Positions 1 through 64,000 of a stretch of DNA of 64,000 bases are shown here, one piece after another (within the stretch, counting starts at the first letter, position 1; each line of letters begins with the position of its first letter). Below the pieces are notes generated by a model. The model was not told the DNA's origin. It saw only the letters and a program-made list of their open reading frames with translations, and made no database searches. Both the position numbers and the translations under genes were made by a program. Source of the stretch: Acidimicrobiaceae bacterium (lineage in GTDB: Bacteria; Actinomycetota; Acidimicrobiia; Acidimicrobiales; Ilumatobacteraceae); contig CANFGT010000001.1 in the NCBI GenBank assembly GCA_947446815.1, positions 248,001 to 312,000 of the forward strand. The letters are read 5' to 3'.

Positions 1-2
1 TC

Positions 3-296
3 AAGACAATCGCCAATCGTTTCAATAACAACTTCTCTGAAATTGACGCGGCGGAAGTCTTCAGTGAGCACCTTGGCAATGTGTCAACCGATGCCACTAT
101 TGATTGCACCGCGCTTGACAAGAACCGCATCTTTAACTTGGGCTATTACACCTGGGTGGAACAACAAGGCACCCCGCTCGATGTATTTGAAGCACGTCGT
201 TCACAGGCGTTCTGGCGCTCTGTACGCGCATACATACCTGTGTGGGATGGCCTCATCGAAGAGTTCAACGCGCGCGTTGCCAAAATTTCGAAGTAG
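3..296 (+). CDS. C-terminal part of a probable PLP-dependent enzyme (5' end outside window)
   Basis: An open frame enters from the left edge and stops at TAG 294-296, giving about 97 C-terminal residues. The segment is rich in aromatic residues (IFNLGYYTWVEQQG, then AFWRSVRAYIPVWDGLI). From memory it resembles the C-terminus of cysteine-synthase-like fold-type II PLP proteins of actinobacteria, but no catalytic motif is visible, so the family call is tentative. It ends 6 bp before the next gene, itself a fold-type II PLP enzyme, and the two probably form an operon. Confidence 0.5.
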   Translation, partial: KTIANRFNNNFSEIDAAEVFSEHLGNVSTDATIDCTALDKNRIFNLGYYTWVEQQGTPLDVFEARRSQAFWRSVRAYIPVWDGLIEEFNARVAKISK

Positions 297-302
297 TTCT
301 GA

Positions 303-1589
303 ATGAGTGCTGCCGTCACCGGACTGACATGTTCAGTGTGCGGCACGCATGTTGGTATTGACTCTCCCTTTTCTTGGAAGTGCCCAAATGCATCGGATGG
401 AGATCGCAAGCACGTTCTCCGTTTTGATGTGCCGATTGAAGCGTTTCGTCCAACTGATGACGTGAATCCATTTCTTGCGTATCGCTCGTATTTGGCCGTT
501 GATGCTTTTGGTGCAGCAATTGGTCTTGAAGACGCCATGCGTGCATCAATCATCCGAGAACTTGACGATGCGGTGAAAGCCGCTCACGGAGTTGGCTTCA
601 CGCGCACGCCCATGCATCGCGCGGATGAATTGTCCGAAGCACTCGGATTCACAGCAGATGGCGGCATTTGGATCAAAGACGAAACGCACAATGTTGCAGG
701 CTCGCATAAGGCTCGTCATTTGTTTACCGAACTCGTGCATCTCGTGATGGCTGAACGAGCAGGGATGACGCCATGGACGTCTGTAGACGATCGTCCTGTG
801 CTGGCAATCGCATCATGTGGAAACGCAGCAATAGCGGCAAGCACATTGGCTGCAGCGGTGAAGTGGCCCATTGCGGTTCATGTCCCCACTGCAACTGCTC
901 CATCGTTGATTGAGACATTGGAATCATTGAATGCGGATATTCGGGTCTGCCCACGTCTCGATTCCGACCCAGCGGGCGACCCATGCGTTCTACGCTTTCG
1001 TGAAGCGGTTGCTGCCGGCGCTATTCCTTTTGGCGTGCAGGGCACGGAGAACGCTTGGTGTCTCGACGGAGGACAAACCATCGGGTGGGAAATATTGAAA
1101 GAGATCGGTCACCGCGTTGATCGCATTTTCATTCAAGTTGGTGGTGGTGCCTTCGCTTCAAGTGTTGCTTCAGCAATGCGTCTTGTGGGCACGCATCCAA
1201 AACTTCATGCAGTGCAAGCCGAAGGGTGTGCACCTTTGGCACGCGCGTGGGAGCATGCAATGAGTTCCGGCGGTACACGCGATGCCGGTGCGCGATGGAC
1301 CGAATGCATGTGGGCATGGGAGAGCGAGCCACACTCTCTTGCCGATGGAATTCTCGATGACGAGACCTATGACTGGATTGGCATTCTTGATGGAATGTCC
1401 GACACCGATGGCTCACCAGTTGTTGCTTCGGAAGACAACGTGGTTCGCGCATTTGAGATGGCACATTCGCACACCGATATCGATGTGAGTCCAACAGGTT
1501 CGTCTGGTCTTGCTGGTCTATTGCAAATTCGCGATGCCATTGGCAATGACGAGCGAATCGTCGTGGTATTTAGCGGCGTCGCTCGCTAG
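303..1589 (+). CDS. Threonine synthase-like, fold-type II PLP-dependent enzyme
   Basis: A 428-aa protein. Around residues 128-138 it has ETHNVAGSHKARH, where the lysine after GSH is the expected Schiff-base lysine. SCGNAAIAAS follows, the usual asparagine-containing loop over the PLP ring, and VGGGAFASS is the glycine-rich phosphate cup. An N-terminal CxxC-like pair (CSVCG, then CPN) resembles the small Cys cluster of some threonine synthases and related lyases. The substrate cannot be read from sequence: threonine synthase, diaminopropionate lyase or a related beta/gamma-elimination enzyme are all possible. Its stop shares CTAG 1586-1589 tail-to-tail with the carbonic anhydrase stop on the other strand. 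Confidence 0.75.
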   Translation: MSAAVTGLTCSVCGTHVGIDSPFSWKCPNASDGDRKHVLRFDVPIEAFRPTDDVNPFLAYRSYLAVDAFGAAIGLEDAMRASIIRELDDAVKAAHGVGFTRTPMHRADELSEALGFTADGGIWIKDETHNVAGSHKARHLFTELVHLVMAERAGMTPWTSVDDRPVLAIASCGNAAIAASTLAAAVKWPIAVHVPTATAPSLIETLESLNADIRVCPRLDSDPAGDPCVLRFREAVAAGAIPFGVQGTENAWCLDGGQTIGWEILKEIGHRVDRIFIQVGGGAFASSVASAMRLVGTHPKLHAVQAEGCAPLARAWEHAMSSGGTRDAGARWTECMWAWESEPHSLADGILDDETYDWIGILDGMSDTDGSPVVASEDNVVRAFEMAHSHTDIDVSPTGSSGLAGLLQIRDAIGNDERIVVVFSGVAR

Positions 1590-2122
1590 TTGCCTGCGTG
1601 GCGCGGATCGGCTTCGACTTCGAGCAAAGCACCCGACTCCACGTCGTACACAAATCCACGAATGTGTTCTTTGTAGACGACGAATGGGCTATGCAGTAAA
1701 CGATTCATCGACTGCCGAACAGCCTCATAGGGATCCGTAAATGCCTCGATGGCCCATCCTGGTTTGATGCCGCACTCTTCTTCGATTTGACGCTTGAATC
1801 CATCTTCCGAAACCTTCTGTAGCCCACAGTTGGTGTGATGAATGAGAATTATCTCCTGGGTATTGAGCAATCGCTGTGACACCACCAGTGAACGAATCAC
1901 ATCGTCCGTTACAACACCACCAGCATTACGAATAATGTGCGCATCGCCATGGCCAAGGCCGAGCATTTGGAAGATGTCCATACGGCTATCCATGCACGCC
2001 ACGATGGCAAGGTGCCGCTTGGGCGCAAGGGCAAGTCCTGCATCAGCAAAGTTGGCAACGTATTGGGCGTTATTCAGGACAAGTTCGTCTGTGTTGGGGG
2101 AAAAGTCGGGGGTGGCAGGCAC
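1586..2122 (-). CDS. Beta-class carbonic anhydrase
   Basis: A 178-aa cytoplasmic zinc enzyme interconverting CO2 and bicarbonate. The motif ACMDSR supplies Cys43 (zinc), Asp45 and Arg47 (the Asp-Arg pair), and HHTNCG supplies His96 and Cys99 (zinc). This matches the small actinobacterial type related to Mycobacterium Rv1284. IRNAGG at about 64-69 is the conserved strand after the first zinc ligand. The start at 2122 is an ATG and the length is typical. It is transcribed away from clpP and converges on the PLP enzyme gene, with the two stop codons interlocked. Confidence 0.92.
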   Translation of the reverse strand: MPATPDFSPNTDELVLNNAQYVANFADAGLALAPKRHLAIVACMDSRMDIFQMLGLGHGDAHIIRNAGGVVTDDVIRSLVVSQRLLNTQEIILIHHTNCGLQKVSEDGFKRQIEEECGIKPGWAIEAFTDPYEAVRQSMNRLLHSPFVVYKEHIRGFVYDVESGALLEVEADPRHAGN

Positions 2123-2160
2123 GGCTACATTCTGCCTGAGCAGGTAGCCTTCCTACACAT

Positions 2161-2763
2161 ATGAGCACCTCAGGTTTTCCTGTCAGCCCCGTCGCGCTTG
2201 AAGGCGCTGGCGATCCCGGCGCAAACATCTTCAACCGTCTTCTCAAGAATCGCGTGATTATGTTGGGCACCGATGTCAACGATGACATCGCCAACAGCTT
2301 GTGCGCTCAATTGCTCTTCCTTGAAGGCGAAGACCCGAACGCCGACATTTGGCTCTACATCAATAGCCCTGGTGGTTCAGTCACCGCCGGTATGGCTATC
2401 TACGACACGATGCAGTTCGTCAGCTGTGATGTGGCGACGGTGTGCATGGGTATGGCTGCCTCGATGGGTCAGTTTCTTCTCACCGCTGGTGCGGCAGGAA
2501 AGCGTTATTCACTTCCGAATGCTCGCATCATGATGCATCAGCCTCTTGCTGGTCTTCGTGGTCAAGCTTCAGACATCGCTATTCAGGCTGAGCAGTTGCG
2601 TCTCACCAAGCGCAAGATGGCAGAACTCATTGCGTTCCACTCGGGACGTGATTTAGCTGAAATTCAGGCCGACAGTGAGCGTGACCGTTGGTTCACCGCT
2701 GAAGAAGCCCAGACATATGGCTTGGTCGACAAGGTCATTGTCAAGCGCGGAGAAGTTCGCTAA
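2161..2763 (+). CDS. clpP: ATP-dependent Clp protease proteolytic subunit
   Basis: A 200-aa serine peptidase that forms the tetradecameric chamber working with ClpX, ClpA or ClpC. The catalytic triad is readable by alignment to E. coli ClpP: Ser101 (MAASMGQ), His126 (MMHQP) and Asp175 (ERDRW), with the family spacing of 25 and 49 residues. YINSPGGSVTAGMAIYD is the handle and oxyanion region. No clear Shine-Dalgarno precedes the ATG; the 38-bp gap to the divergent carbonic anhydrase must hold both promoters or leaders. Neither clpX nor a second clpP is adjacent, although actinobacteria usually carry two clpP genes, so another copy may lie elsewhere. I see no ClgR- or CIRCE-like box. Confidence 0.95.
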   Translation: MSTSGFPVSPVALEGAGDPGANIFNRLLKNRVIMLGTDVNDDIANSLCAQLLFLEGEDPNADIWLYINSPGGSVTAGMAIYDTMQFVSCDVATVCMGMAASMGQFLLTAGAAGKRYSLPNARIMMHQPLAGLRGQASDIAIQAEQLRLTKRKMAELIAFHSGRDLAEIQADSERDRWFTAEEAQTYGLVDKVIVKRGEVR

Positions 2764-2769
2764 CTCTTC

Positions 2770-3294
2770 CTACGGGGCAATTGTCGCCGTCGGAACTGAA
2801 ACTGCTGGGAGAGTCGTTGCCACTGTTGTGGGGGCGGACGGCGCCGGTGTTGCCACAGGTGCAATCGTTGTTGTTGTCGTCGTTGCCACGCGGGGCGGCT
2901 CAATGTTGAGTCCAGAGCTGATGTCCACTGCGCATGTGCTTTTCACCCAATCGCGCACATTGAGCGCCGACTGATTCGCTGCATACGTTGCATCGGCAAG
3001 AGCCTGTACTTCTTCTGCTTTGCTGACGTTGAGTTTTGAAGCTTGCCGCAGAAGATCTGTCATCACTGCCAAATCTTTTTCAATAGTCAGAGGTGCACGT
3101 TCGAGAAGGCGTTGATACCGATTCACCATTGCGTTCACGTCTTTCGAGGTTTCTATTCGTTCTGCAATCGCTGGAAGTTCATGTGATAGCTGTCGGCAAA
3201 AACTGGTGCCGGTTCGTTCAGAGCCACCACAAGCGGTCAGACCCAGTGTGAGCGCAAGAACAGCTGCCCAAGAGGTGGTTCGTCGCGTACACAT
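2770..3294 (-). CDS. Putative lipoprotein with a Thr/Ala/Pro-rich tail
   Basis: A 174-aa protein. The N-terminus is a lipoprotein signal: basic MCTRR, a hydrophobic stretch, then lipobox LTAC with Cys22 as predicted lipidation site. The middle (about 30-130) is helical and charged. The last 40 residues are low complexity (TTTTTTIAPVATPAPSAPTTVATT), a typical cell-wall-spanning linker composition but here at the C-terminus. I recognise no domain. It probably sits on the outer face of the membrane. It converges on clpP with 6 bp between stops. Confidence 0.75.
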   Translation of the reverse strand: MCTRRTTSWAAVLALTLGLTACGGSERTGTSFCRQLSHELPAIAERIETSKDVNAMVNRYQRLLERAPLTIEKDLAVMTDLLRQASKLNVSKAEEVQALADATYAANQSALNVRDWVKSTCAVDISSGLNIEPPRVATTTTTTIAPVATPAPSAPTTVATTLPAVSVPTATIAP

Positions 3295-3335
3295 CCCGAC
3301 GATTATCTCAGACGAGCACCCGAGGGGGACTGCAC

Positions 3336-4844
3336 ATGTACGCAGCCGTTACATCTTCCACATTGATGGCCACAGTGGGCAGTCCCATTGTCGTGGAGGC
3401 CCATGTTGGTCAAGGGTTACCTGGTTTCACAGTCGTCGGGCTTCCCGACGAAGGGTGCCGCGAATCGCGTGATCGTGTGCGGGCAGCGATGTTGTCATGC
3501 GAGTTGCCCTGGCCAATGAAACGAGTGACGATCAATCTGGCCGGAACAGGGGAGCGCCGAGGTGGTGCGGGTCTTGACCTCGCTATTGCCGTGGGATTGT
3601 TAGTTGCCACGGGAATCATTTCGCAGGACGCAGTAGACGGCAAAGCGTTTGTTGCCGAACTTGGTCTTGATGGATCGCTTCGTGGAACGTCAGGGATGGC
3701 GCCTCTCGTTGCAGCGGTCGCTGACAAAGAAGTGGTCATCGCTGCATGTGCAGCAGGAGAAGCCTCGTTGGCTCGAGCGCCACGTGTGCGTCCAGTGCAT
3801 TCATTGGCGCAGCTAGTTGCCGTTTTGAAGGCAGAAGAATCATGGCCACACATCAACGTTCCTGATGCTCGAGTCGTGCTTGATGACATTGCGGATATGG
3901 CCGATGTGCGTGGACAACAGATGGCACGCCTAGCGATGGAAGTCGCAGCTGCCGGATTTCATCATGCGTTGTTGATGGGACCACCAGGCGCGGGTAAGTC
4001 GATGTTGGCACGACGGCTCCCAGGATTACTTCCGCGGCTGACCGATGAGCAGGCGTTTCGGGTTGCAATGGCACGGAGTGCTGCGGGTCTGCCAATGTCA
4101 GCTGAGATTGCATCTTCTCCGCCGTACCGTGCTCCACATCACACCGTTTCAATGATTGGCATGGTGGGCGGTGGTTCGTCTCATCTACGCCCAGGCGAAC
4201 TCACGCTTGCGAGCGATGGAGTTCTTTTTCTTGATGAGATGGGTGAATTTGCACCCACCGTTCTTGATGCATTGCGTCAACCCTTAGAGGAAGGCGTTGT
4301 TCGAATATCTCGTGCAAACGGTTCGGTCACAATGCCTGCGCGTTGTTTGCTTGTTGCTGCAACGAACCCGTGCCCATGTGGTGTGGCATCGCCGCTTGCG
4401 TGTGGATGTACCGATAATGCGAAGCAAAGGTATTTGCGACGCTTTAGCGGACCACTTCTCGATCGTTTTGATTTACGTGTGGAGCTGCAGCGTCCTTCAA
4501 CGCAGGAGTTAACAGGTAGCCAACGCGCAGAGAGCAGTCAAGCAATTGCAGAACGCGTGAACAGAGTGCACGAGTTGTGCATGTCCCGACAAGGGTGTGT
4601 GAACTCTGCGATTACTGCAGACATGTTGGATGATGTCGCACCGTTGTGCGAAGAGTCTTTACAACTTCTGCGTACACGACTTGATGAAGGAAAACTGACG
4701 GGTCGCGGATATCACCGCATTCGGCGTGTGGCGAGAACATTGGCAGACCTCAACGGAGATCTTGGACCTATTGGGTCGCAATGGGTGCACATGGCCTTAA
4801 CGATGCGAGCAAAGTTGAATACCGGACTGGGAGAACAGCGATGA
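3336..4844 (+). CDS. comM: YifB/ComM family Mg-chelatase-like AAA+ ATPase
   Basis: A 502-aa protein. The N-terminal ChlI-type domain (about 1-165) has FTVVGLPDEGCRESRDRVRAA. A AAA+ core follows with Walker A GPPGAGKS at 215-222 and Walker B LFLDEMGEF. APHHTVS and the zinc-like CPCG...CGC segment are typical of YifB/ComM, and a C-terminal Mg-chelatase helical domain completes it. In naturally competent bacteria ComM is a hexameric helicase promoting branch migration during transformation. The start is supported by a GAGGGGG Shine-Dalgarno 7 bp upstream. The stop overlaps the dprA start (ATGA), so the two are translationally coupled. Confidence 0.93.
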   Translation: MYAAVTSSTLMATVGSPIVVEAHVGQGLPGFTVVGLPDEGCRESRDRVRAAMLSCELPWPMKRVTINLAGTGERRGGAGLDLAIAVGLLVATGIISQDAVDGKAFVAELGLDGSLRGTSGMAPLVAAVADKEVVIAACAAGEASLARAPRVRPVHSLAQLVAVLKAEESWPHINVPDARVVLDDIADMADVRGQQMARLAMEVAAAGFHHALLMGPPGAGKSMLARRLPGLLPRLTDEQAFRVAMARSAAGLPMSAEIASSPPYRAPHHTVSMIGMVGGGSSHLRPGELTLASDGVLFLDEMGEFAPTVLDALRQPLEEGVVRISRANGSVTMPARCLLVAATNPCPCGVASPLACGCTDNAKQRYLRRFSGPLLDRFDLRVELQRPSTQELTGSQRAESSQAIAERVNRVHELCMSRQGCVNSAITADMLDDVAPLCEESLQLLRTRLDEGKLTGRGYHRIRRVARTLADLNGDLGPIGSQWVHMALTMRAKLNTGLGEQR

Positions 4845-5947
4845 GTGAGGGTCGTTATCCAAGTTGGACATACGCGGCTGCACTCGCATCCTTGCCATTA
4901 TTGACACACCGGCGATTGCGGTGGTTAGTGCAATCGGGAGATGCCTCAGATGTATGGCAGAAAATTTGCAGCGGTGAACGATTTCTGCAGGGCATTGATG
5001 ATGCGGTGTGGCGTGCCTGGAGCTCCGTTGACGATTCCTTGCTCGTTGACGTTGCGGAGAGATGTATCGATAAGGGCATCACTGTTCTCTCAATGTTGGA
5101 TGAGCAATATCCGCCCGCGTTACTAGGAGATCCTGAGGCCCCAGCGGTTTTGTTCGTGCGTGGACGCACTGATGCGTTTGCACATCGACGAGTGGGAATT
5201 ATTGGTACTCGCTCTGCCACGGCATCTGGCAAGCACTTTGCAAAAACTCTTGGTGCTCAACTTGCGACAGCGGGGGTTGCCGTTGTGTCAGGTCTGGCGC
5301 GGGGCATTGATGTGGAATCCCATGTGGGGTCATTGTCGGCAAGTGGCAATGATGCAGCGCCGCCGATTGCAGTTGTGGCGTCGGGTCCTGATGTCGTGTA
5401 TCCACGCGAACATGCACGCATTTGGAACGAGGTGGCAACCAATGGAATTTTGATTTCGGAAATGCCGCCAGGTGCGCACCCTGAGCCATTTCGCTTCCCC
5501 ATGCGTAATCGCATCATTGCTTCGTTGAGCGAAGTACTCATAGTTGTGGAGTCACGAAGTACAGGCGGGTCGATGTCGACCGTGCGCGAGGCGATGAAGC
5601 GTGATGTTGCAGTAATGGCTGTTCCTGGATCACCTGGCTTGCGGCAAAGCGAGGGGACAAACGATCTATTACGTGATGGATGTGCACCTGTGACATCGGT
5701 GGACGATGTGTTGGTGGCGCTCAATCTCGACACGCGACGCTCTGCTGGCTGGTGTGATTCTCGGGAGCAGCTCACGGCAGAGGAGCGACTGTTTCTTCAT
5801 GACATGGGCACAGGGCCACGCAGCATCGATGAGTTGGCGATGCGGTTGTCTCGCACGGTGGTGCAAACGGCGGTGTTTCTTGGCCGACTAGAGGCAAAAG
5901 GTTGGGTGGCAAATACCGATGGCTGGTGGGAGGCACTCGTGGCATAG
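4841..5947 (+). CDS. dprA: DNA processing protein DprA (Smf)
   Basis: About 368 aa from the ATG at 4841, which overlaps the comM stop. A more upstream in-frame start would run deep into comM and is not needed. The Rossmann-like DNA-binding core shows VGIIGTRSATASGKHFA, VVSGLARGIDVESH, the segment ending in PEPFRFPMRNRI, and VVESRSTGGSMSTVREA. A C-terminal winged-helix segment (about 300-368) follows. DprA loads RecA on incoming single-stranded DNA during transformation. Together with comM, comEA and comEC in this window it indicates at least an ancestral DNA-uptake pathway. Confidence 0.93.
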   Translation: MSEGRYPSWTYAAALASLPLLTHRRLRWLVQSGDASDVWQKICSGERFLQGIDDAVWRAWSSVDDSLLVDVAERCIDKGITVLSMLDEQYPPALLGDPEAPAVLFVRGRTDAFAHRRVGIIGTRSATASGKHFAKTLGAQLATAGVAVVSGLARGIDVESHVGSLSASGNDAAPPIAVVASGPDVVYPREHARIWNEVATNGILISEMPPGAHPEPFRFPMRNRIIASLSEVLIVVESRSTGGSMSTVREAMKRDVAVMAVPGSPGLRQSEGTNDLLRDGCAPVTSVDDVLVALNLDTRRSAGWCDSREQLTAEERLFLHDMGTGPRSIDELAMRLSRTVVQTAVFLGRLEAKGWVANTDGWWEALVA

Positions 5948-5970
5948 GTCCGTAGGGGTACCTTTGTTAC

Positions 5971-7290
5971 ATGAGCGGAGAGGCGAAGGCGCACGTCCAG
6001 AAGCGGAACGCCACACAATTCGACCTTGACCGTCATGCACGATCTTTGCGTTGCAGTGACATTGCTCGGGCTGCCCGCCTTGCAGATTTGGAGCATGCCA
6101 CTGCCCACTTTCTTTCTTTAGGTGCGCAAACTCCCAATGACGTTGATGCAGGGATGCTCGAGGACTACGTCTGGAATCTCGAAAACTCTGGCGTCACCGT
6201 GGAGACAGTCGAGCAACGGCTGGCCGCAGTATCCACGTACTTTGCATGGTTGATTCGCACACATAAACCTGCTCGTGGTCAAGACGCAATGGTTAATCCA
6301 GTGAAAGGTGTGCGAGTGGCGCACACGTCATCGTGTCCGGCATGCAAGTCTCAAACCAACGCGACCACCTTGAAAGGTGAGTGTCCCGTGCGAGATGCAC
6401 GGCTGTCTGCGTGGTTGCCGTCGGCATTCGAGTTGTCACTGACAGCATCATCAGCCAACACTCGTGCTGCATATCGCCGTGACGTGGAGTTATTTGCAGA
6501 GTGGATGCTCGATGCTGGTGATGATGCGGCTCCTCATCGAGTGACCAAAGAAGATGTGCGGGCATACCTTGCTTTCTTGCATGACCGAGGTGCCACTTCG
6601 CGCACCGTTGCGCGTCGAATCGCAGCTTTGCGACGGTATTACGGGTGGGCGATTCGTCGGGGCATGACTGCCATTGACCCCACGGAAGCAATGCACACTC
6701 CGAAGACCAAAGGACGTTTGCCGCGTCCACTTGATGAGGAAACTGTTGCGCGACTTGTGACGACTCATGATCCGGATGCGCCCGCGTGGCGTGTAGCTCG
6801 CGACCGTGCAGCACTAGAGATTCTGTACGGCAGTGGATTGCGTGTTTCCGAAGTTTGTTCGCTGGAATTGCAGAGCATGTCCTCGGATAAGACAACATTG
6901 CGGGTGATGGGTAAAGGCTCGAAGGAAAGAATTGTTCCGCTGAGCACTCCTGCGACGGAGGCAATCAGCCGATGGCTGACATTGCGCGCAGAAGTTGCCG
7001 ATGAATCTTCAGGAAATGCATTGTTGCTATCCGCTCGGGGCAAGCCAGTGGGGCGACGTGACGTTGCTCGACTTCTTGACGACGCATGCGAGCGCGCTGG
7101 CATTGTTGGCGGCACGCATCCACACGCATTGCGACATTCGTTTGCAACACATCTCATGGATAACGGCGCAGACACACGTTCTATTCAAGAACTATTGGGC
7201 CACAGCGATGCAGCCACAACGCAGCGTTATACACATGTGAGCAAAGAGCGTTTGCGTCTTGCCTATACAGAATCGCATCCGCGCGCATGA
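5971..7290 (+). CDS. Tyrosine recombinase (Xer-like) with a duplicated N-terminal core-binding domain
   Basis: A 439-aa protein, about 140 residues longer than XerC or XerD. The catalytic domain is complete: Arg291 (SGLRVSEV), Lys315 (GKGSKER), His385-x-x-Arg388 (HPHALRHSF), His411 (LGHSD) and nucleophile Tyr420 (QRYTHVS). A normal SAM-like core-binding domain occupies about 151-240. Upstream a second segment of the same design (about 36-118, with PNDVDAGMLEDYVWNL and a final NPVKGVRV) is followed by a cysteine cluster, CPAC at 122-125 and Cys138. Chromosome-dimer resolution is the default role. Its 3' end overlaps the whiG start (ATGA), as in the conserved dprA-xer-whiG neighbourhood. Confidence 0.88.
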   Translation: MSGEAKAHVQKRNATQFDLDRHARSLRCSDIARAARLADLEHATAHFLSLGAQTPNDVDAGMLEDYVWNLENSGVTVETVEQRLAAVSTYFAWLIRTHKPARGQDAMVNPVKGVRVAHTSSCPACKSQTNATTLKGECPVRDARLSAWLPSAFELSLTASSANTRAAYRRDVELFAEWMLDAGDDAAPHRVTKEDVRAYLAFLHDRGATSRTVARRIAALRRYYGWAIRRGMTAIDPTEAMHTPKTKGRLPRPLDEETVARLVTTHDPDAPAWRVARDRAALEILYGSGLRVSEVCSLELQSMSSDKTTLRVMGKGSKERIVPLSTPATEAISRWLTLRAEVADESSGNALLLSARGKPVGRRDVARLLDDACERAGIVGGTHPHALRHSFATHLMDNGADTRSIQELLGHSDAATTQRYTHVSKERLRLAYTESHPRA

Positions 7291-8039
7291 ATGCTCGTCC
7301 GCTTCGCTACACCATCGATACTGCGTGGGACGCTTGGTATGCATCGCAAGAAGCAACTGCGCGGGATTGGCTTGTGGTGCACTATGCCTCGCTCGTGAAG
7401 TTCGTTGCAGGTCGTTTGGCCGCAGGTCTCCCTAAGTCTGTTGATACAGGTGATCTTGTGAGCGCCGGAGTTTTCGGGCTCATGAACGCCATCGACAAAT
7501 TTGATCCTGCCAATGGTGCAAAGTTTGAGACGTATGCAATCCCGCGTATCCGTGGAGCAATTCTTGACGGACTTCGTGCACTCGATTGGGTGCCACGCTC
7601 TGTGCGCTCTCGATCACGATCGGTTCAGGACGCCATTGCAAATCTGGAACACCAATTAGGTCGTACGCCGACGGACGAAGAGATTGCTGCTGAATTGAAA
7701 ATCACCGTCGAGGAACTCGAGAAGTGGTTGGCAGATATTGCTGCTGGGTCTGTTGGTCCCCTTGATCATGTGGCGATGGATAACACACCCGCAGAAGCTG
7801 ATGCACAGTTGCAACCAGGTCGTGCGATGGAAGAAGGCGAATTGCGTGAAGCGATGCGTGCAGAAATCTCCAAGCTTCCAGAGCGCGAACAAGCGATCTT
7901 GATTCTGTACTACGAAGATGGTTTGACGCTTTCAGAAATTGGCGATGCTTTAGGAGTGACAGAGAGTCGTATCTCTCAGATTCATACCAAGGCTGTCTTG
8001 CAGTTGCGTTCTCGTCTCGCAGCTGCCGGCATGGGCTGA
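7287..8039 (+). CDS. whiG: WhiG/FliA-type sigma-70 family sigma factor
   Basis: A 250-aa group 3 sigma factor. Region 2 (about 35-105) shows KFVAGRLAAGLPKSVDTGDLV, then FDPANGAKFETYAIPRIRGAILDGLRALDWVPR, the hallmark of the FliA/WhiG group. Region 3 (about 110-160) has GRTPTDEEIAAEL. Region 4 (about 185-245) has LPEREQAILILYYEDGLTLSEIGDALGVTESRISQIH. In Streptomyces WhiG directs sporulation genes and is held by the anti-sigma factor RsiG with c-di-GMP. Motility control, as by FliA, is the alternative. No anti-sigma gene is adjacent. The start overlaps the recombinase stop. Confidence 0.9.
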   Translation: MNARPLRYTIDTAWDAWYASQEATARDWLVVHYASLVKFVAGRLAAGLPKSVDTGDLVSAGVFGLMNAIDKFDPANGAKFETYAIPRIRGAILDGLRALDWVPRSVRSRSRSVQDAIANLEHQLGRTPTDEEIAAELKITVEELEKWLADIAAGSVGPLDHVAMDNTPAEADAQLQPGRAMEEGELREAMRAEISKLPEREQAILILYYEDGLTLSEIGDALGVTESRISQIHTKAVLQLRSRLAAAGMG

Positions 8040-8057
8040 TCCGGTGCACATGGCGAC

Positions 8058-8528
8058 ATGTTCGTCGCCATATTTATAACCGCCATCTCGATCGTTGCGC
8101 CTGGTCTTTCCCGCACCCCAATCGCCCCGGTAGCTGGCCCTGTGGTGGAACGTTTTGTTGCCCCACCGTGCCCAAGATGCGCCGGTCATCGTGGGGTCAC
8201 CATTGCCAGCACCCCTGGTCAGCCCGTCGTGGCTGTTCTGTCGGGCACGGTCGCTTTTGTGGGGCAGGTGGCCGGGCATGTCTACGTCGTGCAGACCATC
8301 GCGCCCGGGGTGAAAGTGACCTATGGCTGGCTCGAGAGTGCACAATCGCTGGTGCAAGGGGAGTCGGTGACCCAAGGCCAGGAAGTGGGGGTCGCTGCGC
8401 AACGGACATATCTCGGGGTGCGGATAGGGGGCCAATACGTCGAGCCCCTGCGATACCTCGGCTTGGGGTGGGCTCGTTTGCTCGGTCCCGGCGGAGTCGT
8501 TGTGGGGCGTGGGACCCTTCCCCGATAG
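8058..8528 (+). CDS. M23-like (lysostaphin-fold) protein with altered zinc ligands
   Basis: A 156-aa protein. An N-terminal hydrophobic segment (FVAIFITAISIVAPGLS) suggests export or anchoring. The rest follows the M23 peptidase layout: CAGHRGVTIAS, then AVLSGTVAFVGQVAGHVYVVQ, VTYGWLES, V..GE.V..GQEVG and a final YLGVRIGG. In active M23 enzymes the first motif reads HRGxD and the last contains HxH. Here the Asp is Thr and the HxH is replaced by TYLGV, so hydrolase activity is unlikely. It may act as a wall-binding or activator protein. It lies immediately upstream of rpsB, where actinobacteria often carry an M23 gene. Confidence 0.7.
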   Translation: MFVAIFITAISIVAPGLSRTPIAPVAGPVVERFVAPPCPRCAGHRGVTIASTPGQPVVAVLSGTVAFVGQVAGHVYVVQTIAPGVKVTYGWLESAQSLVQGESVTQGQEVGVAAQRTYLGVRIGGQYVEPLRYLGLGWARLLGPGGVVVGRGTLPR

Positions 8529-8546
8529 TCTTTCAACGGTTCTAAA

Positions 8547-8562
8547 CCCACCTCTGGGTGGG
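8547..8562 (+). other. Hairpin in the rpsB upstream region
   Basis: CCCACC 8547-8552 pairs with GGTGGG 8557-8562 around a TCTG loop. No T-tract follows, so it is not a standard intrinsic terminator. It is probably part of the rpsB leader or a processing element. Confidence 0.4.
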
Positions 8563-8584
8563 AGAAGAGCCACAGAAAATCATG

Positions 8585-8626
8585 CACACCGGCCACCTGC
8601 GGTCGCTTCGGCGTCGGACCGGTGTG
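8585..8626 (+). promoter_or_regulatory. Structured rpsB leader: long stem with an inner UUCG tetraloop hairpin
   Basis: CACACCGG 8585-8592 is perfectly complementary to CCGGTGTG 8619-8626. Inside the 26-nt loop lies a nested hairpin, CGC-TTCG-GCG at 8604-8613, closed by the stable cUUCGg tetraloop. The structure ends 15 nt before the rpsB Shine-Dalgarno (AGGAG 8641-8645). The position suits autoregulation by ribosomal protein S2, which is known in other bacteria. That role is inference; the pairing is seen directly. Confidence 0.5.
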
Positions 8627-8651
8627 TGGACAACCGCAGAAGGAGAAAATT

Positions 8652-9521
8652 ATGGCTGTCGTAACAATGCGACAAATGCTTGAAGCTGGCGTTCACTTCG
8701 GACACCAGACCCGCCGTTGGAACCCAAAGATGAAGCAGTTCATCTTTGGAGAGCGCAACGGAATTCACATTCTTAACCTCGACCAGACGCTCGAGCGCAT
8801 TGAAGTTGCATACGCCTTCACTCGCGATCTCGTTGCAGACGGCGGAACAATCTTGTTCGTCGGCACAAAGAAGCAGGCACAAGACCCCATTCGTAGCTAC
8901 GCCGAAAAGTGTGGCATGCATTACGTGAACGAGCGTTGGCTCGGCGGCATGCTCACAAACTTTGAAACAATTTCAAAGCGCGTTGGCAAGATGCAGGAAT
9001 ACGAGCGCATGAAGGTATCGGGCGATTTCGATGCAATGCCAAAGAAGGAAGCTCTTCTTCTTGGTCGTGAACTTGAAAAGTTGCAGAAGAACCTCTCTGG
9101 TATGGCACAACTTCATCGTCGTCCCGATGCGATCTTCGTTCTTGACACAGTCAAGGAGCACATCGCTGTTACTGAGGCAAACAAGTTGAAGATCCCCGTG
9201 ATCGCTGTTGTTGACTCAAACGTTGACCCTGACGTCATTCAGTACCCCATCCCCGGTAACGATGACGCAATTCGCGCCAACGACCTTCTCACTCGCGTGA
9301 TTGCAGAAGCAGTTCTCGAAGGTCGCTTCATTCATGAGAAGCGCCACCCACATGCAGCCGCTGCAGCAACAGCCGCAGCACCAGTGGAGCGCACCCCTGA
9401 AGAAGTCGAAGCGTTCGAAGCACAGCAGGCAGCAGCTCGCCAGCAGGCAGCAGCAGCTCAGGCAGAGCGTGAAGCACGTCTTGCTGCGAAGAAGTCCACC
9501 GACACACCTGCAGCGGAGTAA
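8652..9521 (+). CDS. rpsB: 30S ribosomal protein S2
   Basis: 289 aa from the ATG at 8652, preceded by AGGAG six bases upstream. An in-frame ATG 30 nt earlier lies inside the leader stem and is rejected. The N-terminus [22 protein letters not shown] and [12 protein letters not shown] are S2 signatures. The body ends near residue 228. The rest (about 229-289) is an Ala/Gln/Glu-rich acidic tail such as [22 protein letters not shown], common in actinobacterial S2. It heads the rpsB-tsf-pyrH-frr-cdsA-dxr-rip-ispG cluster, and tsf starts 2 nt after its stop. Confidence 0.97.
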
Positions 9522-9523
9522 TC

Positions 9524-10312
9524 ATGTCCTACACAGCGAAAGACGTTCAGAGCCTTCGCCAGACAACTGGCGCTGGAATGATGGACTGCAAGAAAGCTCT
9601 TGAAGAAAACGGCGGCGAGATCGAAGCAGCGAAGCAGTGGCTTCGTGAAAAGGGTCTTGCAGCAAGCGCAAAGCGCGATGACCGCGACAACGCTCAAGGC
9701 GTCGTTTCTCTCATCGTTGAAAGCGGAAAAGCTTCCATTGTGAAACTCAAGTGTGAAACAGACTTCGTTGCATCGAGTGAAAGTTTCATTGCAGAAGCAA
9801 ACGCTCTTGCAGCAGCAGTGCTCGCAAAGGGTGAAGCTGGTGCAGCTGATCGCGAGAAGCAAATCGATGACCTCAAGATTCTCTTGAAGGAAAAGATTGA
9901 AGTAGGCGAGACAATTCGTTTCGAAGCAGCAGCCGGAAATGTTCTTGATTCGTACGAACACATTCAGGGTGGCCGTGGCGTCAACGGCGTCATTGTTGAA
10001 ATGTCGGGTGCATCGCAAGAGCTTGCTCACGACATCGCAGTGCACATCGCATTCGCTCGTCCGAAGTACCTCACGCCGGAAGAAGTTCCTGCGGATGTGT
10101 TGGCCAAAGAGCGTGAAACTCTTGAAACCATCACGCGTAACGAGGGCAAGCCTGAGCAGGCAATCGCAAAGATCGTCGAAGGACGCATCAGCGGTTTCTA
10201 TAAGGACATTTGTCTTCTTGAGCAGTCATATGCAAAAGATGACAAGCTCTCCATCAAGCAGGTCATCGGCAACGCGAACATCGTGCGCTTTGCCCAGGTG
10301 GAACTCGGCTGA
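9524..10312 (+). CDS. tsf: Elongation factor Ts
   Basis: A 262-aa nucleotide exchange factor for EF-Tu. The N-terminal UBA-like helix bundle reads [37 protein letters not shown]. The EF-Tu-contacting motif TDFVA is at about 83-87 ([13 protein letters not shown]). Two dimerisation subdomains and a C-terminal module ending in FAQVELG complete it. The length is typical. It lies 2 nt after rpsB and 2 nt before pyrH, so all three are on one transcript and probably coupled. Confidence 0.96.
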
Positions 10313-10314
10313 TC

Positions 10315-11040
10315 ATGGCAACAAGGCCGCGTTGGTCACGCGTAGTGCTCAAGCTTTCGGGCGAAGCGCTCGCTGAACCAACCGGCTTTGGCCTTGACAG
10401 CAACGTGCTCACGCAGGTTGCAACCGAAATTCGCGAAGCACGCGAAGAGCTCGGTACAGACATCGCCATCGTTGTGGGTGGCGGAAACTTCTGGCGTGGT
10501 CTTAAAGGCGCAGGCCAAGGTATGGACCAAGCCCAGGCAGACTTCATGGGAATGCTTGCAACGGTCATGAATGGTCTGGCATTGCAAGATGCTCTCGAGC
10601 GCGTGGGTCAACAGTCCCGTGTGATGAGCGCTATTGAAATGCCAAAGGTTGCAGAGCCCTACATCCGTCGCCGTGCTGAACGCCATCTTGAAAAGGGCCG
10701 TGTGGTGATTCTCGCCGGCGGTACCGGCAACCCGTTCTTCACAACGGATACTGCAGCGGCACTGCGCGCAGCAGAAATCGAAGCACAGGCCATTTTGAAA
10801 GGCACCCACTCGGGAGTCGATGGTGTCTACACCGCAGACCCCAAACTGGATAAGAACGCCACAAGGTATGAACAAATCAGCCATATGGATGTAATTACTA
10901 AGGGCCTGAAAGTCATGGATTCCACTGCAATTACCTTCTGTATGGAGAAGAAATTGCCCATCGTGGTGTTCGATTTGCTCGCCAAGGGCAACGTGAAGTC
11001 CATTCTCAGGGGTGAGCCAGTAGGTACGCTGGTTGGGTGA
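10315..11040 (+). CDS. pyrH: UMP kinase
   Basis: A 241-aa amino-acid-kinase-fold enzyme phosphorylating UMP to UDP. It shows [19 protein letters not shown] (phosphate loop), [11 protein letters not shown] (UMP/GTP region) and [22 protein letters not shown]. The late motif [25 protein letters not shown] is typical of bacterial hexameric UMP kinases. The C-terminus overlaps the frr GTG start (GTGA at 11037-11040). Confidence 0.96.
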
Positions 11041-11594
11041 TTGAAGACACCCTGCTCGAAGCCGTCGACAAGATGGAACGAGCCTTCGCGCATGTCCAAT
11101 CCCAGTACTCCTCTGTGCGCACAGGCCGCGCAAACCCAGCACTCGTCGAGAAGTTGCTGGTCGAGTACTACGGCTCCACAGTCCCACTGCAGCAGCTCGC
11201 TGGTTTCCAGGTACCTGAAGCACGCACTCTTGTCGTGAAGCCTCATGACCGTGGCGCAATGGGCGCTATCGAGCGCGCTATCCGCGACAGCGATCTTGGT
11301 TTGCAGCCATCGAATGATGGTGTTGTCATCCGTCTCTCTTTCCCCGTGCTCACCGAAGAGCGCCGCAAGGAGTACGTCAAGGTCGTGAAGAACATGTCCG
11401 AAGACGGCCGTGTCGCCGTGCGCAATGTGCGCCGCGATGCACGCAAGCAAATGGAAACCGCAGAGAAGAACTCTGAGATTTCAAAGGACGACTTGGAGAG
11501 AGCCGAAAAGGAACTCGACAAGTACACACAAGAACACATCGAGCAGATCGACAAAGCCTTTGCACGCAAAGAGCAAGAGCTGCTTGAGGTATAG
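11037..11594 (+). CDS. frr: Ribosome recycling factor
   Basis: 185 aa, GTG start at 11037 overlapping the pyrH stop. RRF splits post-termination ribosomes with EF-G. It shows [28 protein letters not shown] (helix 1 into domain II), then [54 protein letters not shown]. The C-terminal helices are [20 protein letters not shown]-type and end in [26 protein letters not shown]. The length is normal. Confidence 0.97.
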
Positions 11595-11642
11595 AAACGG
11601 TGGCAACTACGGTTGCCCTCGGACACCCGAAAGGGGAGCAAC

Positions 11643-12944
11643 ATGAGTGATGACATCTGGCGCCGCAGAGATGAAAACAACCGGGATGATTCCGCCGGTT
11701 ACGGAACCGACTTCGGTTCCGACTTCGGAACCGTCCAGTTTGCCGACGATCCAACAGCAGAGCCAGCGCTCAGCTTTGGCGATGGCGATACGGGCAACCT
11801 TCCTCATTGGACAGAACCTGCAACGGGAGAAATCCCATCAGTGAACGATGATGACGATGATGATGTGTGGGGAACCTTCCAGGCACCAAGTGATCCATCA
11901 CGTCGCCCAGAGCGTCTGACTATTGGAACTGACCCCACCGATGAACGTCGTCGCAACCCGCGCGATGTGACGGGTGATTTCAGCCGCGACATGCCACGTG
12001 ACCCATCGCGAGATATCACTGGCGGAATGCCTCGCTCAGGACGTCCACAACCAGTGCGTCGCTCTGGTCCGCGTGGTCCACGTCCAGGTGTTGGTGGTCG
12101 CGATATGCCGACCGCAGTCACAACTGGTCTCATTCTCGTTGCTGTATTCCTTGGCGCCATCATGTGGCGTCCAGCGGCAGTCATGCTGATCGTTCTTGCA
12201 GTCGTTGGTTTGGCCGCCGTTGAGTTCTTCAGCAAGGTGACCGAGAAGGGCTATCGCCCCGCCACGTTTGCCGGCCTTCTCACTTGTATCGCGGCTCCAC
12301 TCGCTGCGTATTGGATTGGCGATGCTGCACTGCCTCTCGTGTTTGTACTTGGCTTCCTTGCCACTTCCATTGGATTCTTGGGTGCAACAAGCATCCAGAG
12401 CGGTCCAATGCCTAACGTTGCAATCACCACAATGGCGATGACATGGATTGGCCTCATGGGTTCATTTGCTGCACTCATCCTTCGTTTCTCACTTCTGGAA
12501 ACTGACCCCATGCATCCGGTCCCTGGTCATGCTGGTACCGACACATTGTTCATGGTTGTGGTTGCAGTGATTGCAAATGACGTTGGTGGACTCTTTGTTG
12601 GTTCATCCGTTGGTCGCACACCATTGCGCGAATGGGTGAGCCCCAACAAGACAATCGAAGGTGCCGTTGGTGGCGCACTCGCCAGCATTGTTGCTCTTGT
12701 GATCTTTGGCTCTCAAAATGGCACATGGAACTCCTTGGGTGAGTGGATTGCGCTCGGGCTGCTCGTCGCAGTCATGGCACCACTCGGTGACCTCGTGGAA
12801 TCGATGTTCAAGCGCAACCTTGACGTCAAAGATTTCGGAAGCATTGTTGCGGGCCATGGTGGAGTTCTGGATCGTTTCGACGGGTTCCTCTTCGTTCTGC
12901 CTTCTGCGTACTACCTGATGCTCGTTCTGCAGCCTTGGCTGTAG
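11643..12944 (+). CDS. cdsA: Phosphatidate cytidylyltransferase (CDP-diglyceride synthase) with a long disordered N-terminus
   Basis: 433 aa from the ATG at 11643, behind AAGGGGAG. The first 155 residues are acidic and then Arg/Pro-rich with Asp-Arg repeats (FSRDMPRDPSRDIT), probably disordered and cytoplasmic. About eight membrane segments follow from residue 160. The signature SVGRTPLREWVSPNKTIEGA...GDLVESMFKRNLDVKDFG...GHGGVLDRFDGF is complete. It makes CDP-diacylglycerol from phosphatidate and CTP for membrane phospholipid synthesis. The long tail is larger than usual and could localise the enzyme. Confidence 0.94.
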   Translation: MSDDIWRRRDENNRDDSAGYGTDFGSDFGTVQFADDPTAEPALSFGDGDTGNLPHWTEPATGEIPSVNDDDDDDVWGTFQAPSDPSRRPERLTIGTDPTDERRRNPRDVTGDFSRDMPRDPSRDITGGMPRSGRPQPVRRSGPRGPRPGVGGRDMPTAVTTGLILVAVFLGAIMWRPAAVMLIVLAVVGLAAVEFFSKVTEKGYRPATFAGLLTCIAAPLAAYWIGDAALPLVFVLGFLATSIGFLGATSIQSGPMPNVAITTMAMTWIGLMGSFAALILRFSLLETDPMHPVPGHAGTDTLFMVVVAVIANDVGGLFVGSSVGRTPLREWVSPNKTIEGAVGGALASIVALVIFGSQNGTWNSLGEWIALGLLVAVMAPLGDLVESMFKRNLDVKDFGSIVAGHGGVLDRFDGFLFVLPSAYYLMLVLQPWL

Positions 12945-12953
12945 TTCACATCT

Positions 12954-12982
12954 AGTGCGACGTCTCATTGACGCATCGCACT
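12954..12982 (+). other. Inverted repeat between cdsA and dxr
   Basis: AGTGCGA 12954-12960 and TCGCACT 12976-12982 are perfectly complementary, with an inner CGT/ACG pair (12961-12963 with 12971-12973). No T-run follows. It fills most of the 52-bp gap before the dxr GTG and could be a processing site, partial attenuator or protein-binding site. Confidence 0.4.
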
Positions 12983-12996
12983 GACAGACTGACAAC

Positions 12997-14139
12997 GTGA
13001 CTCAGAAGCGTGTAGCTATTGCCGGTTCATCCGGCTCGATTGGCACTCAGACCATTGATGTTGTGATGGCCGAGCCTGACAACTATCGCGTGTCTGCATT
13101 GGCCGTGGGTTCATCGGCGGATGTTGTCATTGCGCAGGCTTTGTTATTGCGACCTGAACTTGTGGTCGTGACAGATGAATCTCAACGCGCACGTGTTGCG
13201 GCTGCCTTGCCAGGTGTACAGGTCACGGGCGTGTTGTCCGATGTTATTGATGTCGCCGATGTTGTTATTAATGGCGTCGTTGGTTTCGCCGGCTTATCTG
13301 TCACGCTCGACACACTTCGTGCAGGACGCACACTCGGTCTGGCGAACAAAGAGAGCCTGATTGCTGCTGGACCCATCGTGCAACCGTTACGTGCAACCCC
13401 CGGCGCGCAATTAGTTCCAGTTGACAGTGAGCATTGCGCATTGCATCAGTGTCTTCGTTCGTCATTTGATGCTGGTGCTGAAGTATCGCAACTAGTTCTC
13501 ACCGCAAGTGGAGGACCATTTCGTGGGCGCAGCGCTGCATCGCTGGCATCGGTCACCGTTGATCAAGCACTCGATCACCCCACGTGGAAGATGGGCCCCA
13601 AGATCACTATCGATTCATCAACGCTGATGAACAAAGGGCTCGAAGTGATTGAGGCGCATGAGTTGTACGGAACGCCGTACGACCAGATTGACGTCGTTGT
13701 TCATCCACAATCTGTTGTGCATTCAATGGTGGAGTTCACTGACGGATCCACGATCGCGCAATTGTCGATGCCGGACATGCGCTTGCCCATCGGATACGCA
13801 CTCGGATACCCGCATCGCATCGCAACACCATTCGGACGTATCGACTGGACAACATTGTCACGACTTGATTTTGAAGCGCCGGATCGCGCGACGTTCCGAT
13901 GCCTTGACCTTGCGTACGCTGCAGGGCGAGCTGGTGGCACTGCTCCTGCTGCGCTTTCTGCCGCAAACGAAGTTGTCGTTGAAGCCTTCCTTGGGGGTCG
14001 CATCATGTGGGCCGACATTGCGAAATATGTCGAACGTGTGATGGAGAGATTCAACCCCACGACACCGATGTCTGAAGATGACGTACTTGCTGCAGACGCA
14101 GAAGGACGCCAACTTGCTGAAGAGGAACTCGCACGATGA
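12997..14139 (+). CDS. dxr: 1-deoxy-D-xylulose 5-phosphate reductoisomerase
   Basis: 380 aa, GTG start at 12997. The second enzyme of the MEP isoprenoid pathway makes MEP from DXP with NADPH. The nucleotide loop is GSSGSIG at 10-16. GLANKESLIAAG, VPVDSEHCALHQCL (metal-binding Asp and Glu) and LTASGGPFRG follow. HPTWKMGPKITIDSSTLMNKGLEVIEAHELYG is the active-site loop and substrate region. The usual C-terminal helical domain ends the protein. It is coupled by ATGA overlap to the site-2 protease gene, with ispG next, a standard actinobacterial order. No rlmN lies between cdsA and dxr. Confidence 0.96.
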   Translation: MTQKRVAIAGSSGSIGTQTIDVVMAEPDNYRVSALAVGSSADVVIAQALLLRPELVVVTDESQRARVAAALPGVQVTGVLSDVIDVADVVINGVVGFAGLSVTLDTLRAGRTLGLANKESLIAAGPIVQPLRATPGAQLVPVDSEHCALHQCLRSSFDAGAEVSQLVLTASGGPFRGRSAASLASVTVDQALDHPTWKMGPKITIDSSTLMNKGLEVIEAHELYGTPYDQIDVVVHPQSVVHSMVEFTDGSTIAQLSMPDMRLPIGYALGYPHRIATPFGRIDWTTLSRLDFEAPDRATFRCLDLAYAAGRAGGTAPAALSAANEVVVEAFLGGRIMWADIAKYVERVMERFNPTTPMSEDDVLAADAEGRQLAEEELAR

Positions 14140-15377
14140 CCAACTTTTACCATCGCTTCCGTAGCGAGATGGCCGCGGGTGGTGCTGTTGAAGGCGCGCC
14201 CGATGACGTCACGAGTTCTGGTCGCTTTACTGGCATTGTCATGTTGGTGCTGTTGGCGTGGCTTGCATTCAGCAACCCATGGACGTTCGTTTTTGTCATC
14301 GGACTTCTCATCTCCATCTTCTTGCATGAAGTGGGCCACTTTTCAACGGCGCGCCTCACGGGCATGAAAGCAACGCAGTTCTTCATGGGCTTTGGGCCAC
14401 GAGTGTGGAGTCGCACAAAAGGCGAAGTGGAATACGGTGTTCGCGCTTTGCCGCTCGGTGCGTTCGTACGGATTATTGGCATGAACAACATCGATGACGT
14501 TGATGCAGAAGATGAACCTCGTGCGTACCGATCGAAGTCGTACCCACGTCGCTTGCTAGTAATTACTGCTGGATCACTGATGCACATGCTGATCGCATTC
14601 GTTCTGATGTTTGGTATTTTCTCCACATCTGGCCGCCAACAATCGACAGGTATTGCGCGTGTGCAAAATGTTGACATCAGTGGAAGCCCAGCTTCTAATG
14701 CCGGCATCAGGAATGGCGACATTATTCGCAGTATTGATGGTCGACAGATCACGACGTATAAGAGTGTTGCTGCAGCAATTACTGCCAACCAGCCAGGCGA
14801 CAGAATTGAAGTAGTCATTGAGCGCGATGCGCGTTTACAAACGTTGTTTGTTGATCTTTCGGAACACCCCAGCGGTGACGGACGTGCGTACCTCGGCATC
14901 TGGGCAGACGATTGGGGATGGAAGAGATTGTCCCCACTGGCTGCTGCTGGCCACAGCATTGGAGACATTGGTTCCACCATTAGTAACTCCATCAAAGGCG
15001 TGGGTGTTGCCCTGAACCCGTTCAACACCATCCATCACCTCACTGGCTCTGATACCTCGCTCACTACTCGTCCCACCACCATCGTTGGTGTGAGCCAGGT
15101 GGGTGGCAGCGTGGGCAAGGCAGACGGCCTAAAAGGCGTATTGATGCTCTTGGCAAGTGTGAATGTTTTCGTCGGCGTCTTCAATATGTTCCCTCTCTTG
15201 CCATTTGACGGCGGACATGCCGCCATCGCTACCTATGAGCGAATTAGGTCCCGCAAAGGCAAGAAATACAAGGCTGATATCAACAAGATGGTCCCTGTCG
15301 CCACGGTGGTCGTTGGCCTGCTGGCGCTTTTGCTTGTGACAGGTCTGTATCTCGATATCACCAAGCCTCTCGGTTAA
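14136..15377 (+). CDS. rip: Site-2-type intramembrane metalloprotease (RseP/Rip family)
   Basis: A 413-aa membrane protein. A hydrophobic first segment (about 32-62) leads into the zinc motif HEVGH at 64-68. A second TM starts near 145. A PDZ domain (about 170-255) shows GSPASNAGIRNGDIIRSIDG. The second metal motif is NMFPLLPFDGGHA, with Asp as third ligand, and a C-terminal TM follows. Family members cut anti-sigma factors or other transmembrane regulators; M. tuberculosis Rip1 is encoded in the same dxr-rip-gcpE order. The 30-residue N-terminal tail before the first TM is longer than usual. Confidence 0.93.
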   Translation: MTNFYHRFRSEMAAGGAVEGAPDDVTSSGRFTGIVMLVLLAWLAFSNPWTFVFVIGLLISIFLHEVGHFSTARLTGMKATQFFMGFGPRVWSRTKGEVEYGVRALPLGAFVRIIGMNNIDDVDAEDEPRAYRSKSYPRRLLVITAGSLMHMLIAFVLMFGIFSTSGRQQSTGIARVQNVDISGSPASNAGIRNGDIIRSIDGRQITTYKSVAAAITANQPGDRIEVVIERDARLQTLFVDLSEHPSGDGRAYLGIWADDWGWKRLSPLAAAGHSIGDIGSTISNSIKGVGVALNPFNTIHHLTGSDTSLTTRPTTIVGVSQVGGSVGKADGLKGVLMLLASVNVFVGVFNMFPLLPFDGGHAAIATYERIRSRKGKKYKADINKMVPVATVVVGLLALLLVTGLYLDITKPLG

Positions 15378-15407
15378 AGCGTCTCAGAACTGACACACTG
15401 GTATCCG

Positions 15408-16619
15408 ATGTACGAGCGCCGTCAGACCAATCAGATCACAGTGGGCAAAGTGCCCGTGGGCGGCGGATCGCCGATCACGGTGCAATCGATGACCACCACT
15501 AAAACAGCCGATGTTGAAGGCACCTTGCAGCAGATCTACGCGCTCGCTGCAGCCGGATGCGACATCGTTCGGTGCACCTGTAACGATCAAGAAGCCGCAG
15601 AGGGTTTGGCTCAAATTGTTCCTCGATCGCCAATTCCGATCATTGCCGACATTCACCATCAATACAAGATGGCACTCGCCGCAATGGAGGCTGGTGTTCA
15701 TGGATTACGCCTGAACCCTGGAAACATTCGCAAGCCAGAACACATCAAAGCTGTTGCAATGGAAGCGCGTGATCGCAACCTTCCGATTCGCATTGGTGTG
15801 AATGGTGGTTCGCTGGACCCTTCGTTGTATGAAAAGCATGGCGGACTCACTGCTGAGGCCATGGTGGAATCAGCGTTGCAAGAGATTGCTTATTTCAATG
15901 AAGTTGATTTCGATCTCATCAAGATTTCTGTGAAGGCCAGCAATGTGCCGCTCATGGTGGACGCATATCGCTTGCTTGCTGATGCAGTGAAGTATCCACT
16001 GCATCTCGGAGTAACTGAGGCGGGGCCACCTCCTGCTGGTTTAGTGAAGGCAACGGCCGGCATTTCAACGTTGTTGCTTGAAGGCATTGGTGACACGATC
16101 CGTTACAGCCTGACTGCAGATCCTGTGGAAGAAGCGCGCGCAGGTCGTCAGTTGCTAGAAGCACTTGGATTGCGTGAGCGCAAGAATGTTGACCTCATCG
16201 CTTGCCCTAGCTGTGGTCGTGCAGAGATCGATGTCATTGATGTCGCAAACCGCGCGATGAAAGCATTTGAAGACAAGAAGTTGCCACTGCAAATCGCTGT
16301 AATGGGTTGCGTGGTGAACGGACCAGGAGAAGCACGCGAGGCCGACCTTGGTATCGCTGCGGGCAACAAGCGCGGTCACTTGTTCGTGAAGGGCCGCAAC
16401 GTCGCAGTTGTGCCAGAGAGCGAAATGGTGGAAGCACTTGTGGAGTGGGCAGAGTTCATTAATGAACACGGCACCGATGCTGCAATTGCACGTGCCGACA
16501 CAAAGCTTGCGGAACGTGAAGCTGCCCGTGACCGTTCACAGTTGATGGATGAAAAGGGCGACGATGCAAACGACGCCGAGTCAAAGATTGTTGAAATCCG
16601 AAAGACAATAAACGACTAA
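15408..16619 (+). CDS. ispG: 4-hydroxy-3-methylbut-2-enyl diphosphate synthase
   Basis: A 403-aa [4Fe-4S] enzyme of the MEP pathway. It begins with RRQTNQITVGKVPVGGGSPITVQSMTTTKT, the usual N-terminus. The cluster ligands are Cys266 and Cys269 (CPSCGR), Cys301 (MGCVVNGPGEA) and Glu308, with the spacing known for E. coli IspG. A TIM barrel precedes the ligands. The last 35 residues are a charged tail (AEREAARDRSQLMDEKGDDAND) beyond the core. The 30-bp gap from rip has no clear Shine-Dalgarno. Its stop interlocks with the manA stop on the other strand (16616-16619). Confidence 0.96.
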   Translation: MYERRQTNQITVGKVPVGGGSPITVQSMTTTKTADVEGTLQQIYALAAAGCDIVRCTCNDQEAAEGLAQIVPRSPIPIIADIHHQYKMALAAMEAGVHGLRLNPGNIRKPEHIKAVAMEARDRNLPIRIGVNGGSLDPSLYEKHGGLTAEAMVESALQEIAYFNEVDFDLIKISVKASNVPLMVDAYRLLADAVKYPLHLGVTEAGPPPAGLVKATAGISTLLLEGIGDTIRYSLTADPVEEARAGRQLLEALGLRERKNVDLIACPSCGRAEIDVIDVANRAMKAFEDKKLPLQIAVMGCVVNGPGEAREADLGIAAGNKRGHLFVKGRNVAVVPESEMVEALVEWAEFINEHGTDAAIARADTKLAEREAARDRSQLMDEKGDDANDAESKIVEIRKTIND

Positions 16620-17629
16620 TTAGCGGAGATGACCCACACGGGTCCATCGCCAACAAAAGTCGCGGACTCACCCGCATCAACAAAGAACGCTTCAGTGTGC
16701 GCAGCGGACATCGTGAGGACGATGCGCATCGTGTCGCTTGGTTCCAATTCCACATTGCTCTTGCTATGCGTGCACGACACAGAGAATGCGGGAGATGGTG
16801 ATGGGTATTCGTCATGGTTGTCCACCCGCGATGGAGACACAACAGGGTGCTCCAATGGCGTGGTGTCGACAATGCGCAGCAGTTCAGACACATCGACATG
16901 CTTTGAAGTGAAACCTGCTCGCACCACGTTGTCGGAGGACTTCATCACTTCAAGACCAAAGCCGTGGAGGTACGCGTGCAAGTTGCCCGCAGGGAGACAT
17001 ATCGCTTCACCCGGTTGTAGAACGACGTAGTTCAGCAATGGTGCGACCCGAAGTCCGCGATCGGTGGGGTGTAATTCTGCGATGCGTTGCAGCCACGTGG
17101 GTGCATTTGCCATAGCGGGGGAGTCTGTTTGTTCAAATGCCCACCGCAAGTAGCCGTCAACTCCTTTTTGGTCGAGGACATCGGCTTCGTTATGCCAAGT
17201 CAGAGAACGCAATCGCTCGATGCAGGTATCGATATCGCTGAAGCCACAGAGCGCTTCAAACGTGGTGAGGGCAATGAGCATCTCAGGTTTGTCTGATTCA
17301 TCGCGATACATGCGGTGAAATGCCTCGCGGTCGATACCAGCAGCTTCTTCTGTTGCAAAACCACGTGACGCTTGTTCAAGTGTGGGATGGGTCTGCAGGG
17401 ACAATGGTTTGTCGCACGCAAGCAATTTCACCATGACGTCCATGCGCCCAGCAATGTCTTCGAGCAAGGGACCATTGGCGGAATCAAGCCGTGATGGCCC
17501 CTGATGATGTGTTCCCCACCAGTACTCAGCGATGGGAGAAGGCGTTGAAGCAAGTCCAAGCGCAGTGGAAATAGAAGTGGCGTCGCCCCAGTCGTAGTTC
17601 TTCTCTACGCCAAAAATGCGACGAGGCAT
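16616..17629 (-). CDS. manA: Mannose-6-phosphate isomerase, class I
   Basis: A 337-aa zinc enzyme interconverting fructose 6-phosphate and mannose 6-phosphate, feeding GDP-mannose for glycolipid and cell-wall sugars. It shows KLLACDKPLSLQTHP (QTHP at 79-82, zinc ligand His), KPEMLIALT, and the type I signature LPAGNLHAYLHGFGLEVMKSSDNVVRAGFTSKHVD. The C-terminal cupin part is shorter than in enterobacteria. It follows proS by 3 bp on the same strand and is probably cotranscribed. Confidence 0.94.
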   Translation of the reverse strand: MPRRIFGVEKNYDWGDATSISTALGLASTPSPIAEYWWGTHHQGPSRLDSANGPLLEDIAGRMDVMVKLLACDKPLSLQTHPTLEQASRGFATEEAAGIDREAFHRMYRDESDKPEMLIALTTFEALCGFSDIDTCIERLRSLTWHNEADVLDQKGVDGYLRWAFEQTDSPAMANAPTWLQRIAELHPTDRGLRVAPLLNYVVLQPGEAICLPAGNLHAYLHGFGLEVMKSSDNVVRAGFTSKHVDVSELLRIVDTTPLEHPVVSPSRVDNHDEYPSPSPAFSVSCTHSKSNVELEPSDTMRIVLTMSAAHTEAFFVDAGESATFVGDGPVWVISAN

Positions 17630-17632
17630 GGT

Positions 17633-19396
17633 TTAGTTTCCTCGCACCACATTCACGACGTATGCAATGGCATCACCAATTGCAACTGCAGTGTTTGTAC
17701 CAGCGTGACGTTCGCGCACTTCAACGTTTCCTTCACTCAATGACTTGCCGACAACAACGATGGTGGGAATGCCCATGATTTCAGCGTCTTTGAACTTGAC
17801 TCCGGGAGACACCCCATTGCGATCATCGAGAATGACTTCAAGTCCTTGTGCTTCAAGTTCTTTCGCCAACTTCTCGCCAGCAATCGTGAGGTCGTCACCG
17901 TTCTTGCCCGTGACAACAACATGTACATCGGCGGGAGAAATTGCGCGCGGCCACTTCAAACCAATGTCGTCGTGGAACACTTCTGCAACAGATGCAACAG
18001 CACGAGAAACGCCAATTCCGTACGAACCCATCGTGACAACTTGAGCTTTGCCATTTTGGTCGAGAACTTTCAACTCAAGTTTCTCGGCGTACTTGCGTCC
18101 GAGTTGGAATACATGACCAATCTCGATGCCGCGTGCGATTTCAAGTGCTTTGCTGCAGTTGGGGCATGGATCGCCACCAGCAACTTCGACTGCTTCGATG
18201 TTTCCATCGGCGGTGAAGTCGCGGCCATTCACAAGATTGAGTACATGTGTGTCCTTGGCATTTGCACCGGTCACCCACGCACTGCCTGGAACAACCGAAG
18301 GATCAAGCAAGTATCGAACACCTGTTGCGCTGTCCACGCCAAGAACCTGTGGTCCGATGTAGCCACGAATCAATCCGGGATGCTGTGCGAACTCTGCTTC
18401 TTCCATTGGCTCAACTTCAGCGGGAGACGCCTGTGCTTCGATTCGCTTGATATCGACATCGCGGTCACCAGGAACTCCGACAACTAATGGTGCTGTCGTT
18501 CCGTCTGGATTACGAAGAGTGAGCACCACGTTCTTCAGTGTGTCGCCTGCAACCCAAGCGCGATCGCTGCGGGGCGCATTGGTATTGAGGTACTCCACCA
18601 ACGATGCGATAGTTGGACAGTTCGGTGTTGACAGCGTGGATGATGTTGCATGCTCCGAGGTATCGGGTGCAAGTGCACCGGTTGTGACTGCTTCAGTGTT
18701 TGCTGCGTAGTCGCATGCGGTGCATCGCACGAACGTGTCTTCGCCCACTTCGATAGGCGCGAGGAATTCTTCACTCATGGAGCCGCCCATTGCACCGCTC
18801 ATCGCTTTCACAATGACGTACGGCAGGCCAAGTCGCTTGAAGATTCGCTCGTAGGCATCACGATGGTCGTTGTAGCTCTTGGCCAAACCTTCGTCGTCAA
18901 GGTCAAACGAGTAGCTGTCTTTCATGAGGAACTCACGTCCACGCAATAGGCCTGCACGTGGGCGAGCCTCGTCGCGATACTTGGTCTGGATCTGGTACAG
19001 CGAAACAGGTAAGTCTTTGTAGCTGCTGTACAGGTCTTTCACGAGAAGGGTGAACATCTCTTCGTGGGTGGGTCCGAGAAGGAAGTCGGCGCCTTTGCGG
19101 TCCTTCAGGCGAAACAGGTTGTCGCCATATTCGGTCCAGCGACCGGTGGTTTCATAAACCTCGCGGGGGAGCAGTGCAGGGAAGTGGACTTCCTGGGCGC
19201 CGATGGCATCCATCTCTTCGCGCACGATATTTTCCACCTTGCGCAGGACCCGCCAGCCAAGAGGAAGCCAGGTATAGCCACCAGGGGCGGCACGGCGGAT
19301 ATACCCCGCCCGGACAAGCAGGCGGTGAGAAGCCACTTCCGCATCGGAAGGGTCATCACGGAGGGTGCGGACGAAGAGGTGTGAGAGACGAAGCAT
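17633..19396 (-). CDS. proS: Prolyl-tRNA synthetase, bacterial type with INS editing domain
   Basis: 587 aa. Class II motif 1 starts near 35 ([35 protein letters not shown]). The GPTHEE element is at 108-113 and motif 2 is the [28 protein letters not shown] segment. Between motifs 2 and 3 lies the INS editing domain (about 225-390) that removes mischarged alanine. Motif 3 ([19 protein letters not shown]) and the anticodon-binding domain (about 470-587, [13 protein letters not shown] onward) follow. The length matches the ProS type of E. coli. It is divergent from rimP across a 130-bp leader region. Confidence 0.96.
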
Positions 19397-19460
19397 CGGA
19401 GCGAAACCTTAGTTTGTATGGCTATCATTGAACCCGTCCTTTGAAGTTCGGTGAACCGGA

Positions 19461-19489
19461 GGCACGGGTACCCCCCGTGCCTTTTGTTC
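19461..19489 (+). terminator. Attenuator-like intrinsic terminator in the rimP-nusA-infB leader
   Basis: GGCACGGG 19461-19468 pairs with CCCGTGCC 19474-19481 and is followed by TTTTGTT, which is a good rho-independent terminator reading rightward. No plus-strand gene lies upstream for 2.8 kb (manA and proS are both minus), so it most likely stops the leader transcript of rimP. A second CCCGT at 19433-19437 could pair with ACGGG 19464-19468 and disrupt the terminator. NusA-dependent autoregulation is a reasonable guess. Confidence 0.6.
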
Positions 19490-19526
19490 TGTTAGAGCCA
19501 AGTTTTTGGCAGGAGAGGTGAGTTAT

Positions 19527-20090
19527 ATGTCCAACAGCGTCACAGACACCATCTCCGCCATGCTCCAACCCATCCTGGCCGACCTCAAACTGGAGCTGTA
19601 CGACCTTGATTTCAATGGTGGAATCCTGAAAGTCACTCTTGACACACCTGCTGGTCAGCCAGAAAGTGTCAGCATCGACCAGATTGCTCTTGTCACGCGC
19701 CTTCTCGGCCGCGAACTTGACCACAACGAAGATGCCGTCCCTGGTCGCTTCACTCTTGAAGTCACCAGCCCTGGTCTAGAGCGCACCTTGCGCACGCCAC
19801 ACCACTTCGCTCGTGAAGCAGGCAAAGAAGTCACCATTCGTTTCACTTCAGAGTTCAACGGTCGTCGACGTCTTGCAGGCCTGCTCGTCTCTGCAACCGA
19901 CACCACTGCATCGGTTCGTCTTGCCGACACAGCAGAAACCATTGAGTTTCCGCTTTCCATCGTCGACAAAGCAAAGACCGTTTTCGTCTGGGAGTCCCAG
20001 CCAAAGCCAAATTCGAAGGAAGCGCGCGCCAAGCGTGCAGCATCCGACATGAACACAACGGAAGATCAACAGGAGGCCAGCGCACCATGA
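19527..20090 (+). CDS. rimP: Ribosome maturation factor RimP
   Basis: About 187 aa from the ATG at 19527, with AGGAGAGGTGAG just upstream; a TTG 21 nt earlier is possible but less likely. RimP helps 30S assembly. It shows LELYDLDFNGGILKVTLDTPAG, then SIDQIALVTRLLGRELD and FTLEVTSPGLERTLRTPHHFAREAGKEV (the N-domain motif). A C-terminal SH3-like domain ends near FPLSIVDKAKTVFVW, and a charged tail follows. Its stop overlaps the nusA start (ATGA) behind an AGGAGG, so translation is coupled. Confidence 0.93.
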   Translation: MSNSVTDTISAMLQPILADLKLELYDLDFNGGILKVTLDTPAGQPESVSIDQIALVTRLLGRELDHNEDAVPGRFTLEVTSPGLERTLRTPHHFAREAGKEVTIRFTSEFNGRRRLAGLLVSATDTTASVRLADTAETIEFPLSIVDKAKTVFVWESQPKPNSKEARAKRAASDMNTTEDQQEASAP

Positions 20091-21244
20091 GCAACCTTGA
20101 TATGTCAGAAGCAGTACGCATGCTTGCCGAACACCACGGCATCAGCGTCGACGCATTACTTCAAGTACTCGTCGAGGCTCTTGCCACGGCGTACAAGAAG
20201 CGTCCCGGGGCTGCAGACGAAGTCATCGTCGAAGTCAACCCAGAGAACCTCGACATGAAGTTCACCGCATACGACGTCGACGACGACGGCAACTGGGTGA
20301 ATGAGCGCGACGACACTCCAAGCAAGAACGAGCTTGGTCGAATCGCTGCGGCAACGTTCAAGCAGGTCATGAGCCAGCGCATCCGCGAAGTAGAGCGCGA
20401 TCGCAAGTTTGAAGAGTACGCAAACCGTGAAGGTGACCTTGTCACCGGCATCATCCAGCAGTCCGATGGCCGTTATGCATTGGTCGACCTCGGCAAGGTG
20501 GAAGCACTGTTGCCACAGGCAGAGCAAGTGCCTTACGAACGCCCAGTTACTGGTGATCGTGTGAAGGCATACATCGTCGAAGTACGCAAGACAGCGAAAG
20601 GCCCACAGATTGTTGTGAGCCGCACGCACCCAGGCCTCATCAAGCGTTTGTTTGAACTTGAAGTGCCTGAAATTGCTGATGGCGTTGTTGAAATCAAGTC
20701 ATGTGCTCGTGAACCGGGCCATCGCACAAAGATTGCTGTCTTCTCTAACGATGCAAACGTGGACCCAGTGGGTGCATGCGTTGGTGCTCGTGGCGGACGC
20801 GTTCGCATGGTTGTGAACGAATTGCGTGGCGAGAAGATTGACATCGTTTCGTACAGCGAAGATCTGCATGAATTTGTCTCGAAGGCGTTGTCTCCTGCAA
20901 AGGTCACCGAGGTGCGCCTCAGTGAAGACTCCACGCAGGCAGACGTCATCGTTCCTGACTTCCAATTGTCTTTGGCAATTGGCAAGGAAGGCCAGAACGC
21001 ACGTCTTGCTGCACGCCTCACTGGTGTGCGCATTGACATCAAGTCCGAGACCCAGGCTGCCAACGAGGCGAATGGAATCTTTGAACCCCGCGGCGGCTCG
21101 CGTAACACCGAGTACGCAGAGGGCGAATGGCGCACAAATGACGAGACCGGCGAGATGCAGTTCCATGCAACCGACGGTTCAGTTGTGAGTGAGCAAGAGT
21201 GGGCCGGCGCCTCCTCCGAAGAAACCGAGAGCACGGAGAACTAA
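20087..21244 (+). CDS. nusA: Transcription termination/antitermination protein NusA
   Basis: 385 aa. The N-terminal RNAP-binding domain is about 1-115 (DALLQVLVEALATAYKKRPGA). The S1 domain is about 115-185 (GDLVTGIIQQSDGRYALVDLGKVEALLP). KH1 and KH2 span about 190-330 (DANVDPVGACVGARGGRVRMVVNELRGEKIDIV and LAIGKEGQNARLAARLTGVRIDIKS). No C-terminal AR repeats are present, as usual outside proteobacteria. The last 50 residues are acidic. infB follows after 3 bp with no ylxR gene between, which is a shorter arrangement than in many actinobacteria. Confidence 0.96.
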   Translation: MSNLDMSEAVRMLAEHHGISVDALLQVLVEALATAYKKRPGAADEVIVEVNPENLDMKFTAYDVDDDGNWVNERDDTPSKNELGRIAAATFKQVMSQRIREVERDRKFEEYANREGDLVTGIIQQSDGRYALVDLGKVEALLPQAEQVPYERPVTGDRVKAYIVEVRKTAKGPQIVVSRTHPGLIKRLFELEVPEIADGVVEIKSCAREPGHRTKIAVFSNDANVDPVGACVGARGGRVRMVVNELRGEKIDIVSYSEDLHEFVSKALSPAKVTEVRLSEDSTQADVIVPDFQLSLAIGKEGQNARLAARLTGVRIDIKSETQAANEANGIFEPRGGSRNTEYAEGEWRTNDETGEMQFHATDGSVVSEQEWAGASSEETESTEN

Positions 21245-21247
21245 CCC

Positions 21248-24200
21248 TTGGCAGCCAAGAAAATCAGAATTGCCGAGCTCGCTAAAGAGCTTGGTCTGAC
21301 GAACAAAGAAGCACTCGACCTATCGAAGACGATGGGCATCGACGTGCGCAATGTGTCGTCCTCGATGGAGGAAGCACAAGCTGACCGTGTTCGTCGCAAA
21401 GCAGAGCGTGAAGGACTGAAGCGTGATGCTCAGCCCGAAGAAGAAAAGCCTGCGAAGAAGGCACCAGCCAAGAAAGCTGCCGCGAAGAAGGCTGACGCTG
21501 CACCTGCTGATGGCGAAGCTCCTGTAAAGAAAGCTGCCGCGAAGAAGGCGCCTGCGAAGAAGGCTGCTGCAACAAAAGTCGATGCGGCTCCTGCCGATAC
21601 AGATTCTTCAGCACCCGAAGCGGCTTCGGCCCCTACGACAGATTCGCCAACCCTCACAAGTTCGAAGGTTGACGAGTCAACTCCAGTTTCTGATGCGTCT
21701 TCGGCGCCTTCGACAGATTCGCCAACCCTCACAAGTTCGAAGGTTGACGAATCTGCTCCAGCGCCCGCCACATCTGCCCCTGAAGTTCCTGCTGCGCCTG
21801 TTGCGCCGGAATCATCTGATGGTGTAGCTCGCTTTATTAGCTCTGGACGACCCACACCAACAGCGGGTGCGCCACGTCCGCCGATCAATCAGCCGCCAAC
21901 GCAGCGTCCAGCACCGACTGCTGGTCGCGCGCCATTGCCTCCTGGAATGCCGCCTACCGGAACGCCTCCTGGCATGCCACCGGGAGCGCGTCCACCTGCA
22001 GGTCGTCCTCCTATCCCGCCTCCACCAGGCCCTGTTTCTTCAACTGGTCAGCGCATTCCGCCACCTCCTGGTCAGCGCATGGCTCCAGGCACGTCACGTC
22101 CTGGTCCTAGTGGTTTCCGTCCTGGTCCTGGTGGTGCACGCCCCGGCGGCCCCGGTGTTCGTCCTGGTCCTGGTGGTGCACGCCCCGGCGGTCCTGGTGG
22201 TTTCCGTTCTGGTCCTGGCGGCCCACGTCCTGGCGGCCCCGGCGGCCCTGGTGGTCCTGGTGGTGCACGCCCTGGTTTTGGTCCTCGTCCTGGTGGTCCT
22301 GGTGGCGCACGCCCCGGTGGCCCCGGTGCTGGTGCTCCTGGCGCAGGTGGTCCTGGTGGCGGTCCACGTCCCGGCGGTGGTCCTGGCGGCCCCGGCGGTC
22401 CACGCAACGGACAACGTCGTGCACCTCGCAAGAAGTCACGTGCACGTCGTCGGCGCGAGTTCGACGAATTGCAGCCGCAGTTCACGCAGTACTCAAACAG
22501 CAATGCTCCAGTACCTGAAGGCACGATCATCATTGAGCGTGGTTGGTCAGCACAGGAGTTCGCTCCCAAGCTAAACCGCACCGCAGCAGACGTTGTTCGT
22601 TACTTGCTGGAACACGGTGAAATGGTGACAGCAACCATGAGTCTCGGTGACGAGCAAATGGAACTGTTCGCAATGGAAGTCGGCGGAGAAATTCTGCTGG
22701 TTGATCCAGGTCAGCAACAAGAAACAGAACTGCAAGCTCTGTTTGACGACTCCGATGACGACGATGAGACATTGCAGGCAGCACGCCCAGCAGTCATCAC
22801 CGTTATGGGTCACGTTGACCACGGTAAGACAACACTTCTTGACCGCATTCGTTCCGCGAATGTTGTTGCTGGCGAAGCCGGTGGCATCACGCAGCACATC
22901 GGTGCATACCAAGTTGAAAAAGACGGCAAGCTAATCACCTTCATTGACACACCAGGTCACGCTGCGTTCTCGAAGATGCGTATGCGCGGTGCACAAGTCA
23001 CCGACGTCGTGGTTCTTGTTGTTGCAGCAGACGACGGTGTGATGCCTCAAACGATTGAAGCAATCAACCACGCACGTGCAGCTGATGTGCCCATCGTTGT
23101 CGCGGTCAACAAGATCGACAAGGAAAATGCAGACCCTCAACGTGTTCTCACGCAGTTGGCCGAGTACGAACTTGTTCCTGAAGCATGGGGTGGCGACACC
23201 ATCGTGGTCGAGATGTCTGCACAGCAGAACCTCGGCATCGACGACTTGCTTGAGCAGTTGAACGTTGTTGCAGAACTTGAAGAACTCACGGCGAACCCAA
23301 CGGGTCGCGCCAAGGGTGTTGTTCTCGAAGCAAACCTCGACATTGGTCGTGGACCTGTCGCCACAGTGTTGGTTGACAAGGGCACGCTCAAAGTCGGCGA
23401 CCCAATCGTGGCTGGTGCCGCATGGGGCAAGGTGCGCGCACTCATCAATGAGCGCGGTGAACAAGTCAAGGAAGCCGGACCATCAACACCTGTTCAGGTA
23501 TTGGGTCTATCCGCAGTGCCTCAAGCAGGCGATGAATTCCGCGCGGCTCCCGATGAAAAGACAGCTCGCCTTGTTGGTGAATCACGTGGTCACACACGTC
23601 GTGTTCTCAACCAGCGCGGCGATGCTCGTGTTCAGACCGGCGTCAAGTTGGAAGATATCTTCAGCCAGATTCAGGCAGGTGAAGTGGCAACACTCAACCT
23701 CGTCATCAAGGCAGACGTTCAGGGTTCACTTGAAGCCGTCACCGAAAGCCTTCGCAAGTTGGAGCGCGACGAAGTCAAGGTTGCATTTGTGCACCGTGGC
23801 GTTGGCGGTATTACCGAAAACGACATCACTCTTGCCGCTGCAACAAATGCAACGCTCATTGGTTTCAATGTGCGTCCTGATCGCAAGTCTCGCGACTTGG
23901 CTGAATCAGAAAAGGTGGAGATTCGTACCTACGAAATCATTTACAAACTCCTCGAGGACATGGAGCGCGCAATGCTCGGTCTTCTCGCACCAGAGTTCGA
24001 AGAAGTGGTTACAGGCGAAGCAGAAGTGCGCGAAATTTTCCGCGTGCCAAAGCTGGGTGCCATCGCAGGTTGTTTCATTCGTACCGGCGTCATTACACGT
24101 GGCACCAAGGTGCGCTTCCTTCGCGACGGAACCATCATCTGGAAGGGCTCCATTCAGTCACTTCGCCGCTTCAAGGACGATGTCCGTGAAGTACGTGAAG

Positions 24201-24295
24201 GTTTTGAGTGCGGTATCGGACTTTCCGACTTCCAGGACCTCAAGCCGGGCGACCTCATCGAAACATTCGAAGAGCGCGAAATCGCAAGGGTGTAA
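21248..24295 (+). CDS. infB: Translation initiation factor IF-2
   Basis: 1015 aa, TTG start at 21248 giving [23 protein letters not shown], the expected IF2 N-terminal helix domain. Residues about 55-395 are low complexity: Lys/Ala repeats ([13 protein letters not shown]), a duplicated Ser/Thr/Pro block, then Pro-rich and Arg-Pro-Gly-Gly repeats. The GTPase domain starts near 517 with GHVDHGKTT (521-529), DTPGHAAF and NKID. Domains II, III and the C-terminal fMet-tRNA-binding part follow (GECEVREIF-like [17 protein letters not shown]). It delivers initiator tRNA to the 30S subunit. rbfA and truB do not follow. Confidence 0.97.
21636..21750 (+). repeat. Direct repeat within infB (75-nt period)
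   Basis: A 40-bp block at 21636-21675 recurs identically at 21711-21750. It encodes [12 protein letters not shown] twice in the disordered linker of IF-2. The 75-nt period keeps the reading frame, so it is an in-frame tandem duplication that can vary in copy number. Confidence 0.85.
22118..22400 (+). repeat. Arg-Pro-Gly-Gly coding repeats in infB
   Basis: Degenerate tandem units of about 21-42 nt code for RPGGPGG and GPGGARPGG runs. The closest copies start at 22118 and 22160, 42 nt apart. Reverse frames give spurious Pro-Gly-rich open frames here. Cationic Gly/Arg runs of this kind are typical of IF-2 linkers in actinobacteria. Confidence 0.75.
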
Positions 24296-24298
24296 ACA

Positions 24299-24940
24299 AT
24301 GGCCGATCTTGACTTCTTCTTCGACCCCGTATGTCCGTGGGCGTGGATTACGTCTCGGTGGGTTGCTGAAGTGCAACAGCTTCGTCAGTATGACGTGCAG
24401 TGGAAGTTCATCTCGTTGAAGTTTCTCAACGAAGACAAGATGGATTACTCAAAGATGCCAGAGGGCTATGCAGCGATTCATGCCGCAGGAACCAATGGTT
24501 TACGCGTTGCGGCACGCGCTCGTGCAGAGCAGGGCAATGAGGCATGTGGTGCTGTGTACACAGCGCTCGGCACCAGCTTGCACAAAGAACAAGAGCGCGA
24601 GAAGTTCGTGGCAGATCCTGTCGCACATATCGCTTCGCTATTGACCGCTGCTGGCTTGCCTGCAGCATGGGCAGAGTCCGCACTTGATGACAGCTTCGAT
24701 GCTCTCATTCGTACGGAAACTGAACTTGCGTTAGAGCGCACTGGGAAAGATGTCGGTACGCCGATTCTCACGTTCCGGCCTGGTGGCGAAAAGGAAGCCT
24801 CATTCTTTGGTCCCGTCATCTCCACGATCCCTCGTGGTGATGAAGCAACAAAGTTGTGGGATGCCATCGAAACGATTGCGACTGCAAGCGGCATGGCAGA
24901 GCTCAAGCGTTCACTTCGTGCTCGCCCTAGCTTCGACTAA
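24299..24940 (+). CDS. DsbA-fold protein related to mycothiol-dependent nitroreductase (Rv2466c-like), CPWA active site
   Basis: A 213-aa thioredoxin-like protein with a helical insertion. The start FFFDPVCPWAWITSRWVAEV and the end VGTPILTF...FFGPVISTIPRGDEATKLWDA match the mycobacterial nitroreductase Rv2466c as I recall it. That enzyme has a CPWC pair. Here the second cysteine is Ala15, leaving a single Cys12, so a dithiol mechanism is not possible. A mycothiol-mixed-disulfide or isomerase-type role is more likely. It begins 3 bp after infB and ends before a strong terminator, so it is the last gene of the rimP operon. Confidence 0.8.
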   Translation: MADLDFFFDPVCPWAWITSRWVAEVQQLRQYDVQWKFISLKFLNEDKMDYSKMPEGYAAIHAAGTNGLRVAARARAEQGNEACGAVYTALGTSLHKEQEREKFVADPVAHIASLLTAAGLPAAWAESALDDSFDALIRTETELALERTGKDVGTPILTFRPGGEKEASFFGPVISTIPRGDEATKLWDAIETIATASGMAELKRSLRARPSFD

Positions 24941-24952
24941 ACGATTCAAAAC

Positions 24953-24986
24953 AAAAGGCCCCGAGGATTTCTCCTCGGGGCCTTTT
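24953..24986. terminator. Strong bidirectional intrinsic terminator
   Basis: AAAAGGCCCCGAGGA (24953-24967) pairs perfectly with TCCTCGGGGCCTTTT (24972-24986) around a TTTC loop. The flanking A and T runs make it work on both strands. It closes the rimP-nusA-infB-DsbA unit from the left and the minus-strand LLM operon from the right. Confidence 0.95.
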
Positions 24987-24997
24987 GTATGTGGTGC

Positions 24998-26017
24998 TTA
25001 TTGTTGCTTCAGTGCTTCAATCACGGGCATCCAAGTTTCTGGGTCTGCCTTGTACGGCGCATAGAAACTGATGCGGTTGATGATGTCGCCGTAACGACGT
25101 CCTAGTTCGGGAGCCACCTTGTCAGGCTCTCCAACAACAGCGAATGTGTTGAGAATTTCATCGGTGATGAGCTCACCCATCTCCACCCACTTGCCTGTCT
25201 TTGACAATGTGTTGAGCTCGTCCTGTAGTCCGTCCCATCCATGTGCTTCCAGAACGCCCTTATACGCAGGGGTGGAACCGTAAAACGCAATCTGCTGGCG
25301 TGTGCCTGCGGCGGCAGTTTTCATTTGCTCTTCGGTGGTGCCAGTAACAACGAAGGAAGGTCCGACAATTTCAAAACCTTCCATTGTCTTGCCAGCCTTT
25401 GCGCGACCACGTGCAAGTGCGGGGATGGTGACCTCACGCAGGTATTTCTCTGTGGTGAAACCATGGCACAAGAATCCATCGCACACTTCGCCAGCAACTT
25501 CTGTCATGAGTTCACCCACGCCTGCAAGGAAGATCTTTGGTGGGCCGAAGGGTGAGAGCTCTCTCGCATCAGGTGTGAAGAACGGTGTCATCAATGTGTG
25601 GGTGTAGAAGTCGCCACGGAAGTCGAGCTTCGTGCCGTTCTCCCAGCAATCCCAGATGGCGCGCATCGCAAGAATCATTTCGCGCATACGAGCAGCGGGG
25701 TGGCTCCACTCCATGGAGAAGCGCTTGGTGATGTGTGGCTTGATCTGGCTGCCAAGACCCAACATAAAGCGACCCTTTGAGTAGGCCTGCAAATCCCAGC
25801 CGATGTTGGCGAGCGTCATGGGGTTTCGCGCGAACGCAACAGCAATGGATGTGCCCAACTCCAACGTGCTGGTGTGCTCTGCGCCCAACAAGAGAGGGAA
25901 GAAAGGATCATGGGACGTTTCCGCAGTCCATGCACCGGCATATCCAGCCGATTCGAGTTCCTTGGCTGATTGTGGAACCTTCGAAAGATCTGATCCGAGT
26001 CCGCCGTCTACCTTCAT
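24998..26017 (-). CDS. LLM-class F420-dependent oxidoreductase
   Basis: A 339-aa TIM-barrel luciferase-like monooxygenase-family protein. It shows SAKELESAGYAGAWTAETSHDPFFPLLLGAEHTSTLELGTSIAVAFARNPMTLANIGWDLQAYSKGRFMLGLGSQIKPHITKRF, typical of the actinobacterial F420 group rather than FMN luciferases. VAGEVCDGFLCHGFTTEKYL and the late FAVVGEPDKVAPELGRRYGD are also family features. The substrate is unknown. It starts 1 bp past the PAC2 gene stop, with GGAGGGTGAC as Shine-Dalgarno, and is the last gene of a minus-strand three-gene operon. Confidence 0.88.
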   Translation of the reverse strand: MKVDGGLGSDLSKVPQSAKELESAGYAGAWTAETSHDPFFPLLLGAEHTSTLELGTSIAVAFARNPMTLANIGWDLQAYSKGRFMLGLGSQIKPHITKRFSMEWSHPAARMREMILAMRAIWDCWENGTKLDFRGDFYTHTLMTPFFTPDARELSPFGPPKIFLAGVGELMTEVAGEVCDGFLCHGFTTEKYLREVTIPALARGRAKAGKTMEGFEIVGPSFVVTGTTEEQMKTAAAGTRQQIAFYGSTPAYKGVLEAHGWDGLQDELNTLSKTGKWVEMGELITDEILNTFAVVGEPDKVAPELGRRYGDIINRISFYAPYKADPETWMPVIEALKQQ

Positions 26018-26018
26018 G

Positions 26019-26915
26019 TCACCCTCCGGGTTGTTGGTCGCGCAGGAACTGCTCGACTTCTGCCGCCAAGTCTTCCACGCTGGGTATCTCTATCGGCGTG
26101 TCGTGCTCGCCTGCTGAGGCTCCGTGCATCGAGTCGTAGGCCTCTTCCAATTTGCCCAACATCTCCGAATGGTCGGGGTTATTGCTGACCAACTGGTCCA
26201 GGCGCTCGCGCTGCACTACTGCTTCTTGTCGAAGAGTTGCAGTGTCATAAGACAGTCCTGTCTCAAGGCACAGAGCATCGATGAGGGCTGCGCTTGCTGC
26301 CGGATACGCCATGGAGGACACATAGTGAGGAATCTGCGCCCACAAGCAGAAGGAAGGGATGCCAATGCGATGCATGGCGTGCTCGATGATTGCCTCAACA
26401 CCAGCTGGTGCATCCAGAGAATTCTTCGACAATGTGAGACGTTCAATGATGGACGGGTCAGGGGATGTGGCGGTCAGGCCCACAGAACGAGTATGTGGTG
26501 CGCCAAACGGATAGGCACCAAGGCCGATGCACTGGGTGACGTTCAGTTGCTTGGCCAATCCAGCTACCGCCTCGGCGAATGCGTTCCATGCAATGTCTGG
26601 TTCGGGGCCGGTGAGCAAAAGAACATCGCGATCATTGTCGTCAGTGCCCACTTGTATCTCTGGCAAGTTCCATGCGATGCGCGTGTTGACACCTTCTCGT
26701 AATTCCATGAATGGACGACGTGCGCGGAAGTCGATAAATGTGTCGGCGTCAAACTCGATGAGAGACCGTGCTGCAGACTCAGTGATGATGTGTGACATCG
26801 CTGACGAAGCTGCACCACTTGCATCAATCCAGCCACTCAACATCACGATGAGCGTGGGATCTTTGAGCTCTGGCAAAACGCCTTTGACGGTGAAGGGGAG
26901 CCCTGGGGTACTCAT
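26019..26915 (-). CDS. PAC2 family protein
   Basis: A 298-aa protein. PAC2-family features are the opening LIVMLSGWIDASGAASSAMSHI, VLLLTGPEPDIAWNAFAEAVAGLAKQLNV, IGLGAYPFGAPHTR and SFCLWAQIPHYVSSMAYPAASAALIDAL. Eukaryotic PAC2 is a proteasome assembly chaperone. Bacterial members are common in actinobacteria and their role is not settled. A C-terminal coiled segment (about 240-280) ends in an acidic tail. The start overlaps the stop of the phosphotransferase gene upstream by 4 bp. Confidence 0.85.
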   Translation of the reverse strand: MSTPGLPFTVKGVLPELKDPTLIVMLSGWIDASGAASSAMSHIITESAARSLIEFDADTFIDFRARRPFMELREGVNTRIAWNLPEIQVGTDDNDRDVLLLTGPEPDIAWNAFAEAVAGLAKQLNVTQCIGLGAYPFGAPHTRSVGLTATSPDPSIIERLTLSKNSLDAPAGVEAIIEHAMHRIGIPSFCLWAQIPHYVSSMAYPAASAALIDALCLETGLSYDTATLRQEAVVQRERLDQLVSNNPDHSEMLGKLEEAYDSMHGASAGEHDTPIEIPSVEDLAAEVEQFLRDQQPGG

Positions 26916-27943
26916 TGCAGACGCTCGAGAGTTGCTGCGGCCTTTTGAGAGGCGCCTTCCACTTGTAAACGGAAAGGCTCAAGCTCTGCGGGGTCTTTTA
27001 CGCCCATCGCGCCGCCGAGGTAACGGGCGTACACGCCTTCCAAAATGCACGCGAGCTTCCAGTATGCGAAGGCAACGTAGAAGTCGAGTTGCGAGATATC
27101 ACGTCCGGATACTTGGGCGTACCGTGCCGCAAGGTCTGCGCGGTTCAAGAAACCTGGTGCGGTATTCACACTGTTTGACCATGCACTTGCTTCGTCTTTA
27201 GGTCCTGTCCAGTAGACCATGAGCAATCCAAGGTCAGCCATGGGGTCACCGAGTGTGCAAATTTCCCAGTCGAGTACAGCAATGACGTTGCCATGTGCAT
27301 CGACCATGCAGTTATCGAGGCGGTAATCACCGTGCACCAATGTTGCGCTGCCTTGTTCGGGGATACGTGCGAGCAGGCCTTCGTACACTTGGTCAACGAT
27401 AGGTAATTCACGCGTGCGCTGTTCCAAGATGTTGCCATGCCAGCGCTTGAGTTGACGTGCGATGTATCCCTCGTGGCGTCCGAGATCATCAAGACCTGCA
27501 GACTTCAGATCAACTGCGTGAATCGCAGCCATGGTGTCCACGATCGACTCGCTTGCACGACGACATCCATCAACACCGAGAAGTGTCTCGGCGAGTGACT
27601 TCTCTCGTACGACATATCCGTCAACAAACGACATGACATAGAACGGTGCGTCGTTGATGGATTCGTCCATGCACAAACCAAGCGCGGGGGCAACGGGGAC
27701 GTTGCTGTTGGCAAGCCCAGCGATAATGCGGTGCTCTCGGGACATGTCGTGAGCGCTTGCAAGGCGGTGGCCTAATGGTGGGCGACGCAACACATAGGAA
27801 TGTCCGGCTCCGTCATCCACTTTGAACGTGAGGTTGGAATGTCCACCCGCAATCTGTGTGTAGGTAAATGGTGCCGTTGCTCCGGGGATGTTGGCAGTGA
27901 GCCAACCTTCCACCTTGTCGCTGATGCCATGAGGAAGAGTCAC
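26912..27943 (-). CDS. APH/ACAD10-type phosphotransferase family protein
   Basis: A 343-aa kinase-fold protein. It shows IAGGHSNLTFKVDDGAGHSYVLRRPP (nucleotide loop and lysine region), LVHGDYRLDNCMVD (catalytic loop with HGD...N) and VIAVLDWEICTLGDPMADLG (metal-binding Asp). This subgroup is usually found beside acyl-CoA dehydrogenases rather than antibiotic resistance genes, so a metabolic phosphorylation is more likely than aminoglycoside resistance. It heads the operon phosphotransferase-PAC2-LLM and is divergent from the thioredoxin gene across 29 bp. Confidence 0.85.
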   Translation of the reverse strand: MTLPHGISDKVEGWLTANIPGATAPFTYTQIAGGHSNLTFKVDDGAGHSYVLRRPPLGHRLASAHDMSREHRIIAGLANSNVPVAPALGLCMDESINDAPFYVMSFVDGYVVREKSLAETLLGVDGCRRASESIVDTMAAIHAVDLKSAGLDDLGRHEGYIARQLKRWHGNILEQRTRELPIVDQVYEGLLARIPEQGSATLVHGDYRLDNCMVDAHGNVIAVLDWEICTLGDPMADLGLLMVYWTGPKDEASAWSNSVNTAPGFLNRADLAARYAQVSGRDISQLDFYVAFAYWKLACILEGVYARYLGGAMGVKDPAELEPFRLQVEGASQKAAATLERLQ

Positions 27944-27972
27944 GCCTCTGAAACTACCTGTATCGTGCCCTG

Positions 27973-28677
27973 ATGGCAGTAGACGTCACCGACACCAGTT
28001 TTCAGACCGATGTTGTTGAGATGTCAAAGACCCATCCCGTGCTTGTGGATTTTTGGGCTCCATGGTGTGGTCCGTGTAAAACCTTGACCCCAATACTGGA
28101 AAAAGCCACAGATGCCACAGGTGGACAAGTGCTGCTTGCAAAGGTCAATATCGATGAAAATCCGGGCCTCTCGCAGGCTTTCGGTATTCAATCTGTACCA
28201 ACAGTGGTGATCTTCAAAGACGGTGCTCCTTTAGATGCTTTCACTGGTGCACAACCAGAGCACATGATTGAAAATTTGGTGGCGTCGCTCTTACCCGACC
28301 CAACCCAAGTACGTATTCTTGATTTGCTGCAACAAGGGACAGAAGAGTCGTTGCGTGATGCAGTTGCATTGGCGCCAGGAAATGAAGATGCTGTTTGTTC
28401 GTTGGCAGAGTTTCTCGTTCGCATTGGTGGCGCCGAAGAAGCTCTTGGATTATTGACACGCTTGCCCGAAACAGAACGTGTGCGTCGCATTGCTGCTGGC
28501 GCACGGCTCTCCATGAATCCCATCGATAATTTCGACGAAGAACTCATGTCGTTGTTAGAGCGTGTCAAAGACGATGAAGTTGCACGTCAGGAATATCTCG
28601 ATATTTTGCAGACAATGGGCAACGATGATCCGCGCACGGCAAAATATCGCAAGCAATTGACTGCACGCCTCTTTTAG
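27973..28677 (+). CDS. Thioredoxin-TPR fusion (YbbN/CnoX-like)
   Basis: 234 aa. An N-terminal thioredoxin domain (about 5-110) has the full active site WCGPCK with Cys32 and Cys35, followed by IQSVPTVVIFKDG. The rest (about 115-234) is helical with tetratricopeptide-like repeats (GNEDAVCSLAEFLVRIGGAEEALGLLTRLPE). Unlike E. coli CnoX, which lacks a redox pair, this copy keeps both cysteines, so it could act as reductase and holdase together. No signal peptide is seen, so it is cytoplasmic. Confidence 0.88.
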   Translation: MAVDVTDTSFQTDVVEMSKTHPVLVDFWAPWCGPCKTLTPILEKATDATGGQVLLAKVNIDENPGLSQAFGIQSVPTVVIFKDGAPLDAFTGAQPEHMIENLVASLLPDPTQVRILDLLQQGTEESLRDAVALAPGNEDAVCSLAEFLVRIGGAEEALGLLTRLPETERVRRIAAGARLSMNPIDNFDEELMSLLERVKDDEVARQEYLDILQTMGNDDPRTAKYRKQLTARLF

Positions 28678-28716
28678 TTCTGCCATGTAGGCCGTCGCCG
28701 TGTGCACATAGTGGGC

Positions 28717-29418
28717 ATGGAAGATATTGATTTTAAAAAGATCCTTCTGCGACTGCGTCAATGGGTCGCATTTATCGGTCTCCGTCGTCTGGTCGCAGGT
28801 GCATGCACCACAGCGGTCATTGCCGCAGTCGCATGGTTCATCATGAAGCCATCACCGGTGCCCATCGAATCATTTATCCCACAGGTGACGTCGATATCGA
28901 CAATGTCGACATCACCAGTTCCGCCGACGAAAGTGAAAGTACATGTAGCGGGCGCTGTGAAAAGCCCTGGCGTGTACCAACTTGCGTCTTCTGCTCGGGT
29001 CGTTGATGCAATTGCTGCTGCTGGTGGCGCACTAGTGAACGCTGATCTTGAATCCATCAATCTCGCTCAGACAATTGTTGACACAGAACAGGTGTATGTG
29101 CCGCAGAAACATTCGGCGCGTTCGCATATTTCGGTAGCTCCGCGGTTACGACCAAGGCGCGATAGTGCAACCACTGTGGCCCCTGGTGGCTCTGGCGCTG
29201 GGGTGCCGTCATCTCCTGGACCAAAACTCGTGAATCTCAATACAGCGACCTCTGCAGAGTTGGACACGTTGACAGGTGTCGGACCAAGCACGGCGAAAGC
29301 GATCATTTCGTATCGCACAAAGAAAGGGTCGTTCACAAAAGTAGAAGACCTCCTGAATGTGCCGGGGGTTGGGCCGTCAAAGTTGGCCGCGATGCGAGAT
29401 GAAGTGACGGTGGGCTAA
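28717..29418 (+). CDS. comEA: ComEA-type competence DNA-binding protein
   Basis: About 233 aa from the ATG at 28717; a GTG at 28702 is an alternative and neither has a strong Shine-Dalgarno. One TM helix (about 25-45) anchors it. A periplasmic-side SLBB domain (about 70-130, VHVAGAVKSPGVYQLASSARVVDAIAAAGG) follows. After a Pro/Gly linker there are two helix-hairpin-helix motifs (LNTATSAELDTLTGVGPSTAKAIISYR and LLNVPGVGPSKLAAM). ComEA binds double-stranded DNA at the cell surface for uptake through ComEC. Confidence 0.92.
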   Translation: MEDIDFKKILLRLRQWVAFIGLRRLVAGACTTAVIAAVAWFIMKPSPVPIESFIPQVTSISTMSTSPVPPTKVKVHVAGAVKSPGVYQLASSARVVDAIAAAGGALVNADLESINLAQTIVDTEQVYVPQKHSARSHISVAPRLRPRRDSATTVAPGGSGAGVPSSPGPKLVNLNTATSAELDTLTGVGPSTAKAIISYRTKKGSFTKVEDLLNVPGVGPSKLAAMRDEVTVG

Positions 29419-29861
29419 AAAGCGCCGAGGGCAAGTGCGCCCACGATGAGTGCGCCAGCAGCACCAATCCAAAATCCAAGCCCCAAGAGAAAGAATTCTC
29501 TCGCCCATTCACGCCAGCCAACGACGGGGCGTTTAGCGACTCGTCCGGCCACTGTCTGGCCGACAAACCACCAGATGACCGCGCTGAGAATGATGGCAAG
29601 CAGAAGTCGATGACCACCGCCTGATGCGGGCATCCCAAGTATTGGCATGACAGGGAGAGCCATCACCATCAACATGAACGAGAACGCGCCACCGATGGTT
29701 TCGGGTAAGAACCAAGACAGCACAATGCCAGAGAACCATAACGATGCAGCTGCGCCGATCGCCATGAATCCGCCACAGCGACGAATAGAGCGTCGGGTTG
29801 CAGCGACGCCACCAGGAAGCAATGTGCGCGACTCGCGCGGAGAAGATGCGTTGCTGCCCAC
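29415..29861 (-). CDS. Small integral membrane protein lying antisense between comEA and comEC
   Basis: A 148-aa protein with an Arg-rich N-terminus (RESRTLLPGGVAATRRSIRRCGG) and about four hydrophobic segments (near 32-52, 58-76, 85-103 and 124-146). No family is recognised. No plus-strand gene explains this 456-bp interval, and the composition is that of a real membrane protein. Its stop interlocks with the comEA stop, and its start faces the comEC start 56 bp away. Function unknown; a role with the DNA-uptake channel is only a guess from position. Confidence 0.65.
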   Translation of the reverse strand: MGSNASSPRESRTLLPGGVAATRRSIRRCGGFMAIGAAASLWFSGIVLSWFLPETIGGAFSFMLMVMALPVMPILGMPASGGGHRLLLAIILSAVIWWFVGQTVAGRVAKRPVVGWREWAREFFLLGLGFWIGAAGALIVGALALGAF

Positions 29862-29916
29862 GCGTCAACTGTACGTGGGTGGCGTCACTACAAACGTGCA
29901 TCACTGGGGCGCATCG

Positions 29917-31290
29917 ATGCGCTGGCTGGTCTTTGCCGTCGCATTGTGGGTGGGCACATGGATGGGCGAGTGGTGTGTGCGTTGTGCTCATCTTCGTCTT
30001 CTCGGTTTTGTTCTTCTTGGTTGTGTTGTCGTGCTGTATCGGAACCGCGTTGTTTCATCTGCGGTGTGTGTGTTGGTGCTCTTTCTTGTCGGTGCGACGG
30101 GTGGTTCCAGCGTGTGGCACACAGGCGGGCTTGTCGCGGAAGGTGAATGCCGAGGGGTCGCAACTGTTCGTGCAGATCCCACGCTCCGATTCAACGGAAC
30201 ATCAACTGTTCTAGAGCTCCATCACAAGCGATACAAAGTTCTTGCGTACGGAAGCGCCGGTGGGCGCCTTGCGCAGCGACTGGTTGGTGAATCAGTGCGG
30301 GTATCGGGAGAGTGCACTCGCAACGACGGACCATTTGCGCGTTTCGATCGCATTAACCATGTCGTGGGACGACTGAAGTTGACGTCAGTTTCAGAAACGT
30401 ATTCAGAAGGGTCGAAATTCGTTCGCACAGCGAATCGAATGCGTCGATCATTGTTGCGCGGTGTGCAATCGATGCCACGTGGTCAGCAGGCGCTCTTTAC
30501 CGGACTTGTAATTGGAGACGATAGAGATCAGTCGCAAGCAATGTTGCAACGATTTCGCGCGAGCGGACTTTCCCATCTCTGTGCTGTGTCAGGTCAGAAT
30601 GTGGCGTATTTGCTGATCGTCGCATCGCCGCTGTTGAAGCGCCGGAGTAGATGGATGAAATGGTGCGCCACCATGTTGTTATTGCTGTGGTTTGTTGTTC
30701 TCACGCGAGGCGAACCATCGGTCTTGCGTGCATCATTTATGGCAGGAATGGTTGCCACCAATTCGTTAATGAGAACTCCGGCTAATGCACGAATTGTGTT
30801 ATCTCGTGCAGTGGTTGCATTGTTGTTCATCGACCCAATGCTGGCGTGGAGTGTGGGCTTTGCACTCAGTGTTGGTGCAACAGCGGGACTGGCGTGGGCA
30901 TCGGCCGGTATCGGCAAGATGATGGGTAGTCGAGGAGTCCTTGCATCTACTCTCGCTGCCCAGATAGGGACTGCTCCTATTTCGCTGCTTGTATTTGGAT
31001 ACGTACCGGTGGTGTCGCTCGTTGCAAATCCATTAGCGATTCCTGTCGCCGGGTGGGTGATGACGGTTGGGTTGCCCGTTGCGCTGATCTCGTCAGCTAT
31101 TCCCGCTCTTATTCCATTTGTCTCGTGGTTCTTGCTTATTCCCACGGCATGGGTGGACGACGTGTCTCATGTTGCATCTGCTGTCTCCCCGCGAGGTTGG
31201 TGGAACGGCGTTTTGTGGCTGTTTGCGGTGGTATTTCTATTGCACCGAACGAAGAAAAATGGAAGAAGGCACACCGCTGTGGCAGGGTAG
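29917..31290 (+). CDS. comEC: ComEC/Rec2-type DNA uptake channel lacking the C-terminal MBL domain
   Basis: About 457 aa from the ATG at 29917; a GTG at 29875 is possible. Starts further upstream would overlap the antisense gene and are rejected. N-terminal TM segments and a DUF4131-like OB region are followed by the Competence domain, with GLVIGDDRDQSQAMLQRFRASGLSHLCAVSGQNVAYLL and further TMs. The protein ends right after the membrane region (FAVVFLLHRTKKNGRRH). The metallo-beta-lactamase-like domain found in longer ComEC proteins is missing. The nuclease step may be done by another protein, or uptake may be impaired. Confidence 0.9.
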   Translation: MRWLVFAVALWVGTWMGEWCVRCAHLRLLGFVLLGCVVVLYRNRVVSSAVCVLVLFLVGATGGSSVWHTGGLVAEGECRGVATVRADPTLRFNGTSTVLELHHKRYKVLAYGSAGGRLAQRLVGESVRVSGECTRNDGPFARFDRINHVVGRLKLTSVSETYSEGSKFVRTANRMRRSLLRGVQSMPRGQQALFTGLVIGDDRDQSQAMLQRFRASGLSHLCAVSGQNVAYLLIVASPLLKRRSRWMKWCATMLLLLWFVVLTRGEPSVLRASFMAGMVATNSLMRTPANARIVLSRAVVALLFIDPMLAWSVGFALSVGATAGLAWASAGIGKMMGSRGVLASTLAAQIGTAPISLLVFGYVPVVSLVANPLAIPVAGWVMTVGLPVALISSAIPALIPFVSWFLLIPTAWVDDVSHVASAVSPRGWWNGVLWLFAVVFLLHRTKKNGRRHTAVAG

Positions 31291-31295
31291 AGGGC

Positions 31296-32282
31296 GTGAG
31301 TGTGTATCTGATTTCCGGCGACGAAAGCCTGATCAGTCTCGAACTCACCACGCTGGTTGATCGATTAGTGGGTGATGGCGACCGTTCCATGATGGTCGAC
31401 GACTTCGATTGCTCCGACAGCACTTTCATCATCGGAGGAGTTGCTGACGCACTGACCACCATGTCGTTATTCATGGATCGCAAAGTTGTCATCGTGAGAC
31501 ATCTACAAGATCTTCTCGCGGAACATACCGACACATTGGTTGCAGCAATCGATGCATGCATTGAAGAAGTTGATCTTGTCATGACGTCCACCGGCAGGCT
31601 TTTAAAGGCAGTGTCCGATGCTTGCAAGCGCGTGAAAGCAGAGACCATCGGTGCTGCTGTGGTCAGCAACCAAAACGAACGCATCAAGTGGGTGGAATCC
31701 AAACTGGTGGAAGCCGGGTTCACATATTCTCCCGATGCAGGCCGTCTCATTGCTTCGTGGTTTGGCGGAGACCATGCACGAATCGCTGGGCTTCTCGCGA
31801 CGCTGACATCTGCTTATGGCGAAGGTGCCAAACTCTCGCGTTCCGATATTGAGGTGTTCTTAGGCGAAGCCGGAAGTGTCGCGCCGTGGGATCTCACGGA
31901 TGCAGTCGATGCTGGAGACTCCAATAAAGCGCTGCTCATGTTGCATCGCATGATGTCGGACTCGCATCCAATGCAGATTCTTGCGCTGTTGGCCAATCGG
32001 TATGCGCAGATGATGAAGATCGATGGTCGAGGGGTTCGTACTGCAGCCGACGCCGTCGAAATTCTCGGGGGCAAAGAATTCACGGCTCGAAAAGTGCTGG
32101 AGCAGTATCAGCGGCTGGGTAGTGCAGGCATCTCGCGTGCAATCTCGCTGATTGCAACAGCTGACCTCGATTTACGAGGCGGCAAAGACTGGGAGCCAGA
32201 GCTGGTGATGGAAGTGCTGGTAGCGCGACTATCTCGACTCGGCGGTGCAGCCCCACAGCGGGCGCGCGCGTTTAAGCGCTAA
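31296..32282 (+). CDS. holA: DNA polymerase III delta subunit (clamp loader)
   Basis: About 328 aa from the GTG at 31296, 5 bp after comEC. The start gives VSVYLISGDESLISLELTTLVDRLV, the usual delta N-terminus; longer forms would run into comEC. It shows VDDFDCSD, MDRKVVIVRHLQDL and the helical collar (ISRAISLIATADLDLRGGKDWEPELVMEVLVARL). Delta opens the beta sliding clamp. comEC-holA-rpsT is a widely conserved order; here rpsT is on the opposite strand. Confidence 0.92.
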   Translation: MSVYLISGDESLISLELTTLVDRLVGDGDRSMMVDDFDCSDSTFIIGGVADALTTMSLFMDRKVVIVRHLQDLLAEHTDTLVAAIDACIEEVDLVMTSTGRLLKAVSDACKRVKAETIGAAVVSNQNERIKWVESKLVEAGFTYSPDAGRLIASWFGGDHARIAGLLATLTSAYGEGAKLSRSDIEVFLGEAGSVAPWDLTDAVDAGDSNKALLMLHRMMSDSHPMQILALLANRYAQMMKIDGRGVRTAADAVEILGGKEFTARKVLEQYQRLGSAGISRAISLIATADLDLRGGKDWEPELVMEVLVARLSRLGGAAPQRARAFKR

Positions 32283-32348
32283 GACAGTAAGTGGGAATCG
32301 CGTCGATATGACGCAGGGACCAAGCGCGTTGGCTTGGAGGCCGAGAAA

Positions 32349-32606
32349 TTACTTGGCAGCGAGGTTGAGGCGCTTCATGAGGCGGCTCTTGCGACGTGCA
32401 GCTGAGTTGGGATGAATGATTCCCTTGGCAGCGGCCTTGTCGATGCGCTTCACGGCAGCACGAAGGCTTTCCACACCCTCGGGGGTGCCAGCCTGGTCGG
32501 TTGCAGTACGGACACGTGTCTTCAGCTCGCTCTTAACGGCCTTGTTACGGTCTGCTGCTTTTGCGTTGGTAAGAATGCGCTTCTTTTGGCTCTTGATGTT
32601 TGCCAC
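32349..32606 (-). CDS. rpsT: 30S ribosomal protein S20
   Basis: 85 aa from a GTG at 32606, giving (M)[25 protein letters not shown], the canonical S20 N-terminus. A TTG nine nt upstream would add three residues and is less likely. The C-terminus [22 protein letters not shown] is the S20 signature. The protein is highly basic and helical and binds the 5' domain of 16S rRNA. It converges on holA (66-bp gap with no clear terminator) and is divergent from lepA (64 bp). Confidence 0.95.
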
Positions 32607-32670
32607 GAGTTGCAAGGCTATCGGGGAACAGCCCCGTCACCAACCGCCACAGGTAGGCTCAAATTTGCCC

Positions 32671-34455
32671 ATGGACATCTCAAAAATCCGCAATTTCTCG
32701 ATCATTGCCCACATTGACCATGGCAAGTCAACCCTGTCCGACCGCATCCTCGAAATGACAGGTGCAGTCCAGGCGCGCGACATGAAGGCCCAGTATCTCG
32801 ACTCCATGGACTTGGAGCGTGAACGAGGCATCACCATCAAAGCCCAAAATGTTCGCGTGAATTGGAAGGGACACACCTTCCACCTCATTGATACGCCAGG
32901 TCACGTGGACTTTGGTTACGAGGTCAGCCGGTCGCTTGCTGCGTGTGAGGGTGTGGTGCTCGTGGTGGATGCTGCACAGGGCATTGAAGCCCAGACACTT
33001 GCTAACTGTTATCTGGCACTTGAGAACGACTTAGAAATAGTTGCAGTTCTCAACAAGATCGACCTTCCCGCAGCGGACCCTGATCGGTATGCACAGGAAA
33101 TTGAAAACATCTTGGGTATCCCGGCCGAAGACATCTTGCGAATCTCGGCCAAGACGGGCGCGGGCGTTCCGGAGCTTCTTGACGAAATTATTGAGAAGAT
33201 TCCCGCGCCGCAAGGTGATGCTGACGCACCGTTGCAGGCGCTCATTTTTGATTCCCAGTTCGACCAGTACCGCGGAGTGGTCTCCAGCGTTCGTGTGATG
33301 CACGGACGACTGAATACGGGCAGTCGTTTGCAATTCATGCAAACACGCGCAACGCACGATGTGATTGAAATCGGCGCACGCCAGCCAGGCCCAGAGCCTC
33401 TGCCTGAGCTCGGGCCCGGCGAAGTTGGGTATCTCATCGCAGGCATTAAAGATGTTGCCGAAGCTCGAAGCGGTGAAACCGTTACCACGTTGAACAACGG
33501 CGCAACCGAGGCCTTGCCTGGTTATCGCGACCCCAAGGCGATGGTGTTCTGTGGTTTGTACCCAATCGATGGTGACGACTTTGAAAACCTGCGCGAGAGT
33601 CTCGAGAAATTGAAACTGAATGACGCGTCCATTACCTATGAACCTGAATCGTCGGGCGCGCTCGGTTTTGGTTTCCGCTGTGGTTTCCTCGGTTTGTTGC
33701 ACATGGAAATTGTGAAAGAGCGTCTTGAGCGTGAATTCAACTTGGCTCTGATTGCGACGGCACCGTCAGTGGCATATCGCGTGACAAAGACAGATGGTGA
33801 AGTCATCACTGTGGAAAACCCAGCAGATCTTCCACCAACGCAGAACATCAACTTCATTGAAGAACCATTCTTTAAGGTCAACATCATCACGCCGAAGGAT
33901 TACACCGGCACTCTGATGGATCTCTGTCAGTCGCGTCGTGGCGAGATGGTGAAACTGGAATATCTCTCGCCAGAGCGCGTGGAATTGCATTACCTCGTGC
34001 CGTTGGCTGAAGTGGTGGTCGACTTCTTCGATCAGATGAAGAGCCGCACGCAGGGATACGCCAGTCTTGACTATGAGCTCGAGGGCTATCGCCCGAGTGC
34101 ATTGGTATTGGTTGACATTCTCTTGAATGCGCAACCTGCAGATGCTTTCAGCACGATCGTCCACCGCGACAAAGCTTTTGATTACGGCCGACGCATGTGT
34201 GAGAAATTGCGTGAATTAATTCCGCGCCAAATGTTTGATGTGCCCATCCAGGCAGCAATCGGCGGCAAGGTCATTGCGCGTGAGACCGTCAAGGCCAAGC
34301 GTAAAGACGTGTTGGCGAAGTGTTATGGCGGTGACATCACTCGTAAGCGCAAACTTCTCGAAAAGCAGAAGGAAGGCAAGAAGAAGATGAAAGCGATCGG
34401 TCGCGTTGAAGTGCCTGGCGACGTTTTCATTAGTGCCTTGAAGTTGGACGACTGA
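32671..34455 (+). CDS. lepA: Elongation factor 4 (LepA)
   Basis: 594 aa from the ATG at 32671, giving [27 protein letters not shown]. An upstream in-frame extension would overlap rpsT and is rejected. G motifs are [34 protein letters not shown] and NKIDLP. The LepA-specific C-terminal domain begins near 485 and ends [23 protein letters not shown]. The factor acts on stalled or mistranslocated ribosomes. It overlaps the MFS gene by one base (TGATG). Confidence 0.97.
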
Positions 34456-35672
34456 TGTCAACAAGCGTGAATGAAGAAAAGGGAAGCCCTTTTCGTTCGT
34501 TACGTTCGTACAACATGCGTGTCTACATGGGTGGATTACTGCTGTCGAATGTTGGAACATGGTTGCAATTCACGGCGACGTCATTATTGATTTATCGGAT
34601 TCACCACAGAGCAACGGACTCTGGCATCAACGCGATGTTCCAGTTCCTCCCGATGTTGTTGCTTGGTGCATGGGCGGGCGGGCTTGCTGATCGATTCGAC
34701 CGCCGCAAGGTCACCATCTGTACACAAACTGCGTTGGGTCTTCAAGCCGTCGTCTTGGCTGTAGTTACTGCGACGGGACATGCAAGCCTTCCCGTGATTT
34801 ATGCGTTGTCGTTGATTCTGGGTGTCGGCAACGCCATCGATAACCCAGCACGTCGTGGTTTGGTGACAGAGCTCATTCCGCCTCATGAAATTTCCAATGC
34901 AATGTCCCTGAACACCACAGTGATGACAGGCTCTCGCATTGTTGGCCCTGCTTTGGCTGCCGCACTCATCGGACCATTGGGCACCGCATGGCTGTTCAGC
35001 ATGAATGCCTTCTCTTATCTCGCAGTACTCCTTTCTTTGTTTTCATTACGCACGTCAGAGATGCTGCCCAAAGTGGCGGCACCGCGCGGTGGCAAGCCTG
35101 TACGTGAAGGTCTTGCGTTTGTATGGAACGACGTTTACCTGCGAAACATTTTCATCGTGTTTACGGTGGCCAGCACTTTTGCATTTAACTACAGCACTGT
35201 TTTGCCAAAGATGAGCGACAAGTTGTGGCATGAACCAAATGGATACGCCATCTTGTTGACGGTGACCAGCGTCGGAAGCGTGATTGGCGCACTGACCAAT
35301 GCTCGTTTCCGTGTGATGACGGTTCGTCGTTTCGCATACGGAAGCTTCATGTTGTCCTTTGCGTGTTTGATCTTGCCATTTGCGCCCAACTTCTACATCG
35401 CGTGCCTTTTCTCTCTGCCGCTGGGTATTGGTGGCACGGGCTTCATGACAGCTATGACTGGATTGATGCAACAGCGCACGCCGCCAGAGATGCGTAGTCG
35501 CATGATGGCATTGCAATCGGTTGCGTTCCTAGGTTCAACGCCTATCGGCGGTCCGATTACCGGCTGGATTGGCGACAACATTGGTGTGCGTATGTCGCTC
35601 GTTTATGGCGGTGTCTTGACGTTGATGGTGATGCCACTTTTACGTGGCCTTGAAAAGGGGAGTACAGAGTGA
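34455..35672 (+). CDS. MFS transporter (EntS/MFS_3-like)
   Basis: A 405-aa membrane protein with about 10-12 hydrophobic helices. It shows the MFS loop GGLADRFDRRKVTICTQTALGLQAV between TM2 and TM3. DNPARRGLVTELIPPHEISNAMSLNTTVMTGSRIVGPALAAALI is typical of the EntS-like exporters. TPIGGPITGWIGDNIGVRMSLVYGG is the second-half equivalent. The substrate is unknown. It lies between lepA and a photolyase gene with coupled starts on both sides (TGATG and GTGA), an unusual insertion into the lepA-hrcA neighbourhood. Confidence 0.87.
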   Translation: MSTSVNEEKGSPFRSLRSYNMRVYMGGLLLSNVGTWLQFTATSLLIYRIHHRATDSGINAMFQFLPMLLLGAWAGGLADRFDRRKVTICTQTALGLQAVVLAVVTATGHASLPVIYALSLILGVGNAIDNPARRGLVTELIPPHEISNAMSLNTTVMTGSRIVGPALAAALIGPLGTAWLFSMNAFSYLAVLLSLFSLRTSEMLPKVAAPRGGKPVREGLAFVWNDVYLRNIFIVFTVASTFAFNYSTVLPKMSDKLWHEPNGYAILLTVTSVGSVIGALTNARFRVMTVRRFAYGSFMLSFACLILPFAPNFYIACLFSLPLGIGGTGFMTAMTGLMQQRTPPEMRSRMMALQSVAFLGSTPIGGPITGWIGDNIGVRMSLVYGGVLTLMVMPLLRGLEKGSTE

Positions 35673-37015
35673 GTGTTGCTGTCTGGTGGGTACGCCGCGA
35701 TATTCGTCTCACAGACAATAAGGCCCTGCAATCTGCTGCGGCAGCGGGCTCTGTTGTCCCTCTCTTTGTCTATGACGAGACTCTTCTTGCGACGGCGGGA
35801 GATGCTCGACGTGAGTTCATGTTCCGTGCGCTCAATGCCCTGGATAATTCCACGGAGCGAGCATTGATTTATCGCGATGGTCCTGTTGTCGAAGCAGTCG
35901 TTGAGTTCTGTCGTTTGGTCGGTGCCGACACCGTGCACATCACAGAAGATTTTGCACCGTATGGGCGTCGCCGTGATGCCGCTGTTGAGAAGGCTCTCGC
36001 TGCTGACGGCCGTCGACTCGTTCGCGCCGATACGCCATATGTCATTGCACCAGGCACGGTCCGCAAAGATGACGGAACACCGGTGAAAGTGTTTACTCCG
36101 TTCTACAAGCGATGGTTAACGCACCAGTGGACTTCGGCTGCGGAGTCGAAAATTGAATATGCAGATTTTCGCGATCTTTGCGTGGGCTCGCGCATGGCCA
36201 CCGGCTGGACCGCATTTACTCCGGACCCCAGCGAAGACGCTGTGTGGGAACGTTTTGACGAGTGGGCTCCACGGGCGATGGGCGACTACAAAGAAGCGCG
36301 TAACAACCCGGGTGTTGATGGCACCTCAATGATGTCTCCGTATTTGAAGTTCGGCATTATTCATCCGCGTCAATTGCTTCATCGACTTGATGGGTCCGCC
36401 GGTTCTGATGTTTTTCGTTCAGAGATTGCATGGCGTGAGTTCTATGCCGATGTGTTGTTTCATCAACCTGAGACCACATGGAAAAACTTGCAACCAAAGA
36501 TGGATGCTCTCTCTGTTGACTCTGGTGCTATAGCCGAAGAACGGTTCGCACAGTTCTGCGCCGGACGCACGGGCTATCCCATCGTCGATGCAGGCATTCG
36601 TCAGTTGTTGGGCTCAGGGTGGATGCACAATCGTGTGCGCATGATTGTTGCCAGCTTCCTAGTAAAGGACCTGCACTTGCCATGGCAATGGGGCGCCAAG
36701 TTCTTTATGCAACATCTGCTCGATGGCGATGTTGCATCCAATACTCACGGTTGGCAGTGGACCGCTGGTACCGGAACTGATGCATCGCCCTTCTTTCGCG
36801 TGTTTAACCCCATGGGACAGAGTGAAAAGTTTGACCCCACCGGCGAATACCTTCGTCGTTGGATTCCAGAGATTGCTGGCCTAGACGACAAGAGCATCCA
36901 TGCCCCGTGGACGTTGGGGCTCCTAGCTCCTGCGGAATACCCAGACCCCATGGTGGACCATGCAATAGAACGGGAAGAAGCCCTAGCCCGCTATAAAACC
37001 GTGAGCGGAAAGTAA
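35669..37015 (+). CDS. phr: Deoxyribodipyrimidine photolyase (cryptochrome/photolyase family)
   Basis: 448 aa, GTG start at 35669 overlapping the MFS stop. The N-terminal antenna domain (1-130) begins VWWVRRDIRLTDNKAL. The FAD domain shows DGTSMMSPYLKFGIIHPRQLL, WREFYADVLFHQP and TGYPIVDAGIRQLLGSGWMHNRVRMIVASFLVKDLHLPWQWGAKFFMQHLLDGDVASN. It also shows the GWQW tryptophans and YLRRWIPEI. It fits a class I CPD photolyase repairing UV pyrimidine dimers, which suits a sunlit aquatic habitat. Confidence 0.94.
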   Translation: MSVAVWWVRRDIRLTDNKALQSAAAAGSVVPLFVYDETLLATAGDARREFMFRALNALDNSTERALIYRDGPVVEAVVEFCRLVGADTVHITEDFAPYGRRRDAAVEKALAADGRRLVRADTPYVIAPGTVRKDDGTPVKVFTPFYKRWLTHQWTSAAESKIEYADFRDLCVGSRMATGWTAFTPDPSEDAVWERFDEWAPRAMGDYKEARNNPGVDGTSMMSPYLKFGIIHPRQLLHRLDGSAGSDVFRSEIAWREFYADVLFHQPETTWKNLQPKMDALSVDSGAIAEERFAQFCAGRTGYPIVDAGIRQLLGSGWMHNRVRMIVASFLVKDLHLPWQWGAKFFMQHLLDGDVASNTHGWQWTAGTGTDASPFFRVFNPMGQSEKFDPTGEYLRRWIPEIAGLDDKSIHAPWTLGLLAPAEYPDPMVDHAIEREEALARYKTVSGK

Positions 37016-37027
37016 AATCGTCTGACC

Positions 37028-38029
37028 ATGTTGGATGACCGCAAGACAGCAATTCTTCGTGCCGTAGTGCAGGAGTATGTAGCCACGGGACAACCCGTTG
37101 GTTCCACCCACATCGCCAACCTTCCTGCGGTCAAAGTGTCGAGTGCCACGATCCGAAACGAGATGGCCGCGTTAGAGCAAGAGGGGTATCTCGCTCAACC
37201 ACATACATCTGCGGGTCGCATTCCGACTGATAAGGGATATCGCCATTTTGTTGACTCCATCACTCCTGAAGGAGTGCTGGCAAAAGAAGAAGCAATGCAG
37301 GTGGGTGACTTCTTCCAGGGCGCGCATGGTCGCTTAGAGGATTTATTGCGCCGTACGACGACGTTGCTGGCCAACATCACCCATCACACTGCTGTGGTAG
37401 TCGGGCCTGAGGTTGAAACGACGACCGTGCGGGCAGTGCATATCAGTCGTGTGACTCCTCGCACGGCGACAGTTGTTGTCGTGATGTCAAACCACAGTGT
37501 GGAAAATGAAACCATTCAGATCTCGGAAGACATCACCGCTGATCATTTTCATTCTGCAGTATCCCATCTCTCTCGCGTCCTGGTTGATAGGTCGCTAGGT
37601 GATTTCGACACGATTCCTTCTACTAACGATGCACATGTTGATGCCGTATGTTTTGCGACTGTCAATGCACTCTCACGTCATCGCAAAGACAAGCCAGTAT
37701 TCGTCGGCGGTGCTGCATCGTTGGCGAGTGCATTTGATGCAGTGGATGTCGTGCGTGATGTTCTTGCGACAATTGAGCAGCAATTCGTGGTCGTCTCACT
37801 CCTGCAAGATTTGCTTGATCGAGGATTATCGGTCTCCATCGGTGCAGAACATGGCATTGATCAACTGTCTGCATGTTCTGTGATTGTTGCGCCGGTGATT
37901 GCTGATGGTGAAGCAATCGGTTCTGTGGGTGTACTAGGGCCAACTCGTATGAACTATCCCCAAGCTCTGAATACGGTGGAAGTCGTGAGCGAACAACTCG
38001 GCCGACATATCGCAGAAGGTGCATCATGA
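37028..38029 (+). CDS. hrcA: Heat-inducible transcription repressor HrcA
   Basis: 333 aa. The N-terminal winged helix shows LDDRKTAILRAVVQEYVATGQPVGSTHIA and KVSSATIRNEMAALEQEGYLAQPHTSAGRIPTDKGYRHFVD, the HrcA signature. The GAF-like core and C-terminal segment (VLGPTRMNYPQALNTVEVVSEQL) are complete. HrcA normally binds CIRCE elements before groES and dnaK. I see no CIRCE inverted repeat before hrcA or dnaJ, so its targets are probably elsewhere. The dnaJ start overlaps its stop (ATGA). Confidence 0.95.
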   Translation: MLDDRKTAILRAVVQEYVATGQPVGSTHIANLPAVKVSSATIRNEMAALEQEGYLAQPHTSAGRIPTDKGYRHFVDSITPEGVLAKEEAMQVGDFFQGAHGRLEDLLRRTTTLLANITHHTAVVVGPEVETTTVRAVHISRVTPRTATVVVVMSNHSVENETIQISEDITADHFHSAVSHLSRVLVDRSLGDFDTIPSTNDAHVDAVCFATVNALSRHRKDKPVFVGGAASLASAFDAVDVVRDVLATIEQQFVVVSLLQDLLDRGLSVSIGAEHGIDQLSACSVIVAPVIADGEAIGSVGVLGPTRMNYPQALNTVEVVSEQLGRHIAEGAS

Positions 38030-39141
38030 GTACAGATTTCTACGAACTTCTTGGCGTCTCAAAGAATGCCTCTGCAGATGAATTGAAAAAGGCGTATCGC
38101 AAGAAGGCGCGTGAGTTGCACCCCGATGCGAACCCTGATGACCCAGTTGCCGAAAATATGTTTAAAGAAGTCAGCCGTGCTTACGAGACGTTGTCTGACC
38201 CTGATGCACGATCTCGCTACGACCGTTTCGGCGAGCAAGGTCTCGGTGGTGGCGGCGGTGATCCATTCAGTGGTGGCGGTATCGGAGATATCTTTGAGGC
38301 CTTCTTCGGTGGTGGCGGCGGTGGCTTTGGTGGACAGCGGCAACAGGCAGGTCCGCCACGTGGACAAGATCTTGAAGTAACTGCACGTCTCGATCTTGAG
38401 AGCGTCATGTTCGGAACTCAGATCACAGTCGAAGTGCCAACGGCTATTCGTTGCGACGACTGTGGCGGAAGTGGAGCAGGTGCTGGTACACAGCCGGTGC
38501 AGTGTGTTGATTGCAGTGGCACCGGTCAGGTTCGACGCGTGCGCAACAGCATGCTCGGTCAAATGGTCACAACAGGTCCATGCGGTCGTTGCGGCGGAAT
38601 GGGTGAAGTTGTGGTGACACCATGTTCCGCCTGTAATGGCGATGGACGGAAACGTTCTAATGAGTCCTACACGGTTGATGTTCCAGCAGGAATCCAATCA
38701 GGGCAAACGTTGCGATTATCGGGTCGTGGTGCTGTCGGACCACGTGGTGGAGCACCAGGCGACCTCTACGTTCATGTCGCTGTTGCGCGTCATGACGAGT
38801 TCATCCGAGAGGACGACGACCTCATCTTTGATCTTCCGCTTACATTTGCCCAAGCAGCACTTGGCGTGCACACGGTCTTGCAGGCCCTTGATGGCGAACT
38901 TGATCTAGTGGTTCCTGCAGGAACACAGCATGGGCGAGAATTTGTCGCGCGTGGTCGGGGTATCCCTCATCTCAATGGTCGTGGAAAGGGCAACTTGCGG
39001 GTTCGTATTTCGGTTGTGGTCCCCACAGAACTTTCCGAGGAACAAGAACAAATCTTGCGTCAACTTGCCGAAGTCTCCGGACACGAAGTTGCGCCTCCTG
39101 ACAAGGGAATTTTCTCCCGTATTAAGTCGGCGTTTACATGA
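38026..39141 (+). CDS. dnaJ: Chaperone protein DnaJ
   Basis: A 371-aa type I Hsp40. The J domain (4-70) has the HPD motif at 32-34. A Gly/Phe-rich region (about 73-110) follows. Four zinc motifs are present: CDDCGGSG, CVDCSGTG, CGRCGGMG and CSACNGDG. The C-terminal substrate-binding domains and a short IFSRIKSAF end complete it. It stimulates DnaK. dnaK and grpE are not adjacent, so this is the second, hrcA-linked dnaJ typical of actinobacteria (DnaJ2). Its stop overlaps the rsmE start. Confidence 0.96.
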   Translation: MSTDFYELLGVSKNASADELKKAYRKKARELHPDANPDDPVAENMFKEVSRAYETLSDPDARSRYDRFGEQGLGGGGGDPFSGGGIGDIFEAFFGGGGGGFGGQRQQAGPPRGQDLEVTARLDLESVMFGTQITVEVPTAIRCDDCGGSGAGAGTQPVQCVDCSGTGQVRRVRNSMLGQMVTTGPCGRCGGMGEVVVTPCSACNGDGRKRSNESYTVDVPAGIQSGQTLRLSGRGAVGPRGGAPGDLYVHVAVARHDEFIREDDDLIFDLPLTFAQAALGVHTVLQALDGELDLVVPAGTQHGREFVARGRGIPHLNGRGKGNLRVRISVVVPTELSEEQEQILRQLAEVSGHEVAPPDKGIFSRIKSAFT

Positions 39142-39815
39142 TTGATGCACTGCGCAATTCGTCGGCACATGTCTTTGTCGACTCCGTGCAGATGCCCGTT
39201 CTGAGCAGCGATGACGCGCATCATCTGTCTCGTGTCTTGCGCTTACGCGACGGCGAATCAGTGTCTTGTTCTGATGGCAACGGCTCGTGGGTGTTATGTA
39301 CATGGGATGATGGCGAAGTGATTGTGGCGGGTGATGTCATTGCAGAACCTGCTCCGATGCCTGCACTAACGGTGGCTATCGCACCGGTCAAAGGTGACCG
39401 CACCGATCTTGTGATGGAGAAGGTTGTGGAAATTGGCATCGACCACATCATCATCCTGTCGCCCGTCGAGCGAAGTGTGGTCCGTTGGGGGGCGAACAAA
39501 GTTCCTCAGGTCATGGATCGTTATGCCCGCATTGTTCGTTCAGCTGCCATGCAAAGTCGCCGCGTGTACTTGCCCACAATCTCAGGTCCGGTCTCGTTGG
39601 CCAATGTGACCGGTCAAGGTGTTGCCTTTGCCGAGCCAGGGGGCACTGCACCTGCTGATGCGGTCACCACATTGGTGATTGGTCCAGAGGGTGGGTTTTC
39701 GCCTCAGGAAGTATCCCAGGCATCTGCTCTCGCCGATCTTGGTCCTTCGATTCTGCGTGCTGAGACAGCCGCGATCGTGGGTGCGGCTCGCATGGTCGCA
39801 CACTGGCGGCGTTGA
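39138..39815 (+). CDS. rsmE: 16S rRNA m3U1498 methyltransferase RsmE
   Basis: A 225-aa SPOUT-fold methyltransferase. An N-terminal PUA-like part (DDAHHLSRVLRLRDGESVSCSDGNG) is followed by KGDRTDLVMEKVVEIGIDHIIILSPVERSVVRW. The C-terminal knot is VTTLVIGPEGGFSPQEVSQA and LGPSILRAETAAIVGAA. It is coupled to dnaJ by the ATGA overlap. hrcA-dnaJ-rsmE is a standard order. Confidence 0.94.
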   Translation: MIDALRNSSAHVFVDSVQMPVLSSDDAHHLSRVLRLRDGESVSCSDGNGSWVLCTWDDGEVIVAGDVIAEPAPMPALTVAIAPVKGDRTDLVMEKVVEIGIDHIIILSPVERSVVRWGANKVPQVMDRYARIVRSAAMQSRRVYLPTISGPVSLANVTGQGVAFAEPGGTAPADAVTTLVIGPEGGFSPQEVSQASALADLGPSILRAETAAIVGAARMVAHWRR

Positions 39816-39818
39816 ATG

Positions 39819-39835
39819 CACCACACTGGGTGGTG
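39819..39835. promoter_or_regulatory. Palindrome resembling a BldD box, immediately before bldD
   Basis: CACCAC-ACTGG-GTGGTG is a perfect 6-bp inverted repeat ending 2 bp before the bldD ATG. Its centre CCACACTGGGTGGT matches the Streptomyces BldD consensus TNACNC(A/T)GNGTNAN at 8 of 10 defined positions. It covers the usual ribosome-binding position, so it could block transcription or, as an RNA hairpin, translation. Autoregulation is inferred. Confidence 0.5.
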
Positions 39836-39837
39836 TT

Positions 39838-40365
39838 ATGCCTCCGTTATCTGACGACGAACTTCTCCAAGATTCTCCCTTCACTCGCCTTGTCGGCGAG
39901 CGCCTGAGACGTATCCGACAACAAAAGCAATGGTCGTTGTCTGATGTTGAAGCCCAGAGCGATAGTGAGTTCAAAGCTTCCGTTCTTGGGGCATACGAGC
40001 GTGGCGAACGTGCAATCTCTGTCCCGCGATTAGAGCGCCTTGCGCGTTTCTACGGTGTCACAGTTGACCAACTATTGCCTCGTGATACGCAACGGACAGA
40101 CAACACAGCGTCTGGTGATGCAGCACCAAAGAAATTACGCATCGATGTCGCCAAGTTGTCCACCATGTCGGGCCAAGAGTTCGAAATGCTGGAACGTTTT
40201 CTTCGCATGATTCAGGTGCAGCGCCAGGACTTCAACGGCAAAGTCATCACAGTACGTGCGCATGACACACGTGCCATCGCTGTGATGCTCGATGTTCCCG
40301 TCGACAACGTGGGCGACAAGTTGTCAGAACTGGGCCTTCTCTTTGTGCCACCGGCAGCGCAGTAA
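39838..40365 (+). CDS. bldD: BldD-like c-di-GMP-responsive XRE-family regulator
   Basis: 175 aa from the ATG at 39838. An N-terminal HTH (about 15-80) reads LVGERLRRIRQQKQWSLSDVEAQ...VLGAYERGERAISVPRLERLARFYGV, very close to Streptomyces BldD. The C-terminal domain carries the c-di-GMP signature RxD-x8-RxxD intact: Arg129-Gln130-Asp131, eight residues, then Arg140-Ala-His-Asp143. In Streptomyces a c-di-GMP tetramer dimerises BldD, which then represses developmental genes. Here the organism is probably not a sporulator, so targets may be cell-cycle or surface genes. Confidence 0.88.
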   Translation: MPPLSDDELLQDSPFTRLVGERLRRIRQQKQWSLSDVEAQSDSEFKASVLGAYERGERAISVPRLERLARFYGVTVDQLLPRDTQRTDNTASGDAAPKKLRIDVAKLSTMSGQEFEMLERFLRMIQVQRQDFNGKVITVRAHDTRAIAVMLDVPVDNVGDKLSELGLLFVPPAAQ

Positions 40366-40370
40366 TCGTT

Positions 40371-41435
40371 ATGTCTGAGTACGGGGTGTACATCCACATT
40401 CCGTTTTGTCGCCATCGATGTGACTATTGCGCCTTTGCAACGTGGACCGACCGTGATCATCTCATGGAGGAATATGTCGATGCTGTTGTCTTGGATATTC
40501 AGCGCAAAGTGGCAGCAGGTATGCCCGTGGCGGACACTGTGTTCTTTGGTGGTGGAACACCCACGCGACTAGCACCGGACTTCATCACAAAGATCATCGC
40601 TGCGATTCCGCTTTCGGCAAATCCGGAAGTCACAGTTGAGTGCAACCCCGACGATGTCACACCTGAGTTAATGCAAGAGTACGCACGAGGTGGTGTCAAC
40701 CGCGTCAGTATCGGTGTGCAAGCAATGGTGGGACACGTTCTGGCGTCGCTGGGGCGAACGCATGATCCTTCCAATGTGGAGCGTGCAGTGGAGGCTGCCC
40801 GTGCAGCCGGGATTACTTCTATCAATCTGGATCTCATCTACGGCGTGCATGGTGAATCGGTGGAGGACTGGCGTCTCACGCTTGAATCGGCCATTGCATT
40901 GCAACCCACTCATGTTTCTGCCTATGGCTTAACAGTGGAAGCGGGGACCCCGTTAGCCGATGACCCTGCACGACATCCAGATGATGATGATCAAGCGGAC
41001 AAGTACATCCTTGCTGATGACATGTTGATATCAGCGGGCATGCATAACTACGAAATTTCTAATTGGTCTTTAGATGGCCATGAGTGTCGACACAACAAGG
41101 TGTATTGGTCACAAGGCAATTACATGGGTTTTGGATGTGCATCGCATTCGCACGAGAGCGGTCGTCGTTTTTGGAACGTACGCACTCCAGATCGTTACAT
41201 CGCATGCATTAATGAAGGAATCAGCGTTGAAGCTGCTGATGAAGTGTTGGTTGACGAGACGCGCAAGAGGGAAGCGTTAGAGCTCTCATTGCGGACGTCT
41301 GATGGTGTCCCCATGGGTGCTTTGGACGTGGAAAGTCTGGAGGGCTTGGTCTCCGTGCGTGAAAATCGCATTGTTCTGACCCGTAACGGAAAGCTGTTAG
41401 CCAACGAAGTGAGTCTGCGCCTCAAGCCCCGATAA
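40371..41435 (+). CDS. hemW: Radical SAM heme chaperone HemW
   Basis: 354 aa. It begins YGVYIHIPFCRHRCDYCAF with Cys13, Cys17 and Cys20 (CxxxCxxC), the cluster-binding motif. GGGTPTRLAP, CNPDDVTPELM, GVNRVSIGVQAM and NLDLIYGVHGES follow, then the HemW C-terminal domain (HNKVYWSQGNYMGFGCASHS). It resembles coproporphyrinogen oxidase HemN, but the absence of the HemN N-terminal extension and the gene neighbourhood favour HemW. It begins 5 bp after bldD. Confidence 0.93.
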   Translation: MSEYGVYIHIPFCRHRCDYCAFATWTDRDHLMEEYVDAVVLDIQRKVAAGMPVADTVFFGGGTPTRLAPDFITKIIAAIPLSANPEVTVECNPDDVTPELMQEYARGGVNRVSIGVQAMVGHVLASLGRTHDPSNVERAVEAARAAGITSINLDLIYGVHGESVEDWRLTLESAIALQPTHVSAYGLTVEAGTPLADDPARHPDDDDQADKYILADDMLISAGMHNYEISNWSLDGHECRHNKVYWSQGNYMGFGCASHSHESGRRFWNVRTPDRYIACINEGISVEAADEVLVDETRKREALELSLRTSDGVPMGALDVESLEGLVSVRENRIVLTRNGKLLANEVSLRLKPR

Positions 41436-41455
41436 CATGACTCTCGTCCCTTTTA

Positions 41456-41532
<77 letters not shown>

Positions 41533-41572
41533 TTACGCCTCGTGCTTTTTTCGCTCCGTGTACGCTGAGAAA

Positions 41573-42811
41573 ATGCCAAAGATCGGTAACCGTCTTCCGA
41601 AGAGTGAAGCCACCCGTCTCAAGCTTCTCGCCTGTGCAGTTGATGAGATCAATGAGCTTGGTCCCGATCGTCTGGGGTTTACGTCTATTGCCCGACGTGC
41701 AGGTCTTTCCACTGGTGCTTTATATGCCCGTTACGAGAATGTCGATGAATTACTTCTTGAAGTGTGGATGGCTGAAGGGCTCCCGGCACTGCGTCATCTG
41801 CTCCAAGACATGGAAGAGGCACTGTCGCGTGAGTCAGGTATTGCCGCGCGTTTACGGCTGTCCGAACAATTATCCCAATCAGACCGCGGTCTTCTGATTC
41901 TTGTCAACTTGTTGGTTGTGGCTCGTCGAATTGAAGCAACTTATGAAGAAATCGCTCCATCTGTCACTGAAGAGGTTTCAAAATTTACGGCGCGGGCTCC
42001 TGCACTTGAATTCTTCCTCGGGAACATGCTGGGGATGGCGATAGGGATAACTGGAACAGGACTTAACGGTTTGGATTGGCAAGGACCAGTTGAAATCGTT
42101 GCGTCGGCCGCCCGTAAAGCAATAGAGCCGCATGAAATTTCTACAGATACGGCAAAACTTCCTGAGACTGTTGACTTCCCGAACGATGCCGAGGAAATTG
42201 ATGCTCGATTGTTTGATGCAGTGGCACACGTCATCGCTCGAGTGGGTGCATCGCATGCCACCGTCTCCCGCATTGCCCGTCGTGCAAAAGTTAACCCGGC
42301 AAGTATTTACATGCGATACGAAGACAAAGATGCACTTTTTGTGGCGTGCATGTCATCTGTGATGAAAATGGGAGATCCTCGCAACACGCCACTCTTAGAT
42401 CGCTATAAGGCCAACAGTAAAAATCTGGCTGAAAGCTCACCTGCCTCTAGTGCAGTCGCGATGTTTCGCGGGAATCAATCACCGGAACACTCAAGTATTC
42501 GTCGCCTTCGCCTCGAGACGATGTTCGCTGCCATGCATGATGAGAATCTTCGCCGAACAAATCAAGAGATCTACTTGTCGACGATTGAAAGAAATGAAAA
42601 ATATCTTGAGTTGCCATTGGGCGCATTGACGAATCGAGTCAGTCTGCCGTATTCAATTTTTAGTCGTTTTGCCTTCTTTGGGTATGCAGTTCTTGCGGAA
42701 TATGGTCTCTGCGATAGTGATCATCCTTATCTGATTCCCTATGCTGCGGAAGTTGCCAACAGCCTTCAAAGGCTGACGTACAACTCACGTCTCCATCAGA
42801 CAAACAAGTAG
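41573..42811 (+). CDS. Double TetR-family regulator (two TetR HTH domains in one chain)
   Basis: About 412 aa from the ATG at 41573, 40 bp after tRNA-Val. The first HTH is about 13-58 (LGFTSIARRAGLSTGALYARYENVDELLLEVW). The second is about 208-258 (ATVSRIARRAKVNPASIYMRYEDKDALFVACM). Each is followed by a helical ligand-type region, so two whole TetR units are fused. Normal TetR proteins are about 200 aa and act as dimers; this fusion could bind DNA as an internal dimer. It lies 6 bp upstream of a DMT permease, the likely target. Confidence 0.82.
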   Translation: MPKIGNRLPKSEATRLKLLACAVDEINELGPDRLGFTSIARRAGLSTGALYARYENVDELLLEVWMAEGLPALRHLLQDMEEALSRESGIAARLRLSEQLSQSDRGLLILVNLLVVARRIEATYEEIAPSVTEEVSKFTARAPALEFFLGNMLGMAIGITGTGLNGLDWQGPVEIVASAARKAIEPHEISTDTAKLPETVDFPNDAEEIDARLFDAVAHVIARVGASHATVSRIARRAKVNPASIYMRYEDKDALFVACMSSVMKMGDPRNTPLLDRYKANSKNLAESSPASSAVAMFRGNQSPEHSSIRRLRLETMFAAMHDENLRRTNQEIYLSTIERNEKYLELPLGALTNRVSLPYSIFSRFAFFGYAVLAEYGLCDSDHPYLIPYAAEVANSLQRLTYNSRLHQTNK

Positions 42812-42817
42812 TAGGTC

Positions 42818-43654
42818 ATGGACATTCTCCTGGCCTTGATGGCTGCCGGCGTGTACGGCATCGCTGATTATTGCGGTGGTCGTGCCTCACGTTCTGTCTC
42901 TGCGATCACCGTTACTTTTGTTGGTCAATCGGCTGGTCTCTTGGTGCTCGTGGGTCTGGTTGTGATTTCTGGAGTTCCTATTCCGCCCGCAAGTGACTTT
43001 ATTTGGGGTGGAATTGCGGGGATCGCAGGTTCCTCTGGCTTGCTTGCGTTCTATAAAGCGATGGGAAGCGGCTTCATGACGGTTGTTGCTCCAGTCTCCG
43101 CAGTGACGGCAACGGCGGTTCCTGTTGTCATTGGTTTAATCACAGGGGAGCGCCCTGGCATTCTTGCTCTTTGCGGTATTCCGTTAGCACTCGTTGCAAT
43201 CGCATTGGTGAGCGACGTTCTTGGTCCTGACCATCGTCGTGCGCCACGTTCCATTGTCGTCATGGCATTTATCTCTGGTGCAACCTTTGGTTCCCTATTT
43301 GTCATCCTCGGTCACACGAATGATGCAGGTGGACTATGGCCAGTGGTTGCAATGCGATTCACGTCAGTGCCCTATATGGCCATCGTGATGTATTTCATGA
43401 AACGCAAGCCAAGTGAAGCAAAAGCGAATCTTCCCGTTGTGCTTGCGTCAGGAATTCTCGACAGCATCGCAAATGGTTTGTATTTGCTCGCAGTACGACA
43501 CGGACTCATGACCATCGTTGCAACGATTAACTCGTTCTATCCAGCGAGCACACTTCTGTTGGCAACCCGCGTTGACAAAGAGAAGATTCACCGCTCGCAA
43601 GCGGTGGGGCTTGGCCTCGCTGTTGTTGCGTTGCTATTTATCTCGCTGGCATAG
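42818..43654 (+). CDS. EamA/DMT-superfamily permease
   Basis: A 278-aa membrane protein with about ten hydrophobic helices in two EamA halves (about 2-130 and 148-277). Internal features include GSSGLLAFYKAMGSGFMTVVAPVSAVTATAVPVVIGL and the matching NGLYLLAVRHGLMTIVATINSFYPASTLLLA. Members export amino acids, nucleotides or other metabolites; the substrate is unknown. It is cotranscribed with the double TetR regulator. Its 3' end and the MBL gene stop share a small stem (CGGCG 43661-43665 with CGCCG 43671-43675). Confidence 0.87.
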   Translation: MDILLALMAAGVYGIADYCGGRASRSVSAITVTFVGQSAGLLVLVGLVVISGVPIPPASDFIWGGIAGIAGSSGLLAFYKAMGSGFMTVVAPVSAVTATAVPVVIGLITGERPGILALCGIPLALVAIALVSDVLGPDHRRAPRSIVVMAFISGATFGSLFVILGHTNDAGGLWPVVAMRFTSVPYMAIVMYFMKRKPSEAKANLPVVLASGILDSIANGLYLLAVRHGLMTIVATINSFYPASTLLLATRVDKEKIHRSQAVGLGLAVVALLFISLA

Positions 43655-43665
43655 CAAGAGCGGCG

Positions 43666-44991
43666 TTATTCGCCGAGTGCAGCTTTGATGATCGCTTCTG
43701 ATTCGCGAGATGCGCCTTTGAAGATGCCCTTTGCCATCAGCGATGACTCTGACTTGCGGCGAGCTTCATATACCTCTGCACGGTCGCGATGAATATTGGG
43801 TTCATCGGGTGCGGCCCATCCCGCGAAGTCTGCGAGGTGGCATGCAAGACGAAGATCGCCTGAAGCGGCGAGTTCCTTTGCGCGTGCCATCAGTACTTCG
43901 GCACCGCCCGCAAGCGTTGCAAGTTCGGTACCAAGTGAGGCATCTGTTGCTGGCTTGAGCGATGATGGAGTTCCGTCCCACCAACCGCCGAACTGACGCC
44001 AGATGCCGCGTACAACGAATTCTGGTTCGTCATACAACGGGCGAAGGTATGGCTTGCCAAGTGTTGCGTCAGGGACCTTTACCGAGTGAATGATTGAGTT
44101 GAGGGTCTCGCCCGCATTCATCATGTCGACGGTGCTCTTGACGAGGTATTCGAGAGCTGTTGCAATCTCATCCAGCACACGAGCGATGCGTTCTTTGCCT
44201 GCGATCGGCAAACCATGTGCAGGCAGCATGAGCTCTGGTTCTTTTGCAATCATCGCGCGAAGTGCTTCGGCCCATTCGATAGGGAAGCGCTGCACCTTCT
44301 GCGGGTTGCCGGCATTGGGAAAGTTCCAGATGACGAAGTCGCCCGTGGCAATCCATTTTTGTTCTGGGAACCAAGACCACAAGTGGTCATCAGTTTCGCC
44401 CTTGCCATGATGGAACTCCACCGTGGTGTCGCCGAACTTCATCGATGCAAACTTGTCGACCACATCAGTGGTGTCGAGAGTGTTCTCGGGAATGAAATTA
44501 CTAAGACGCGGCCCACCAGATGCAGGACGAAGGTCATTGAGCGCATTGTTGAGATCGCCACGAATTCCACCGAACTGTCGAGCGTTGATTGCAACATTCC
44601 AGTCGTTGGTATAGCGATAGCGGTCGAAGCGACGCTGCACATTCTTGTGTGCAATTACTCGTGGGGCTTCATGCCCAAGAGCTGCGGCATTGGCAGCGAA
44701 AGCAACACTGCCACCGACATGGTCAGCATGGCCGTGGGTATAGACGAGAGAATTGAATGGGTCACTCGACCATTGACGGATGGAGTTGACCACTTGCTCG
44801 CCCGAATTGACGTGACTTGTATCGAAACACACAAGGCCATCGCCAGTGTCCCAAGCAACAACGTGGCTAAAGGATTCCACCATCGCGAGGCCATCGGCGA
44901 TTTCCGATAATTCTCCGGTGGTGCGGTTCACAGGTTCATCTGCGTGCCCCGCGTCCACAACCTTCGTGCTCAAAGCGATGAGATCAGCCAT
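43666..44991 (-). CDS. Alkylsulfatase-like MBL-fold hydrolase
   Basis: 441 aa. The metallo-beta-lactamase fold has THGHADHVGG at 85-94 with His86, His88, Asp90 and His91, then VEFHHGKGETDDHLW and WIATGDFVIWNFPNAGNPQ (bridging Asp). The C-terminal helical part (PEFVVRGIWRQFGGWWDGTPSSLKP, then ALVGG-like TLAGGAEVLMARAKELAASGDLRLACHLADFA) matches the dimerisation region of BDS1/SdsA alkylsulfatases. The usual C-terminal SCP2-like domain is absent. The likely substrate is a sulfate ester or a thioester. No signal peptide is visible. A GGGGG run precedes the ATG. Confidence 0.85.
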   Translation of the reverse strand: MADLIALSTKVVDAGHADEPVNRTTGELSEIADGLAMVESFSHVVAWDTGDGLVCFDTSHVNSGEQVVNSIRQWSSDPFNSLVYTHGHADHVGGSVAFAANAAALGHEAPRVIAHKNVQRRFDRYRYTNDWNVAINARQFGGIRGDLNNALNDLRPASGGPRLSNFIPENTLDTTDVVDKFASMKFGDTTVEFHHGKGETDDHLWSWFPEQKWIATGDFVIWNFPNAGNPQKVQRFPIEWAEALRAMIAKEPELMLPAHGLPIAGKERIARVLDEIATALEYLVKSTVDMMNAGETLNSIIHSVKVPDATLGKPYLRPLYDEPEFVVRGIWRQFGGWWDGTPSSLKPATDASLGTELATLAGGAEVLMARAKELAASGDLRLACHLADFAGWAAPDEPNIHRDRAEVYEARRKSESSLMAKGIFKGASRESEAIIKAALGE

Positions 44992-45023
44992 AAATGCCCC
45001 CTGTTAATTGCTTAGAAATGACC

Positions 45024-46124
45024 TTAGCCCTTGGCGAGGCCGAGGACTCTCTCGCCCAAGATGTTGCGCATCACGTTCGATGTGCCACCCATGATGGTGT
45101 ATCCAGGTCCGTAGATGAGGCCCTGCACCATGTCATCAAAAATCATGCCATCGGCACCCATCATGCGGAAGACAAAACTGTCGACTCGTTGTTGATGTTC
45201 AGTACAGAAACACTTTGTTGCTGCAGAGAAGCCTGCAGGTGCTTGCTTGAGAACTTCACGAATCACCAAGATACGTCCGACGCGGTATCCGATTTCGAGG
45301 GCTGCAATTTCTTGTCGCACGAGAGGGTCGCTGGTATCGCAGACTGAAATTGCATGCTGGAATTGTGCATAGTTCGAAACAAGACGGTCGATGCCACCGC
45401 GCTCATGTTCCAACTGCCGCATTGTCTGACCAAAAGCGCCACCGGGTTGACCCACGAGATTTCTCTTTGGTACTCGCGCGTCGGTGAAGAACACTTCGCA
45501 GAAGTGGCGGTTGGTGGTCATGTCGGTGATGCGACGAATTTCAATGCCTGGTGTATTCATCGGCACGATGATTTCGCTGATGCCGGCGTGTGGTGGTCCT
45601 TCGTTGTTCGTGCGACAGATGAGATAGCAATAGTCAGCATCAGCACCAAAGCTTGTCCAAATCTTTTGTCCGTTGATGATCCACTCATCACCGTCATCGA
45701 CTGCAGATGTCTTCAAAGATGCGAGGTCGCTTCCCGAGTTGGGTTCACTCATTCCGATGCACCATGTTGTTTCGCCAGCGAGGATCCCAGGGAGAAACTC
45801 TTCCTGTTGTTCCTTGGTGCCGTACTGAATGAGAGCCGGGCCCATCTGACGATCGCCAAACCAAGAAGCAGCAATTGGTGCACCGGCCTTGATCATTTCT
45901 TCGCCCACGATGAGGCGGTCGATTGGTGGACGTCCACCGCCACCAAACTCCTTTGGCCAAATCATTCCGAGGTAGCCCTTTTGTGACAGCTCTCGGGAAA
46001 ATTCTTTGGAGTAGCCGTTCATCCAGGTGACGTTGTGGCGGCCGTATTTACGTACGCCTTCAGCTGCAAATTCGGCAGCCTCGCGGCGCAGTTCGATCTG
46101 TTCTGGGGTCCACACAAAATCCAT
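45024..46124 (-). CDS. Acyl-CoA dehydrogenase family protein
   Basis: 366 aa from the ATG at 46124, giving MDFVWTPEQIELRREAAEFAAEGV. A longer frame into the icd promoter region is rejected. It shows WPKEFGGGGRPPIDRLIVGEEM, CIGMSEPNSGSDLASLKTSA (FAD site), ADYCYLICRT, LVGQPGGAFGQTMRQLEHERGGIDRL and the end GPGYTIMGGTSNVMRNILGERVLGL. GGTSNV lies where many homologs have GGTSEI, so the FAD-contact loop is slightly unusual and the catalytic base is not obvious. It oxidises an acyl-CoA, substrate unknown. It is divergent from icd. Confidence 0.88.
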   Translation of the reverse strand: MDFVWTPEQIELRREAAEFAAEGVRKYGRHNVTWMNGYSKEFSRELSQKGYLGMIWPKEFGGGGRPPIDRLIVGEEMIKAGAPIAASWFGDRQMGPALIQYGTKEQQEEFLPGILAGETTWCIGMSEPNSGSDLASLKTSAVDDGDEWIINGQKIWTSFGADADYCYLICRTNNEGPPHAGISEIIVPMNTPGIEIRRITDMTTNRHFCEVFFTDARVPKRNLVGQPGGAFGQTMRQLEHERGGIDRLVSNYAQFQHAISVCDTSDPLVRQEIAALEIGYRVGRILVIREVLKQAPAGFSAATKCFCTEHQQRVDSFVFRMMGADGMIFDDMVQGLIYGPGYTIMGGTSNVMRNILGERVLGLAKG

Positions 46125-46165
46125 ATGACTATTGATGGTAGGGGGCGTGCAGACCGCCTGCGCTA

Positions 46166-46190
46166 TTGTGTACAAGTCAAATACAAGTGA
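46166..46190. promoter_or_regulatory. Putative GntR operator upstream of icd (shared with acn/gntR)
   Basis: The 20-bp sequence TACAAGTCAAATACAAGTGA (46171-46190) matches the acn/gntR intergenic site at 18 of 20 positions. It contains TACAAGT twice with an 11-bp period. At 46166-46175 a TTGT-GT-ACAA palindrome resembles TGTA-N2-TACA-type sites of HutC-subfamily regulators. It sits between icd and the divergent acyl-CoA dehydrogenase gene. Regulator assignment is inference. Confidence 0.6.
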
Positions 46191-46241
46191 CTCTTGGCGG
46201 CCCAAATATCGGGCTGGCTGAGCAATTGAAAGGGTGCCCCC

Positions 46242-47459
46242 ATGGCGAAGATCAAGGTTGACAATCCAGTCGTTGAACTCGACGGCGACGAGATGACCCG
46301 CATCATCTGGCAGTTCATCAAAGAGCGCCTCATCCTCCCGTACCTCGACATCGATCTTGAGTACTACGACCTCGGCATGGAGAATCGCGACGCGACCGAT
46401 GACCAAGTCACCATCGATTCCGCACACGCAATCCTCAAACACGGCGTGGGCGTAAAGTGCGCCACCATCACCCCCGACGAAGCTCGCGTTGAAGAGTTCG
46501 GCTTGAAGAAGATGTGGAAGTCACCAAACGGCACCATCCGTAACATCCTCGGCGGTGTTGTATTCCGTGAACCCATCATCTGTAGCAATATTCCAAAGCT
46601 TGTTCCTGGCTGGACGAAGCCCATTGTCATTGGTCGTCATGCGCATGGTGATCAATACAAGGCAACCGACTTCAAGGTTCCTGGCGAAGGAACGGTCACG
46701 ATGACTTTCCAGCCGAAGGATGGCAGTGCTCCAATGGAATTCACCATTGCTGATTACGGTCCTGACGGCGGTGTTGCCATGGGTATGTACAACTTCAACG
46801 ACAGCATCCGTGACTTCGCTCGTGCATCATTCCGTTACGGTCTTTCGCGCAACTATCCGGTGTACATGAGCACGAAGAACACCATCCTCAAGGCCTACGA
46901 CGGCCAGTTCAAGGATTTGTTCGAGGAAATCTTCGTTGCAGAGTTCAAGGCTGACTTCGACAAGGCAGGCCTCACATACGAGCACCGTCTCATCGACGAC
47001 ATGGTTGCAAGTGCCATGAAGTGGGAGGGCGGTTACGTCTGGGCATGTAAGAACTACGACGGAGACGTTCAGTCCGACACCGTTGCGCAGGGATTCGGTT
47101 CTCTTGGTCTCATGACATCAGTGTTGATGACACCAGATGGCAAGACAGTGGAAGCAGAAGCCGCACACGGCACAGTGACGCGTCACTACCGCGAGCACCA
47201 GAAGGGCAACAAGACTTCAACGAACCCCATTGCATCTGTGTACGCATGGACCGGTGGTCTGAAGCATCGTGGCAAGTTGGACAACAATGCAGCGCTCATC
47301 AAGTTTGCGGAAGATCTCGAGGCGGTATGTGTCGAGAGTGTCGAAGCAGGTGAAATGACAAAGGACTTGGCTCTTCTTATTTCGAAAGAACAGCCATGGT
47401 TGACCACCGAGGAGTACCTCGCAGCACTGGACCGTCGACTCCAAGCGAAGATGGCATAA
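46242..47459 (+). CDS. icd: NADP-dependent isocitrate dehydrogenase (homodimeric, eukaryote-like type)
   Basis: 405 aa. It starts [56 protein letters not shown], characteristic of the IDH1/IDH2-like dimeric subfamily rather than E. coli Icd. [19 protein letters not shown] supplies the substrate Ser-Asn-Arg contacts. [36 protein letters not shown] (metal Asp) and the [15 protein letters not shown] coenzyme loop follow. It decarboxylates isocitrate to 2-oxoglutarate with NADPH. AAAGGG precedes the ATG by 8 bp. It lies 4 bp before the quinone reductase gene and downstream of a putative GntR site. Confidence 0.96.
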
Positions 47460-47463
47460 CCCA

Positions 47464-48444
47464 ATGAAGGCCATCGTTCTCCGCGAGCATGGTGGGCCAG
47501 AAGTTCTGCAATTCGAGGATGTTCCATCGCCAACTATTGGCGCTGAGGACATCCTCGTTTCAGTTGCAGCAACGGCCCTCAATCGTGCAGACCTCTTGCA
47601 GCGCATGGGGTTTTACCCAAATCCATTTCCTCAAGGACCAGAGATTCCGGGTCTTGAATTCGCTGGCACTGTAAAAGCAATGGGCGAGCGTGTCACGGCA
47701 TGGAAAGTGGGCGACAAGGTGATGGGCATTGTCAGCGGTGGCGCCTATGCCGAAGAACTTGCACTACATGAGCGTCAAGCAATGGCCGTGCCTGAAGGCA
47801 TGTCATTGCACGATGCTGCTGCGATACCTGAAGTGTTCATCACCGCATGGGATGCACTTGTTGTCCAAGGTGGACTCACGTCTGGTCGTTGGGCCATGGT
47901 GCACGCAGGTGCTTCTGGTGTCGGAACTGCCGGTATTCAGATTGCCAAAGCAATCGGTACACGCATCATCGTGACGTGTTCATCAGGCAAGGTGCAGTCT
48001 TGTAAAGATCTCGGCGCCGACGTTGTTGTTGACTACAACTCGCAAGACTTCGTTGAAGAAGTGCAAAAAGCTACAGGCGGTCAAGGTGTCGATGTCATCC
48101 TTGACGTCATCGGTGGCGACTATGTGGAACGCAATGTTTCTTCTCTTGCTGTGAAGGGTCACATCATTCAAGTGGGTGTGATGGCAGGTAAGCCGTTGCC
48201 GTTCAATGTTGGGCTCCTGTTAGGGAAGCGCGCTTCCATTACGGGAACCGTTTTACGAGCACGTCCGTTGGATGAAAAGATTGCTATCACCCAACGATTT
48301 ATTTCTGAGATGTTGCCCTTGTTTGATTCCGGCGAATTGAAGCCAGTCATCGACTCCGTCTATCCCATCGCAGACATTGCGAAGGGTCAGGAGTACATGG
48401 CGTCGAACGGCAATGTCGGAAAGATTGTCATCACAATCGCATAG
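47464..48444 (+). CDS. Zinc-free MDR NAD(P)H quinone oxidoreductase (PIG3/QOR-like)
   Basis: 326 aa. The N-terminal GroES-like domain reads VAATALNRADLLQRMGFYPNPFPQGPEIPGLEFAGTV, which is the PIG3 group pattern without structural zinc cysteines. The NADPH-binding Rossmann segment is WAMVHAGASGVGTAGIQIAKAIGTRIIVTCSSG. DVILDVIGGDYVERNVSSLAVKGHIIQVG follows. It reduces quinones or related enones. It begins 4 bp after icd and could use the same transcript; a strong terminator follows. Confidence 0.9.
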   Translation: MKAIVLREHGGPEVLQFEDVPSPTIGAEDILVSVAATALNRADLLQRMGFYPNPFPQGPEIPGLEFAGTVKAMGERVTAWKVGDKVMGIVSGGAYAEELALHERQAMAVPEGMSLHDAAAIPEVFITAWDALVVQGGLTSGRWAMVHAGASGVGTAGIQIAKAIGTRIIVTCSSGKVQSCKDLGADVVVDYNSQDFVEEVQKATGGQGVDVILDVIGGDYVERNVSSLAVKGHIIQVGVMAGKPLPFNVGLLLGKRASITGTVLRARPLDEKIAITQRFISEMLPLFDSGELKPVIDSVYPIADIAKGQEYMASNGNVGKIVITIA

Positions 48445-48457
48445 AAACCGATGCATC

Positions 48458-48491
48458 AAAAAAGGCGATGCCAAACGGCATCGCCTTTTTT
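48458..48491. terminator. Bidirectional intrinsic terminator between the icd operon and gltA
   Basis: AAAAAAGGCGATGCC (48458-48472) pairs with GGCATCGCCTTTTTT (48477-48491) around loop AAAC. A and T runs on both flanks let it end the icd-quinone reductase transcript and the converging gltA transcript. Confidence 0.95.
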
Positions 48492-48513
48492 ATTTCCGCA
48501 GTTCTGCGGAGAG

Positions 48514-48563
48514 AGTTATCGCTTAGCGATGGGAACCTAGTTATCGCTTTGCAATGGGAACGT
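48514..48563. repeat. 25-bp tandem duplication at the 3' end of gltA
   Basis: 48514-48538 (outside the gene) and 48539-48563 (last codons of gltA) match at 22 of 25 positions. On the minus strand both read as VPIAKR followed by a stop, so the gene end has been copied once just downstream. It lies between the stop codon and the terminator. Confidence 0.85.
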
Positions 48564-49809
48564 AGTTGCGCTCGTCGGCACCGATGTACCACTGGCGTGG
48601 ACGGCTGATCTTTTGTTCCTTGTCTGCAAGAAGCTCCTGCATGTGGGCCAACCAGCCCACGGTGCGAGGAATTGCGAAGAGAACAGTGAACATGTCAACT
48701 GGGAATCCGAGTGCCTGGTAGATGAGGCCCGAGTAGAAGTCCACGTTTGGATACAGCTTGCGCTTGATGAAGTACTCATCGCTCAGCGCAGCCTTTTCAA
48801 GCTCGAGTGCGATGTCGAGTAATGGATTCATGCCTGTGACTGCGAATACGTCGTATGCCGTCTTCTTGATGATGGTGGCACGTGGGTCGAAGTTCTTGTA
48901 CACGCGGTGGCCGAATCCCATGAGCCGACCTTCGCCAGCCTTCACGCTTTCGATGAATGCAGGAACATTCTTGACATCGCCAATTTCAGTAAGCATGCGC
49001 ACGACTGCTTCGTTGGCGCCACCGTGAAGTGGGCCGTACAGAGCAGATGCAGCAGCAGCTGTGGATGTATACGGATCAGAGTTGGCTGACGAAACCACAC
49101 GCATTGCCGTGGTGCCACAGTTCTGCTCATGGTCTGCGTGCAAGATGAAGAGAACGTCCATTGCGCGGGCAAGGACTGGGTTTACTTTGTAGTCCTCACC
49201 AATCTTGAACATCATGTTCAAGAAGTTCTCGCCATAAGACAGCGAGTTGTTTGGCATCACGAAGGGGAGACCCTGGCTGAAGCGGTAACACATTGCGGCA
49301 ATGGTGGGAACCTTTGCAACAAGGCGAAGCACTTGCTTATCGAAAGTTTCCTTGTCGAAGATTTCTTTAGCTTCTTCGTAGAACGTTCCGAGTGCTGCAG
49401 TTGCTGAGATGAACATTCCCATGGGGTGCGCGTCGTAATGGAAGCCATCAACGAAACGCTTGCGCATATTCTCGTGAATCATGGTGTGGCGAGTGACGTT
49501 GTATTCCCACTCGTTCTTCTGTTCCGCTGTGGGTAGTTCACCGTTCAGGAGTAGGTATGCCACTTCGAGATAGGAAGAACTCTCAGCAAGTTGCTCGATG
49601 GGATATCCGCGGTAACGAAGGATGCCGTTGTCACCGTCGAGGTAAGTGATGGCCGAAGCACATGATGCTGTCGACAAGTACGCAGGGTCGTACATGAAAA
49701 GACTGGGGTCGAGGTCTCGCAATGCAGAAGAAGAGAACACTCCGCCCTCAATGGGAACGGTGACGGTTTTGCCGGTGCGATCATCGGTAATTGTGATGCT
49801 GTCAGCCAT
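48541..49809 (-). CDS. gltA: Citrate synthase
   Basis: A 422-aa type II-like citrate synthase condensing oxaloacetate and acetyl-CoA. Active-site regions are LHADHEQNCGTTAMRVVSSANSDPY, LYGPLHGGANEAVVRML (His), GFGHRVYKNFDPRATIIKK (His and Arg) and the late YSGLIYQALGFPVDMFTVLFAIPRTVGWLAHMQE with the catalytic Asp just before it (NVDFYSG). An AAGGAG lies 8 bp before the ATG. The acn/icd-type 20-bp site is not present in the 113-bp gap upstream. Confidence 0.95.
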   Translation of the reverse strand: MADSITITDDRTGKTVTVPIEGGVFSSSALRDLDPSLFMYDPAYLSTASCASAITYLDGDNGILRYRGYPIEQLAESSSYLEVAYLLLNGELPTAEQKNEWEYNVTRHTMIHENMRKRFVDGFHYDAHPMGMFISATAALGTFYEEAKEIFDKETFDKQVLRLVAKVPTIAAMCYRFSQGLPFVMPNNSLSYGENFLNMMFKIGEDYKVNPVLARAMDVLFILHADHEQNCGTTAMRVVSSANSDPYTSTAAAASALYGPLHGGANEAVVRMLTEIGDVKNVPAFIESVKAGEGRLMGFGHRVYKNFDPRATIIKKTAYDVFAVTGMNPLLDIALELEKAALSDEYFIKRKLYPNVDFYSGLIYQALGFPVDMFTVLFAIPRTVGWLAHMQELLADKEQKISRPRQWYIGADERNYVPIAKR

Positions 49810-49922
49810 GATGGGTCTCCTTGACTACTGACGAAATATGACGGAGGAATGCCATTTCCCCCACATGTCAGGCTAGTTGAACTCAGGAGTGGCTGCCCAC
49901 TCACATGATTATGGCAATTGGC

Positions 49923-51386
49923 TCACAAGGGAGTGTTGTCGTGTTTGCGTGATCCAAGGCGTTCGCGCTTGTCTCGAAGCATGTGAAGTGCTGCACAAAT
50001 CTCGCTACGAGTGTCTGCGGGGTCAATCACGGCATCGACATACCCACGTTCGGCTGCCACGTAGGGGTTGAGCAAACGCTGGGTGTAATCGGCTTCAAAA
50101 GCAGCTCGTTCTTCGGGGGTGGCTCGACGTTGAAGGATGGCGGCGGCCTGTCCGGCGCCCATGACGGCCAATTCTGCCCATGGCCATGCAAGACAGAGGT
50201 CGTTGCCCATCTCTTTGGAGTCCATCACGATGTATGCACCGCCATAAGACTTGCGAAGAATGACGCAGATGCGAGGAACTGTGGCACGCGCATAAGCAAA
50301 AACGAGTTGAGCACCATGGCGAATCATTCCGCGCCATTCGAGGTCTTTGCCGGGATAGAAACCGGGCGTATCCACCAAGGTAATGACAGGGATATTGAAT
50401 GCATCACAGAATGCAACAAACCGAGCGGCCTTTTGTGATGCAGGGATGTCGAGGGTGCCGGCCAAGTTGATCGGTTGGTTTGCCACAATGCCAACGGAGT
50501 ATCCAGCCATATGGGCAAAAGCTGTGATGACGTTTCCGGCCCAGCGCGCTTTCGTCTCCATGTACACGCCATCGTCTGCGATTGACTCAATCACTTTGCG
50601 AACGTCGTAGCTTCCTGTCGAAGTTTCCGGGACAAGCGCGCCTGCCTCGGGAGTTGAACGTGCATCGTCATCGTCTGTTGCCATCAACGGAGCTAGTTGG
50701 TCAACATTGTTAGGAAGGTATTCGAGTAATTCCTCTACCCATGCAGTCGCTGATGCAAGATCAGCAACGACTGCAGAAGTTGCGCCGCTGTTGCGTGCAT
50801 GTGTATTTGCGCCACCAAGCTCATCGTTGCTCATCGTGATGCCGGTGAATTCAGCAACCATGGTCGGGCCACTCACAAATGCATATGAGTCTTCGGTCAT
50901 GACAACAAAGTCGGAGAGACCAATAAGAAGTGCGGGTCCCGATACTGCAGGTCCTGTGACAATGCTGATTGTCGGAACAACGCCTGAACATTCCGCAAGA
51001 GACTTTGCCGCCATGCCCCATCCATGAAGAGCAGCAATGCCTTCCAAAATGTCAGCTCCGGATGATTCAATTTGCAGAATAAGCGGAAGACCCTTGGTAC
51101 GTGCCGTGGTTGCGGCAGTGGCAATGACATGGGATGCCGCAGCAGAAAGCGATCCTTTATGATGTCCACCATCAACGGTGAGCCATACGACATCACGATC
51201 GGTCTGTAGTCGGACAATTGCGGCAGAGGCTGCGCCAGGAACGCTGTGTTGTAGTTCAAGCACAACGGTGGGTTGTGTTGTACCGGCCTCGCTCACGCCC
51301 ACCACAGTAGACGGTGGCCTATCCGCGGGTTCCTTTGGCTTGTTTTGCACCAATATCGAGTGAGATTCCTGGTTGGCGCGGGGCAT
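49923..51386 (-). CDS. Acyl-CoA carboxylase carboxyltransferase (beta-subunit type)
   Basis: 487 aa as drawn from the ATG at 51386. Two crotonase-fold halves are present. The N half has LQIESSGADILEGIAALHGWGMAA and VSGPALLIGLSDFVVMTEDSYAFVSGP. The C half has YSVGIVANQPINLAGTLDIPASQKAARFVAFCDAFNIPVITLVDTPGFYPGKDLEWRGMIRHGAQLVFAYARATVPRICVILRKSYGGAYIVM. It is of the propionyl/acetyl-CoA carboxylase beta kind. No zinc ribbon and no biotin carboxylase gene are adjacent. The drawn start overlaps the lysR 3' end by 68 bp out of frame; GTG codons near 51305 or 51296 would remove this. Confidence 0.85.
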   Translation of the reverse strand: MPRANQESHSILVQNKPKEPADRPPSTVVGVSEAGTTQPTVVLELQHSVPGAASAAIVRLQTDRDVVWLTVDGGHHKGSLSAAASHVIATAATTARTKGLPLILQIESSGADILEGIAALHGWGMAAKSLAECSGVVPTISIVTGPAVSGPALLIGLSDFVVMTEDSYAFVSGPTMVAEFTGITMSNDELGGANTHARNSGATSAVVADLASATAWVEELLEYLPNNVDQLAPLMATDDDDARSTPEAGALVPETSTGSYDVRKVIESIADDGVYMETKARWAGNVITAFAHMAGYSVGIVANQPINLAGTLDIPASQKAARFVAFCDAFNIPVITLVDTPGFYPGKDLEWRGMIRHGAQLVFAYARATVPRICVILRKSYGGAYIVMDSKEMGNDLCLAWPWAELAVMGAGQAAAILQRRATPEERAAFEADYTQRLLNPYVAAERGYVDAVIDPADTRSEICAALHMLRDKRERLGSRKHDNTPL

Positions 51387-52260
51387 GTCGGCTCACTACT
51401 TCAAGAGCGACATCTCGGACGGCCAAAGTGGCTCGGTTAGGGCGCGGGCGTTCACGTTGCACCCATCCGACCACACGGCGTGGAAGGTCGGGAACTCCGA
51501 TACGTACGAAGTCACCTTTCAGCCATCCTGGCACGGCACTCGCAGGAACAATCGCTGCGCCAAATCCTTCGAACACAAGAGAAGCCATGAGGCGCATTCC
51601 GTCAATTTCTGCTTGGGCACGAAGCGCCACGCCTTTGCTTGCGGCTGCGCGATCAATAATTCGACGTGCGGCCGTGCCACGCGGGGCAAGCATGATGGGG
51701 TATTCGGATAACTCCTCAAGCGAGACGGTGTCGCGGGACGCCAACTCGTGTTTCTTCGGCGCAAGGAGAAAGAGTTCTTCTGCGAACATTTCTTTTGTTT
51801 CGACGTTGGCCTCTGCGATGGGGAAGTGAACGAGCGCAGCATCAATTTCACCGCTTTTAAGACGAAGCATGAGTGCGCTTGATGCGCCTTCTACGATCGT
51901 GAGGCGAACTCCTGGATGATGACGTGTCAGTGAGTTCAAGAGCGGTGGCATTAACCAACGTGCCGTCGTTCCCAACGTTCCGATGCGACAGTCGCCAGTT
52001 ACTGAGTCGCCGAGCGAGTGGATATCGGTGTCGATGTCTTCCACCTCATGCAGAATGCGTTTGGCGCGTGCCAAGACCATCTCGCCTTCATCTGTCAGTT
52101 CGCCGGTGGCGCGATCAATGAGAGAACTACCGAGCTCTTTCTCCAGGCGACTGAGGTGGGCCGACACATTTGATTGCACCGTGTCAAGGGCCTTGGCAGC
52201 CGCTGAGAAGGAGCCATGTTCAGAAATGGCCACGAGAGCTTGCAGTTGCTTGATTTCCAT
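51319..52260 (-). CDS. LysR-family transcriptional regulator
   Basis: 313 aa from the ATG at 52260, giving MEIKQLQALVAISEHGSFSAAAKALDTVQSNVSAHLSRLEKELGSSLIDR, a standard LysR HTH. An in-frame ATG 42 nt earlier would include part of the operator-like palindrome and is less likely. The effector domain (about 90-300) has CRIGTLGTTARWLMPPLLNSL and GFGAAIVPASAVPGWL. The inducer is unknown. It is upstream of and overlaps the carboxyltransferase gene, so that gene is the likely target, together with itself. Confidence 0.88.
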   Translation of the reverse strand: MEIKQLQALVAISEHGSFSAAAKALDTVQSNVSAHLSRLEKELGSSLIDRATGELTDEGEMVLARAKRILHEVEDIDTDIHSLGDSVTGDCRIGTLGTTARWLMPPLLNSLTRHHPGVRLTIVEGASSALMLRLKSGEIDAALVHFPIAEANVETKEMFAEELFLLAPKKHELASRDTVSLEELSEYPIMLAPRGTAARRIIDRAAASKGVALRAQAEIDGMRLMASLVFEGFGAAIVPASAVPGWLKGDFVRIGVPDLPRRVVGWVQRERPRPNRATLAVRDVALEVVSRHAPRQPGISLDIGAKQAKGTRG

Positions 52261-52292
52261 ATTGGGACCCCTGGCTTTACCTATCTCTAAAA

Positions 52293-52309
52293 ACGATAGC
52301 AAGTATCGT
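52293..52309. promoter_or_regulatory. Palindrome before the LysR gene, probable autoregulatory site
   Basis: ACGATA-GCAAG-TATCGT is a perfect 6-bp inverted repeat with a 5-bp spacer, containing an ATA-N5-TAT core. It lies 32 bp upstream of the lysR ATG on one side and 10 bp before the 6C RNA -35 box on the other, so LysR bound here could affect both. Assignment is by position and symmetry only. Confidence 0.45.
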
Positions 52310-52319
52310 GTCGTTCGAC

Positions 52320-52348
52320 TTGAGTGTTAGCTCTTACCGGTGCATAAT
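52320..52348 (+). promoter_or_regulatory. Promoter of the 6C RNA
   Basis: TTGAGT 52320-52325, a 17-bp spacer, and CATAAT 52343-52348 form a vegetative-type promoter. The predicted transcript start is near 52355, just before the first 6C hairpin. Confidence 0.6.
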
Positions 52349-52354
52349 TTGAAG

Positions 52355-52463
52355 TAACAAATCGCGCCGGCATTGCCCCCCAATAGCCGGCCGAAAGAAC
52401 CCAACAGATGTTCCCCCAACATCGGGTTTCGGTTGAGAGGCCCCGCAGCAATGCGGGGCTTTT
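52355..52463 (+). ncRNA. 6C small RNA
   Basis: Two hairpins with C-only loops and a terminator. The first stem is GCCGGC 52366-52371 with GCCGGC 52386-52391, with CCCCCC at 52376-52381. The second is CCGAAA 52391-52396 with TTTCGG 52427-52432, helped by ACCC/GGGT and ATGTT/AACAT, with CCCCC at 52413-52417 in the loop. The third is an intrinsic terminator. This is the architecture of the actinobacterial 6C RNA (B11 in M. tuberculosis), which as I recall also lies next to a HAD-family gene. The start is estimated from the promoter. Confidence 0.85.
52440..52463 (+). terminator. Intrinsic terminator of the 6C RNA
   Basis: GCCCCGCA 52440-52447 pairs with TGCGGGGC 52452-52459 around a GCAA (GNRA) loop, followed by TTTT. 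No protein gene lies upstream on this strand, which supports an independent small RNA ending here. Confidence 0.9.
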
Positions 52464-52520
52464 CCCATTCGTAGGCCAGATTCAGAGCTGGTGAAACTTT
52501 TGGTTTCGCGCAGGGCAGAA

Positions 52521-52539
52521 CGGGCGTAATCTTCGCCCG
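52521..52539 (+). promoter_or_regulatory. Inverted repeat touching the HAD-PlsC start codon
   Basis: CGGGCG 52521-52526 pairs with CGCCCG 52534-52539, whose last base is the G of the GTG start. There is no Shine-Dalgarno. The hairpin would sequester the start of a long mRNA, unless transcription begins close to the GTG. Confidence 0.4.
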
Positions 52540-53963
52540 TGTCGCACGCAGCCTTCTTTGACCTTGATCGCACTCTGTTGTCCGGTGCGTCTGCACATGT
52601 GGTGAGCCGTGTCCTGCGCGAAACCGGTGTGGTGAATCGCAACATTCCTGGCGAGTCTTTTCTGTATCAAGTGTTTGAGACCTTTGGTGAGAACTTGCCG
52701 TCGATGGTGTTGGGTCGCCAAGCAGTGTTGGCGATGAAAGGCCACTCACGTGAGATTGTTCGTGCGGCTGCAGAAACAGCAGCTCCTGATCTTGTTGCGA
52801 TGTTGCAACCGTACGCATCAAAAGTGATGGACGAACATCGAGCCAACGGATTGAAAGTTGTTCTTGCAACGACAACACCGCGCGATCTCATTGAACCATT
52901 CGCGCATCTCATGGGTTTCGATGCAGTGATCGCTACGACGTATGCAGTTGATGCCGACGGCAATTACACCGGCGAGCTTGATGGTGTGTACGTATGGTCG
53001 CGTGGCAAACGTGATGCAGTGAAGTCTTGGGCAAGTGACAACAACATTGATCTCGCAGGTTCCTTTGCCTATAGCGACAGTGTCTTTGATGAGCCGTTAT
53101 TGACATCTGTGGGTCACCCCGTCTGTGTGAATCCAGATTGGCGTCTTCGCTTGATGGCTGCTGCACGTCGCTGGCCCGTCACACATTTCGATGTGCCTGC
53201 TGGTGTCGCAAAGATTCCCGTGGTTGGTCTTGAAGCACAACAAGCGTTGATGAAGTTTGCACGCCCTGAAGTGTTTCCGTATGCCCGCTTCACGATCACA
53301 GGCACAGAGAACATTCCGAAAGACTCTGCTGCGATCATCTGCGGTAATCACCGCAGCTACTTTGACATCGCCGCAATTTCTTTAGCGGTCGCAAAAACTG
53401 GTCGTGCAGTTCGCTTCTTGGGCAAGAAGGAAGTGTTTGATGCTCCTGTGATTGGTCCACTTGCAACTGCGCTCGGTGGCATTCGTGTAGAACGCGGCAC
53501 AGGAAGCGATGAACCGTTGCAAGCAGCGACAGAATCATTAATCGCAGGTGACTTGGTGGCAATCATGCCGCAGGGAACAATCCCGCGAGGTCCTGCATTC
53601 TTTGATCCGGTGCTGAAGGGGCGTTGGGGAGCTGCGCGATTGGCCGCAGAAACAAAAGCGACTGTGATTCCCGTAGGAATTTGGGGAACCGAAAAAGTGT
53701 GGCCTCGCAACGCAAAGTTGCCGAACATCACAAACCTCACATCGCCACCTCAGGTCATCATCACCGTTGGTGCTCCTGTGCAGTTGTCGTACACCGACCC
53801 TGATGCCGACACGAAACTGATCATGGAAGCCATCTCTGCGCTATTGCCCCCTGAAGGCCGCGAGTACTACGAACCCACAGAAGATGAACTACGTCGTAGC
53901 TATCCGTCCAATTACACAGGAGACCCGGACTCCGAAGAAGATCGGCGCCCGGGTCTCGATTAA
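52539..53963 (+). CDS. HAD-IB phosphatase-like / 1-acylglycerol-3-phosphate acyltransferase fusion
   Basis: 474 aa, GTG start at 52539. The N-terminal HAD domain (about 1-215) has FFDLDRTLL with Asp8 and Asp10, VVLATTTPRD and AYSDSVFDEPLL, a SerB-type pattern. The C-terminal PlsC domain (about 245-445) has NHRSYFD (His271, Asp276; the HX4D motif) and IMPQGTIPRG. Such fusions in mycobacteria are linked to phospholipid synthesis. It would make phosphatidate, upstream of the CdsA reaction. The C-terminal 30 residues are acidic and Pro/Ser-rich. The 6C RNA lies just upstream. Confidence 0.9.
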   Translation: MSHAAFFDLDRTLLSGASAHVVSRVLRETGVVNRNIPGESFLYQVFETFGENLPSMVLGRQAVLAMKGHSREIVRAAAETAAPDLVAMLQPYASKVMDEHRANGLKVVLATTTPRDLIEPFAHLMGFDAVIATTYAVDADGNYTGELDGVYVWSRGKRDAVKSWASDNNIDLAGSFAYSDSVFDEPLLTSVGHPVCVNPDWRLRLMAAARRWPVTHFDVPAGVAKIPVVGLEAQQALMKFARPEVFPYARFTITGTENIPKDSAAIICGNHRSYFDIAAISLAVAKTGRAVRFLGKKEVFDAPVIGPLATALGGIRVERGTGSDEPLQAATESLIAGDLVAIMPQGTIPRGPAFFDPVLKGRWGAARLAAETKATVIPVGIWGTEKVWPRNAKLPNITNLTSPPQVIITVGAPVQLSYTDPDADTKLIMEAISALLPPEGREYYEPTEDELRRSYPSNYTGDPDSEEDRRPGLD

Positions 53964-53976
53964 GTCTTGAGTTATT

Positions 53977-53993
53977 GAGCGATGTCATCGCTC
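53977..53993. other. Hairpin between convergent HAD-PlsC and acn
   Basis: GAGCGA 53977-53982 pairs with TCGCTC 53988-53993. It lacks a T-run on either side, so termination activity is doubtful. It is the only structure in this 37-bp convergent gap. Confidence 0.3.
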
Positions 53994-54000
53994 GTACTGC

Positions 54001-56268
54001 CTACTTTGCGTCGGCAACTTTCTGACGAACGATGTTCAGTGCAGAACCTGCCTTGAACCATTCCACCTGCTCGGGGCTGAACGTATGCTTTGCTTCGAAG
54101 TCAACGGTGGAACCGTCAGCCTTGGTGATGCGGCACTGCACTGGCTTGTCGGGCACTGGAGGAAGATTCAGCACGCTGATGCGGTCTGTTTCTTCAATAG
54201 CGTCGTACGTTGCTGGGTCAGAGAAGGTGAGGGGCACGAGGCCCTGCTTCTTCAAGTTTGTTTCGTGAATACGAGCAAACGAACGAGCGAAGATAACAAC
54301 GCCACCGCGGAAGCGAGGCTCCATTGCTGCGTGCTCACGTGATGAGCCCTCGCCGTAGTTCTGGTCACCAATCGCACACCACTGCACGCCGGACTCGCCG
54401 TAATGCTTTGCAATGTCTGGGTAACTGCGACGTGAACCATCGATGGTGTCGAGGCCTGTGCCCACTTCGCCGCCGTATGCATTCACTGCACCGATGAAGA
54501 GGTTGCCCGAGATGTTCTCAAGGTGACCGCGGTATGTAAGCCACTTGCCTGCAGCCGAGATGTGGTCGGTCGTGCACTTGCCCTGAGCCTTCATGAGAAC
54601 AGGCAACTCGATGTAATCCTTGCCATTCCATGCGGTGAACGGCTGCAACAATTGCAAACGATCAGAGGTAGGGCTTACTTCAACAACGACATCACTGCCA
54701 TCTGCTGGCGGGGTAGTGAAGGTGTCCACGCCTGAGTCGTATCCATTTGCAGGAAGAATGTCGCCGTGTGGAGCGTCGAGTTTTACCTCGGTGCCGTCAG
54801 GTGCAGTAATCGTGTCAACGCTTGGATCAAAGTCGAGACGACCGGACAATGCAATTGCCATCACGGTGTCGGGGCTTGTCACAAATGACAACGTATTGGC
54901 GGAGCCATCTGCACGCTTCGGGAAGTTGCGGTTGAAAGAGTTCACAATGCTGTTCGGCTTTGCTGTCTTGTCTGCTGCCCGCTCCCACTGACCAATGCAA
55001 GGTCCACATGCATTGGCAAGAACAGTTGCACCAATTGCTTCGAGGTCTGCAAGCAAACCGTCACGCTCGATGGTGGCGCGAATCTGCTCACTTCCCGGCG
55101 AGATGAGCAATTCAACTTTCGCCTTCAGGCCTTTTGCAGCTGCTTGACGCGCGATCGATGCTGCACGCGTGATGTCTTCGTACGAAGAGTTGGTGCATGA
55201 ACCGATGAGTGTTGCGGACACTTCAAGTGGCCAATCGTTTTCACGGGCTGCTGCACCAACGCCGTTTGCACCAATCTTGTGCGCACGGTCGGGAGAGTGT
55301 GGGCCATTGATGAGTGGTGTGAGCTTCGACAAGTCGATTTCAATGACTTGGTCGTACTGCGCACCATCATCGGGGCGAAGATCAGTTGCGACCCTGTCGG
55401 CTGCTGCCGCGATCGCTTCACGACCTGTTGCACGCAAGTACTCGCTCATGTTGCTGTCGTAACCGAATACGGAACACGTCGCGCCAATTTCTGCACCCAT
55501 GTTGCAGATAGTCGCCTTGCCTGTTGCAGAGATGCTGTCGGCACCAGGTCCGAAGTATTCAGCAATCGCGCCTGTGCCGCCTTCAACGGTGAGTTGACGA
55601 GCGACTTCCAAGATGACGTCCTTCGGGCTGCTCCAGCCAGAGAGTGTTCCGGTGAGCTTGATGCCGATGACTTTTGGCCAACGAACATTGAAAGGGAATC
55701 CGGTCATCACGTCAACGGCGTCAGCGCCACCAACACCGATGGCGACCATGCCGAGTCCGCCAGCGTTAGGAGTGTGGCTGTCGGTGCCGATCATCATTCC
55801 GCCAGGGAATGCGTAGTTCTCGAGAACGACTTGGTGAATGATTCCGCTGCCAGGACCCCAGAAGCCAACGCCGTACTTTGCGCTGACGCTGCGAAGGAAG
55901 TCGTAGACCTCGCGGTTGACATCGTTTGCGTCACGGAGGTCGAGCTTGGCACCGACCTTTGCGAGGATGAGGTGGTCACAGTGCACCGTTGAAGGAACAG
56001 CGGTGGCGGGAAGTCCTGCGGTCATGAACTGCAAGAGGGCCATCTGGGCGGTGGCGTCTTGCATGGCGACTCGGTCTGGATTGAAGTCGGCGTAGCTACG
56101 GCCACGCTCCATTTCTTGTGACTTGGGGTCAACGAGGTGGTTGATGAGAATCTTCTCTGCCAAGGAGAGTGGGCGTCCAAGACGCTCGCGGCCAAGCGCT
56201 GCATTCGCGGACAGCTTGGCGTACACGCCTTCGACTAGTTCGATGGGGGTTCCGGCGGAAACAGCCAT
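54001..56268 (-). CDS. acn: Aconitate hydratase (mitochondrial-aconitase-like)
   Basis: 755 aa from the ATG at 56268, preceded by AAAGGTG; a longer frame upstream would cross the regulatory region. Cluster ligands are Cys358 (IGSCTNSS), Cys421 and Cys424 ([10 protein letters not shown]), the same numbers known for pig mitochondrial aconitase. [32 protein letters not shown] and [26 protein letters not shown] are substrate and cluster regions. The swivel domain has [15 protein letters not shown]. It converts citrate to isocitrate. It is divergent from a GntR regulator gene, with a shared operator-like site between. Confidence 0.96.
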
Positions 56269-56321
56269 GGGGGACACCTTTCGTCGTGCAAGACAGAGCG
56301 GGCTTGCTTTTTCTCTCTGTG

Positions 56322-56343
56322 TATACAACTCTAATACAAGTGA
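56322..56343. promoter_or_regulatory. Putative GntR operator between acn and gntR
   Basis: TACAACTCTAATACAAGTGA (56324-56343) matches the icd upstream site at 18 of 20 positions. TACAACT and TACAAGT repeat with an 11-bp period, and TGTATACA is a short palindrome at its left end. The GTG start of gntR (56340-56342) lies inside it, so binding should block gntR and could affect acn as well. Confidence 0.6.
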
Positions 56344-57071
56344 GAACTATCCGCTATCACCAGATTGCCGAAGAACTGAGGGGCCGCGTTCTCAGTGGCG
56401 CCTATGCAGCGGGTCGCTTGATGCCGAGCGAGTCGGATCTTTCTACCGAATTTGATGTCAGTCGGGTGACGGTGCGTAAGGCGCTGGAGATGTTGCGCGA
56501 CGACGGCCTTGTTGATTCACGGCAAGGGTTTGGCTGGTTTGTGGCAGGCGAGACTGTGCGACAACCATTGGCGCGACTTGCCACCATTGAAGAACAAATG
56601 CGTGACTCAGGGGCTGCGCCAGAACGTCGTGTTCTGGAATTTGCATTCGAAAAAGCGCCGAAGGATGTTGCTACTTCTTTAGGTACGTCGCAGGTTTTGC
56701 GAGTTCGTCGCGTGAACTTGGCTGATGGTGAACCATTCGCAATTGTCACCGTGTGGTGTTCGGCAGAGCTAGGTCAAAACTTGTCACGCGCTGATGTTGA
56801 ACGTTCGCCGTTCTATGAATTGTTAGATGTTCCGCTTGCGGGTGCAACACAAACGATTGGTGCCGATGCTGCAACCACTGAAGAAGCAGAACTGTTAAAG
56901 GTCCCAGTGGGTTCTCCCGTGTTGCGATGCTTGCGGACAACATCCAGCGTGGAGGGCAAGACAGTGTTGTTCTCACGACACGTGTTTCCTGCGCACCGCA
57001 CGGAGTTTGTTGTGGACTTGCCGTTCGTCGATCAATCGATCGCACCAAGCGGCCTTCGCCTCGTTGACTAG
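56340..57071 (+). CDS. GntR-family (HutC subfamily) transcriptional regulator
   Basis: 243 aa from the GTG at 56340, giving [68 protein letters not shown], a complete winged-helix domain (3-68). The C-terminal UTRA ligand domain (about 85-225) shows [22 protein letters not shown] and [27 protein letters not shown]. There is no Shine-Dalgarno, so it may be translated from a nearly leaderless mRNA. Its position beside acn, and the shared motif at icd, suggest it senses a TCA or related metabolite. Confidence 0.88.
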
Positions 57072-57075
57072 TTAG

Positions 57076-57780
57076 TTAGGCGAGGAACTGCTTCGTCCAG
57101 CCGGCGAAGTCCTTTGCCAAACCGTCACGCATTGCGGTGATGACTTCGGCACGTAGACGCTTCTTGCTGTGATTGTGTGCATCCATGTTCAGGGCAAGGT
57201 ATGACTTCGCAAGATTCAGTGCGGTGTCCATCAACTCGGACTCTTCGACCACGAGATCAAGAAAGCCTGTTTCCACTGCATTCTCTGGTGTGAAGACTTC
57301 GGCCATCAACACCGAGCGGCTCAGTGCTGCTGGTGTGATGCGATGACGAAGAATCTCAATTGTCGAGAATGGCATCGTCATGCCGATGGCAACTTCGTTC
57401 GCCGTGTAGCGATAGTTGCCCTTGACGCCAATGCGGTAGTCGCAGCTCTCTAAGAAGAACACACCCATTGCGATGGCATGTCCAGGACATGCAGCGATGA
57501 TTGGAGTCGGGAATGACAGCAAACGAATTGCTAATTCAATTCCACCATTCAGCATGTCGACTGCTGGCTGACCGCTTGCAGCGAGAATTTTGAGGTCAAA
57601 GCCTGCCGACAAAATTCCGGGACGTCCTGTGAGAACAACGGGAGCCTTGTCTTTTTCTGCTTGATCTAACGCTGCGTTGAGCCCAGCTTGCAGCGTCGGA
57701 GACACTGCATTCGCTTTGCCATCGTCCATGGTGATGACAGCGACGCCATCGGTGAGTGCATACGTAACAGGGGATGTCAT
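57076..57780 (-). CDS. Crotonase-fold enoyl-CoA hydratase/isomerase family protein
   Basis: A 234-aa protein. It shows the crotonase layout VAVITMDDGKANAVSPTLQAGLNAALDQAEKD, VVLTGRPGILSAGFDLKIL (first oxyanion strand) and IIAACPGHAIAMGVFFLESCDYRIG (second). In hydratases the glutamates usually follow these positions; here GHAIAMG and the later NEVAIGMTMP lack an obvious pair, so it may be an isomerase or hydrolase. It is the second gene of a short minus-strand pair with the nitroreductase gene 4 bp upstream. Confidence 0.87.
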   Translation of the reverse strand: MTSPVTYALTDGVAVITMDDGKANAVSPTLQAGLNAALDQAEKDKAPVVLTGRPGILSAGFDLKILAASGQPAVDMLNGGIELAIRLLSFPTPIIAACPGHAIAMGVFFLESCDYRIGVKGNYRYTANEVAIGMTMPFSTIEILRHRITPAALSRSVLMAEVFTPENAVETGFLDLVVEESELMDTALNLAKSYLALNMDAHNHSKKRLRAEVITAMRDGLAKDFAGWTKQFLA

Positions 57781-57784
57781 GCGA

Positions 57785-58432
57785 CTACCACTTGTCCCAG
57801 TGAAGAACCTTGCTGAGTGGCTCGCGCTTTGCAGGCTTGAACTCGGTACCGATGGTGTATGCGATAGGGAAGAGTCCGCCCTGTGTCACCTTGTCGTACG
57901 GAATGCCGAGCAATTCAGCTGCTTCCTTCTCGCCATCATTCATGAGGTGGATGGTGGTCCATGCGGAGCCCATCGCGCGCTCGCGTAATGCAAGCATGAA
58001 GCTCCACACTGCAGGAAGCAATGAGCCCCATGCGCCGGCGCTGGCGAAAGCTGGCAAGTTGTCGAGACGTCCGTCAATGCACGGAATCATCAGAAGAGGT
58101 GCCTTCTCGAAGTTGTCGGCGAGGTAGCCAGCAGAGTCACGAACGAGACCCATGCGCTCGCCACGTGTGTCGCCGCTTCCGTATTCGCGACCAGGCATGT
58201 TTGCGTACATCGCCCAGTTCTTGCGGTAGATGTCAGCAAGAGCTTTTTTCTTTGCAGGATCTTCGACGATGATCCAATGCCAGCCCTGGCTGTTCGAGCC
58301 GGTGGGGGCCTGCAAGGCGATCTCGAGGCACTCCTCGACGATCTCGCGCTCGACTGGCTTGTCGAAATCGAGGCGCTTGCGCACGCTGCGTGTTGTCTTA
58401 AGGACTTCGTCTGCTGAAAGGTTCAAATGCAT
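57785..58432 (-). CDS. Nitroreductase family flavoprotein
   Basis: A 215-aa FMN-binding protein. RSVRKRLDFDKPVEREIVEECLEIALQAPTGSNSQGWHWIIVED has the typical N-terminal Arg-Ser FMN contacts and the SNSQ loop. FMLALRERAMGSAWTTIHLMNDGEKEAAELLGIP and GGLFPIAYTIG form the second FMN segment. The FMN phosphate-type end is KREPLSKVLHWDKW. The electron acceptor is unknown. It precedes the crotonase gene on the same strand and is divergent from a second crotonase gene. Confidence 0.9.
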   Translation of the reverse strand: MHLNLSADEVLKTTRSVRKRLDFDKPVEREIVEECLEIALQAPTGSNSQGWHWIIVEDPAKKKALADIYRKNWAMYANMPGREYGSGDTRGERMGLVRDSAGYLADNFEKAPLLMIPCIDGRLDNLPAFASAGAWGSLLPAVWSFMLALRERAMGSAWTTIHLMNDGEKEAAELLGIPYDKVTQGGLFPIAYTIGTEFKPAKREPLSKVLHWDKW

Positions 58433-58465
58433 TTAGGCAGTCTGCCACGGGTTCGGTGCCGTTCG

Positions 58466-58485
58466 TCACTTGTGGTCATGACAAG
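58466..58485. promoter_or_regulatory. Possible half-site related to the icd/acn motif
   Basis: TCACTTGT (58466-58473) is the complement of the ACAAGTGA end of the 20-bp icd/acn motif, and ACAAG 58481-58485 completes a CTTGT-N7-ACAAG inverted repeat. An 8-bp match is expected by chance a couple of times in this window, so this is weak. Confidence 0.25.
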
Positions 58486-58493
58486 ATGAAGAG

Positions 58494-59312
58494 ATGAGCG
58501 ACAGAGTCACTATCTCCATCTCCGACGGCATTGCCGACGTCCGTTTCAACCGTGCAGACAAGCGCAATGCACTCGACGGGGAGCAGTTCCAAGCAATCGT
58601 TGATGCTGGTGAGTCGCTAAAGACAAACAAGAAGATTCGCGTTGTGGTTGTCTCTGGTGAAGGTGCGTCATTCTGTGCTGGTCTTGACCTTGCCTCTATG
58701 GGGGCAATGGCCGGTGGCGGAGAGCGCGATACGACAGAAAAGCAACCTTCTGCAGGTGACATGCAAGAGGGTCGAATTACTCACCTCGGCCAGCAGTCCG
58801 CTTGGGTATGGCAAGAGGTTCCGGTACCGGTGATCGCTGCAGTTCATGGTCACGCCTTGGGTGGCGGTTGCCAGATCGCCTTGGGGGCAGACATTCGTAT
58901 TGCCCATCCCGACACCAAGTTCTCCGTTCGCGAGACGTACTGGGGGCTTGTGCCTGACATGGCGGGCACGGTTCTCTTGCAGGGTCTCGTTCGCCCAGAC
59001 ATCATGAAGGACATCGTGATGTCGGCTCGCATCTTTGATGGTCGTGAAGCACATGAAATTGGTGTGGTGACGCGTTTGTCAGAGACCCCGCGAGAAGACG
59101 CCTTCGCGTATGCCGAGGAGATTTGCAAGCGCAGCCCCGATGCAGTGCGTGGAGCCAAGGAACTCTTGAATCGCATGACTATGGATTTCGCTGCCGCTCA
59201 GTTCGCAGCCGAGCGTCGCATCATCGGCAGCCTTATTGGTGGTCATAACCAGCGTGAATCCGTCATGAGCGACTTCGAGAAGCGCGCACCGGCCTATATC
59301 GACCCCAAGTAG
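58494..59312 (+). CDS. Enoyl-CoA hydratase/isomerase family protein
   Basis: 272 aa. It shows VTISISDGIADVRFNRADKRNALDGEQFQAIVDAGESLKTNKKIRVVVVSGEGASFCAGLDLASMGAM (first oxyanion motif) and PVIAAVHGHALGGGCQIALGADIRIAHPDTKFSVRETYWGLVPDMAGTVLL. GLVPDMAGT lies where the second acid residue is in dienoyl-CoA isomerases, so an isomerase or hydratase of fatty acid oxidation is plausible. The C-terminal helices trimerise the fold. It is a monocistronic unit before gltB. Confidence 0.9.
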   Translation: MSDRVTISISDGIADVRFNRADKRNALDGEQFQAIVDAGESLKTNKKIRVVVVSGEGASFCAGLDLASMGAMAGGGERDTTEKQPSAGDMQEGRITHLGQQSAWVWQEVPVPVIAAVHGHALGGGCQIALGADIRIAHPDTKFSVRETYWGLVPDMAGTVLLQGLVRPDIMKDIVMSARIFDGREAHEIGVVTRLSETPREDAFAYAEEICKRSPDAVRGAKELLNRMTMDFAAAQFAAERRIIGSLIGGHNQRESVMSDFEKRAPAYIDPK

Positions 59313-59398
59313 GGCAGAGATAGGGGTCACCCCGTAATTCCCTTGTGAGCGCAGGCGCTCCTAGATAGCCTTGCATTGCTCGGGTCAGCGTCGCCCCG

Positions 59399-59437
59399 GG
59401 AGAACACAACTTGATTCTCCGCCGTGGCTTGCCACGG
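59399..59437 (+). promoter_or_regulatory. Leader hairpins upstream of gltB
   Basis: GGAGAA 59399-59404 pairs with TTCTCC 59415-59420, and CCGTGGC 59422-59428 pairs with GCCACGG 59431-59437. They lie back to back 21 nt before the gltB ATG, followed by AAGGA. No terminator T-run is present. Function unknown; an mRNA leader structure is likely. Confidence 0.4.
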
Positions 59438-59458
59438 TTCCTGAAGGACTAGACGCTC

Positions 59459-62400
59459 ATGAACCCAGATCTCCCCGCTGCCCACGGTCTTTACGACCCA
59501 CGGTTTGAACACGACGCATGTGGCGTGTCCTTTGTTGCAAACATCAAAGGCGTCCGTAGCCGTGAGATTGTGACTCTCGGTCTGACAGCTCTCACCAACA
59601 TGGAACACCGCGGTGCAACAGGTGCGGAACCAGAAACAGGCGACGGCGCAGGCATTCTCATTCAGGTTCCCGATGCATTCCTTCGTGCTGTAGTTGATTT
59701 TGATCTTCCTGCATCGGGTTCCTACGCCGCAGGTATTGCGTTTCTTCCTCAAGCTGCAGCAGATGTTGCAACCGCTGTCGCCACAGTTGAAAAGATTGCG
59801 ACTGAAGAAGGTCTTCGCCCACTCGGTTGGCGTGAAGTCCCCGTCAACCCTGATTGTCTCGGCGCTTCGGCACGTGCAGTAATGCCAACGGTGCGCCAGT
59901 TCTTCCTTGATGACCCTGCCGGTACTGCTGGTATCGAACTTGACCGCAAGATTTTTATTGTGCGCAAGCGCATCGAACATGAACTCACCGGCGTGATGCG
60001 TACGTATTTCTCGTCGCTGTCTGCTCGCACCATTGTGTACAAGGGCATGCTCACAACACCAGAGCTTGAGCAGTTCTTCCCCGACCTCTCAGATGAGCGC
60101 ATGGATTCCGCTCTTGCGTTGGTGCACAGTCGTTTCTCTACAAACACGTTCCCTTCGTGGCCGTTGGCGCACCCGTACCGCTTTATTGCGCATAACGGTG
60201 AGATCAACACAGTGCAAGGCAACCGCAACTGGATGCGCACACGTGAAGCATTGCTTGCGAGCAATTTGATCCCTGGTCTTGAGCGCGCATTCCCCATCTG
60301 TACGCCCGACATGTCGGACTCTGCGAGTTTCGACGAAGTGTTGGAGCTCTTGCATCTTGCCGGCCGTTCATTGCCTCACGCACTGATGATGATGATTCCC
60401 GAAGCATGGGAAAACAACGATCGCATGGATCCGAAGAAGCGTGCGTTCTACCAATTCCATTCCGCTCTGATGGAGCCATGGGATGGACCAGCAGACGTGT
60501 GCTTTACCGACGGAACGCTCATTGGTGCAGTGCTGGACCGCAACGGACTTCGCCCCGGTCGCTATTGGATTACAAAAGATGACTTCGTGGTGCTCGCTTC
60601 AGAAGCTGGCGTTTTAAATATTGATCAATCTCGCATCGTGCGTAAAGGTCGCTTGCAGCCCGGACGTATGTTCCTCATCGACACCGCCCAAGGACGCCTC
60701 ATCGATGATGACGAAATCAAGATGGAACTCGCAGCAGAGCATCCTTATGAACAATGGTTGCAAGAAGGTGTTACTCATCTTGACGAACTTCCTGCACGTG
60801 AACACGTTGTGTACAGCCCCGACAGTGTTGCTCGCCGGCAGCAAATGTTCGGATACACCGAAGAAGAGCTGAAGATCATTCTTGCTCCGACAGCAAAGAA
60901 CGCAATGGAGCCACTTGGCTCGATGGGTACTGACACGCCGATTGCTGTGTTGTCTTCGCGTTCACGTTTGTTGTTTGATTACTTCCAGCAGTTGTTTGCT
61001 CAAGTGACAAACCCACCGCTCGATGCCATTCGCGAAGAAGTGGTGACCGCAGTGGGCACCAGTATCGGACCAGAATCTAACTTGTTGGCACCTGGCCCTG
61101 ATAGCTGTCGTCAGCTTGCATTGCCGTTCCCAGTCATCGACAACGATGATCTTGCAAAAATCATTCACATCAACGATGACGAAACACAACCGCAGCTTGC
61201 AGCTGTTGTCATGAGCGGCTTATATCGCGTTGCTGATGGCGGAGCAGGACTTCGTTCAGCGCTCGACAAATTGCGCTCTGACGTCAGCGCAGCAATTGCA
61301 TCCGGTGCACGAATCATTGTTCTGTCAGATCGCAATTCAGATGAAGTATTCGCACCGATTCCGTCTCTGTTGATGACAAGTGCAGTGCATCATCACCTCA
61401 TTCGCGAGAAGACCCGCACACAAGTAGGACTCGTTGTTGAATGTGGCGATGCACGTGAAGTGCACCACATGGCGTTGCTTGTGGGCTTCGGCGCTGGCGC
61501 GGTCAACCCATATCTCGCTTTCGAAACCATCGAAGACATGATTGCGGCCGACAACAACACCGGCATGTACAGCCTTGGCGGAGTTGATCCACATAAGGCC
61601 GTGAAGAACTACATCAAGGCATCTGGAAAAGGCGTCTTGAAAGTCATGTCAAAGATGGGCGTTTCTACTGTGGCGTCTTACACCGGCGCACAAATTTTTG
61701 AAGCAATTGGTTTGGCAACAGACCTTGTTGAAGAGTTCTTCACGGGCACCGTGTCACGTTTGGGTGGCATCGGATTGGATGAAATTGCCGCAGAAGTGGC
61801 AACACGTCATGCGACGGCTCATCCGAAGCGCCCTGATCTTCGTGCGCATCGCCGGCTGGAAGTCGGTGGTGAGTACCAGTGGCGTCGCGAAGGTGAACAT
61901 CACTTGTTTAACCCAGACACGGTGTATCGCCTTCAGCACTCAACACGTGCTGGCCGTTATGACATCTTCAAGCAGTACACCGCAGACGTCGATGATCAAT
62001 CAAAGCGCCTCGCCACATTGCGTGGTCTCTTTGAACTTCGTATCGGGGCACGGCCCGCAATTTCCATTGACGAAGTTGAGCCAGTTTCAGAAATCGTCAA
62101 GCGATTCTCGACTGGTGCAATGAGTTACGGTTCGATCTCGGCAGAAGCACACGAGAACTTGGCGATTGCCATGAACCGAATTGGCGCAAAGAGCAATACG
62201 GGCGAAGGCGGCGAAGACCCCGAGCGCTTCACGCCGATGGTAAATGGCGACTCAAAGCGTTCTGCCATCAAGCAAGTTGCATCTGGTCGCTTTGGCGTGA
62301 CCAGTGAGTACCTCGTGAACGCCGATGACATTCAAATCAAGATGGCTCAGGGGGCAAAGCCTGGTGAAGGTGGACAGTTGCCTGGCCACAAGGTGTATCC

Positions 62401-64000
62401 ATGGGTCGCAAAGACTCGTCACTCCACGCCTGGTGTTGGTTTGATTAGCCCACCACCGCACCACGACATCTATTCAATTGAAGACCTCAAGCAACTCATT
62501 CATGACTTGAAGAATGCAAACCCTGCTGCACGTGTTCACGTGAAACTGGTAGCTGAAGTTGGCGTTGGCACGGTTGCAGCTGGTGTGAGCAAGGCAAAGG
62601 CAGACGTTGTCCTTATCTCTGGTCATGACGGCGGTACTGGTGCTTCACCACTCACATCGCTGAAGCACGCCGGAGCACCGTGGGAACTCGGTTTGGCAGA
62701 AGCACAGCAGACGCTCATGCTGAACGGTCTTCGTGACCGCATTGTGGTGCAGGCCGACGGCCAAATGAAGACAGGTCGAGATGTTGTTATTGCAGCGTTG
62801 CTTGGCGCAGAAGAATTTGGTTTTGCTACTGCGCCATTGGTGGTGAGCGGTTGCGTGATGATGCGTGTCTGTCACCTCGACACATGTCCTGTCGGTATTG
62901 CAACACAGAACCCCGTCTTGCGCGCTCGTTTCTCTGGCAAGCCCGAGTTTGTTGTTAACTTCTTCGAATACATCGCAGAGGAAGTACGTGAGCATCTCGC
63001 TGCCCTTGGCTTCCGCTCTTTGCAAGACGCAATCGGCCAGGTTGACATGATTGATGCCAAGAAGGCAGTGGATCACTGGAAGGCAAAGGGCTTGGACATT
63101 GCGCCAATCCTTGAGACTCCGAAGAATCCATACGGCCAAACACCGTTCAGTTCTGTTGGGCAAGAGCATGGTTTGGAAGATGCCTTGGACAACGAACTCA
63201 TCGCATTGTCAAAGGATGCAATTGCAGATGCGCGTCCTGTGAAGATTGTGAAGCCAATCATCAACGTGAACCGCACAACGGGCACGATGCTTGGCTACGA
63301 AGTAACAAAGGCATGGGGAGGCGCAGGGCTGCCTGATGGCACCATTGATATTCACTTCACAGGTGCCGCTGGTCAAAGCTTCGGTGCATTTGTGCCTGCC
63401 GGTATCCAGATGCGCCTTGAAGGCGATGGCAACGACTTCGTTGGCAAGGGACTCTCTGGTGGACGTCTCATTTTGCATCCACATCGTGATGCACCTTTTG
63501 TTGCCGAAGAAAACGTCATTGCTGGAAACGTCGTCGGGTATGGCGCAACCGGTGGTGAAATCTTTATTCGTGGTGTTGTAGGCGAACGTTTTGCTGTTCG
63601 TAACTCTGGTGCCACTTTGGTGGTTGAGGGTGTTGGCGATCACGGCTGTGAATACATGACCGGTGGACGCGTTGTTGTCCTCGGTGCAACTGGTCGCAAC
63701 TTTGCAGCCGGTATGTCTGGCGGTATCGCATACGTGTACGACCCTGATGGCATCTTTGCATCGAACATTAACTACGACATGGTGGAACTAGAGCCAGTTG
63801 CAGGTGAAGACGATGAATGGTTGCGAGCAACGATTGCTCGTCATGGTGAATTCACTGGTTCTGCAGTTGCCGAGCGTGTGTTGAGCGCTTGGACAGTAGA
63901 AGTTGCAAAGTTCAAGAAGGTCATGCCGCGTGACTATAAGAAGGTGCTCACCGTGATTGCCGCTGCGAAAGCAGAAGGCCTCGATGAAGCAGAAACAGCA
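59459..64000 (+). CDS. gltB: Glutamate synthase large subunit (3' end outside window)
   Basis: 1514 codons are present from the ATG at 59459 with no stop, and only a short C-terminal end is missing. A 20-residue propeptide precedes the N-terminal nucleophile Cys21 ([14 protein letters not shown]) of the glutaminase domain (about 21-430). A central domain follows. The FMN/2-oxoglutarate synthase domain has [36 protein letters not shown]. The 3Fe-4S ligands are Cys1132, Cys1138 and Cys1143 ([12 protein letters not shown]). The beta-helix GXGXG domain starts near 1260. It makes glutamate from glutamine and 2-oxoglutarate; gltD should lie just beyond. Confidence 0.96.

Follow-up and report, generated by a model that had tools for sequence, protein, structure and literature searches.

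Within the window, the whole 64-kb stretch of DNA that was analysed, icd is divergent from an acyl-CoA dehydrogenase gene, which marks the icd locus and is not thought to be a target, and acn is divergent from gntR (Table 1). The gntR product consists of an N-terminal GntR winged helix (PF00392, 69.1 bits, cut-off 27) and a C-terminal UTRA domain (PF07702, 93.3 bits, cut-off 23.8). It is not HutC itself, scoring 131.5 bits against NCBIfam TIGR02018 (cut-off 220); its nearest solved structures are YvoA and DasR, and a plasmid search returned, in 2053 records, GntR relatives of less than 60% identity. No gntR promoter could be placed in the window.

Table 1. Features of the icd and acn/gntR loci in window coordinates
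Feature	Position	Strand	Basis
Acyl-CoA dehydrogenase, divergent from icd	45024..46124	-	Pfam
Predicted -10 box of icd, TATTGT	46164..46169	+	TANNNT position conserved among icd upstreams
Predicted icd operator, directly repeated ACAAGT (46172-46177) + ACAAGT (46183-46188)	46170..46190	+	Sequence conservation
icd, type II NADP-isocitrate dehydrogenase, proposed target	46242..47459	+	NCBIfam PRK08299, 764 bits, cut-off 335
acn, aconitate hydratase, proposed target	54001..56271	-	NCBIfam TIGR01340, 1076 bits, cut-off 825
Predicted operator common to divergent acn/gntR, ACAACT (56325-56330) + ACAAGT (56336-56341)	56320..56342	.	Sequence conservation
Predicted -10 box of acn, TAGAGT (minus strand), within operator spacer	56328..56333	-	TANNNT conservation
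gntR, GntR winged helix + UTRA, 243 aa, proposed repressor	56340..57071	+	Pfam PF00392, PF07702

The 20-bp match described in an earlier note was confirmed: TACAAGTCAAATACAAGTGA (46171-46190) and TACAACTCTAATACAAGTGA (56324-56343) are identical at 18/20 positions. The 11-bp spacing of the repeat copies was found as described (Table 1), and the GTG of gntR (56340) does lie within its own copy of the motif. Using a degenerate pattern with up to 3 mismatches, these two sites were the sole matches within the 64 kb, compared with a mean of 0.04 matches in 100 shuffles of the window, none of which (0/100) contained two. The pattern had been built from both window sites, and relatives therefore constitute the fair, independent test. 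Scanning the whole genome (1.96 Mb) with the pattern yielded one extra match, with 3 mismatches and a matrix score of 6.4, below the null maximum of 7.5. For the window's own genome, a regulon extending beyond these sites was rejected, as other repeats with 1 mismatch numbered 4 versus 11 in the control, and a tam-like gene was not found in that genome (E 1e-25).

Conservation of the repeat beside acn and gntR

A direct repeat of the form RKACAAGT-N3-RKACAAGT, with a period of 11 bp, was present upstream of gntR beside acn in 80/80 named Ilumatobacteraceae loci (80 kept of 166). This direct repeat is the conserved feature instead of the HutC-type TGTA-N2-TACA to which the sites had been likened; that palindrome was rejected as the recognised element, its columns differing between acn and icd sites. 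Allowing up to 2 mismatches, 126 matches to the repeat were obtained in 101/150 family genomes, and 0 with a reversed control pattern; here and throughout, counts come from related genomes and do not represent independent events. By coordinates they fall at acn/gntR (99), icd (19), tam (7) and monomeric idh (1); coordinates placed 124 of the 126, the others being assigned by sequence (G093) or after allowing for a cut acn alignment (G078).

At acn, gntR and tam alike, the repeat and a predicted -10 box overlap. A TANNNT box is located within the operator spacer in 33/35 distinct acn/gntR sites, and it is the spacer rather than the repeats that holds the -10 conservation. In nine loci the gap between acn and gntR is reduced to one 20-bp element, which, judging from its sequence, would comprise the operator together with two overlapping divergent -10 boxes, both genes being apparently leaderless.

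Among 43 genomes from other families of the class Acidimicrobiia, gntR adjoins acn in 39, either divergently or upstream of acn on one strand, and the repeat precedes gntR in 38 of these 39. The remaining four have gntR away from acn and no site near gntR (0/4); in one of them (G249) the repeat is found at an AcnA aconitase gene, 51 kb from gntR. An exact-pattern scan of the 43 genomes gave 31 matches, of which 8 were not at gntR, compared with 4 for the control, so that single cases outside the family may be chance.

Isocitrate dehydrogenase and other candidate targets

A matrix trained solely on acn/gntR sites found the icd site in 65/66 scored gntR-positive genomes. Of 84 icd-bearing genomes, 79 were scored; the alignments of the others (G062, G080, G093, G095 and G149) stop short of the gene start, the G093 site being seen separately, outside the scored set, and a second, partial icd copy in G143 was unscored. 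Conservation in relatives, on which the earlier note had staked its proposal, is thereby found upstream of acn/gntR and icd alike. Within the 68 site-bearing icd upstreams, the TANNNT box is offset from the first ACAAGT by -8 in 51, by -9 in 8 and by -6 in 5. The icd repeat begins 2 bp past this box; at acn the box is instead inside the repeat's spacer.

The divergent neighbour is an acyl-CoA dehydrogenase gene at 18/30 icd loci and 11/30 monomeric-IDH loci. No such gene lies within 1.5 kb at 12/30 icd loci, and the forward site is kept in 11 of these 12. Where monomeric IDH, which is non-homologous to icd, occupies the icd locus beside acyl-CoA dehydrogenase, the operator is present in 10/11 cases; at monomeric-IDH loci lacking the divergent acyl-CoA dehydrogenase it is above threshold in 0/19. 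Overall, just 12 of the 30 gntR-positive genomes with monomeric IDH have an above-threshold site no more than 350 bp away (the L341 upstream spans only ~190 bp). Two of the 19 loci score 7.0 with intact repeats.

The repeat precedes type I IDH in a single genome and AcnA aconitase likewise in a single genome. Tam-like genes carry it upstream in 18/28 cases, the other 10 orthologues being without; these 28 derive from 30 loci, a partial gene (L312) being unscored and a distant paralogue (L313) excluded. The earlier observation that gltA lacks the site extends to the relatives, where 0/41 gltA upstreams contained in the 80 named loci carry it, and gltA was rejected as a regulon target on this basis. 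Three further sites were not accepted as marking targets. One falls within a reading frame resembling gltB (L403, read by eye); the other two, for which there was no second case, are close to a TauE-like gene (L386, also read by eye) and in the interval from lpd to sucB (L390). As a separate observation, the operator appears more constant than the genes behind it, with one and the same locus holding type II IDH in some genomes and monomeric IDH in others, and with tam joined in larger genomes.

Loss of gntR and alternative explanations

Forty-two genomes are without a gntR orthologue (no match in 38, and in 4 nothing beyond a 31-34% match), and 31 of them fall in g10, g14, g4 and g6. In the remaining 11, gntR is probably missing from the assembly; among these, the icd site is present in G081, G087 and G094, the monomeric-idh site in G110 and G132, and the acn site in G015, whose contig ends 31 bases on. 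The acn site was missing in 18/18 scored gntR-less acn upstreams, out of 24 gntR-less genomes with acn (unscored: G015, and G047, G094, G097, G134 and G140, where no acn start was found on the contig). Similarly, the icd site was gone or decayed in 10/10 scored genomes of three gntR-less lineages, of which G032, G128 and G146 are also without an acn match. Sites at acn were lost along with gntR in four genera and those at icd in three, and in 11/11 gntR-less acn upstream stretches a nitroreductase gene is still beside acn with gntR gone.

These losses bear on the possibility that another transcription factor binds the repeat, gntR being merely another target beside acn. Such a factor would fit the four genomes outside the family with gntR away from acn and no nearby site, as well as the distant AcnA repeat of G249. 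Against it, acn and icd sites disappear together with gntR, while the acn neighbour stays, and the repeat stands before gntR in divergent and gntR-acn arrangements alike, as is expected of an autoregulator; we regard this explanation as unlikely. Activation of acn and icd by GntR is less likely still. The sign of regulation is not given by co-regulation alone, but each site coincides with its predicted -10 box or follows it directly, a position from which a bound protein would block polymerase; furthermore, gntR was lost in several lineages retaining acn. Finally, it is very improbable that the repeat belongs to the promoter itself, as part of a -10/-35 signal, rather than being an operator since, despite the overlap noted above for acn, gntR and tam, the predicted icd -10 falls outside it, both of its orientations are seen at IDH genes (L173, L333 and L335, with low scores of 3.2 to 7.0; L391 and L411), the -10 conservation is carried by the spacer, and acn and idh genes persist without it in gntR-less relatives.

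Proposed repressor and comparison with known systems

The reading that we favour with good confidence is that gntR encodes a HutC-type repressor that binds the direct repeat and controls acn/gntR and icd, with a tricarboxylic acid as inducer. What the sequences show is the sites, their conservation, their disappearance with gntR and their position next to predicted -10 boxes; binding by GntR, repression rather than activation, and the ligand are what we infer. Co-regulation of acn and icd by GntR, as put forward in the earlier note, is thus supported by site conservation and is amended to a direct-repeat operator and, in relatives, a wider candidate regulon (tam, other IDH types).

In the proposed mechanism, the HutC-type (GntR+UTRA) repressor would bind RKACAAGT-N3-RKACAAGT. 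Between acn and gntR the predicted -10 box of acn is buried in the repeat, so that bound repressor would shut off acn and also, in many relatives, its own gene (autoregulation); at icd it begins 2 bp past the predicted -10 and reaches about +13, so that binding would block initiation. In larger family genomes a tam-like gene would be under the same repressor. The ligand at the UTRA domain would most likely be a tricarboxylic acid (citrate, cis- or trans-aconitate, or isocitrate) that would accumulate when aconitase is short or damaged, and its binding would free the DNA and induce acn and icd together. Freshwater actinobacteria and their relatives thus appear to switch the TCA cycle between citrate and isocitrate by means of a single regulator gene and a single short DNA signal, which appears to vanish with loss of the regulator and often to persist where the enzyme behind it has been replaced by an unrelated one. 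If true, central carbon flow would have a defined regulator in acIV, an abundant and largely uncultivated group of freshwater bacteria, and control of aconitase and IDH with trans-aconitate removal would have been solved by a GntR protein besides TetR, LysR and MarR proteins. Since gntR has been lost naturally and two IDH types occur at one locus, the connection of regulator, site and enzyme is open to direct testing.

HutC-subfamily GntR regulators include HutC, NagR/YvoA, DasR, PhnF, FarR, NagQ and SdhR, most of the subfamily binding the palindrome GTMTAKAC, and FarR and NagQ having direct-repeat operators (PMC4494728). The present protein shares the GntR winged helix and UTRA domain but differs in its conserved element, the direct repeat RKACAAGT x2 instead of the usual GTMTAKAC; given the FarR and NagQ exceptions, a non-palindromic operator does not exclude membership of the subfamily. 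SdhR may, judged by name only, be another TCA-cycle regulator. The terms aconit-, isocitrate and citrate are absent from the main text of PMC4494728, and literature titles and abstract openings revealed no regulator of the GntR/HutC type for aconitase and IDH.

As in the AcnR, TamR and CcpC systems, the predicted operator lies at the aconitase promoter, the promoters here being predicted from sequence; the protein is GntR+UTRA by Pfam and not of TetR, MarR or LysR fold. In Corynebacterium glutamicum the acnR gene adjoins acn, as gntR does here, and to our knowledge icd is not a known AcnR target. AcnR, of the TetR family, controls aconitase and binds citrate-Mg (PMC4746285). Aconitase control, proposed here for GntR, is common to both systems, whereas AcnR has the TetR fold. 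CcpC acts on citrate synthase too, unlike the system proposed here, where gltA is without a site (0/41). This LysR-family regulator of Bacillus is citrate-responsive, acts on the tricarboxylic branch and binds the citB promoter (PMC8514465); it differs from the present protein in family. TamR of Streptomyces coelicolor, a MarR-family protein, takes its name from trans-aconitate methyltransferase; it is a repressor of several genes of the citric acid cycle, aconitase among them, and both citrate and trans-aconitate release it (PMC5487221). In the present system acn and tam are proposed targets as well, but a GntR/UTRA protein encoded beside acn takes the place of the MarR-family regulator, and the predicted operator consists of directly repeated ACAAGT. 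Most likely, the Acidimicrobiia counterpart of AcnR, CcpC and TamR is a GntR repressor of HutC type that senses an acid resembling citrate or aconitate, and we lean towards regarding this system as a fourth, independently built aconitase/IDH switch, spread over several Acidimicrobiia orders, whose operator outlives the genes behind it.

Predicted operator sites and genes of the system

The two 20-mers that the earlier note had placed before icd and between acn and gntR were recovered at those positions, identical at 18 of 20, and each contains a direct repeat with an 11-bp period (RKACAAGT-N3-RKACAAGT), here treated as a predicted operator. A pattern derived from the two 20-mers themselves identified no other match in the window at up to three mismatches (shuffle mean 0.04). 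Using a score matrix derived from relatives, with the acn/gntR site of the window belonging to its training class, the two sites ranked first and second at 39.9 and 29.3 bits, followed by a score of 4.7, and the exact repeat pattern was matched in the entire 1.96 Mb genome by these two sites only. The gntR product scored 131.5 bits against the HutC model, below its cut-off of 220, and its closest solved structures are YvoA and DasR; both acn and icd exceeded the cut-offs of their own NCBIfam models.

Positions of the predicted sites and of genes near the acn/gntR site in the window
Feature	Position	Description
icd site	46171-46190	operator (predicted)
acn/gntR site	56324-56343	operator (predicted)
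gntR	56340-57071	GntR winged helix and UTRA domain
enoyl-CoA hydratase-like gene	57076-57780	between gntR and the nitroreductase gene

Conservation of the predicted operator and its association with gntR

The 150 genomes of Ilumatobacteraceae (within Acidimicrobiales, Acidimicrobiia in the NCBI taxonomy) were an even sample of a larger group. Matches to gntR (E 1e-20 or better) were present in 112, of which four were merely 31-34% identical, leaving 108 likely orthologues. With a consensus taken from the loci themselves, a site with up to three mismatches was located within 520 bp upstream of gntR in 80/80 named loci (those retained of the 166 found), and acn and gntR were divergent in all 75 for which the acn sequence was also included. 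The distance from site to gntR start ranges from overlap to hundreds of bases, and coding constraint therefore does not explain the conservation. Three loci (L105, L107 and L108) carry, as judged by eye, a short frame resembling a glyoxalase/VOC-type protein directly upstream of gntR, lying between acn and gntR wherever the acn sequence is included. Some records with a gntR of the Ilumatobacteraceae type (L039, L043, L045, L060, L067, L091, L092 and L096) bear the name Bifidobacterium breve, Ferrithrix thermotolerans or Acidobacteria in their titles, and so are probably mislabelled MAGs.

As an independent test, 79 icd upstreams were scored with a matrix built from 35 distinct acn/gntR sites, at a threshold of 7.6 (the maximum score among 1095 shuffled upstreams was 7.5). 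The icd site described in the earlier note exceeded the threshold in 65 of 66 gntR-positive genomes, the lone exception (G091) having a weaker, reversed copy (3.2), and gltA, said there to have no site, showed none in 41 upstreams. Among the 13 scored icd genomes without a gntR orthologue the site was absent in 10 and present in three; acn is absent or partial in these three, so that gntR is probably missing from their assemblies. Two of the 10 site-less upstreams (L248 and L251) are read as retaining a decayed relic at the site position.

A gntR orthologue was absent from the sampled genomes of genera g10 (12/12), g14 (11/11), g4 (6/12) and g6 (2/12), the last two thus including both states; genomes of the same lineage are not independent of one another. 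No gntR was detected by tblastn in 11 acn upstream stretches from gntR-lacking genomes, and none of 18 acn upstreams from such genomes scored above 1.3 with the matrix. In 11/11 gntR-deleted loci acn is adjoined by the nitroreductase gene found after gntR in the window; among the 63 named gntR-positive loci whose sequence extends far enough, 45 have this gene no more than 2.5 kb from gntR, an order that is therefore common, not universal. The enoyl-CoA hydratase-like gene was near gntR in just 17 of the 63, and was not found between acn and the nitroreductase gene in the gntR-deleted loci.

Within the class, gntR (E 1e-35) was identified in 61/296 genomes, 43 of them outside the family, and adjoins acn in 39 of the 43, with the repeat before gntR in 38 (several with one base changed in one repeat); G209 has gntR beside acn with a degenerate copy scoring just 3.5. 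The remaining four (G249, G339, G348 and G401) have gntR away from acn, and no site was found near it. The divergent layout is retained in families of the same order, and in the sampled families of other orders gntR lies upstream of acn on the same strand. In the phylum sample, 16/396 genomes matched gntR at E 1e-40, all from the same order.

Further candidate targets

The site was also found before monomeric NADP-IDH (TIGR00178), which is not homologous to icd, in 14/45 upstreams (12/30 in gntR-positive genomes and 0/11 in g14). The type II enzyme encoded by icd is present in 84/150 and the monomeric enzyme in 45/150 family genomes, no genome having both at the thresholds used; this mutual exclusion persists even inside genera g11 and g19. 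The monomeric-IDH gene is divergent from the same acyl-CoA dehydrogenase gene as icd in 11/30 loci, and the operator occurs in 10 of these 11 and above threshold in none of the 19 remaining loci. We read this as a probable exchange of IDH type at one locus with retention of the operator. The site further precedes a tam-like methyltransferase gene in 18/28 orthologues, the best model being trans-aconitate 2-methyltransferase (195-207 bits for four proteins, lower than its cut-off of 320).

Outside the family, the site was located at three type II icd genes and, as single cases, at type I IDH (G179) and AcnA aconitase (G249). Exact repeats were observed once each between lpd and sucB (L390:1501-1518, G325) and before a TauE/SafE-like gene (L386:1501-1518, G401). 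Some single cases may be due to chance, because 8 of the 31 matches in the outside-family scan lie away from gntR, compared with 4 matches of a control pattern.

Architecture of the predicted operator and comparison with known regulators

Column-wise conservation indicated that both RKACAAGT units are kept in every target class (tam being represented by just 6 distinct sites), the three spacer columns being conserved at acn/gntR alone. At acn/gntR a predicted -10 box, TANNNT, occurs in the spacer on the acn strand in 33/35 and on the gntR strand in 19/35 distinct sites; no such box for gntR was found in the window at 56301-56350. At icd, a predicted TANNNT box ends 2 bp ahead of the first ACAAGT in 51/68 promoters. 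In nine named loci (L071, L072, L073, L075, L085, L086, L087, L091 and L096) the acn-gntR gap is 20 bp, the operator itself, with predicted overlapping divergent -10 boxes TATAAT and TATACT; both genes are apparently leaderless there, judging from starts at leaderless distance. GntR bound at acn/gntR and icd would most likely act as a repressor, which the predicted -10 placements at both fit.

Comparison among relatives supports the suggestion that the shared motif marks a GntR regulon and extends it to further candidate targets. The regulon and its link to gntR have good comparative support; repression, with a citrate- or aconitate-like acid as the proposed ligand, would be the likeliest reading. 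The literature searched, which covered few subscription journals, described no regulator of the GntR/HutC type for aconitase and IDH. Direct-repeat operators are described within the HutC subfamily for FarR and NagQ (PMC4494728). The MarR-type TamR of Streptomyces is a repressor of several genes of the citric acid cycle, aconitase among them, and both citrate and trans-aconitate cause its release (PMC5487221); the TetR-type AcnR binds citrate-Mg (PMC4746285) and the LysR-type CcpC is citrate-responsive (PMC8514465). The targets of TamR, AcnR and CcpC are similar to those of the present system, but the regulator here is a GntR/UTRA protein.
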